DNA from: a virus
Virus record (IMG/VR): IMGVR_UViG_3300044712_001348
Location: 1 to 31,373 of that record
DNA: 31,373 bases
Reading direction: 5' to 3' (one strand)
The notes below the pieces were generated by a model that saw only the letters and a program-made list of their open reading frames with translations, was not told the DNA's origin and searched no databases. Of the stretch, positions 1-31,373 are shown piece after piece. Each line of letters opens with the position of its first letter. Position 1 is the stretch's first letter. The translations under genes and the position numbers were made by a program.

Positions 1-127
1 CCGATAGCGGACGCGGTATTCTCAAATCTCGATTATGCAGAATGGATAGACAGCGGCGTAACCGTTGTCTCATGTTTCTTCTCAAGCAGAGAAGAGGATT
101 ACATAGAGCAAGCGAGTAAAAACAAGC
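1..127. repeat. Terminal direct repeat, left copy
   Basis: This stretch is identical to 31247-31373 at the other end. The repeat lies inside a coding region and keeps the reading frame when the ends are joined, so the molecule closes into a circle of 31,246 bp. A length of exactly 127 is a common assembler k-mer, so the overlap is more likely an assembly signature of a circular or circularly permuted genome than a biological terminal repeat. Confidence 0.95.
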
Positions 128-171
128 GGCTTGCTGTTATTGACTTACGGTTTGATTTGCTTGTTTCGTAA
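1..171 (+). CDS. Tail completion protein (DUF3168-like), 3' part
   Basis: This is the C-terminal part of the gene that starts at 31022; the frame is continuous across the circle junction and stops at 169-171 (TAA). The joined product is about 131 residues and starts MNLGSVIVNRLESDTAITALVG. In the HK97-type order, a small tail-completion or tail-terminator protein of this size sits between the gp10-like protein and the tail tube gene, which fits here: the tail tube gene starts 15 bp downstream. The pattern of a short helix, 'ALVG..IYP', and a 'P.LVY.I' strand is typical of DUF3168 proteins. The assignment rests on position, size and these short patterns. Confidence 0.75.
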   Translation, partial: PIADAVFSNLDYAEWIDSGVTVVSCFFSSREEDYIEQASKNKRLAVIDLRFDLLVS

Positions 172-185
172 CGGAGATTTTTATT

Positions 186-596
186 ATGGCTTACTACAGC
201 GGCAAAGGCTCAAGCATTGGATACGCTACAACTCTTGGCGGCTCATATACGACAATCGGTAGCGTAACCGAACTGCCTCAACCAACAATCAGCAGCGGCA
301 ACTTTGAAGTTACCGCCAATGACTCGACAGCAGTTGAAAAGGCGTCAACTCAATTCAATGAAATTGAGGACTTGACGTTTACCCTCAACTTTACTGGCGG
401 CTCTCAAGAAACAACTCTTAAGGGATTGCTCAATACTACCTACTATTGGAAGGTCACCCGCGCAAACGGACAGACCTCTATTTGGCAAGGTTGGATTTCA
501 AAGGTTGGCGGTACTAACCCAACCAAAAACGGAGCAACTATCCAAGTAACGATTACTGCAAGCATTGGTACTCTGACAGTAACCGCAGGGTCATAA
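186..596 (+). CDS. Major tail (tail tube) protein
   Basis: 136 residues, rich in Thr, Ser and Gly and in predicted beta strands. It carries a motif in which a segment 'EVTANDSTAVEK' is followed by 'EDLTFTLNF', as in siphovirus tube proteins. It lies between the tail completion gene and the frameshifted tail chaperone, the standard place for the tube subunit. The ATG at 186 is the first in frame, with a weak purine-rich leader (CGGAG about 10 bases upstream). The product would polymerise as hexameric rings around the tape measure. It is shorter than many tube proteins, and no C-terminal Ig-like decoration domain is seen. Confidence 0.75.
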   Translation: MAYYSGKGSSIGYATTLGGSYTTIGSVTELPQPTISSGNFEVTANDSTAVEKASTQFNEIEDLTFTLNFTGGSQETTLKGLLNTTYYWKVTRANGQTSIWQGWISKVGGTNPTKNGATIQVTITASIGTLTVTAGS

Positions 597-618
597 GTCT
601 AAAAGTTCAGACTATTAG
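595..618 (+). promoter_or_regulatory. Dispersed 24-bp motif, site 1
   Basis: A copy of the recurring motif with core AAGTCTAAAAGTTCAGA. It overlaps the stop codon of the tube gene and ends 12 bases before the chaperone start codon. In this copy AGTCT and AGACT form a 5-bp inverted repeat around an 8-base loop. Function unknown; it could be an operator or stoperator, a promoter or an RNA processing element. Confidence 0.6.
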
Positions 619-630
619 CAAAAGGGCAAT

Positions 631-951
631 ATGGATTTCTTCAAACTGTTTTCACTGACTCCGCAAGAGGTACTCTTGGACAACGGCAATACTGTCTTTG
701 TCCGTAGAGTACGTGCTTGCGAGTCATTGGACCTTAAAGCAAATGACGCAACGGAAGAGTCATTGTTTGAGTTTATGGCAAGGTTGCTCGTCTTGACAAT
801 CTGCGATAGCGAGGGCAAGCGGCTCTTTGCAGACGCAGACATTGAGACGATTAAGCAAATGGATACCGCCTCATTTACGAAACTCTATGAGGTTGCATTA
901 AAGGTCAATGCAATTGGCGGAGAGGCTCAAGACGACATTAAAAAAAAGTAG
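631..951 (+). CDS. Tail assembly chaperone, short (G-like) form
   Basis: 106 residues (MDFFKLFSLTPQEVLLDNG...), ending in three lysines encoded by the slippery run and stopping at TAG 949-951. By position between tube and tape-measure genes, and because it overlaps a downstream frame through a classic slippery heptamer, this is the equivalent of lambda gpG. It should bind the tape measure protein and recruit tube subunits. The start is preceded by AAAGGGCAAT, one of the GGGCAA-type ribosome-binding leaders seen repeatedly in this genome. Confidence 0.85.
   Translation: MDFFKLFSLTPQEVLLDNGNTVFVRRVRACESLDLKANDATEESLFEFMARLLVLTICDSEGKRLFADADIETIKQMDTASFTKLYEVALKVNAIGGEAQDDIKKK
942..948 (+). promoter_or_regulatory. 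Programmed -1 ribosomal frameshift site (A AAA AAG)
   Basis: Zero-frame codons here are AAA AAA AAG TAG. The heptamer A AAA AAG, the same slippery sequence used in E. coli dnaX, sits directly before the stop codon. A -1 slip moves ribosomes into the frame starting GTA at 948, which is open to 1298. This arrangement is conserved in tail chaperone genes of siphoviruses. Confidence 0.88.
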
Positions 952-1298
952 AAGAGAATAAGGGACTCTTTGATTTTGTACGGCGACTTGCAGAAATGTT
1001 TCGTATGCCGATTACAAAAATGCTTAATGAAATGTCTCGTAGCGAGTTGGTCTATTGGCGTAGCGTCTATGAGCAAGAGTTTCTTGGAGAGCAACGAGAG
1101 GATTACCGCACCGCTTTGGTCCGCTCTGACTTGGCTAACTATGCGGGTAGAGCCTTGCCAGAGGGCAAATGGGTAGAGCCTCTTGACCGTATGCCATACA
1201 TAGAGCGACCCGAACCAACAGAGGCGGAGATAGAAGCAAATGCAGACGCTTTCTTTAATACCTTGAAAGCGGCTCAAGAGCAAAGAGATAGAGGTTAA
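948..1298 (+). CDS. Tail assembly chaperone, frameshift extension (T-like part of G-T)
   Basis: This frame has no good independent start before an ATG at 996. It is open from the slippery site, giving a fused G-T product of about 222 residues. The segment 'MSRSELVYWRSVYEQEFLGEQ' followed by 'REDYRTALVRSDLANYAG' matches the short motif of lambda gpT-like and DUF4035-like proteins, where a W/Y-rich helix is followed by an acidic/basic R-x-x-x-R-x-A helix. The T part is expected to contact tube subunits. The reading stops 3 bases before the tape measure start, as usual for this pair. Confidence 0.85.
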   Translation, partial: VEENKGLFDFVRRLAEMFRMPITKMLNEMSRSELVYWRSVYEQEFLGEQREDYRTALVRSDLANYAGRALPEGKWVEPLDRMPYIERPEPTEAEIEANADAFFNTLKAAQEQRDRG

Positions 1299-1301
1299 CC
1301 A

Positions 1302-2867
1302 ATGGCACTCGTAGGCGAAATCGTAGCAAGGTTCAAAGCAGAGACTACAGATTATGTAGCGAAACTTGACGTTGCAAAACAGAAGAATAAAGACCTTGCA
1401 GAGCAACTGTTAAAGACAGCGGGGTCCGCAGACAAAGCAATTGCAACCCTACAGTCTGCCAAGAAAGTAAATGCTCTTGGAGAGTTTGGCATAGATCCTC
1501 GTCAAGTCTCTGGCGTTATCTCTCAAATCAAAGCGTTAGACAAAGAATTAAATACAGCGAAGAACTCCGCAGAGGATTTGCAACGCTCTCTGTCTCTGCA
1601 AGCAAAACGAGCGGGCGGCTTTGGCGACTTGTCAGACTCTATTGGCATGTTTGCAAGAGGCGACTTTCTGGCAGGTTTAGAGAAGTTCAAGAAAGGCATT
1701 GCAGACGTACGCGAAACTCAAGGCAGCATAGGTGGTGGCTTTAATGCTCTGCTAATGGTTGGCGTAGTCAATGAGGTTGGCAAGGCATTTGACCAAATGG
1801 CAGACAAGATAGTTGCCTTGCACCAGAAATCCAAAGACGGAGCAATGGGTTGGGCGGACTACGCAGACGCAATTGCAAGCAGTCTGCCAGTTGTTGGCGG
1901 TTTCTATAACGGTACAAAGAAACTTGTTGACGAGTTGGACGGTACAAACGAGGCATTGAAGAAACAAGCGGACTACCTCAAGGCTATTAATACAGAGCAA
2001 GAGAAAATGAATACCTTGCGCGGCGCTCGCAACAAGGTTGGCGACGATAACGCGGACGCAATGGCAAAGGCGAGGGATACCGCTTTGCGTATGTCTGGCA
2101 GAGAGGGAGAGGCAGATTGGGAGCAGAATACTCGCGAGACTGTCAAGCGTATCAAGGACCGTCAAGAGGCTCTTAAGACAGCATATGCAGAAGAAATAAA
2201 GGCTCTTGAGGACAAGCGTAGAGAGGCTCTAAACAACAAGGACAGAGACGGAGCAACAGCGGCAAGCAGATTGATTGAAGCGTTAAAGCGTAAGCAACAG
2301 CAAGAGTTGAGCGGCATTGCGTCCGCAGAGGTAGCGGTTAGCGAGGCAGAATGGAAAAAGAAATACGGAGACAAGACACCCGCTCAAGCAGACTCTGAAG
2401 CGTTGGCAAAGAAACTCGTTGGGACAGTAAAGGACCAACTGCAAAATAATCCTATTGCTCAATGGATTGGAGCGGCAACGGACCAACTGCAAAAAGACGG
2501 AGAGCGTCTCAAAGAGAAAGCGTCAAAGTTCAGAGAGGATATTAAGACAGACTCTCAACGCTTTGCAGAAAAGATTAACGAGGCAGTCTCTCTTAAGAAT
2601 ATGGGGTTGATTACTGGCGGACAGTTGGACACCTATCTTGGCAAGACGCAAGGCGACTTACTCAAAGAGCAATCCTCAATCATGGACTCAAGCAAGAGCG
2701 TATGGAACTTGCCAGACGTCAAGGACTTTCGCAGCGGAGAAACTCTCTTTGCTCCGCCGTCTCGTCTTGACCAAAAGCAATTAGACCGTCTTACCGAAAT
2801 CAAAGAGGAATTGAAGAAACTCAATGAGGTTCAAGGCGGCGGTACAGAGGTAACTGTAATTGAGTAA
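1302..2867 (+). CDS. Tape measure protein
   Basis: 521 residues, mostly predicted helix, rich in Lys, Glu, Ala and Gln, with long heptad-like stretches (for example around residues 255-330). A more hydrophobic Gly/Ala/Val segment lies at about 140-165 and a second at about 195-205, as expected for a protein that sits in the tail lumen and contacts the membrane. It directly follows the chaperone pair, which is the defining context. Its length sets the tail length; at about 1.5 angstrom per residue it predicts a short tail of roughly 80 nm. No peptidase domain is visible. Confidence 0.85.
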   Translation: MALVGEIVARFKAETTDYVAKLDVAKQKNKDLAEQLLKTAGSADKAIATLQSAKKVNALGEFGIDPRQVSGVISQIKALDKELNTAKNSAEDLQRSLSLQAKRAGGFGDLSDSIGMFARGDFLAGLEKFKKGIADVRETQGSIGGGFNALLMVGVVNEVGKAFDQMADKIVALHQKSKDGAMGWADYADAIASSLPVVGGFYNGTKKLVDELDGTNEALKKQADYLKAINTEQEKMNTLRGARNKVGDDNADAMAKARDTALRMSGREGEADWEQNTRETVKRIKDRQEALKTAYAEEIKALEDKRREALNNKDRDGATAASRLIEALKRKQQQELSGIASAEVAVSEAEWKKKYGDKTPAQADSEALAKKLVGTVKDQLQNNPIAQWIGAATDQLQKDGERLKEKASKFREDIKTDSQRFAEKINEAVSLKNMGLITGGQLDTYLGKTQGDLLKEQSSIMDSSKSVWNLPDVKDFRSGETLFAPPSRLDQKQLDRLTEIKEELKKLNEVQGGGTEVTVIE

Positions 2868-2878
2868 AGGGCGAATGA

Positions 2879-3835
2879 ATGACTATACAAGAGATTAAAC
2901 AAGGACCGAGAGACGAGGCGAGTATCTCTCAAGGCAAAGAGACTTACAAAGTCCCTTTTGTTATTAAGATTGATACAGCAACAACTACCGCACTTGAGGT
3001 AGAAAGAGCAAGCGGTACAGTCAGCGGCGTAACCTACCCCGCATATGGAGCGGCTAATGCAATTGACTCGTCTCTGAAAGTAATCAACAAGACTGCCAAG
3101 CGTTGCATAGGTAGCGACGGCAAGGCAGCAAAGTATCATTGGGCGGTTGACGTTGAGTATGGTCTGCCTAATTTCAGCGGACCTACAGGCAATACAGAGA
3201 ATAGCGGCAATGTACGCATTAGCGTTAGCGGAGCGGAGACGTCTATCTATACGCAACTCGCTTTGGACGCAGACTCTACGCCAATCGTTAATAGCGTTGG
3301 GGATATATACCCCGATCCAATCGAGAGCGTTATCTATGACGAGACAATAACAATTGAGTATGAGGCAGATACGATTGACGGCGCGGCAATCGCAGCAATC
3401 AGAGGCAAGATAAATGACGATACGATTACGCTCTCAATTCCTCAAGGTACTTTGACTTATTCAAGGACTTGGACGGCACACCAAATCCTCGTCAAGTCAG
3501 TTGATTACAATGTTGTTGTTAGTCGCTCTGACAATACCGCTCATAAATGGGGCGTAAGAGTTGTCTTGCTTGGCAGAGAGGATACTTGGGACTTGGAACT
3601 GCCAGACAAAGGCTATCGTTATATGGTAGAGGTTGGGGAGTCTATCTTTGACTCGTCCTCCTCAAGTTCTGGCGGCGAAACAGGTGACGAAAATGGGTTA
3701 TGCGATTGGAAAGACACCGCTCAATACTTGGACGGCAACGGCTTTAGACTAACGGACGGCTCTCCCATTGTTACCTTGCCTCTTGTCCAACGATATACAG
3801 AGGCGGACGTTACTACATTCCTTGAGGCTATCTAA
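2879..3835 (+). CDS. Tail protein, probable distal tail or tip component
   Basis: 318 residues with many predicted beta strands. It is first after the tape measure, the usual slot of a distal tail protein, and is followed closely by two more tail genes. A poly-Ser stretch with Gly (SSSSSSGG) at about residues 258-265 looks like a linker. The C-terminal 50 residues after it form a small separate module that ends 'VTTFLEAI'. The start ATG has AAAGGGC 7 bases upstream; an ATG 4 bases earlier is out of frame. The family was not recognised, so the role is inferred from position. Confidence 0.6.
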   Translation: MTIQEIKQGPRDEASISQGKETYKVPFVIKIDTATTTALEVERASGTVSGVTYPAYGAANAIDSSLKVINKTAKRCIGSDGKAAKYHWAVDVEYGLPNFSGPTGNTENSGNVRISVSGAETSIYTQLALDADSTPIVNSVGDIYPDPIESVIYDETITIEYEADTIDGAAIAAIRGKINDDTITLSIPQGTLTYSRTWTAHQILVKSVDYNVVVSRSDNTAHKWGVRVVLLGREDTWDLELPDKGYRYMVEVGESIFDSSSSSSGGETGDENGLCDWKDTAQYLDGNGFRLTDGSPIVTLPLVQRYTEADVTTFLEAI

Positions 3836-3836
3836 T

Positions 3837-4313
3837 ATGGCAAAGATTGGAGCATTTTCACCAGAGTTGGCTCAAGCGATTGCGGACTATGTACGCAGCG
3901 AATTAGCCAAGCAACCCAAGCCGTTACCTCATGGACCCAACGGCAGAATTAAAACGCGCAAAACAATCATGGCAAAGATTACTGCGAGCGAAGGGACGGA
4001 CCCCGTAAAGCACTCTTGGGTTGAGCAAAAATGGAACTCAACAAGCGAGTCATTTGAGGATATGCCAGACGGCAAGAGCGGCTCTCTAACTCTTGAGTAT
4101 GCAGTTAACGGAGACGCAACGGAGACAACCGCCAACGATACAATCGTCTCTCTTACATTCAGCGAAGACCCAGAGGGCAACGGAGCGTGGGCTATCGGTA
4201 CTCCGTCTCTCCCCAAAGGGCAGCACCAATATCAAGGCTACTTTATGATTACGCAGAATGTAGCGGATTGGGGTTACTTGCGTAGTCACCCCGCGTTGGA
4301 CGAGGAGGAATAA
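3837..4313 (+). CDS. Tail-region protein, unrecognised
   Basis: 158 residues beginning MAKIGAFSPELAQAIADYVR. The short helical N-terminus has a basic linker (GRIKTRKTIM) and is followed by a beta-rich domain that ends acidic (DEEE). The start is one base after the stop of the preceding gene, and the stop overlaps the next start (TAATG), so the three tail genes are translationally coupled. An upstream in-frame extension would overlap the previous gene heavily and is not favoured. It is probably a baseplate or tail-tip accessory. Confidence 0.55.
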   Translation: MAKIGAFSPELAQAIADYVRSELAKQPKPLPHGPNGRIKTRKTIMAKITASEGTDPVKHSWVEQKWNSTSESFEDMPDGKSGSLTLEYAVNGDATETTANDTIVSLTFSEDPEGNGAWAIGTPSLPKGQHQYQGYFMITQNVADWGYLRSHPALDEEE

Positions 4314-7252
4314 TGGACATTTCCGCAATTGGCGACGACGCTCAAGACTACGCAACAATGATTGGCTACATACAGAAAGAGGTAAAGAAACGAGGCGACG
4401 TCGTTGAGGTAACTTTTCGTTGGCCGAAATCCGCTCAAGTATGGGAGAGCGGTATAGTTGGCTCAATCACCTCTACAACAATGACTGACGGCAGCAAGGC
4501 TTGGGAAGTCTCTCCGCAAAAGCGTTGGTATGGATACGACGACGCGGCAGACCCAAGCATTACGCCAGTCTACTACGATTTGATTATTGAAGTTGGCGGA
4601 CCCAAAGACGAGTACAAAGTAGTACGCGCAAGGGTAACGGATAATACCGCTACAACCTTGACGCTCTCCCCTTATGACATTCCCAACTATGTTACAGCGG
4701 GTTGGATTGATAGCGTCTCTGATTGCAGCGGTAAGCAGTATTATCTCATAGGACGCAAGGCAAGTAACTACGGACTTTGGTGGCATGATAGAGTTATCTC
4801 TTTCCCAAATGACGAGGAAAAACTACGAGGGACAATCTCAAGTTATACCTCTACAACAATCGTTGATACTGATAACTCTTTTGGCGCGGAATATGTTGGA
4901 GACGAGATACTTTTCTATACAGCAGACGGAGAGTTGAAGCGTCTTGAGATTACAGCAGTTGACGGCTCAACCTTAAGCGTCTCTCTTGGAAGCGATACCG
5001 CAAGCGGAGACTACTCAATAGTAAAAGCGGGCAACCGTTGCACGCCAACAAGACGCAGCGGACAGTTGGCAGTATGGTACAGAGGACGCAATGAGGCGGT
5101 TACAAGTTATGACCCAGACGATAACCTCTCGTCTACTCTCTTGCCTCAATACCAAATGTTATTCTCTGACAGCGGAGATTGCAGCGAGAGTTACATAACG
5201 GTATTTGACAGAGACATAATAGCGGCTCTCGATAGTCCTTGCAGTAATGCGGACGAGTTCTATTGCCCCAACATTTACAAATCAATTCATGGTTTGCAAA
5301 TGGCAGTTGAAGACCTATCTATTCATTTTGTCCCAATGCACTCGTATGTTGGTTGGGACGCTCTTGACATTGAGACATATACGGTTGCTCAATGCTTTGA
5401 CGACGCGGGCATTAATTCTTTTACGACCTCTGCAACGGCGGGCGAAACAGAGACAGAGTTTGCAATCTCTCTGCCTTATTTGGACGACATAACAATCTAT
5501 TGGACTATGTTGCATGGCAATGAGATTGTAGACAGCGGTACAGCGAGCGACTTTGCAGACGAGACATTGACGCTAACAACTGGCGGAGATCTTGAGGGCG
5601 AGACGATTACGCTTGTCTACTCATATGGTTGGACAAGGAAATTGCCAAGAGAGTTTAGGCATTGGTACGACGCTACCTTTTTTGTACCTACGGACGAGGA
5701 GGCGGGATCTTATACAACGCGCGGCAAGTCAGAGGCATATAGAGAGACTGGCGTATTGGGCGTTGTCTATGACTCTGACGAGTTTGTAGAGGCAGACAAC
5801 GCTATCTATGTTGGCGATAATCATAATGACCCTTTCCCCGATAGCGGAGTATCAAGCGAGTTTGCCCCTTATTGGGCAACAACCTATGAGGGCGTCTACT
5901 CTCAAGCCAATCAGTCAGAGGTATACTTTTCAATGAGAGGCGTTTGTACTGGCGGCTCTTCTGTCCATTTGGAAACTGACAAGGATTGGTTTGATACCTT
6001 TCCTAACTCAATTGTCCATACGGAGACTGGCACGGCAAGCAGCGGCTCAACCAATACCCTTACGGACTCGTCAAAGAGCGGAGAGTATTGGGAAGACGAC
6101 AGAGGTTTCTATATTGGCTTTATGTTGGTAATGACCTCTGGCGATAACAACGGCTTACGGCGTCCGATTGTTTCAAAGAGCGGTACAACCTTGACAGTCT
6201 CGCCAGCATTTCCAAATACAATTGATAGCGGCGATACCTACAAGGTTGTCTTTCCTCAAGTCCTCAACCGTTGGAAAGATCGGACAGTTGAGATTGCATT
6301 GAATGACGGCAGCGGCGTAACGGTTGAGGCTCTCATTACTCATAGCGACGACTCAACATTATGGTTTGCAGATTGCGGATATACGATAACAAGCGGAGCG
6401 AGTTTCTTTATACGGCAAGCGGTAGTAGGCAAAGTCTATACTCGTACCTCTGGCGAGTGGGTATTAGCAGACGTTGATACTTTGCCCGATATGATTACTC
6501 GTTATGGCAGAGATAGAAAGGGCGACATAAGGGGCAATTGGGTTTGGGAAGAGTTGGCGCAGTTTATCAATTGTCTCTATTGGACAAAGAGCGGAGTAAG
6601 CGTAACCCCAAGAGAGGACGACGAGGTAGAGGAGAAAAACTTTAAGTCGTCTCTGAATGGTAGGACGGGCGAGGCTTTCCCAGACTTTACGAGTTGGGCA
6701 GCGGTTAAGGCTTATTATACGAGTTGGTACAACTCTGTTGATTTCTTTTATGAAGAGGCTCCAACAGAAATCTTTCTCAACCCTATTGAGCAGAGCGGTA
6801 CGCCTCGTTGCGACGGCAGAGCCTCTTGGACTTATGAGGGAGCGTTTGACAACCCAACGGATTTATACGGAGCAACCTTTGAGAGAAAGTTTGGTTACTA
6901 TGTAACTACAACTCCGCTCAATCCCAACTATGGCAAGACGGTTGACTATGCAGTATTTGGTTGGTTGGACTCTGACGATACGCCAGTAACGGACGGCGTA
7001 GAGACTACTGACTTATTCAAGAATGAGTTTATCTTTAACGCCAATGGCGACACTATCCAATACCATGCTTGGGATATATTTGACTCAACGGTTGGTACGA
7101 CAGAGGGCGAGTTGAAGAGCGGCAAGTTTGGCTCTCATACCGTGCCTGAATTGACAGAGCCTACCGCAGTTGATTTGTATTTTGGACAAGTCAAAGAGGG
7201 TTACTATGTTGGCAATTCGTGCGCAATAGTTAAATGGGCGTTTGACGAGTAA
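4313..7252 (+). CDS. Large tail-tip/baseplate or receptor-binding protein
   Basis: 979 residues, rich in Asp, Thr, Tyr and Trp and almost free of long helices. It contains several repeated short barrel-like units of the form 'GTISSYTSTTIVDTDNSF...GDEILF', 'GTASSGSTNTLTDSSKSG...GFMLVM' and 'GIVGSITSTTMTDGSKAW' at about residues 46, 173 and 567. They look like copies of one small beta domain that reports a value change over a transition. It is the last gene of the tail operon and is followed by a terminator. A strong GAGGAGG ribosome site precedes the ATG. Most likely a central fibre, hub or host-contact protein; no enzymatic motif was recognised. Confidence 0.6.
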   Translation: MDISAIGDDAQDYATMIGYIQKEVKKRGDVVEVTFRWPKSAQVWESGIVGSITSTTMTDGSKAWEVSPQKRWYGYDDAADPSITPVYYDLIIEVGGPKDEYKVVRARVTDNTATTLTLSPYDIPNYVTAGWIDSVSDCSGKQYYLIGRKASNYGLWWHDRVISFPNDEEKLRGTISSYTSTTIVDTDNSFGAEYVGDEILFYTADGELKRLEITAVDGSTLSVSLGSDTASGDYSIVKAGNRCTPTRRSGQLAVWYRGRNEAVTSYDPDDNLSSTLLPQYQMLFSDSGDCSESYITVFDRDIIAALDSPCSNADEFYCPNIYKSIHGLQMAVEDLSIHFVPMHSYVGWDALDIETYTVAQCFDDAGINSFTTSATAGETETEFAISLPYLDDITIYWTMLHGNEIVDSGTASDFADETLTLTTGGDLEGETITLVYSYGWTRKLPREFRHWYDATFFVPTDEEAGSYTTRGKSEAYRETGVLGVVYDSDEFVEADNAIYVGDNHNDPFPDSGVSSEFAPYWATTYEGVYSQANQSEVYFSMRGVCTGGSSVHLETDKDWFDTFPNSIVHTETGTASSGSTNTLTDSSKSGEYWEDDRGFYIGFMLVMTSGDNNGLRRPIVSKSGTTLTVSPAFPNTIDSGDTYKVVFPQVLNRWKDRTVEIALNDGSGVTVEALITHSDDSTLWFADCGYTITSGASFFIRQAVVGKVYTRTSGEWVLADVDTLPDMITRYGRDRKGDIRGNWVWEELAQFINCLYWTKSGVSVTPREDDEVEEKNFKSSLNGRTGEAFPDFTSWAAVKAYYTSWYNSVDFFYEEAPTEIFLNPIEQSGTPRCDGRASWTYEGAFDNPTDLYGATFERKFGYYVTTTPLNPNYGKTVDYAVFGWLDSDDTPVTDGVETTDLFKNEFIFNANGDTIQYHAWDIFDSTVGTTEGELKSGKFGSHTVPELTEPTAVDLYFGQVKEGYYVGNSCAIVKWAFDE

Positions 7253-7256
7253 TCGA

Positions 7257-7308
7257 GAGCGGACAAGTCTAAAGGTATTTCGTTTGCCCTTAATACCCTT
7301 GTCCGCTC
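7257..7308 (+). terminator. Terminator of the tail operon
   Basis: GAGCGGACAAG (7257-7267) pairs over 11 bases with CTTGTCCGCTC (7298-7308). An inner GGTATT/AATACC stem (7274-7279 with 7292-7297) stacks on it across a one-sided bulge. A T-rich tract (TTGTCTTTTC) follows. It lies 4 bases after the stop codon of the large tail gene. Confidence 0.75.
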
Positions 7309-7337
7309 TTGTCTTTTCTCCAAATAGATAAAGGATT

Positions 7338-7907
7338 GTGAAAAGGTCTGTTGTATATGTACATATGACCTTTACTAATAATCTATCGTCTCAACGTCTG
7401 CCCGCTCATATTGAATTACTCAAGAGTAAGTTTTGGTTTATCGAGGACGGAGAGAGCGAGCGGCTCAAGAAAAACCTCTCGCTCAAAATGCATGACCTCT
7501 ACGATTGGTTAAGCGACTCTTGGGTAGAATGTAAGACAGACAAAAGCAACTTTACCAACCGTCTCTTGATTGAGTACAAAGCAAATGTACCGCTTTCATT
7601 GATTGGCGATTTGCCAGAGAGACAAGAGATACCATACGCAGACATTGCCCCTTTGCTTTCTTCCCTTCCCTCTCGCTACGACGCTCTCGCAACTGACAAA
7701 CAAAACCTTGAGCAATCGCATTATCTCTCGTACCTCTATGCTAAGAATGGTGCGCATTTTGTTTATGACATTCGAGAGTTGAGGGCGGAGATAAGTTCAA
7801 AAGTTCAGTGTCTCAAGTTTTTCATATGCGGAGAATGGCAAGAGAGTTGGCGGACGATTGCCGTCATTGTCCCATTGTCAGAGGTTCAACCGATAAAACT
7901 AATATGA
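7338..7907 (+). CDS. Hypothetical protein
   Basis: 189 residues if started at GTG 7338, or 180 from ATG 7365. The GTG has AAGGA only 2 bases upstream, so the ATG (MTFTNNLSSQRLPAHIELLK) may be the true start. Charged, mixed helix/strand composition; no signal peptide, membrane segment or known motif. It begins the cluster of small genes after the tail operon and overlaps the next start by ATGA. A copy of the 24-bp dispersed motif lies within its last third at 7793-7816. Function unknown. Confidence 0.6.
   Translation: MKRSVVYVHMTFTNNLSSQRLPAHIELLKSKFWFIEDGESERLKKNLSLKMHDLYDWLSDSWVECKTDKSNFTNRLLIEYKANVPLSLIGDLPERQEIPYADIAPLLSSLPSRYDALATDKQNLEQSHYLSYLYAKNGAHFVYDIRELRAEISSKVQCLKFFICGEWQESWRTIAVIVPLSEVQPIKLI
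7793..7816 (+). promoter_or_regulatory. Dispersed 24-bp motif, site 8
   Basis: Core AAGTTCAAAAGTTCAGT followed by GTCTCAA, inside the 3' third of the 7338 gene and about 90 bases before the next start. The plus orientation agrees with transcription. Confidence 0.5.
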
Positions 7908-8077
7908 AGAAACAAGCAACGGTAATATCTATCGAGACAACAATTAGAGCCTATTCTCCAGCGTCGGACTTTATCGGCTACAAATACAACGGTTGGGCGT
8001 TTCAAACTCGCTCTTGGATTTACGGAGCATATGGCGTGCATAACTACGGCTATACGATTTCAACATTTTTCAAATGA
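7904..8077 (+). CDS. Small hypothetical protein, aromatic-rich
   Basis: 57 residues, MKKQATVISIETTIRAYSPA..., with C-terminal clusters of Tyr, Trp and Gly (GWAFQTRSWIYGAYG). The ATG overlaps the preceding stop (ATGA), which argues for this start over longer in-frame alternatives. It shares an aromatic-rich character and a 'W.FQ' element with the following small genes and may be a distant relative. Function unknown. Confidence 0.6.
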   Translation: MKKQATVISIETTIRAYSPASDFIGYKYNGWAFQTRSWIYGAYGVHNYGYTISTFFK

Positions 8078-8086
8078 GGGCATACT

Positions 8087-8326
8087 ATGGAAATATTTGC
8101 GGATACAAAAGCATTTCAAGAGTCGTTAAGGAAATTAAGAAAGGCGTTGAAGAAAGGCTCAAAGAGGGCAAGTGCGAGGGAGGGCGAAATTGCAAGTTAC
8201 TATCCCATTGACGACGGCTCTTGTTGGTATTTTCAATCGTACAATTTCTATGAGGGAGAGGCGGGTCATACCGTCAGCATTTGGACGCATGGAAATGATT
8301 GTTGGGCAACAAGAGTAACCATATGA
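8087..8326 (+). CDS. Small Trp/Cys protein, member of a tandem family (copy 1)
   Basis: 79 residues. A basic helical N-terminus (about residues 10-32, LRKLRKALKKGSKR) precedes a compact domain YYPIDDGSCWYFQSY...TVSIWTHGNDCWA. The latter aligns with the next gene in the order YxP, DD, WxFQxY, EG, TVS, T-G and CW. The ATG has GAGGGCATACT upstream. The two Cys-Trp pairs could bind metal, but this is only a guess. It overlaps the next start by ATGA. Confidence 0.6.
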   Translation: MEIFADTKAFQESLRKLRKALKKGSKRASAREGEIASYYPIDDGSCWYFQSYNFYEGEAGHTVSIWTHGNDCWATRVTI

Positions 8327-8478
8327 CAATTTATATGCCGTGGCATGACGATACGATTTGGCATTTCCAAGTCTATCGAGAGGGCAAACCTCTGACGACC
8401 GTAAGCGGCAAGGCAGTCTTTACGCGCGGTTGTTGGTCGATCCAAAAGATTGTCTATATGTCTTTCCCAACCAAATGA
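8323..8478 (+). CDS. Small Trp/Cys protein, member of a tandem family (copy 2)
   Basis: 51 residues, MTIYMPWHDDTIWHFQVYRE..., ending CWSIQKIVYMSFPTK. It overlaps the stop of the preceding gene (ATGA). It resembles that gene's C-terminal domain: 'YMPWHDDTIWHFQVY' against 'YYPIDDGSCWYFQSY', then EG, TVS and CW. The basic N-terminal helix of copy 1 is missing. The gene is short, but overlap with its neighbour and the paralogy support it. Function unknown. Confidence 0.55.
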   Translation: MTIYMPWHDDTIWHFQVYREGKPLTTVSGKAVFTRGCWSIQKIVYMSFPTK

Positions 8479-8487
8479 GAGGGCTAC

Positions 8488-8616
8488 ATGAGTATGCTGA
8501 TTTACTATCCGCCAGAGGCGAGAGAGCCAAACCCTCTTGAGGTAGATTGTTGGGCGGTTGAGTTATGGATTTATGACCCAACCGAAAACCCTAACTTATT
8601 CCAAACTTATATCTAA
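8488..8616 (+). CDS. Small Trp/Cys protein, possible diverged copy 3
   Basis: 42 residues, MSMLIYYPPEAREPNPLEVD followed by CWAVELWIYDPT. AGAGGG lies 7 bases before the ATG. 'IYYPP' and 'VDCWAVELWI' recall the YYP and NDCWATRVTI elements of the gene at 8087, so it may be a shortened family member. It closes the cluster. No terminator was identified before the attP region. Confidence 0.45.
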   Translation: MSMLIYYPPEAREPNPLEVDCWAVELWIYDPTENPNLFQTYI

Positions 8617-8830
8617 CTGTCTTTCTTGCTCTCGTCCTTGCTTCGCTCCGCCTCGTCTCGCTCCATTCGCCAGAGCCAATAGGACGCAACCAAAAGAGAG
8701 AGGGTACAGCAACCCCCAACGAGGCGAGCCAACCCAACCCCAAGCGACAGAAACAACGCCAGCGGAAACAATCCCAAGCAGAGAAAACGAGCCAAGATAA
8801 TCTGCCTCTGGCGGCTCATATAGAAATCTT

Positions 8831-9043
8831 TTTTAGTAGTAATGGGTTTGGAAAATTAGTAGTAATTGACCCCTTGCCGTACTACTGATTTTCTTTAAGT
8901 CGTTGTTTTTACTGCACTTATATGTAATGGGCGGTACAGGGCTCGAACCTTATCCGCCTCTCTAAAAATCCCTTTTTTCATGTGAAAAACGAGGGTACGA
9001 AAAACATTTTAGTAGTAATGCGTTTTTATTTTTAGTAGTATTT
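8831..9043. repeat. Five integrase arm-type repeats (TTAGTAGTAAT)
   Basis: Direct copies occur at 8831-8844, 8856-8867, 9007-9020 and 9029-9043, and one inverted copy at 8880-8890 (TACTACTGATT). The shared sequence is TTTTAGTAGTAATG or a close variant. They flank the tRNA-like core on both sides, three on the left and two on the right, and lie immediately before the integrase gene. That is the layout of tyrosine-recombinase arm sites or excisionase sites. Confidence 0.7.
8928..8949 (-). other. Putative attP core: 3' end of a tRNA gene
   Basis: Read on the minus strand this is GGTTCGAGCCCTGTACCGCC followed by CA. It has the T-loop TTCGAGC, the 3' T-stem strand CCTGT, an acceptor strand ACCGCCC and discriminator A. 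The 5' half of a tRNA is absent: the bases before it do not complete the T-stem. This is what an attP core acquired from a tRNA 3' end looks like. The host tRNA is predicted to start GGGCGGT and to have ACAGG as its 5' T-stem strand. No CCA is encoded. Confidence 0.7.
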
Positions 9044-9066
9044 CCTCACTTCAACGAGAGGAAACT

Positions 9067-10419
9067 ATGACAGACAAAGCAAAAAAAGCGTTGCAATCTA
9101 TGGGAGTCCCAACCGTCTCTTGGAATGACAACTATCAACAGTTTTATACGAGGATTGGATACCGCAAATCTGCCAGCGGAAAACGGCAACAAGCCTTTCA
9201 TTACTTGGGCAAGGACGAGCGAGAGGCAGTCAGCAAAGCAGCGGCTCTCAAGTCTGAATGGCGAGCATTAAAAAAGGCTCAAGGCAAGCAAGCGGTTTGG
9301 CCGTCAACGGAGCGAGTTGCGAAGAAAGAAACCGTTGAGCGTCTCGCGCCAAATCTTGCAATGCGAAGTCTCTCCCCTCAACAAATCCAAGAGGCAATTG
9401 CCAACCTTGAATTGGAGAGAGACGAGAATGACCTTGAGGACGCCATACCTCAACAGACGCCAACGCTCCGCCTTGAGCAAGTCCAAGAGTTGTTTGATAC
9501 CTACCTCAAATCAAAGATCGGCGTAGGCGGCGGAGAGGGACTCAAGGCGAGTACCTACAAGGACAAGGCAAACAATCTCCGTATTGCTCTGGCGTATACA
9601 GACCCAAAGGCGAATATTGCAACGATTGGCTATGAGGAAATTGAGGCGTGGAAACTTAATATCTTTCGTAGGGTTGAAGCAAAGGCGGACCCAATCTCCA
9701 AGCGTACCGCAGTCAACTATTGCAGAGCGGTCAAGTCAATGTTGGATTGGGCGCATACTCGCAAAGACATTCCTTACCGCCATGCAGAGGATTACGCCTC
9801 TCTTTTCAGTTTCAAAAAGTTTACGCCAACGAATATTGAAAAGTACGACAAGGACAAGTTGAAACGCTTGCTCTCAAAGGCGACAGACCGAGAGCGTCTC
9901 TACTGCTATCTCGCTCTCAATTGCGGTTATTACCAAAGCGATATTGGGGGTATCCGCCTTGACGAGATCCGGAAGTTTGACGGCAGAATGGCGATTGTCC
10001 GCAAGCGAGAAAAGACAAGCCACCAGAATGATTTTGAGGCGGCTCATGTACTTTGGGACGAAACCTACGCCTTACTCAAAAAAGAAATGGCTCAACCTAA
10101 CGAGCATGGTAGAGCATTGCTCAACAGCAAGGGCGAGCCTCTCTACAGCAACGACGAGGGCAAGTCTCGATATGACGCAATCTCTGACAGTTGGGAAGAT
10201 TTGCGCGAGCGGAGCGGAGAGCAGATTGCTTTCAAGCAACTGCGAAAGATTGGAGCGTCTGCTATGGAGCGTATCGGCGGACTGCAAGCGAGACGCCAAT
10301 ACAAAGCGGGAGCGATTGACAGCGGCGATAAGGTTTATGTCCTTGAGTCGTTTGAAAACCTAACCCCTCATTTGTTGGCTTGGGGCAAAGAGTTACGCAA
10401 GGACAAGGTACTAAAATAA
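9067..10419 (+). CDS. Tyrosine recombinase-type integrase, divergent active site
   Basis: 450 residues. The N-terminal about 75 residues look like an arm-binding domain (QFYTRIGYRKSASGKRQQAF). A helical core-binding domain follows at about 135-235 and a catalytic-like domain at about 265-440. Around residue 283 the sequence LALNCGYYQSDIGGI sits where the usual G-x-R-x-S/T-E/D box is expected, so the first catalytic Arg seems to be missing. FKQLRKIGAS at about 388 corresponds to the H-x-L-R-H box with H replaced by K. Candidate nucleophiles are Tyr near 409 or 422. From memory, this variant resembles integrases common in Planctomycetota. Adjacent arm repeats and a tRNA-derived core support an integration role. 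Confidence 0.8.
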   Translation: MTDKAKKALQSMGVPTVSWNDNYQQFYTRIGYRKSASGKRQQAFHYLGKDEREAVSKAAALKSEWRALKKAQGKQAVWPSTERVAKKETVERLAPNLAMRSLSPQQIQEAIANLELERDENDLEDAIPQQTPTLRLEQVQELFDTYLKSKIGVGGGEGLKASTYKDKANNLRIALAYTDPKANIATIGYEEIEAWKLNIFRRVEAKADPISKRTAVNYCRAVKSMLDWAHTRKDIPYRHAEDYASLFSFKKFTPTNIEKYDKDKLKRLLSKATDRERLYCYLALNCGYYQSDIGGIRLDEIRKFDGRMAIVRKREKTSHQNDFEAAHVLWDETYALLKKEMAQPNEHGRALLNSKGEPLYSNDEGKSRYDAISDSWEDLRERSGEQIAFKQLRKIGASAMERIGGLQARRQYKAGAIDSGDKVYVLESFENLTPHLLAWGKELRKDKVLK

Positions 10420-10485
10420 AAGAGGGGTTAAGGGGGAGCGAGCGGTAAAAGATAATACCTATCGCAAGATTGGTTGGCGGAACGT

Positions 10486-10512
10486 AGAGGCTACCCTAAA
10501 ACGGTAGCCTCT
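10486..10512 (+). terminator. Integrase terminator
   Basis: A perfect 10-bp stem (AGAGGCTACC with GGTAGCCTCT) has a 7-base loop CTAAAAC and is followed by TTCCTTTTTTG. It lies 67 bases after the integrase stop. Confidence 0.9.
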
Positions 10513-10560
10513 TTCCTTTTTTGTCTTGACAACTACCCCCTACGTCGTTCCTGTTTGACC

Positions 10561-10755
10561 ATGAGAAACAAATTACAACTTATCGGTATGATTGGCTCTT
10601 GCGTATGTATTGTCATTGCAGCGGGGGCATATGGCATTTATGCAGAGTCTCCAAGAGACGGAGACGTTGAGAGAGTCATTAGCCTTATTTTCTCCGTCCT
10701 AACTGTTTGCTTTTTCTTCTGCTTTGCCATTGGACGAGCAATGCCAAAGCGGTAA
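10561..10755 (+). CDS. Small membrane protein with two transmembrane segments
   Basis: 64 residues, MRNKLQLIGMIGSCVCIVIA... Hydrophobic spans lie at about residues 7-24 and 42-58, joined by an acidic loop (ESPRDGDVER), and the tail is basic. A longer frame would start inside the preceding terminator, so the ATG at 10561 is chosen, although no good ribosome site precedes it. Size and topology fit a holin or a superinfection-exclusion protein, but no lysis enzyme is adjacent and neither role is shown by sequence. Confidence 0.5.
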   Translation: MRNKLQLIGMIGSCVCIVIAAGAYGIYAESPRDGDVERVISLIFSVLTVCFFFCFAIGRAMPKR

Positions 10756-10787
10756 TCTATTAACCCAACTCGTATAAGGAGACGCTT

Positions 10788-11237
10788 ATGAAAGAGACAA
10801 TGGACTTTGCGGCGGAGTTAGACAACCTCAAGAGCGGCTTTGCAAGAAAGGCTCTCAAAAAACTACGCTCTCAACTTGAGGACCGTATCAAGAAAGCAAA
10901 AGACATTGAGTTGCAAATGCTTTGGAAAGACTACAACCTTGCAGCGGCTCTTGCCAATGTGAGCGACGGAGAGACGCTCAAACCCTCAAAGGCAGCGAAG
11001 ACCCCCAAGAGCAAGGGCAAGCGAGTACGACGCTCCGCAGAGGACTTGGCAGAGGACGCCAAAGGTATGCTTGCCATACTCCGCAAGCATAAGGACGGCA
11101 TTACCTCAAAGGACTTTGCAGCGGCTCTCAAGGCAGCGAAGATTGGCAAAGTCAATCCGCAGCAATTTAAGGACTTGACTGGCGAGACAATCGTAACGGA
11201 CGGCAGAGGACCGGGGACATTGAATAAGTTGAAATGA
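10788..11237 (+). CDS. Probable DNA-binding protein with basic linker
   Basis: 149 residues in three parts. There is an N-terminal coiled-coil-like helix pair (about 1-60, KKLRSQLEDRIKKAKDIELQ) and a Lys-rich linker (about 63-85, KAAKTPKSKGKRVRRS). A C-terminal domain of about 60 residues carries a helix-turn pattern (AILRKHKDGITSKDFAAALK) and a glycine-rich end. Oligomerisation helix plus linker plus small DNA-binding domain recalls H-NS-like nucleoid proteins or a winged-helix regulator, without specific family recognition. AAGGAGA is ideally spaced before the ATG, and a strong terminator follows. It could be the missing regulator of lysogeny; this is inference. Confidence 0.6.
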   Translation: MKETMDFAAELDNLKSGFARKALKKLRSQLEDRIKKAKDIELQMLWKDYNLAAALANVSDGETLKPSKAAKTPKSKGKRVRRSAEDLAEDAKGMLAILRKHKDGITSKDFAAALKAAKIGKVNPQQFKDLTGETIVTDGRGPGTLNKLK

Positions 11238-11266
11238 GAACGCTACGAGACAGATTGTGAAGTATG

Positions 11267-11288
11267 ACCCCTTGCTCTGGCGAGGGGT
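11267..11288 (+). terminator. Terminator
   Basis: ACCCCTTGC pairs with GCGAGGGGT (one T-G wobble) around loop TCTG, followed by a run of six or seven T. It lies 30 bases after the stop of the 10788 gene. Confidence 0.92.
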
Positions 11289-11342
11289 TTTTTATTGCCG
11301 TATCATGAGAGGGTTGAGCGGTCAAAATGTCGAAAAGAATGT

Positions 11343-11576
11343 ATGGGCAAACAAATCAAAAAGAGCAAGACGCCAGCGGTCAAGCGTCCGAAGTTGATAG
11401 GCAATCTCCGTCTCATGCTTAATCGAGAGCATACGGTTGTAAAGGCATACTCTGACGGTACGGCAAGACTCCCCAACGGTGATAGAATTGTTCTGACAGA
11501 GGGGCAACTTGCGATTGCTCGTATCCTCAACGATACCAAAAGTCTAAAAGTACAGACCCAAAAGAAAAAGAGATAG
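11343..11576 (+). CDS. Small basic hypothetical protein
   Basis: 77 residues, MGKQIKKSKTPAVKRPKLIG..., strongly basic at both ends (ending QKKKR). The middle, DGTARLPNGDRIVLTEGQ, reads as a short beta-hairpin. The frame can be extended upstream to a TTG inside the preceding terminator; the ATG at 11343 is preferred, though its ribosome site is weak. Perhaps a nucleic-acid-binding protein. Its stop codon lies inside a bidirectional terminator, and a 24-bp dispersed motif overlaps its last codons. Confidence 0.5.
   Translation: MGKQIKKSKTPAVKRPKLIGNLRLMLNREHTVVKAYSDGTARLPNGDRIVLTEGQLAIARILNDTKSLKVQTQKKKR
11540..11563 (+). promoter_or_regulatory. Dispersed 24-bp motif, site 2
   Basis: Core AAGTCTAAAAGTACAGA, overlapping the last codons of the 11343 gene and ending just before a bidirectional terminator. 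One base differs from the consensus core (GTAC for GTTC). Confidence 0.45.
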
Positions 11577-11592
11577 GCGTCCTTGCCTATCT
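11571..11592. terminator. Bidirectional terminator between convergent genes
   Basis: AGATAGGC (11571-11578) pairs with GCCTATCT (11585-11592) around GTCCTT. On the minus strand it is followed by CTTTTTCTTTTGG, a good U-tract ending the minus-strand module. On the plus strand the tract (CGTCTCTCTT) is weaker. The stop codon of the plus-strand gene lies within the stem. Confidence 0.8.
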
Positions 11593-11620
11593 CGTCTCTC
11601 TTACAGATTGGTTGTTTGTC

Positions 11621-12607
11621 TCATTTCTTTTTCTTCGCTGCGAGACGAGCCTTTTGGGCGCGGCTAATGTTTTGGGATTTCTGCGAGAGCGTACCGTCCT
11701 TGAGAGAGACGGCTTTCTTGATTGCAAAGTAAGTCCCTCTGTTGTAACCCGTCCGCTTGCACCATTCTTCAATACGAGCCTTGTCTGTCTTGTAGGTTTT
11801 GTCTTGCTGCAATTCGCGATAGACAACTACGCGGCTATCGTTGGGGGTCATTTGTCTTTCGATCATAGACTTCCAATCAATGCCAGACTCTTTCCAAGTA
11901 ACTGCCTTGTAGAAGTAACGGCAACTTGGCTCAACCGCCAGAGGCAGACGCTCCGCTACAAAGTCAAAGACGTCTTTATGGTGAGCCATATCAAACCATG
12001 TTTTGACATAGCGAGTAACCTCTTTTGCATTGGGGGCAAAATAAATAATCGTCGCTCGGTCAAGGCAAGCACCGAAGTTTTTGGAGACTTGAGAAATCTC
12101 ATTGACCAACAGACAAGCGCGGCTTTTGGTTTCAAAGGACGAGGGTACTCCCTCTCCTTCCATTTCATTCTTGAGACTGTTGGCGGTTGTCCGTTGGATT
12201 GTCTTGATAGGACGAGTCTCAAGCAGCATTTTAAGCAGACCCGTTGTACCGCTATCTCTAATCAACTCGTCCAAGTCGTCAAGCAAAACGAGTTGGTCAA
12301 TATGGTTGTAGAGTTGGACATATACACCATAGCGGCTCGCGTCTCCCTTGAGGTAGAGATACGGTTTCATGACGCTCTTGACGGCTTGCAGAGCGGACTC
12401 TGTTTTGCCAATGCCAGCGGCTCCAATGACAATCAAGTTGAGGTTGGCATTGTCGTTGTTTGCCCAATTATGGACAATGCGGCTAAACTCTGAATAGGTA
12501 TCAACTGGCACCGCGCCAATGGGCATACCTTGATAAGAGGCGTTGCTAAACGGTTTGACTGTACCCTCTGACATTGCAGACCTTTCGGTAAGAGATTTCA
12601 ACACCAT
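11621..12607 (-). CDS. AAA-family ATPase
   Basis: 328 residues. Walker A is GAAGIGKT at 62-69 and Walker B is LVLLDDLDEL at 106-115. A sensor-like LLVNEIS lies at about 168-174 and a conserved DRATIIYF that may carry the Arg finger at about 184-191. A C-terminal domain (EEWCKRTGYNRGTYFAIKK) looks like a helix-turn-helix, and the end is very basic (ARLAAKKKK). From memory, the pattern LY..L..H.D..L..DD.D......LLK.L..T with PS.R.Y..A...K.SG.DW resembles an ATP-binding protein family common in Planctomycetota. ATG 12607 and ATG 12574 (MSEG) both have AAAGG upstream; the latter is better spaced. With the repeat-rich gap upstream of the operon, a helicase-loader or replication-initiation role is plausible. 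Confidence 0.75.
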   Translation of the reverse strand: MVLKSLTERSAMSEGTVKPFSNASYQGMPIGAVPVDTYSEFSRIVHNWANNDNANLNLIVIGAAGIGKTESALQAVKSVMKPYLYLKGDASRYGVYVQLYNHIDQLVLLDDLDELIRDSGTTGLLKMLLETRPIKTIQRTTANSLKNEMEGEGVPSSFETKSRACLLVNEISQVSKNFGACLDRATIIYFAPNAKEVTRYVKTWFDMAHHKDVFDFVAERLPLAVEPSCRYFYKAVTWKESGIDWKSMIERQMTPNDSRVVVYRELQQDKTYKTDKARIEEWCKRTGYNRGTYFAIKKAVSLKDGTLSQKSQNISRAQKARLAAKKKK

Positions 12608-12662
12608 AGCGTCTCGCCTTTCTGTGTCAATATAATAAGGGGTTGTTGTTTCTAATAGGTTG

Positions 12663-12686
12663 TTAAGAGTCTGAACTTTTGGACTT
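12663..12686 (-). promoter_or_regulatory. Dispersed 24-bp motif, site 3 (minus strand)
   Basis: On the minus strand the core is AAGTCCAAAAGTTCAGA, followed by CTCTTAA. It starts at the stop codon of the 12685 gene and lies 56 bases before the ATPase start. Its orientation follows transcription of the minus-strand module, as the plus-strand sites follow theirs. Confidence 0.6.
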
Positions 12687-13068
12687 ATTCGGTTGGCTCG
12701 TTGAAAATGTTTCTGTCCTCTCTCGCGCGAGGGAGACGAGGCGTAAGGTCAAGTTGCATACTGTCCAACTTTTCTTTCTCGTCTAAATACTTGACGGCAA
12801 GTGCTTCTGTCTTTCGCTCCGCGTCTGTATGTCTCTTTTCGAGTAACGAGACTTTGAGGTCTTGCCTATCGTACTTACGGACGGCGGCTCTGACTTTGGG
12901 ATAGTCGCTCTCGTCAATTTGTTTGAGTTTCTCAATGAGAGCGACTACCTCAAAGTGTTTCTCGTCCTCACATGGCATTACAGAGAGGCTCATAATTATG
13001 TCTGCAATGGATTGGCAACGCCAGAGGATATATGCAATCCATTCCAATTCGTCAGAGTTGAAAATCAT
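12685..13068 (-). CDS. Small helical protein, paralogue of the gene upstream of it
   Basis: 127 residues, MIFNSDELEWIAYILWR... The N-terminal half has CQSIADIIMSL (about 18-28) and a following helix KHFEVVALIEKLKQI. The gene upstream (13385 to 13065) has CHSIADIIAAL and HYFDLLEILRAL in the same order, so the two are paralogues. The C-terminal half is a charged coiled-coil (LLEKRHTDAERKTEALAVKY) not shared with the partner. The start overlaps the upstream stop (ATGA) with AAGGAGA ahead. Function unknown; the context with the ATPase suggests a partner protein. Confidence 0.65.
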   Translation of the reverse strand: MIFNSDELEWIAYILWRCQSIADIIMSLSVMPCEDEKHFEVVALIEKLKQIDESDYPKVRAAVRKYDRQDLKVSLLEKRHTDAERKTEALAVKYLDEKEKLDSMQLDLTPRLPRAREDRNIFNEPTE

Positions 13069-13385
13069 TTTGTCTCCTTAAATGGAAATCCCAAGTCGCT
13101 ATTCTCTGCCTCTGTTTCCTCTGCCTCGTTGGTCCAATAGCAATCCTCCGCGAGTGCTTCAAATTGTCTCTCGTTGTCTGGCAATGCTCTCAAGATTTCG
13201 AGCAAGTCGAAATAATGAGCGTCTGCTTTTGCTTCCAACTCGCTTTGTCCGAACAACTGACAGAAGAATGCCCGTGAGGGTTGAGCCTTTGTCAGAGCGG
13301 CGATTATGTCCGCAATGGAGTGGCAAGTATTCTCTGCGAGTAGTCTCCCCAAGTCCTTTCTATGCCTCTCTGTCAACCGTTTCAT
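13065..13385 (-). CDS. Small helical protein, first gene of the minus-strand ATPase module
   Basis: 106 residues, MKRLTERHRKDLGRLLAENT... The frame extends to 13505, but ATG 13385 has AGGAG 6 bases upstream, while the extension would run through a terminator hairpin, so 13385 is chosen. It contains CHSIADIIAAL at about 20-30 and HYFDLLEILRAL, shared with the next gene; the C-terminus is acidic (EEAEETEAENSDLG). The first 19 residues are basic and could contact nucleic acid. Function unknown. Confidence 0.65.
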   Translation of the reverse strand: MKRLTERHRKDLGRLLAENTCHSIADIIAALTKAQPSRAFFCQLFGQSELEAKADAHYFDLLEILRALPDNERQFEALAEDCYWTNEAEETEAENSDLGFPFKETK

Positions 13386-13402
13386 TTGCACTCCTGAAAA
13401 AG

Positions 13403-13434
13403 CCTCGCCCTCTCTTTTCAGAGGGGGCAAGGCG
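13403..13434 (-). terminator. Leader terminator (possible attenuator) of the minus-strand module
   Basis: On the minus strand a 14-bp stem with one mismatch and one wobble (GCCTTGCCCCCTCT with AGAGAGGGCGAGGC) is capped by GAAA and followed by TTTTTC. The ribosome site CAGGAG follows immediately, and the start codon is 18 bases after the stem. It is a full terminator placed between any upstream promoter and the first gene of the operon. An upstream CAAGCG/CGCTTG hairpin (13443-13466 region) could be part of a switching leader. Confidence 0.7.
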
Positions 13435-13686
13435 GTTACAAGCGAGGTCGGCATATCGCTTGCAGCGGACAACGTGATAGAAATCATATTGTAATAAGCA
13501 CTCAACTGATTAACTCCGCTTATGAGCGGAGATAAGTAGTATATGTCTATGGACTACTTGCGAGTCCTTGCAACCAGTTGAGCGACCTATTGCATAAACA
13601 ACTGCAACGAGAGAAACCCTATCGCCGTTAAAAATCTCCGCAAGAGGGAAAATCTCCGCGCAACTTTGCAATGTTTCCGCAGACCC

Positions 13687-13929
13687 GCAGAAAGGTTAAC
13701 AGCAGCGGAGCGGAGACTTGCCTATAAGGAAAGTACAAACAGAAAAACCCCAAAGAAACAGAGGCAGCGGCTCAATGAAATATTGCAGAAAGATTGGCAG
13801 AAAGGTTAACAGAAAAAGAGGCAGAAAATATTTTGAGATTTCTTTTTGCAAGAGGATTGACCACCGTGCCCGATTGGCAGCGGGCGCAGCGGTTGCCAAA
13901 AATGACGCGGCAAACAGAAAGGTTTAATG
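13687..13929 (+). repeat. Iteron-like repeats (GCAGAAAGGTTAACAG)
   Basis: Identical 16-base copies occur at 13687-13702 and 13797-13812. Related copies are at 13785-13800 (GCAGAAAGATTGGCAG, sharing 4 bases with the next copy), 13821-13836 (GCAGAAAATATTTTGA) and 13914-13929 (ACAGAAAGGTTTAATG). All are in the same orientation, in a gene-free area upstream of the ATPase operon. Same-orientation repeats of this size are typical of initiator binding sites, but spacing is irregular. Confidence 0.5.
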
Positions 13930-14153
13930 CAGTAGCATGAGGTTTCATTTCTGTTGATTTGTTTTCCCCTATTGTATTTTCATTCTTGATTGCAAAATGA
14001 TTGTATTCAATCATTTTTCATAAGAGGTAGGGAGCGGAGCGACCTTACGCCGTAGGCGTATGCGTACTCGCATTAAATGAAACCGCCTCGTATGAACTTG
14101 GCGGTTTCATTTACCGCGCAATGGGGGTCAAAAGCACCGACGCTCTTACGGTA

Positions 14154-14221
14154 TACGCCTTCGGCGTCTCGCTTCGCTCGCAGTTGCTTATCAGTACGCC
14201 TACGGCGTCTCGCTTCGCTCG
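14154..14221 (+). repeat. 27-bp direct repeat pair, each with a short hairpin
   Basis: Copies at 14154-14180 and 14195-14221 differ at one base. Each starts with a 5-bp hairpin (ACGCC, three-base loop, GGCGT) and ends in CTCGCTTCGCTCG. A related hairpin (TACGCCGTAGGCGTA) is at 14046-14060. They resemble small REP-like palindromic units. Confidence 0.6.
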
Positions 14222-14611
14222 GGGTCTGGTAATGACAGACTTGGAGAAAGACAAATACGCAGACAAGGACGCAGAGGCGACGGCGGCGCACCACTGCTAA
14301 ATTGCAGTTGCTATACGGTTTGGTTTTGGAGAGTTAAACCGCTCATTGTCACTCGCGCCAGCAACAACCTCTGTTGTCACCGCTCGTCCAATTGGTTGTT
14401 GTCTTGTCAGGGTCCAACCTCTACAACGAGCCTTGCAGTCTCGGGCTTTTCATTTTGGTAGAGCGGATTGCAGTTGTATCAAATCGCTTTGACCTTGACT
14501 GTCTTCGCCGTTGGTTCGGTTCTCGACCGTAGGCAAAAATAACCGCATATTCGACCTTTGACGCTTCAAGGTTACAACGCTTGGGCGGGAAGTATGATTG
14601 CCCTATGTAAA

Positions 14612-14653
14612 AGCAATGGAGCGGAGTTGCACCGCTCTCAACTCGTCATTGCT
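14612..14653 (-). terminator. Terminator of the 14646-15050 gene (minus strand)
   Basis: On the minus strand, AGCAATG (14653-14647) pairs with CATTGCT (14618-14612). Inside it GAGCGG/CCGCTC (14637-14632 with 14624-14619) forms a second stem. TTTTACAT follows. The stem begins within the stop codon of the gene. Confidence 0.7.
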
Positions 14654-15050
14654 GCTTAACTTTATTGAGTCTCGTACTCTCCAAAATAGGTAGTCCGCAT
14701 TCTGTAGGTACATAAATTACTTGGTGTTCCTTTGAGTTCTCAAGGTTCTGTATCCAAAGGTAGCGTAGATAGTCCTCATTACCCTTGAGGCTCTCCCCAA
14801 TAATTTGGTTGGCTTGAGCAACGCCTTTTGCTCTCGCAACTTCCGCCTCTGCAAGCAATGTAGCAGACTCCATTTTTGCTTTTGCTTCCGCAACCGCTAC
14901 CTCTTTAGAGGATTGAGCATGAGCAAGTTGAGCCTCTCCGTCTTTGCGTTGCGAATAAACATTGTATTGCGGCCATGCAACAAACGCGCCTACTATGATT
15001 GCAACAACAATTGCAATGCCGTACACAACTGACTTATGTTCCGAGTCCAT
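14646..15050 (-). CDS. Membrane protein resembling the C-terminal region of SPFH/band-7 proteins
   Basis: 134 residues from ATG 15050; the frame extends 16 codons to a TTG within a terminator, which is not favoured. One transmembrane segment at about residues 10-27 (VVYGIAIVVAIIVGAFVAW). An Ala/Glu/Lys-rich coiled-coil follows at about 33-78. The rest (GVAQANQIIGESL...YLRYLWIQNLE...VIYVPTECGLPIL) matches the end of prohibitin/HflK-type proteins, whose coiled-coil leads into 'Q.W....P.VIYVP'. The band-7 domain that should lie between membrane segment and coil is missing. HflKC-like proteins modulate FtsH; a truncated mimic could influence lysogeny or membrane proteolysis, which is inference. 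Confidence 0.65.
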   Translation of the reverse strand: MDSEHKSVVYGIAIVVAIIVGAFVAWPQYNVYSQRKDGEAQLAHAQSSKEVAVAEAKAKMESATLLAEAEVARAKGVAQANQIIGESLKGNEDYLRYLWIQNLENSKEHQVIYVPTECGLPILESTRLNKVKQQ

Positions 15051-15080
15051 ATCTTTTCTGCTTTCTGCCTTATGGCATAA

Positions 15081-15181
15081 AAAAAACCGTCGCCTCAAAT
15101 TTGATAAGAGAGACGACGGTTGAAATTAGGAGTCCTTTGCGGACTTGTGAGATACGAAAACTGTTGCTAACCTAATTTCAA
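15081..15181 (-). promoter_or_regulatory. Structured leader with terminator upstream of the SPFH-like gene
   Basis: Read on the minus strand, an 11-bp closing stem TTGAAATTAGG/CCTAATTTCAA (15181-15171 with 15130-15120) encloses a hairpin AGTCC/GGACT with loop GCAAA (15145-15131). A further about 25-base segment contains GTTAGCAACAG. Directly adjoining is a 12-bp stem (AACCGTCG...CGACGGTT, extended by CTC/GAG) followed by eight T. An enclosed junction next to an intrinsic terminator just ahead of a start codon is the layout of a transcriptional riboswitch or attenuator. No known riboswitch consensus was recognised. Confidence 0.6.
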
Positions 15182-15373
15182 ACTATCGCCGCTTATCATT
15201 CGGCTACTTCTATTTGCGTTTCCTATGGGTTTAATCCTTTAAGAAAATCGCAAATAATTATTGATACCCCCTCATATCGTCTTTTGCCATTATCAACCAA
15301 CAGCCTTGCACACTTTTTTCTACCGCAAAGGAAAACCCCGATTAAATGCCGAAAATAAGGGTAGAGGGCAAAC

Positions 15374-15592
15374 ATGATTACTACTACATGGCAAGATATT
15401 TTGGCAGACGGCACGACAAAACGGCAGCGGAGAGCAATGTACCGCTTGGGACTCTCTCGCTCTCTCGTCAAACAAATTAACAGCGGTACGGCAGAGGACG
15501 CAATCAACGGGTTACTTGCTCTGCAATCTAAAATCCGCAGCGAAGAAAGTGTGAAAGACAAAGGAAACCAAACCGCAACAGACGAAACATAA
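15374..15592 (+). CDS. Small basic hypothetical protein
   Basis: 72 residues, MITTTWQDILADGTTKRQRR..., basic N-terminal half (TTKRQRRAMYRLGLSRSLVK) and polar C-terminus. The helical pattern 'RAMYRLGLSRSLVKQINSGT' may be a helix-turn-helix, so a small regulator is possible but not shown. AGAGGGCAAAC directly before the ATG is the GGGCAAAC leader. A terminator follows 25 bases after the stop, so it is a single-gene unit. The 190 bases upstream, to the structured leader, show no other feature. Confidence 0.5.
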   Translation: MITTTWQDILADGTTKRQRRAMYRLGLSRSLVKQINSGTAEDAINGLLALQSKIRSEESVKDKGNQTATDET

Positions 15593-15617
15593 GTAGTATT
15601 AGTCAAAGGTCGAGATT

Positions 15618-15640
15618 AGAGAGAGGCAACCCCTCTCTCT
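15618..15640 (+). terminator. Terminator after the 15374 gene
   Basis: AGAGAGAGG pairs with CCTCTCTCT around CAACC, followed by TTTCTTTTG. The simple AG/CT repeat allows register slips. Confidence 0.8.
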
Positions 15641-15653
15641 TTTCTTTTGCCCA

Positions 15654-15677
15654 AAGTTCAAAAGTTCAGACTCTCAA
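15654..15677 (+). promoter_or_regulatory. Dispersed 24-bp motif, site 4
   Basis: Core AAGTTCAAAAGTTCAGA, then CTCTCAA. It starts 8 bases after the T-tract of the preceding terminator and precedes about 100 gene-free bases ended by another terminator. Confidence 0.6.
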
Positions 15678-15907
15678 CGCAAAGCATTAAAAAATCTCAA
15701 AGGAATATTTTCAGCAACGCAGTATACATATCTATCCTACAGCAATCTCCTTGACTGTTTGGAACTGTGTTACCAGAGAGAGCGGAGTTTGAACCGCTCT
15801 CTCTTGTTTTTTGCCGACATACTATTAGAGGTTGCATGGTTGCACCTCGCATTTTCCGAGAGGCTCGCATTGCTTCGGATTTACCTTTGCGAGCCTCTTT
15901 TTTTTCA
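15678..15907 (+). ncRNA. Possible small-RNA locus ended by two terminators
   Basis: 230 bases without a convincing gene. The first terminator is an 11-bp stem AGAGAGAGCGG/CCGCTCTCTCT (15775-15785 with 15794-15804) followed by TGTTTTTT. The second is an 11-bp stem AGAGGCTCGCA/TGCGAGCCTCT (15859-15869 with 15888-15898) followed by eight T. Between them lies a smaller hairpin (GAGGT/ACCTC with GCA/TGC). Two strong terminators with no gene between imply short transcripts from this locus, or insulation of the fibre operon. No promoter was identified with confidence. Confidence 0.45.
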
Positions 15908-15970
15908 TTCTCTCAAAGGATACCAAACCTCAATTGGCGAAAGAGTAAGTATCTTATGAGGGAAATCTGA

Positions 15971-16327
15971 ATGGTTACAAAAACAAGCGAAAACAAAATC
16001 CTATTATGGTTGGTTCAATCTCTTTTCTTCATTGCCTTAACGGTAACGAGTTACACCATTAAGCAAAACATAGACGCCATAAAAGAGAACAAAGAGAAGA
16101 TACAGCAGTTGGAACTCTGGCGAGCGGAGACGAGCGCCAACAAGTTTACAACCTCTGACGCTCTGGCGGTATGGAAAGAGATTGCCTCAATCAAACAGCA
16201 GATAGCGGAGATACCTAATAACTATCCAATCGTTATGCAGCGGATTGATAACATTGATAAGAGGTTAGACGAAAACAACAAGAAACTTGACCAACTGATT
16301 ATGAAACAATTCTCGACAACAAAGTAA
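15971..16327 (+). CDS. Membrane-anchored coiled-coil protein
   Basis: 118 residues. One transmembrane segment at about 10-28 (LLWLVQSLFFIALTVTSYTI) is followed by about 85 residues of heptad-rich helix (IDAIKENKEKIQQLELWRAE; later MQRIDNIDKRLDENNKKLDQ). The topology fits phage proteins near holins or of the XhlA type, or a spanin-like inner-membrane component; no endolysin lies beside it. GAGGGAAATCTGA precedes the ATG. It is followed at 6 bases by the fibre gene. Confidence 0.6.
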   Translation: MVTKTSENKILLWLVQSLFFIALTVTSYTIKQNIDAIKENKEKIQQLELWRAETSANKFTTSDALAVWKEIASIKQQIAEIPNNYPIVMQRIDNIDKRLDENNKKLDQLIMKQFSTTK

Positions 16328-16333
16328 TTACCT

Positions 16334-18700
16334 ATGAGCCACTCGATAGAACAATATAAAAACGGTATCCAAATAGTTACGCCAGAGAATGACCTTGCAG
16401 ACGGCGGAGCATTACTCAACGATAACTTTAAGCAGATTGCGGATTTAATAAGTACCGTACCTTGCAATTCAGAGTATACCGTTACAATTTCTGGCAACGC
16501 TTATGCTGGCGACTATCTTTGTAGTAGGGTAGACGTTGCATATGTTGGCACTCTTGGGGGCAATACTTGCTATCTCGCCAGAGGCATTGACGGCGTTTGG
16601 AATACGACCATAACAGACAGTAATCAAGATCCAGTATTTCAAGCCAACAACTCAACTCTCTCTGTTTGTCCACCTCTTGGGAGTTATACGCTCGTTGACG
16701 GCAGCGGCTCCGCCGTTGTTGCAACGGAGACGAGCGGCTCAAGCGGTTTCAGCGGATACAGCGGACTCTCTGGCAAGAGCGGTTACAGCGGCATAAGCGG
16801 ACGCTCTGGCGATAACGGTTGTTGCTCAACTTATACGGCTACAATTTCGGGGGCTACCTCTGACACAGACTGCAATGGTACTTGGATATTGGATACCCTT
16901 ACAGAGTCTGTAATCGGCGGTACGGCACCAGCGGTATCGACTTATGATACTGTCCAATTTCAAAGGGATAGTACAACTGGCAAATGGTTTTTGAATATCG
17001 TAACTCCGTCTACTGAATACAATTTCTACGCTGTTTCAGCCTCTAATTGTCCGCCAAAAACAGGTTGGACAGAGGAAAACGCAAGCGACGATCCAACGAT
17101 TACATTTGATAACTGCTATGACGGCTCAAGCGGTTTCAGCGGATACAGCGGAGTCAATGGTTGTCCGTCAACGTATACAGTCACATTGACCTTTGCGGCT
17201 CCAATCGACGCAAACCCAAATGGTACTTATGCCTTAACGAGACAAGCAAGCGGATCTTGGCAGTATTCCAACCCCTCGTTTGCTAACCCTAATCAGTTGA
17301 TAACGCTCTCTGTCAGCGGCGGCACTTGGACGCTCTCGTATTATGACGACGGCGTTAACTCCGCAACTTGGACAGCAACAGCAACCAACAATCAATGCCC
17401 TCCTTTAAGCGGTTGGTCTGTAGCGGGCAATGCTACCCTTGTTGCAATCTCCAACTCGTATTCAGTCAGCGGATACAGCGGAGCGAGCGGCTACAGCGGC
17501 AGAAGCGGTACAAGTGGTTACAGCGGACGGAGCGGATACAGCGGCTCAAGCGGCTACTCTGGCGTCAGCGGATACAGCGGCATAAGCGGACGCAGCGGCT
17601 ACAGCGGAGCAACCCCAACCGCGCCTCTAACGCTTACAGGGTCAAGCGACGTCGTTCAATTGACGGTTAAGGGCAATGCAACGCAGACAAGCAATATCCA
17701 AAGTTGGACTAATAGCAGTAGTACAGTTTTAGGAGCAGTTGGTGGCGACGGAGCGTTTAGACTAAAGACGGCAGTATGGCATATAGATACAGACAGCAAT
17801 AGCAGATTGTATTTTGGCTCAAGCAGTACAACCTATCTGCGTGGTTATGGCTCTGGCGCTGTATTTTTAGTCCGCAATGCAAGCGATAGCGACATTTATC
17901 AAGTCAACAATGACGGTACAATGATTGTCTTTAACTCAACAGCGAGTACGGGCGTCTCCAAGTTTGTCGTTAAAGCGGGGGCAGGCCAATCAACAACCAA
18001 CTTGCAAGAATGGCAAAACAATAGCGGTACAGCATTAGTGTCTATAACCGCTACAGGCGAAATAGATATGGGTACTGCCATAACCGCTCAAAAGTTTTGG
18101 CTCTATAAAAGCGGTACAACCCGTTATGGTATGGGTATCCAATCAGGCGAATTGGATTTCTTTGCCCCAACTGGCGGCAAGATTGTCTTTGGTCAAATGA
18201 GTACCTCTGACGGTACTACTCAAACACAGTTTTGTTGCTTTGATATGGGCAACAAACGCTTTGGGGTTGGTACTCTAACGCCTACATGCGCAGCAAGCCT
18301 TATTGACCTAAACAACAACGCAACGACTACGGTAGGTAGCGGCGGTATGGTAGAGATTATGAACTTGGGACGTGGCGTCTCGGGCGGCAACTCATGGCCG
18401 CAAGTCGCCTCGTTTTTTGTAGGTCGATACAAGACGGCTACAACATTCTCGCCAGAAACAAGATTAGAACTCAAACTGAAAAATGCCTCTGACGGTACGC
18501 TTGCGGGCGATACAACCGCAGGTGTTTGGACCTCGGACGGACGCTCTATAACTGTTGTCCCCAACTCCGCAATAGCAGACGCAACGCTTGGAGCCTCGCA
18601 AATGTCTTTCTATTTGAATGAGGGTACAAATACTCTTACATGCAAGGTTAAGTACGCAGACGGTACAACCGTAAAGACAGGGACAATGGCTCTCTCGTAA
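16334..18700 (+). CDS. Tail fibre protein with collagen-like repeats
   Basis: 788 residues. The N-terminus (about 1-40, with DLADGGALLNDNFKQIADLI) resembles phage fibre attachment regions. Collagen-like Gly-x-Ser/Gly-Tyr-Ser triplets occur at about residues 134-162, 262-276 and 378-425, alternating with compact beta domains holding Cys pairs (CPPLG, CPPKTGW, CPPLSGW), so the first part is a repeating domain-collagen array. The C-terminal 350 residues form repeated units with 'STTYLRGYG' and 'TGEIDMGTAITAQKF', typical of trimeric fibres, ending in an enzymatically silent head. A receptor-binding fibre is the natural reading. Confidence 0.8.
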   Translation: MSHSIEQYKNGIQIVTPENDLADGGALLNDNFKQIADLISTVPCNSEYTVTISGNAYAGDYLCSRVDVAYVGTLGGNTCYLARGIDGVWNTTITDSNQDPVFQANNSTLSVCPPLGSYTLVDGSGSAVVATETSGSSGFSGYSGLSGKSGYSGISGRSGDNGCCSTYTATISGATSDTDCNGTWILDTLTESVIGGTAPAVSTYDTVQFQRDSTTGKWFLNIVTPSTEYNFYAVSASNCPPKTGWTEENASDDPTITFDNCYDGSSGFSGYSGVNGCPSTYTVTLTFAAPIDANPNGTYALTRQASGSWQYSNPSFANPNQLITLSVSGGTWTLSYYDDGVNSATWTATATNNQCPPLSGWSVAGNATLVAISNSYSVSGYSGASGYSGRSGTSGYSGRSGYSGSSGYSGVSGYSGISGRSGYSGATPTAPLTLTGSSDVVQLTVKGNATQTSNIQSWTNSSSTVLGAVGGDGAFRLKTAVWHIDTDSNSRLYFGSSSTTYLRGYGSGAVFLVRNASDSDIYQVNNDGTMIVFNSTASTGVSKFVVKAGAGQSTTNLQEWQNNSGTALVSITATGEIDMGTAITAQKFWLYKSGTTRYGMGIQSGELDFFAPTGGKIVFGQMSTSDGTTQTQFCCFDMGNKRFGVGTLTPTCAASLIDLNNNATTTVGSGGMVEIMNLGRGVSGGNSWPQVASFFVGRYKTATTFSPETRLELKLKNASDGTLAGDTTAGVWTSDGRSITVVPNSAIADATLGASQMSFYLNEGTNTLTCKVKYADGTTVKTGTMALS

Positions 18701-18712
18701 GGATAAAGACTA

Positions 18713-18976
18713 ATGGCTCTCGCTTATGCTCAATTTGAAATAGGTCAATACGCTACCCTCGAAACAGAGGAGTACGCAGACCTACTCATTGACCTAATCG
18801 CTAACCTAATTGCCTTTACATATGCCGTTGAATGTCTGCGCCAAACAATAAACGCAGACCTACTCAACCAAACAGTAGCGGCAAATGCGTTGAGGCAAAC
18901 AACAAACGCAGACCTCCTCAAGCAGACAGAAGCGATTGAGGGCACACGCTTAAATAGTTCGATAGATATAAGGTAG
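18713..18976 (+). CDS. Small fibre-associated protein with internal repeat
   Basis: 87 residues. LRQTINADLLNQT is followed 18 residues later by LRQTTNADLLKQT, a tandem duplication within a helical region; further weak copies may follow. The N-terminal 40 residues are acidic and hydrophobic (EEYADLLIDLIANLIAFTYA). AAGGATAAAGACTA precedes the ATG. It lies between fibre genes and may be a fibre chaperone or trimeric coiled-coil component; the family is not recognised. Confidence 0.55.
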   Translation: MALAYAQFEIGQYATLETEEYADLLIDLIANLIAFTYAVECLRQTINADLLNQTVAANALRQTTNADLLKQTEAIEGTRLNSSIDIR

Positions 18977-18983
18977 GGACAAT

Positions 18984-19355
18984 ATGATTTACAGATTTGA
19001 AGGCGAAGAAAACAACCCAAAAACATTACGCTACAGAGCGATTAAGTCAGACGGTACAGACTTAAAGCAAGCAGACGTCTCCTCAATCAAACTCTTTGTC
19101 TACGAGACGGAGAGCGAAACCCTCAAGACAGCAGCGGGCGGAGAGACTCTAACGGTTGGCTCTGTTGTATTTGATACGCTCCAATCTTGGGACATTGACG
19201 AGGACGGCTACAACGTGCGCGTAACCGTCAGCGGTACATATCTAACGGACGCGGGCAAAACATACAGAGTTGAAGTAAAGATTACACCTACAAGCGGAGA
19301 GGCGTATTACCTCGACCATGTAGAAATAAAATGCGTTGAAACATATTCAGCATAA
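18984..19355 (+). CDS. Beta-rich tail or baseplate accessory protein
   Basis: 123 residues with an Ig/fibronectin-like beta pattern: strands such as KTLRYRAIKSDGTDLK, SIKLFVYET, VVFDTLQSW, YNVRVTVSGTYLTDAGKTYR and YYLDHVEIK. This resembles the N-terminal domains of phage baseplate proteins of the BppU type, where a small beta sandwich binds the fibre. It follows the fibre genes in the same operon. The assignment is structural impression only. Confidence 0.5.
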   Translation: MIYRFEGEENNPKTLRYRAIKSDGTDLKQADVSSIKLFVYETESETLKTAAGGETLTVGSVVFDTLQSWDIDEDGYNVRVTVSGTYLTDAGKTYRVEVKITPTSGEAYYLDHVEIKCVETYSA

Positions 19356-19366
19356 GGGCAAACAGT

Positions 19367-19645
19367 ATGGACAGTTGGACAGATAAGGTTGACTTTGAGA
19401 TTACCAAACATGAGGGGACAAAAGAGAATGGTCACCCATATGAAACGGGTTACTCAACAATCATAGACGGCTATGGCAGCGGCGTCTTTTGGGTTGGCAA
19501 GCATAAGGCTCAACAACAAGACGCTATCAAGTTATTCCTACTCCAAGCAGTCAACAACAACAGAGAGCGTATGCAACGCATTGAGAAAGCAGCAGAGAAG
19601 ACCCGCCAGTACCATAGGCAAAAACGTAATGCAAAACCGTTGTAG
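19367..19645 (+). CDS. Hypothetical protein
   Basis: 92 residues. The N-terminal half has aromatic and Gly content (GYSTIIDGYGSGVFWVGKHK). The C-terminal half is a basic helix (NNNRERMQRIEKAAEKTRQY) ending RQKRNAKPL, which may bind nucleic acid. AAGGGCAAACAGT, the shared leader, precedes the ATG. It overlaps the HNH gene by 17 bases. Function unknown. Confidence 0.6.
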   Translation: MDSWTDKVDFEITKHEGTKENGHPYETGYSTIIDGYGSGVFWVGKHKAQQQDAIKLFLLQAVNNNRERMQRIEKAAEKTRQYHRQKRNAKPL

Positions 19646-19994
19646 AGGATCATTCTGTACCGAGAGAGTAACGCTTGGAGACAAGTATTGCCCCAAGCAC
19701 TTGAAAGCGGCTCAAGCAAAATACGAGGCGTACTCTCGTCTCTATGACGCTACTCGCAGAGTCTACGAGCCAGAGTACAGAGCCTTTTATGCCTCGAAAG
19801 AATGGCGAGACTTAAGAGACGAACTACTTAAAGAGCAACCTATTTGCGTCCTCTGCAAGAAAGCATTTGCGAATGAATGTCACCATGAGATACCGCTTAA
19901 GGTCGATTGGTCAAGGCGATTAGACAAGACGAATATCCGTCCGCTCTGCAAGGGTTGTCACTCAAGCATAGAGAAACAAAAGCGAAAATATTAA
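19629..19994 (+). CDS. HNH endonuclease
   Basis: 121 residues from ATG 19629, chosen because the longer frame overlaps the previous gene entirely. An N-terminal zinc-ribbon-like part CRGSFCTE...KYCPKHL is followed by a conserved segment W-R-x-L-R. The HNH core has Cys pair CVLCKK, catalytic ECHHEIPL, N of KTNIRPLC and the final CKGCHSS; H-H, N and H are all present. In HK97-type phages an HNH protein near the terminase assists packaging or DNA processing. Here it lies 4 kb upstream of the terminases, separated by small genes. A homing-type nuclease is possible but less likely. Confidence 0.85.
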   Translation: MQNRCRGSFCTERVTLGDKYCPKHLKAAQAKYEAYSRLYDATRRVYEPEYRAFYASKEWRDLRDELLKEQPICVLCKKAFANECHHEIPLKVDWSRRLDKTNIRPLCKGCHSSIEKQKRKY

Positions 19995-20052
19995 AAGGAT
20001 TATTCGCCGATATAAAAGAATAAGAATAAGACAATCAACATAAGGGCAAACT

Positions 20053-20469
20053 ATGTTTTCATTTCTCAAATCATTATTTCGCAAGAGAGTATCTCCTACG
20101 CTCTTAACAAGCAGAGACTCCGTTACCTATAACCCCAACTCTCTCGTAGTTGGTCCTCATTTGGGCAAAGCAATCTGCGACGTCTTCGGACTCAAATCCG
20201 TTAGAGACATTTCGCTGCATATGCCGTTTAGAGAAATGGCGTACATAGAGACAAAGCAACTCATTAGACAAGAGCAAGGCGAGCAAATCGTTGAGGTACT
20301 CAAGCGGTATGAGTTGAAAGAGATAACAGAGAAGCAAGAGAGCGAGAGCGTAGACAAGGATCTAAAGAGCATACAAACAATGTTGGCGCAGATTAAAGGC
20401 GGACTCATTACCAACCATGAAGCAAGAGAGCAACTCAACGCCAACTCAACAGAGGCAGAGAAGCAATGA
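20053..20469 (+). CDS. Hypothetical protein
   Basis: 138 residues. A short hydrophobic-basic N-terminus (MFSFLKSLFRKRVSP) is too short for a transmembrane span but could associate with membrane. The body is helical, ending in a charged coiled-coil (VDKDLKSIQTMLAQIKGGLI). Shared leader AAGGGCAAACT precedes the ATG. It overlaps the next gene by ATGA. Function unknown. Confidence 0.6.
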   Translation: MFSFLKSLFRKRVSPTLLTSRDSVTYNPNSLVVGPHLGKAICDVFGLKSVRDISLHMPFREMAYIETKQLIRQEQGEQIVEVLKRYELKEITEKQESESVDKDLKSIQTMLAQIKGGLITNHEAREQLNANSTEAEKQ

Positions 20470-20633
20470 AGTTTCTTAAGTATCTATTAGCAGCAGTGGC
20501 TTGGGACTTATGTACATTCCTATTCGTTATCACGTTTCCATTATGGATATTCGGCGAATGGTATTTAGACAAGCATGAGGCGCGAACAACAAGAGAGGCT
20601 ACCAAATGGCTACAGAGAATGAGCAACCATTAA
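20466..20633 (+). CDS. Small membrane protein
   Basis: 55 residues, MKFLKYLLAAVAWDLCTFLF..., with one strong transmembrane span at about 5-28 and a basic helical tail (EARTTREATKWLQRM). It overlaps the previous gene by 4 bases and the next by 28. Size and charge pattern fit a pinholin-like or an accessory membrane protein; nothing in the context confirms a lysis role. Confidence 0.55.
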   Translation: MKFLKYLLAAVAWDLCTFLFVITFPLWIFGEWYLDKHEARTTREATKWLQRMSNH

Positions 20634-20782
20634 TACTCAAATGCGAGATATGCAATAACGAGTACACAGCAATCAATAGCGTTGAGGAAATGGTAGAGGA
20701 CGCTATCGAGAGGTTGGGGGAGACAATAGACCCCGTACTTGTATGCGAGCAATGCTATAACGCAATCATGAAAGGACAATAG
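20606..20782 (+). CDS. Small zinc-ribbon-like protein
   Basis: 58 residues, MATENEQPLILKCEICNNEY..., with CEIC and CEQC spaced 32 residues apart, a likely zinc-binding pair. It is nested over the end of the membrane protein gene (28-base overlap) and has GAGAGG well spaced before its ATG. The stop is followed within 6 bases by a tRNA-like RNA. Function unknown; such ribbons often bind nucleic acid or protein. Confidence 0.6.
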   Translation: MATENEQPLILKCEICNNEYTAINSVEEMVEDAIERLGETIDPVLVCEQCYNAIMKGQ

Positions 20783-20787
20783 GCAGC

Positions 20788-20914
20788 GGCTTTAGTTTAA
20801 CTGGCAGAATACAACCGAAGTACAAAGGGAATAAGGCAACGAATAAGCCGTAAGGCTAAAGCCTTTGAAGCATGGAAAAGGTTGAGGTGTTGGGGTTCGA
20901 CTCCCCTATAAGCC
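20788..20914 (+). ncRNA. tRNA-like RNA with a 63-base expansion in the anticodon loop
   Basis: Canonical T-arm: GGGG (20892-20895), TTCGACT loop, CCCC. Acceptor ends GGCTT (20788-20792) and AAGCC (20910-20914), followed by A as discriminator; only 5 bp pair. D-arm GTTT-AACTGGCA-GAAT (20795-20810) with the GG of a D-loop. Stem CAACC/GGTTG (20812-20816 with 20880-20884) sits where the anticodon stem belongs, but the loop between is 63 bases and carries its own structure: AAGGC/GCCTT (20833-20837 with 20861-20865) around AGCC-GTAA-GGCT. No CCA encoded. It could be a tRNA gene with an insertion or intron, or a tRNA mimic. Confidence 0.55.
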
Positions 20915-20927
20915 AATGCTTACTATT

Positions 20928-21212
20928 ATGAATTACTGCATAGCAAGAGACATTACTTGGACCTTTACCAATTGGGACTCTCTCGGTGCAACGCCATACC
21001 AAACAACAGAGGTAAGGGTTGAGTATGTCAACAGCAAACGCAGACGACATATCAAAGGACGCAGCAACCAACGCGCTCTGCTTTTCTCAACCCAAGCAGA
21101 GGCAGCAAAGTATATGGTTAAGAAACATATACGAGTAGAGGACGGTTGGGAGATAAGGCAAGACAAGCAACCTTACGAGTGGTTGCAACTTACGAAAGGG
21201 CAAACAGAATGA
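20928..21212 (+). CDS. Hypothetical protein, KGQTE-ending gene 1
   Basis: 94 residues from ATG 20928 (98 from ATG 20916, which lies one base past the tRNA-like RNA). MNYCIARDITWTFTNWDSLG; mixed strands and a basic middle (YVNSKRRRHIKGRSNQR). The last five codons spell KGQTE because the sequence AAAGGGCAAACAGAATGA is both its 3' end and the ribosome site plus start of the next gene. Function unknown. Confidence 0.6.
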   Translation: MNYCIARDITWTFTNWDSLGATPYQTTEVRVEYVNSKRRRHIKGRSNQRALLFSTQAEAAKYMVKKHIRVEDGWEIRQDKQPYEWLQLTKGQTE

Positions 21213-21421
21213 TTATTGCAGAGGTTGATTACACCAATTATCCAAGCGGCATTTTTAGTAAGCAGCGTGGTTGGTTCGCTATTGACGAAGCAAGCGGCGT
21301 TGCAACGCGCCCATATTGGTTTAGGCAGTCATTAGTTAATGAGGACAATTTCTATTTCGGTATTTTGCAACCGATATTGGCAACGCATTTACAAGAATTA
21401 TTGAAAGGGCAAACAGAATGA
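21209..21421 (+). CDS. Hypothetical protein, KGQTE-ending gene 2
   Basis: 70 residues, MIIAEVDYTNYPSGIFSKQR... The start overlaps the previous stop (ATGA) with the AAAGGGCAAACAGA leader, so this start is preferred over the longer frame. Aromatic-rich with Gly/Phe turns; ends KGQTE like its neighbours. Its YTNYPS resembles YEYVNYPS in the next gene, hinting at a shared fold. Function unknown. Confidence 0.6.
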   Translation: MIIAEVDYTNYPSGIFSKQRGWFAIDEASGVATRPYWFRQSLVNEDNFYFGILQPILATHLQELLKGQTE

Positions 21422-21696
21422 CTGCAAGTAAGCACGTATTTAGGTTTAAGGCAACCAACAATGAGGACGGACGGTGGGGCAAAGAGTACAACGGAGCAAC
21501 GCCTCAATATCGCTATCGTGTCCTATCGTATGACTACAACAAGCAAGAGGGGTTTATTGCTCAAGAGGTACATGATTACGAGTATGTAAATTATCCGTCT
21601 ATTCTTGAGTCCTCAATTGTTCTCTTGGACTATGACGACGAGACTCAACGACTAATGCAAGCAGGCAAGTATATAAAGAAAGGGCAAACAGAATGA
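21418..21696 (+). CDS. Hypothetical protein, KGQTE-ending gene 3
   Basis: 92 residues, MTASKHVFRFKATNNEDGRW... with alternating polar and aromatic strands (YRYRVLSYDYNKQEGFIAQE). It also ends KGQTE over the shared leader and overlaps the next gene by ATGA. 'YVNYPSILES' echoes 'YTNYPSGIFS' of the previous gene. Function unknown. Confidence 0.6.
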   Translation: MTASKHVFRFKATNNEDGRWGKEYNGATPQYRYRVLSYDYNKQEGFIAQEVHDYEYVNYPSILESSIVLLDYDDETQRLMQAGKYIKKGQTE

Positions 21697-21956
21697 CAGA
21701 AGATTTAGACAACCTAATCAACATGACAGAGAAGTATCTGCAAGAGGACAAGCGGACAATAGAGCAAGAGCGGCTTAAGTTTGTCCTATTCCTCGCAGAC
21801 CACTTTGACCTCGACATAAGAGAGTTAAAAGTAGGTCAAGCGTCCGCTCTCTATCTCAAGGTAGAGGCTTGGGTACGCAACGCAGTAGAGGATTACTTTG
21901 CAGACTTCAAACCAACGCTACCGCCAGAGGCAAGCGATATAGAGGAAACGCTTTAA
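21693..21956 (+). CDS. Hypothetical acidic helical protein
   Basis: 87 residues, strongly helical and acidic (MTEDLDNLINMTEKYLQEDK...), ending PPEASDIEETL. It has the shared leader AAAGGGCAAACAGA before its ATG but does not itself end KGQTE. A helix-rich small phage protein; function unknown. Confidence 0.6.
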   Translation: MTEDLDNLINMTEKYLQEDKRTIEQERLKFVLFLADHFDLDIRELKVGQASALYLKVEAWVRNAVEDYFADFKPTLPPEASDIEETL

Positions 21957-21971
21957 GGTAGGGCAAACGCT

Positions 21972-22094
21972 ATGTATATTGCAACTGTAGTAGGGGGAGC
22001 AAAAAACTTCAAAAGTGGCGATTGCTGTAAGCCGAGCGGCGTCCCTTTCGCGAATGCCCCTAATGTTTCAATAACCCCTACTCTAAAACCCTAA
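21972..22094 (+). CDS. Very short ORF with shared leader; coding status doubtful
   Basis: 40 codons, MYIATVVGGAKNFKSGDCCK... with TAGGGCAAACGCT before the ATG. Codon use and composition (Pro, Cys, Gly, Asn; CCC and GGG codons) are unlike the neighbouring genes. Within it AGTAGGGG (21989-21996) and CCCCTACT (22075-22082) form a perfect 8-bp pairing that encloses 78 bases, so it may be an RNA element rather than a protein. Confidence 0.3.
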   Translation: MYIATVVGGAKNFKSGDCCKPSGVPFANAPNVSITPTLKP

Positions 22095-22106
22095 ACTTTT
22101 GAACTA
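22083..22106 (-). promoter_or_regulatory. Dispersed 24-bp motif, site 5 (minus strand)
   Basis: Minus-strand core TAGTTCAAAAGTTTAGG, ending in GTTTTAG. It lies just before the start of the 22109 gene and, unlike the other sites, opposes local transcription. It is also the most diverged copy. Confidence 0.45.
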
Positions 22107-22108
22107 AT

Positions 22109-22285
22109 ATGACAGAACAAGAAAAACAAGACATTATCGCCAAACTTGAGAAACGCATTAGCGATAGAAAGGCGGAGTTTCAATCGCATGTCGAAATGTG
22201 GAACTACCTAACATGGCTAAAGAGCATAATACGGAGCAGCGAGAACTCGTTGCGTCATGTTAAGCAATGCGAGGTAACTCCATGA
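22109..22285 (+). CDS. Small charged helical protein
   Basis: 58 residues, MTEQEKQDIIAKLEKRISDR..., almost entirely predicted helix with heptads, a likely coiled-coil. The stop overlaps the start of the glycosyltransferase-like gene (ATGA). The ribosome site is poor. Function unknown. Confidence 0.55.
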   Translation: MTEQEKQDIIAKLEKRISDRKAEFQSHVEMWNYLTWLKSIIRSSENSLRHVKQCEVTP

Positions 22286-22863
22286 TCCTCTCTATCCTCG
22301 TCCCAACCCTCAACCGCAGAGCGGCGTTTTACAACCGCTTAATCAAATGCCTTGAGCCTCAACTTACAAAAGAGGTTGAGGTTGTTGTAGACAATAACGA
22401 GACGCTCTCTACAGGGGCAAAGCGTAACCGCCTCGTTGAGTCCGCAAAGGGTAAGTACCTCGTCCATATCGACGACGACGATTTAGTAGCAAGCGACTAT
22501 ATCCCAACCGTCCTCAATGCTTTGACGCTACAACCCGACGCGGTTGGGTATTGGTTGCAACGGTATACAAACGGAGTCAAGGAAAGACGGGCGATACATT
22601 CGCATAGAATGGGCGTCTATTCAGAAACCAAAATAGATTGGACGGGCGAATTAATTTACCGCCGTACCATAAACCATATATGCCCAATCCGTACAGACCT
22701 CGCGCGGCAAGTCCGCTACATTGACGAAACCTTTGGGGAGGACTCTGACTACGCAAGACGCCTCTACAGCAGAATACGCAGCGAGGTATTCATAGATCGG
22801 ACCATGTACCATTATTATTTTAGGACAGAGGCTCAACGCCTCAAGGACGAGGGGGCGAAATGA
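22282..22863 (+). CDS. Family 2-like glycosyltransferase
   Basis: 193 residues. MILSILVPTLNRRAAFYNRL is the typical GT-A opening; a 'DNN' nucleotide-sugar-binding position (VVVDNNET) is followed by GAKRNRLVESAKGKYLVHID and the metal motif DDDD at about 75-78. The C-terminal region has GEDSDYARRLY, the usual acceptor/catalytic E-D pair. ATG 22282 overlaps the previous stop and is preferred to an ATG 15 bases earlier. In a phage it could glycosylate tail protein, modify DNA or alter host surface glycans in a lysogen. Confidence 0.8.
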   Translation: MILSILVPTLNRRAAFYNRLIKCLEPQLTKEVEVVVDNNETLSTGAKRNRLVESAKGKYLVHIDDDDLVASDYIPTVLNALTLQPDAVGYWLQRYTNGVKERRAIHSHRMGVYSETKIDWTGELIYRRTINHICPIRTDLARQVRYIDETFGEDSDYARRLYSRIRSEVFIDRTMYHYYFRTEAQRLKDEGAK

Positions 22864-23522
22864 AACCGTATAATCTGTTACTGAAATATCCTACTCGCTC
22901 TCGTCCTCAACAGTTCAAGCAGACGCTCTCTAAATGGGTTGAGTTGGCAGAGCGTCCCAAGCGTCTGCATTGGCTCGTCTCAATTGACTCTGACGATACG
23001 ACAATGCAGAGCGAGAGCATTAAGGATTTCTGCAAGACGCATGGCGTAGAGGTTCATAAGGGCAACTCTCGTAATAAGATTGAAGCAATCAACAGAGACA
23101 TTGATAAGACGGACTACGAGTGGGACGTTGTTGTTGTTGTCTCTGACGACTTTGAACCAACGCGCAAAGGTTGGGATACCGCCATTGATAAAGAGTTGCC
23201 TCATACAGACGCGGCTCTTTGGTGGAATGACGGCAGGCATAGACGCATATGTACTCTGCCAATGATCGGACGCAAGGCATACAAAGCGACTCTCAACGGC
23301 GTAATCTATGACCCTGATTTTGCAACTGTCTATTGCGACAATTGGCAGACAGACCTCTTGCAGAAAGCGGGCAAGTTAAAGTTTGTAGACGACGTTCTCT
23401 TTGTCCATAAATGGGAGAGAGATAGAGACGAGTTGGGAAAGAGAAACGACAATATGCAAGCGTGGGCAAGAGACGAAAAGATATATAGAGCGAGAGGCGG
23501 AGTAGTAATTTGGGACGGCTAA
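22860..23522 (+). CDS. Second glycosyltransferase-like protein
   Basis: 220 residues, MKPYNLLLKYPTRSRPQQFK... with VSIDSDDTTM, VHKGNSRNKIEAINRDI and the metal-motif-like VVVVSDDFEP at about 92-101. Then 'DAALWWNDG', 'IYDPDFATVYCDNWQTDLLQ' and 'VHKWERDRDE' give the acceptor-side pattern of GT-A enzymes. It overlaps the first glycosyltransferase by ATGA, so the two are coexpressed and may act in sequence. The substrate is unknown. Confidence 0.7.
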   Translation: MKPYNLLLKYPTRSRPQQFKQTLSKWVELAERPKRLHWLVSIDSDDTTMQSESIKDFCKTHGVEVHKGNSRNKIEAINRDIDKTDYEWDVVVVVSDDFEPTRKGWDTAIDKELPHTDAALWWNDGRHRRICTLPMIGRKAYKATLNGVIYDPDFATVYCDNWQTDLLQKAGKLKFVDDVLFVHKWERDRDELGKRNDNMQAWARDEKIYRARGGVVIWDG

Positions 23523-23546
23523 AAGTTCAAAAGTTCAGAGTATTAA
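23523..23546 (+). promoter_or_regulatory. Dispersed 24-bp motif, site 6
   Basis: Core AAGTTCAAAAGTTCAGA, then GTATTAA. It begins at the base after the stop codon of the glycosyltransferase and ends at the base before the first nucleotide of the tRNA-like element at 23547. Confidence 0.65.
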
Positions 23547-23628
23547 GTAAGGCATTAGGCGTTTTTGGTAATTCGCCCTGCATGATTTAACCGTCATGTA
23601 GACGAGAGGTTCGATCCCTCTGCCTTGC
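23547..23628 (+). tRNA. tRNA-like element with abnormal anticodon arm
   Basis: Acceptor stem GTAAGGC (23547-23553) with GCCTTGC (23622-23628), one wobble. D-arm GGCG...CGCC (23558-23561 with 23574-23577) with a GG-containing loop. T-arm AGAGG-TTCGATC-CCTCT (23605-23621). The anticodon arm is unusual: an 8-bp stem CTGCATGA/TCATGTAG (one wobble) with loop TTTAACCG, or in standard numbering a 5-bp stem and a 12-base loop. The linker after the acceptor has 4 bases instead of 2. No CCA. An anticodon cannot be assigned with confidence. It lies between a 24-bp motif and the small terminase gene. Confidence 0.6.
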
Positions 23629-23646
23629 TTTGAAAGAGATAAAAGA

Positions 23647-23964
23647 ATGACAACACCTAAAACAATGTCAGCAAAAGAGAAAGCAGTATGGAAAAAACTG
23701 TTTACTAATTTCGCTCCGCTCCATGCCGTTGAGGTTGAAATGGCAAAGCGGTATTGCGTTTGGTTTCTCGTTGCAGAGGCAGAGCAAAAGCGGCTCATGA
23801 AAGGCGAGACGACAGACTTTAATGATAAGCAAGGCAATACGGCGCAATCCTCGCATTTCAAAAATGCGAAAGACGCAGAGACAGAAATGAGACGTCTCTG
23901 GCAGCAACTTGAAAAGAGAATGACAAAAGTAAAAGAAAGTAAGTCAGAGTTTGACGAGTTGTAA
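23647..23964 (+). CDS. terS: Terminase small subunit
   Basis: 105 residues, helical and charged (MSAKEKAVWKKLFTNFAPLH...AVEVEMAKRYCVWF), with the pattern of P27-like small terminases: a helix with 'WKKL', a short aromatic helix 'YCVWFLVAEAE', a Thr/Asn-rich loop 'GNTAQSSHFKNAKDAETEMR' and a final helix. The stop overlaps the start of the large subunit (TAATG). The N-terminal helices should bind the packaging site. The assignment follows from context plus this pattern. Confidence 0.75.
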   Translation: MTTPKTMSAKEKAVWKKLFTNFAPLHAVEVEMAKRYCVWFLVAEAEQKRLMKGETTDFNDKQGNTAQSSHFKNAKDAETEMRRLWQQLEKRMTKVKESKSEFDEL

Positions 23965-25592
23965 TGAAGAAAGAGTTTGTATTTCTACAAGAGGACGAGA
24001 CATTCTATTTTGACCATGACGCAGTAGAGCGAGTCATACGGTTTATAGAGACGCTCTGCAAATTGTCAGAGCCAAGAGGCAAACCATTTGTATTGCTTCC
24101 ATGGCAGCGGCAAATAGTCAATGACATATTTGGTTGGAAGCGTAGAGACAATGACGAGCGACGATTTCAAAACGTCTATATTGAAGTCCCAAGAAAAAAC
24201 GGCAAGACATACTTTGTAGCGGCTCTCTTGCTTTACTTGCTCATGGCGGACGGCGTAAGCGGAGCAGAGGTATACGCCTCTGCTTGCACCAGAGAGCAGA
24301 GCGGTATTCTCTTTAAGTCCGTCCAACGAATGATACAGCAGAATAAGTTTTTCCTTGACCGTCTCATAGAAACCCCAAGCAAAAACAAGATTGAATATCC
24401 CAAAGGCGACGGCGTACTAAAGGCTCTCTCTGGCGACTCTGTAGGCTCGCATGGTAAACACCCCTCTGCCGTTGTTTGCGACGAGTTGCACGAATGGACT
24501 ACCCCCAAGTCAGAGGCTCTCTACGAGGCTCTAACGAGCGGCTTTGGCAATCGCAAATCCCCTCTCGTCATTCATATAACTACGGCGGGTTATGGCTCTC
24601 AACCTACGCTTGCCAAGCGTCTACATGACAAGGCGAAAGTATTTGCAGAGGGTACTCTTGAGGACGAGAGTTTCTACGGCGTCATATACGGCGCGGAGCA
24701 AACAGACGATTGGACAGACGAGGCGGTATGGAAGAAAGCAAACCCCTCATACTCGCTCGTATCCAAGACGCTCAAGAGAGAACTCGCAGCGGCAACTCTT
24801 GAACCGTCCAAACAAAATACTTTCTGCCGTCTCTACCTCAACATATGGACGCAGCAACAGACTCGTTGGTTAGACCTCGCAAAGTATGACGCTTGCGTTA
24901 AGGCGTTTTCTCTTGAGGAAATGAAGGGACAAGACGTTATTTTGGGTTGCGATTGGGGGCAAATCTACGACCTTACCGCTATCTCTCTAATCTTCCCTAG
25001 CGATTGGGACAAATGGAAACTTGCAGTAAAGACATATATGCCAGAGCAACAAATGCTCCGCCGTACCAAAGAGGACAACGTACCTTATGAGAGTTGGCAT
25101 AAACGAGGGTATCTCGATACGACTATTGGCATATCCAAAGGGTTGACGCTCGATTACCCAACGCTCATTGAGCAAGTCAAAGAGATTGCGACTAACTATA
25201 ATGTCGTTGCTCTTGGGTATGACCCCTCTCAACAGTCAATCAATATCATACCGCAGTTAGAAGAAATAGGGATTAACTGCTTTCCTATCTATCAATCTCA
25301 TAAAGAAATGTCGCCAGCAAGCAAAGAGTTTGAGCGGCGGTTAATCGCAAATGAGATAGAGATAGAGGATAACCCGTGTCTCCGTTGGCAAGCGGGCAAC
25401 GTAGAGGTTGAGTACCGTCAAGACTTAATCCGTCCAATTAAACCAAATCAAAAACAAGGATTTAGTAACGGAACTGCGAAATACAAGGTTGACGCAATTG
25501 TAGCGTCAATCATTGGCATACAGACGACGCTCTTGGCTTATCGAAATCGCAAGCAAGAGACAGAGGATAAGCCACAGATTTTCTTTGTTTGA
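23964..25592 (+). CDS. terL: Terminase large subunit
   Basis: 542 residues. ATPase domain: adenine-binding LLPWQRQIVNDIFGW at about 45-60, Walker A-like VPRKNGKT at about 75-82 and Walker B AVVCDELHEW at about 170-179, with a coupling region near HITTAGYG. Nuclease domain: GCDWGQIYDLTAIS at about 328-341 and a final YKVDAIVASI, the conserved Asp positions for metal binding. HK97-like, phage lambda-type packaging motor with an ATP-dependent translocase and RNase H-fold nuclease. Length is typical. Confidence 0.95.
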   Translation: MKKEFVFLQEDETFYFDHDAVERVIRFIETLCKLSEPRGKPFVLLPWQRQIVNDIFGWKRRDNDERRFQNVYIEVPRKNGKTYFVAALLLYLLMADGVSGAEVYASACTREQSGILFKSVQRMIQQNKFFLDRLIETPSKNKIEYPKGDGVLKALSGDSVGSHGKHPSAVVCDELHEWTTPKSEALYEALTSGFGNRKSPLVIHITTAGYGSQPTLAKRLHDKAKVFAEGTLEDESFYGVIYGAEQTDDWTDEAVWKKANPSYSLVSKTLKRELAAATLEPSKQNTFCRLYLNIWTQQQTRWLDLAKYDACVKAFSLEEMKGQDVILGCDWGQIYDLTAISLIFPSDWDKWKLAVKTYMPEQQMLRRTKEDNVPYESWHKRGYLDTTIGISKGLTLDYPTLIEQVKEIATNYNVVALGYDPSQQSINIIPQLEEIGINCFPIYQSHKEMSPASKEFERRLIANEIEIEDNPCLRWQAGNVEVEYRQDLIRPIKPNQKQGFSNGTAKYKVDAIVASIIGIQTTLLAYRNRKQETEDKPQIFFV

Positions 25593-25606
25593 AAAGGTAA
25601 TTACGA

Positions 25607-27472
25607 ATGGACAAGGCAGAGACTCTTTCAACATTCGCCAGCGGACAACCGCAGCAAATCAGTACAGCAAAAACAGAATTGTATTCTACATTCAGCGGCG
25701 GTACTCCGCAGCAAATAACGACGTCAGACGGACGGACATTTAACTACAACGGCAAGAGCGGAGAAACCGCCTTAAGCGTAGCCTCGTTCTACTCTGGCAC
25801 TCGCTTCATTGCAGAGACGCTCTCAACATTGCCAAAGAATGTCTACAAGAAAACTCCCAAAGGCAGAGAGAAACTTGACCATGCAATTACGCCTCTGTTG
25901 ACTGACTACCCCAACGAAACAATCAATGCAGTCTACCTTTGGGAAACCGCTATAGGTCATGCCGTTATGTATGGCAACGGCTACGTCTTTATCGAGCGGC
26001 AAGGCGGTAGAGTTGTCGCTCTGCATAATATCCATGCAACGCGCGTCTATCCTACAAGGGTTGGCAGACAATTGGTGTATGGCGTCTATATGGGAGAGGG
26101 CAAAAAGCCAGAGGTATTAACAACCAATGACCTTATCCATATCCGCAACTTTTCAGAGGACGGAGACAAAGGCATAAGCGTAATTGATACGCTTTGCGAT
26201 ACTTTGGGTATGCCTCGAAAGTTGGACCAATTCATTGATAAGTTTTTTGAGAATGGCTCTGCAATCAATTTGGTTGTTGAGGCAAGCGGCAAACTCGACA
26301 AAGCAGACGTCGATACGCTCCGCTATGGAATTGACCAAAACCATAAGGGACTTGATAACGCTCATAAGGCAATGATTTTGAGCGGAGCAACTGCTAAAAA
26401 CCTTACTCTCCCTCTCAAAGATATGGCTCTTGACGTCCTCAAGGCAGCAACAATAGACGACATTGCAAGAGTCTTACGCATACCACCAACAACTCTCTAC
26501 GCATTAGGCAGAGCAACTTGGGGCAATCTTGAGCAATTGGGTACGGAGTTGGTCAAGTATTCTTTTACCTCTTGGGTTGTAAAGATTGAACTTGAGTGCA
26601 AGCGTAAACTCTTGACCCCTCAAGAAAGATCGGACGGACTCTATATCAAATGGAACTTGGACGGATTGCAGAGAGGCGACTACTCAACGCGCGTTACCTC
26701 TGGCGTCTCTCTTGTCAACAACCGTATGTTGACCCCTAATGAATGGCGCGAGAGGGAAGACCTCGAACCATACGAGGGCGGAGACAGTTTCTACGGTCCT
26801 CTCAATACCCCAAAGGTAGAGGACTCCACAGAGCCAATGCCAGCGATTACAGCGGACCCAACGGCGGAGACAGTCTCTACGCCTATGGCAACTGCAAACG
26901 CCTCTGTACCTACCGCTCCGCTCAACGGTGCGCAGATTACAGCGGCGGTTGAGGTAATCGTACAACTCAAAGCAAACGTCTTGACGCCAGAAGCGGCAAC
27001 CGCCTTGCTGCAAGCGGTAGGCATTGACCCAACTCAAACGGCGTCAATGGTTTCCTCTACGGTTGCGGCAGGTCCATTGCAGACGGTAACGGAAACTACC
27101 CCAACGCCAGCAGCGGCATTACCGCCAGCAGAGGCAAACGCTCAAGGGTACAAAAAGCAGTATGGCAAGATCCTTGAGGACGCAGCGGCAAGAGTAAAAG
27201 CGAAGCAAACAAAAGCCTTTGCAAATGCAGAGAGCAAGACGCCAGAGCAATACGCAACATGGCTACCCAAGTTTGCAGAGTCTCAAGGTATGTACCTTGC
27301 AGAGAGCCTCAACCCAATTCTTGAGTCTTTCATAACGGACCCAACGGACTTGTCTTTTGCTTTGCAGAATTGCGTTGAGAAATACTCCGCTCTTGTCTTG
27401 GACGAGAAAGAGTCAGCAGACCCAAGCCAAGTAGTCAATCAGATTTTAGAGAGGTACAATGAAAAGAATTAA
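25607..27472 (+). CDS. Portal protein (HK97 family) with C-terminal extension
   Basis: 621 residues, longer than the usual 400-450. Residues about 40-405 form the portal: SGETALSVASFYSGTRFIAE, LWETAIGHAVMYGNGYVFIE, and the conserved region IPPTTLYALGRATWGNLEQL near 305. A Thr/Ala/Pro-rich linker (about 410-450) precedes a separate helical module of about 170 residues (LTPEAATALLQAVGI; KTPEQYATWLPKFAESQGMY). ATG 25607 has AAAAGG upstream. It overlaps the protease gene by 14 bases. Confidence 0.92.
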   Translation: MDKAETLSTFASGQPQQISTAKTELYSTFSGGTPQQITTSDGRTFNYNGKSGETALSVASFYSGTRFIAETLSTLPKNVYKKTPKGREKLDHAITPLLTDYPNETINAVYLWETAIGHAVMYGNGYVFIERQGGRVVALHNIHATRVYPTRVGRQLVYGVYMGEGKKPEVLTTNDLIHIRNFSEDGDKGISVIDTLCDTLGMPRKLDQFIDKFFENGSAINLVVEASGKLDKADVDTLRYGIDQNHKGLDNAHKAMILSGATAKNLTLPLKDMALDVLKAATIDDIARVLRIPPTTLYALGRATWGNLEQLGTELVKYSFTSWVVKIELECKRKLLTPQERSDGLYIKWNLDGLQRGDYSTRVTSGVSLVNNRMLTPNEWREREDLEPYEGGDSFYGPLNTPKVEDSTEPMPAITADPTAETVSTPMATANASVPTAPLNGAQITAAVEVIVQLKANVLTPEAATALLQAVGIDPTQTASMVSSTVAAGPLQTVTETTPTPAAALPPAEANAQGYKKQYGKILEDAAARVKAKQTKAFANAESKTPEQYATWLPKFAESQGMYLAESLNPILESFITDPTDLSFALQNCVEKYSALVLDEKESADPSQVVNQILERYNEKN

Positions 27473-28103
27473 CTTTGATAAGTCAGCAAACGCAGCAACC
27501 TTTAAGCGTCTTGCGATTGCCAAGCAGTTTGCCGTATCGGGCGAGCGAGGACTAAAGGGATATGCAGCGGTATGGGATAAAATCTCTGCCTTTACTGGCG
27601 GAGAGTTTGCCTTATTCCCAAAAGGCTCTGCCGTACTCCCAACCTATCAAGTCCGTTGTCTCTACAACCATAACGACGATTACACCCTTGCGGTTGAGTC
27701 CAACGGCTCTCTCGTTGTTGCTCAAGACGACGTAGGCGTATCCGTCAATGCAACTCTTGACGATACCTTTATTGACAACTTTGTTTATACGAAAGTCTCA
27801 AAGGGAACAATCGGGGGTATGTCTGTAGGTATCTATCCCATTACTACGCATATTGAGCGGCGCGTTGTCAGCAATGAGGACGCAGCAACCAACGCAGAGT
27901 TAGTTGATTACATTGGAGACGAGATAGCGGTAACGGTCTATGACCAATGGTTACTTGACGAGGTTACATTTACGGCTAATCCCGCATTTCCGCAGACTAC
28001 CGCAGAAATATTTGCAAGGAATGAAGGAGCGAAAGCGAAAGAGTGGGAAAATAACGATAACTACTTATGGCAGATTGAACTTACTGCCGTTGAGTTGGAC
28101 TAA
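27459..28103 (+). CDS. HK97 family prohead protease
   Basis: 214 residues. The first 35 are basic, then GLKGYAAVWDKISAF. The catalytic-like His is in the loop VRCLYNHNDDYTLA (about 67-80) and the Ser in GTIGGMSVGIYP (about 117-128), the order of S78-type proteases; the third residue is not clear from sequence. WLLDEVTFTANPAFPQTTAE is the conserved C-terminal element (E-V-T/S...NPA.P.T). It would remove the N-terminal delta domain of the capsid protein encoded next. Confidence 0.92.
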   Translation: MKRINFDKSANAATFKRLAIAKQFAVSGERGLKGYAAVWDKISAFTGGEFALFPKGSAVLPTYQVRCLYNHNDDYTLAVESNGSLVVAQDDVGVSVNATLDDTFIDNFVYTKVSKGTIGGMSVGIYPITTHIERRVVSNEDAATNAELVDYIGDEIAVTVYDQWLLDEVTFTANPAFPQTTAEIFARNEGAKAKEWENNDNYLWQIELTAVELD

Positions 28104-28128
28104 TCGGCAGAGTTTCGAGAGCGTCCGA

Positions 28129-28152
28129 AAGTACAAAAGTTCAGAGTTTTAG
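28129..28152 (+). promoter_or_regulatory. Dispersed 24-bp motif, site 7
   Basis: Core AAGTACAAAAGTTCAGA, then GTTTTAG. Located between the protease stop and the capsid start (ATG 28169), immediately before AAAAAGGA. Confidence 0.65.
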
Positions 28153-28168
28153 AAAAAGGACTATCAAA

Positions 28169-29380
28169 ATGTCTATTAAATTAGAGTTTGAAAAGGCAAA
28201 GGCAGACGCTCTCGCCATTGTTAATAAAGCAATCGCAGAGTCTCGCAGTATGTCCGCAGAAGAAAATGCGGAACGTGAAAAGTTGTTTGCTCGCATGGGC
28301 GAAATCAAAGCCGTCATTGCAAGCGAAAAAGAACTCAACTCCCTCTCTCTCGACTACGACGAAGAGGCAGCAAATGAAGCGGCAAAGAAAGCCGTTATCG
28401 AACAATTCAGCAAGGAAAACAAAACAATGGACAACGATAAGAAAGTTAGTGGTATCGAATTAGAAATTGAAGGGCTTAAGTCTTTCGCTCGTACAGGTCG
28501 TCTCGACTCAAAAGAGTTTACTCTTTCGAGCGGTACGAATACAGCAGCGGCTACCGTCTCTGCATTAATGCCAATTGGCGTTACGGAGCATTATCAAATC
28601 CGTCAGCCAGCAAACGGCTTTAGACGCGGTTATCAAGTATTGGGAGTCCCAACTTTCAATACCTACGAGGCTCTCGAAAATATGAAAATCCCTCTCTTGG
28701 ACGACAGCGCCAATACCGCTAATAACGATCAAGAAGGAGCAACCAGCGGCGTAAATGCCGACGCCTCTACAGGCAAGGCGGCTCTTGATATGGTTGAGTA
28801 TCACAGCAAGGCTCAATGGTACTCCAAGAAAATCGTACAGAGCAACCGCTTTGACGTAACTCAACGGGCATTGCCTATGGCTCTGTCTCGCGTTGAACGC
28901 AAAGAGGAAAGCGATTGGGCAACAACTGTTATTGCCGACACCTCTGCAATCGGGAAGTATACCGCCTCTACAACTGCAATCGTCCTTAATGACCTTATCG
29001 AATGGAATGGCTCATTAGGCGCGGCTTATGACGGTCTGCCAGCATTCTTTGGCGTATCTCGCGCATTGCAGATTGCTATTCAGAAACTCGCCTATGCAAC
29101 AGCCAATCAGGCGTACTACTCCGTACAAAACGGCGTTGAGTATCTCTTTGGCAAACCAATTGTCTGTATCTCCAACCTTGAAGGGTTGTCAGCGGGCAAG
29201 GTTGTTGGAGCATTGATTTGTCCAGAGGGAGCGGTAATTCGCGACTCAAGCGTAAATGAGTTCTCTCGTTACGAGGGAGAGTCTATCCGTCCCGGTCAAA
29301 TTGGGTTTGAAGTAATGCAGTGGAGTGCCTTTGGTTACTCAACCAACGCATTGAAGACTCTCAAAATGGCTCTGTCCTAA
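28169..29380 (+). CDS. Major capsid protein (HK97 fold)
   Basis: 403 residues. The N-terminal about 95 residues are a charged coiled-coil (EFEKAKADALAIVNKAIAES), the scaffold-like delta domain likely removed by the protease. The capsid fold follows: FTLSSGTNTAAATVSALMPIG, KAQWYSKKIVQSNRFDVTQR and the end VMQWSAFGYSTNALKTLKMA. Gene order after protease and length fit HK97-type capsids. AAAAAGGA precedes the ATG, and a terminator follows. Confidence 0.95.
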   Translation: MSIKLEFEKAKADALAIVNKAIAESRSMSAEENAEREKLFARMGEIKAVIASEKELNSLSLDYDEEAANEAAKKAVIEQFSKENKTMDNDKKVSGIELEIEGLKSFARTGRLDSKEFTLSSGTNTAAATVSALMPIGVTEHYQIRQPANGFRRGYQVLGVPTFNTYEALENMKIPLLDDSANTANNDQEGATSGVNADASTGKAALDMVEYHSKAQWYSKKIVQSNRFDVTQRALPMALSRVERKEESDWATTVIADTSAIGKYTASTTAIVLNDLIEWNGSLGAAYDGLPAFFGVSRALQIAIQKLAYATANQAYYSVQNGVEYLFGKPIVCISNLEGLSAGKVVGALICPEGAVIRDSSVNEFSRYEGESIRPGQIGFEVMQWSAFGYSTNALKTLKMALS

Positions 29381-29396
29381 TTTTAGTTTTAACAAT

Positions 29397-29422
29397 CTCT
29401 ACTGCCTTAATTGGCGGTAGAG
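29397..29422 (+). terminator. Terminator after the capsid gene
   Basis: CTCTACTGCC pairs with GGCGGTAGAG (one T-G wobble) around TTAATT, followed by GTTTTTC. It lies 17 bases after the capsid stop and would lower transcription of the downstream connector genes relative to capsid. Confidence 0.8.
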
Positions 29423-29444
29423 GTTTTTCAAGAAAGGGCAAAAT

Positions 29445-29681
29445 ATGAAACTAAAGTTTAACGAAATCGTGAGCGGAGCATTTGGGGCATTTGGCATTGG
29501 CGAGATTGCAGAAGTCCCAGACGATAACGCAAAGGACTATATCCGTTGCGGCTTTGCGGTTGCATTAGAAACACTCGACGCAACAGAAACCGCAAAGCCT
29601 CAACCAAAGGCAAAAGCCGTTAAAGCAAAAGCGGCTCCGCAAATTAGGTTTATCAAAGAGCAAAGCGAAACAACCAAATGA
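29445..29681 (+). CDS. Small head-region protein
   Basis: 78 residues. The N-terminal 40 (MKLKFNEIVSGAFGAFGIGE...AEVPDDNAKDYIRCGFAVAL) match the short beta domain often found between capsid and connector genes, with a G-E-x-x-E-V-P-D...A..G.A pattern. The C-terminal half is a Lys/Ala/Pro-rich tail. AAAGGGCAAAAT, the shared leader, precedes the ATG. It overlaps the next gene by ATGA. The role is unclear. Confidence 0.65.
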   Translation: MKLKFNEIVSGAFGAFGIGEIAEVPDDNAKDYIRCGFAVALETLDATETAKPQPKAKAVKAKAAPQIRFIKEQSETTK

Positions 29682-30223
29682 TTGTAACCGAAACTATACC
29701 TACAGACCTCGTAACTTGGGCGGACATAAAGGCGCATATCAAAGATATAGACGACTCTGAAAAGTCGTATGTTATGTCTCTCGCCAATGCTTGCGTTGAG
29801 CAATTCGAGCGAGAAACCAACCTTGCTACGGCGGCTCGCTCTGTCTCAATACGCTACTCATATGAAGACCTTGAGGAGTCAAACTGTCTGCCAATCCCAA
29901 AGGGACCAGTCATTAGTATAACGAGCGTCTCCAATGGCTCTCAATCGCTCTCCGCAACAGATTACGAGTTGAGACAAGTTGGCAACCTCTACTATGTCTA
30001 TCTGTACTCCGCTCTCCCTACGAGCGTCTCATTGCCTCTAACGCTTACGGTTTCGGTTGGTCACTCAACTGTACCGCAGAGCATTAAAGAGGCGGTACTC
30101 ATTCATACGGAAACCCTTTGGAGAAACAGAGGGGCAACGAGCGGACAACAGCAGTATCTACTTGAGTTGGGACTTGAGAGGATTTACAGAAACTACGACA
30201 CTATTAAGGCAGTTATAGGCTAA
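29678..30223 (+). CDS. Head-tail connector protein (gp6-like)
   Basis: 181 residues. TWADIKAHIKDIDDSEKSYVMS starts a helical N-terminus typical of gp6-like connectors; a middle beta part (PIPKGPVISITSVSNG, TDYELRQVGNLYYVYL) and a C-terminal helix follow (IKEAVLIHTETLWRNRGATS). Order after capsid and before the head-closure protein agrees. It would form a ring beneath the portal. The stop overlaps the next start (TAATG). Confidence 0.85.
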   Translation: MIVTETIPTDLVTWADIKAHIKDIDDSEKSYVMSLANACVEQFERETNLATAARSVSIRYSYEDLEESNCLPIPKGPVISITSVSNGSQSLSATDYELRQVGNLYYVYLYSALPTSVSLPLTLTVSVGHSTVPQSIKEAVLIHTETLWRNRGATSGQQQYLLELGLERIYRNYDTIKAVIG

Positions 30224-30552
30224 TGATTTTAGAAAGCGGAGAACTTGATAGCAGACTAACGCTCTATAAGCGGTCCTCAAAGCGAGACGCTACGGGCGAC
30301 CCTATCGACTCGCCTACAGAGATTGGCTCCTATTGGGCAAAACTAACTGTCTTGACCAATCGCAATGCAGCAATCGGTAAAGGCTTTGCAGCAACGGTTA
30401 ACTATGAGGCAAAGTTGAGGTATCGAGAGACGGCAACGAATGACTGCGAGGCGGTAATAAATGGGCAACGCTACTACGTCAATGGCGTTATCCATGACCC
30501 CTCAAGAATGAAGAATTGGACAACGCTCTTTCTTACGAGGCTCGAAACCTAA
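30223..30552 (+). CDS. Head closure / head-tail adaptor protein (SPP1 gp16-like)
   Basis: 109 residues, beta-rich: ELDSRLTLYKRSSKRDATGD, SYWAKLTVLTNR and INGQRYYVNGVIHDPSRMKN. The pattern of 'R.t.y..s...d..G......' followed by 'W A...' and 'v.g..y.v.gv...' is that of the gp16-like head-tail joining family. Overlaps neighbours on both sides by TAATG. Length typical. Confidence 0.82.
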   Translation: MILESGELDSRLTLYKRSSKRDATGDPIDSPTEIGSYWAKLTVLTNRNAAIGKGFAATVNYEAKLRYRETATNDCEAVINGQRYYVNGVIHDPSRMKNWTTLFLTRLET

Positions 30553-31025
30553 TGAATATCAAGAGCGAGACTTTCGACCTCTCGGGGTTTGACGAATTGA
30601 CAAAAGGCTTTGAGCGTCTTGAGGCTTGGGCGCATGGAGACATTCTCAAGCAATCCGCTCAAGCAGCGGCTCAAACTCTTGCAGACGGAGCAAAGCGACA
30701 CGCACCAGTAAAGAGCGGACGCCTACTCAATGCAATCAAAGTCAGAGCGGGCAAGGCAAGGAAAGGCTCATTCTCATTCCTCGCAAGCGTTGGCAAGAAA
30801 TGGTTTGTAGGAGACGAGTTTTACGGAGCGTTTCAAGAGTTTGGTTTCTACAGAGGCAAGAGAAAGAGTTTTGCAAAGAGCGAGAAAGGCAAGGCTCAAG
30901 GACGGACAAAGGTAGAGGGGTATCACTTCATGGAGTTGGGATTTGAGGAAACCAAAGACCAAGCCTTGCAGACCTTTCTCAACAACGCAAAGACCTTAAT
31001 GGAGAGGGAAGCAACACAACAATGA
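30552..31025 (+). CDS. HK97 gp10-like tail completion protein
   Basis: 157 residues from ATG 30552, which overlaps the preceding stop. SGFDELTKGFERLEAWAHGD, then AKRHAPVKSGRLLNAIKVRA is the conserved 'A..APV.tG.L..si' motif; FYGAFQEFGFYRG and GYHFMELGFEETKDQALQTF match the 'Y..y.EfG' and 'P....a.' parts. It is the standard neighbour of DUF3168-like proteins. The product sits at the head-tail interface. Confidence 0.88.
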   Translation: MNIKSETFDLSGFDELTKGFERLEAWAHGDILKQSAQAAAQTLADGAKRHAPVKSGRLLNAIKVRAGKARKGSFSFLASVGKKWFVGDEFYGAFQEFGFYRGKRKSFAKSEKGKAQGRTKVEGYHFMELGFEETKDQALQTFLNNAKTLMEREATQQ

Positions 31026-31373
31026 ACTTGGGGAGCGTCATAGTCAATAGGTTGGAAAGCGATACTGCAATAACGGCTCTCGTTGGGAATAGCATTTACC
31101 CCAACTATCGAGACGACGTTGTACCCTCGCTCGTCTATGACATTTCGCAGAATGATAACGCAGAGACGGACGCATTAGAAGGACGAGCGTTGATAAGTGC
31201 GGAAGTAGTTATTAGCGTAATTGCAAAAAGGTATGAGGACGCTTGTCCGATAGCGGACGCGGTATTCTCAAATCTCGATTATGCAGAATGGATAGACAGC
31301 GGCGTAACCGTTGTCTCATGTTTCTTCTCAAGCAGAGAAGAGGATTACATAGAGCAAGCGAGTAAAAACAAGC
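31022..31373 (+). CDS. Tail completion protein (DUF3168-like), 5' part
   Basis: This gene starts at ATG 31022, overlapping the previous stop (ATGA), and runs past the end of the window. Through the 127-bp overlap it continues in frame at the left end to the stop at 169-171. The whole product is about 131 residues. Confidence 0.78.
   Translation, partial: MNLGSVIVNRLESDTAITALVGNSIYPNYRDDVVPSLVYDISQNDNAETDALEGRALISAEVVISVIAKRYEDACPIADAVFSNLDYAEWIDSGVTVVSCFFSSREEDYIEQASKNK
31247..31373. repeat. Terminal direct repeat, right copy
   Basis: Identical to bases 1-127. The coding frame passes through the repeat without change, which shows that the two ends are the same place on a circular or circularly permuted molecule. 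Confidence 0.95.

Follow-up and report, generated by a model that had tools for sequence, protein, structure and literature searches.

The RNA described here, RNA 1, is of a kind that is already known from two groups of molecules: the phage small stable RNAs C and D (species-1 and species-2) of T4, the role of which is unknown (PMC3014915), and the Y RNAs, which have been described as mimics of tRNA that link Rsr/Ro60 to PNPase (PMC8394870) and for which a role as inhibitors of anticodon nucleases has also been suggested (PMC7790460). Among phages, a Listeria phage has been proposed to have an Rsr together with putative Y RNAs (PMC12282133), and TROVE proteins have been noted in jumbo phages (PMC7824862). 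RNA 1 differs in topology from the bacterial Y RNA YrlA and in sequence from all of these RNAs. YrlA, which works with Rsr/Ro60, resembles it in that a tRNA-like body (D, T and acceptor arms) is joined to a further part, in YrlA a protein-binding one, within a total of 90-150 nt (PMC8394870, PMC7790460); however, in YrlA the 5' and 3' ends pair with each other in a closing stem, whereas RNA 1 ends at the acceptor and comes without a Ro-type motif or, in its record, a TROVE gene. The T4 species-1 RNA (rnaC) is likewise phage-encoded, and this small stable RNA of about 140 nt ends in a T arm (GGGTTCGAATCCCGG) followed by an acceptor-like strand; unlike RNA 1, it lies in a tRNA cluster, has a poor D arm, matches the class model introduced below only weakly (15.1 bits), and the two have no sequence similarity. 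A search for a named phage family of this design found none in the collection of papers covered.

The window analysed here is the whole of a viral record of 31,373 bases. It contains genes for an integrase (9067-10419), a terminase (23964-25592), a portal, a protease and an adaptor, and the phage is a small temperate one. Neither TROVE nor RtcB was found in this 31-kb record. A likely attP lies at about 8930-8962 on the minus strand, adjoining the integrase gene; there, GGTTCGAGCCCTGTACCGCCCA can be read as a host tRNA 3' end, and several TTAGTAGTAAT repeats close by resemble integrase arm sites. The idea that RNA 1 is itself a remnant of attP was rejected, since the likely attP tRNA end is elsewhere (near 8940, minus strand) and has a different sequence.

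RNA 1 occupies positions 20788..20915 of the plus strand (128 nt) and fills a coding-free gap of 133 nt in a tightly packed gene array. The upstream neighbour (20606..20782, plus strand) encodes 58 amino acids with CxxC-type cysteines, and the downstream ORF (20916..21212, plus strand), of 98 amino acids and unassigned function, has a start that abuts the RNA. The original prediction gave the span as 20781-20915; its end stands, but the start has to be moved to 20788. The upstream ORF ends with its stop codon at 20780-20782. A AAGGGCAAAC-type leader recurs right before the ATG of many ORFs in the window (those starting at 19367, 20053, 21418, 21693 and 21972, among others). The ORF at 20916 has no such leader, and RNA 1 occupies that place.

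Read from 5' to 3', all on the plus strand, RNA 1 begins with the acceptor strand GGCTT (20788..20792), which forms 5 bp with AAGCC (20910-20914), and continues with TA in the places of U8 and A9 (20793-20794). The D arm (20795..20810) has the stem GTTT (20795-20798)/GAAT (20807-20810) and the loop AACTGGCA; it is followed by A26 (20811) and by the strand CAACC (20812..20816), which pairs with GGTTG (20880..20884) to form a stem in the anticodon position. Between these two strands, a 63-nt insert (20817..20879), including AGCC-GTAA-GGCT and CAAAGG/CCTTTG, replaces the 7-nt anticodon loop. The T arm (20892..20906) is composed of GGGG (20892-20895), the loop TTCGACT and CCCC (20903-20906), and the 3' end (20910..20915) consists of the acceptor strand AAGCC and the discriminator base A20915, directly after which comes the ATG of the next ORF. 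The hexamer GAGGTG (20884..20889) is Shine-Dalgarno-like and would lie 11 nt from the ATG at 20916 if the T hairpin were looped out. Every element drawn in the original prediction is present in the sequence, namely the D and T arms, the acceptor of 5 bp that lacks 2 bp, the CAACC/GGTTG stem and an insert of exactly 63 nt.

The residues that build the tRNA elbow can be read from the sequence as well: U8, A14, R15, G18G19, A21, TTCRANY and G53-C61, of which A14, R15, G18G19 and A21 are contained in the D arm. The two absent acceptor pairs can be read as shifted to the T side (GUUGGGG/CCCCUAU, with one U-U mismatch), an arrangement that would keep 12 stack positions. Compared with a functional tRNA, RNA 1 has proper D and T arms, but its acceptor has 5 bp instead of 7, and in place of a 7-nt anticodon loop with U33 it has a 63-nt loop that begins GAAG and ends AAAA. 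The elements follow each other in the order of a normal tRNA, so that a permuted tRNA, as the original prediction had also considered, was rejected.

Standard programs do not report RNA 1. ARAGORN did not find it at default stringency, also with introns allowed, and neither did Rfam, the tRNA model of which leaves it out even at E = 10; the comparison with tRNA and tmRNA models suggested in the original prediction thus gave no match in either program. To quantify the resemblance, RNA 1 was scored as a tRNA-like element with any insert of 7-120 nt. When the whole window was shuffled with its dinucleotides preserved and both strands were scored, 1 of 6,947 sequences reached its score of 18; when the T arm was kept fixed and the upstream 190 bases were shuffled, 5 of 60,000 did so (P = 8e-5), although these figures flatter RNA 1 somewhat because the score was designed after the element had been seen. 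The combined pattern of D arm and T arm never arises in shuffles, and a scan of both strands of the window gives only two qualifying T arms, those of RNA 1 and of RNA 2 (see below). In addition, a covariance model built from 22 other tRNA-like RNAs with inserts, from which the window was left out, ranks RNA 1 at the top of the window (25.6 bits, E about 1.5e-4) with exactly the boundaries 20788-20915. As a whole, RNA 1 has an ordinary free energy (z = 0.01), which gives the tRNA shape no support.

No homologue of RNA 1 was found in searches with the exact T arm plus acceptor, with the D arm plus T arm or with the 5' half, by blastn in phages, or with the terminase, the major capsid candidate and a neighbouring ORF as bait. 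In the terminase alignment, the best 80 loci have 31-38% identity, and their scan gave no tRNA-like RNA of this kind. Covariation is consequently available for comparators of similar design and not for RNA 1. A pattern of a D arm, 66-96 bases and a T arm matches 41 viral loci, many of which are a tRNA body with an oversized arm, and several of which are scored by Rfam as tRNAs with long inserts. RNA 1 belongs to this class in that its D and T arms have the order found in a tRNA and are separated by about 66-96 nt. The 22 aligned comparator bodies covary: 96.8% of cells are paired, changes on both sides occur in 14 of the 16 body pairs, and no shuffle is as high on the covariation score. The compensatory changes that the original prediction had asked for in homologues are, in this sense, present in the comparators. 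Most members of the class keep a 7-bp acceptor, in contrast to the 5 bp of RNA 1.

One of the comparators is a tRNA-like RNA present in 83 records of Streptomyces phages, NootNoot among them (L004, L011, L019, L025, L041 and L143-L150). Its annotation is sparse: among 22 records listed across the ranking, it is labelled once as tRNA-Thr and once as a protein, and in the rest it has no label. In the anticodon position it has a Y-RNA-like arm with the conserved sequence TGYCGAA...GRTAWCA, and a TROVE gene is encoded in the same phage (record of L004). It resembles RNA 1 in being a phage-encoded, unpermuted tRNA body of similar length with an arm in the anticodon position, and differs from it by the conserved arm motif, the TROVE gene in the phage, the longer acceptor and its location within a tRNA array. 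In another viral locus (L050:893-1435), several tandem tRNA-like RNAs lie directly upstream of a phage TROVE ORF and carry a repeated GGGTCGAA...TTATCA, which we take to be a Ro60-binding type of sequence. A somewhat stricter pattern, applied to about 85,000 prokaryote genomes, gave one match, a Flavobacteriales contig on which two tandem tRNA-like RNAs, their anticodon arms replaced, belong to an RtcB operon (L049:216-459); downstream of them are a RING-like ORF (616-2853) and RtcB (3025-4446), and the second RNA has 77-78% matches in two other genomes of the family. An enrichment of TROVE among the carriers is not demonstrable: it occurs in 3-4 of the 17 records chosen and in 3 of the 17 others, and one of these is a carrier too. 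In a further subfamily (L003, L006, L008, L012, L015, L029 and L031), a hairpin followed by a conserved (A/G)CAGCA replaces the anticodon loop, and some genomes contain several copies.

The window contains another unannotated tRNA-like RNA, RNA 2 (23546..23629, plus strand), which forms a full cloverleaf. It is located in another large gap of the same gene array (23523-23646), before the ORF that precedes the terminase gene, and this ORF has a normal ribosome-binding site. RNA 2 has an 8-bp acceptor (AGTAAGGC/GCCTTGCT), the D arm GGCG(TTTTTGGTAATT)CGCC, an 8-bp stem in the anticodon position (CTGCATGA/TCATGTAG) with an 8-nt loop (TTTAACCG), and the T arm AGAGG(TTCGATC)CCTCT, so that acceptor and T stem stack as 8 + 5 bp. 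The cloverleaf is its predicted minimum-energy fold (-33.7 kcal/mol, z = -4.76). At their thresholds, ARAGORN and Rfam do not report RNA 2 either. The phage thus carries two RNAs of tRNA shape in which the anticodon arm is abnormal, and neither program lists a tRNA for it.

Several established classes were compared with RNA 1 and rejected. A tmRNA also has a tRNA-like domain in which something else replaces the anticodon arm; it is characterized by an alanine-type acceptor with G3-U70 and by a tag frame. RNA 1 is far shorter, its acceptor pair 3-70 is C-G instead of G-U, and neither ARAGORN nor Rfam gives a tmRNA match. Group I introns in tRNA genes also interrupt the anticodon loop, but the insert of RNA 1 has just 63 nt, no match to group I and no proper exon junction. 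As for YrlA, neither the motif nor the topology agrees: RNA 1 ends at the acceptor as a tRNA does, and its ends do not form a Ro-binding stem. The sequence ACCGAAG at 20814-20820 has no partner strand, and a scan of RNA 1 for the Ro-type motif, NCGAA with a 3' partner strand as in the comparator RNAs, was negative. RNA 1 was not filed as a Y RNA because it lacks this partner strand and its record has no TROVE or RtcB.

The reading that we prefer, with a probability of roughly 45%, is that RNA 1 is a phage-encoded noncoding RNA that mimics tRNA and works in trans, either as a scaffold or as a decoy. It would be co-transcribed with the neighbouring genes and, given the tRNA-like appearance of its acceptor, D arm and T arm, excised by host tRNA-processing enzymes, after which it would persist as a small stable RNA. 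Since its anticodon loop is missing, it cannot decode. The functional part would be the 63-nt arm, most likely as a binding site for a protein or an RNA, so that RNA 1 would act in trans like the Y RNAs or the T4 species-1 RNA. The "decoy or tRNA-shaped regulator" of the original prediction remains the best candidate reading. In its favour are the tRNA body with its elbow residues, a probability of about 1e-4 for a match by chance, the first rank in the independent model, the presence of RNA 2 in another large gap of the array, and the phage RNAs of like design with covarying bodies, including the conserved Streptomyces-phage RNA and the tandem RNAs next to TROVE and RtcB. Counted against it are the lack of a homologue and of covariation, the 5-bp acceptor, the preference for another predicted fold, the lack of a promoter (none of its own was found for RNA 1), and the lack of a Ro-type motif and of TROVE or RtcB. 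Because no relative was found, two readings without such a function stay in play. A decaying or rearranged tRNA gene of the phage, disrupted by an insertion in its anticodon loop and now functionless, would account for the short acceptor, the poor predicted fold and the lack of a relative known to keep the element; on the other hand, random decay would not be expected to spare the D loop, the T loop, the anticodon-position stem and the elbow residues alike, the spacing of the body is exact and the same genome has a second tRNA-like RNA, so that we consider decay unlikely. Chance resemblance in an ordinary intergenic stretch, to which the late design of the score and the silence of the Rfam tRNA model could point, is quite improbable in view of the shuffling results and of the first rank given to RNA 1 by an independent model. 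The least probable reading, to which we give very little weight, is a tRNA gene with a small intron in its anticodon loop, one of the options in the original prediction. The insert has the right position, and intron-like inserts that leave good loops do exist: a 393-kb phage (L031) has tRNA genes (10094-10269, 10379-10556 and, on the minus strand, 2740-2890) with introns of roughly 75-105 nt after the anticodon, which begin with ATACRG, are too small for group I and leave good anticodon loops (e.g., CTGTA...AA). RNA 1 is not of this kind. After splicing, a 7-nt loop would be made up of k bases from the beginning of the insert and 7-k from its end; since the insert begins GAAGTAC and ends TGGAAAA, position 33 is G or A in all eight possible splits, and U33 is lost at every junction. 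The blank result of ARAGORN with introns allowed and the lack of a group I match agree with this.

A problem arises with the fold of RNA 1 itself. An alternative 11-bp helix between GGCUUUAGUUU and AGGCUAAAGCC of the insert is predicted at -29.3 kcal/mol, against -26.6 kcal/mol for the tRNA shape, a small margin in a comparison that ignores D-loop/T-loop contacts and base modifications. The helix is built on CTAAAGCC (20856..20863, plus strand), a perfect 8-nt complement of GGCTTTAG in the 5' strand (20788-20795), from which the pairing extends to 11 bp with an equal or better fold; it would undo the tRNA shape. The pairing of CTAAAGCC with GGCTTTAG has a predicted probability of about 0.54 at 37 C, and the chance of such a match is about 0.02. 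The predicted ensemble accordingly favours the other fold (acceptor 0.44, D stem 0.01) and is weaker than that of most class members. The AGCC-GUAA-GGCU hairpin, which the original prediction placed in a folded insert, can be drawn but amounts to about 15% in folding, the 11-bp helix being preferred. The better alternative fold that the original prediction named as grounds for doubt therefore exists on paper, within the small margin of that comparison.

The two folds also bear on the possibility that the tRNA-shaped element is a leader acting in cis on the translation of the ORF at 20916-21212. GAGGTG would then be the ribosome-binding site, with the T hairpin looped out and the two folds hiding or exposing it; alternatively, processing would leave a leaderless mRNA. 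Such control is kept alive because the ATG at 20916 follows right after the discriminator base, GAGGTG is the sole sequence resembling a ribosome-binding site, though AAGGGCAAAC-type sites precede many of the array's ORFs, and the insert complements the 5' strand; the near-equal energies of the folds and the lack of a separate promoter also fit. We nevertheless find it doubtful, since it leaves the tRNA consensus bases of the D and T loops unexplained, the ORF after RNA 2 has a normal ribosome-binding site, and the complementarity on which a switch would depend has a P of just about 0.02. A combined scheme, which we regard as a long shot, would make RNA 1 bistable: in one fold it would be processed as a tRNA and, lacking an anticodon, serve as a decoy or scaffold; in the other, the pairing of the insert with the acceptor and D strand would free the ribosome-binding site of the next gene, and tRNA processing itself would be the switch.

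The window adds two elements of this kind from one small temperate phage, in which neither ARAGORN nor Rfam reports a tRNA. The comparators suggest that non-decoding tRNA-like RNAs are widespread in phages and that standard tRNA finders miss or mislabel them. Some of them have TROVE/Ro60 or RtcB genes as neighbours, an arrangement that points to the repair or quality control of RNA. The members in Streptomyces phages occur in culturable phages, and this would make the question testable.
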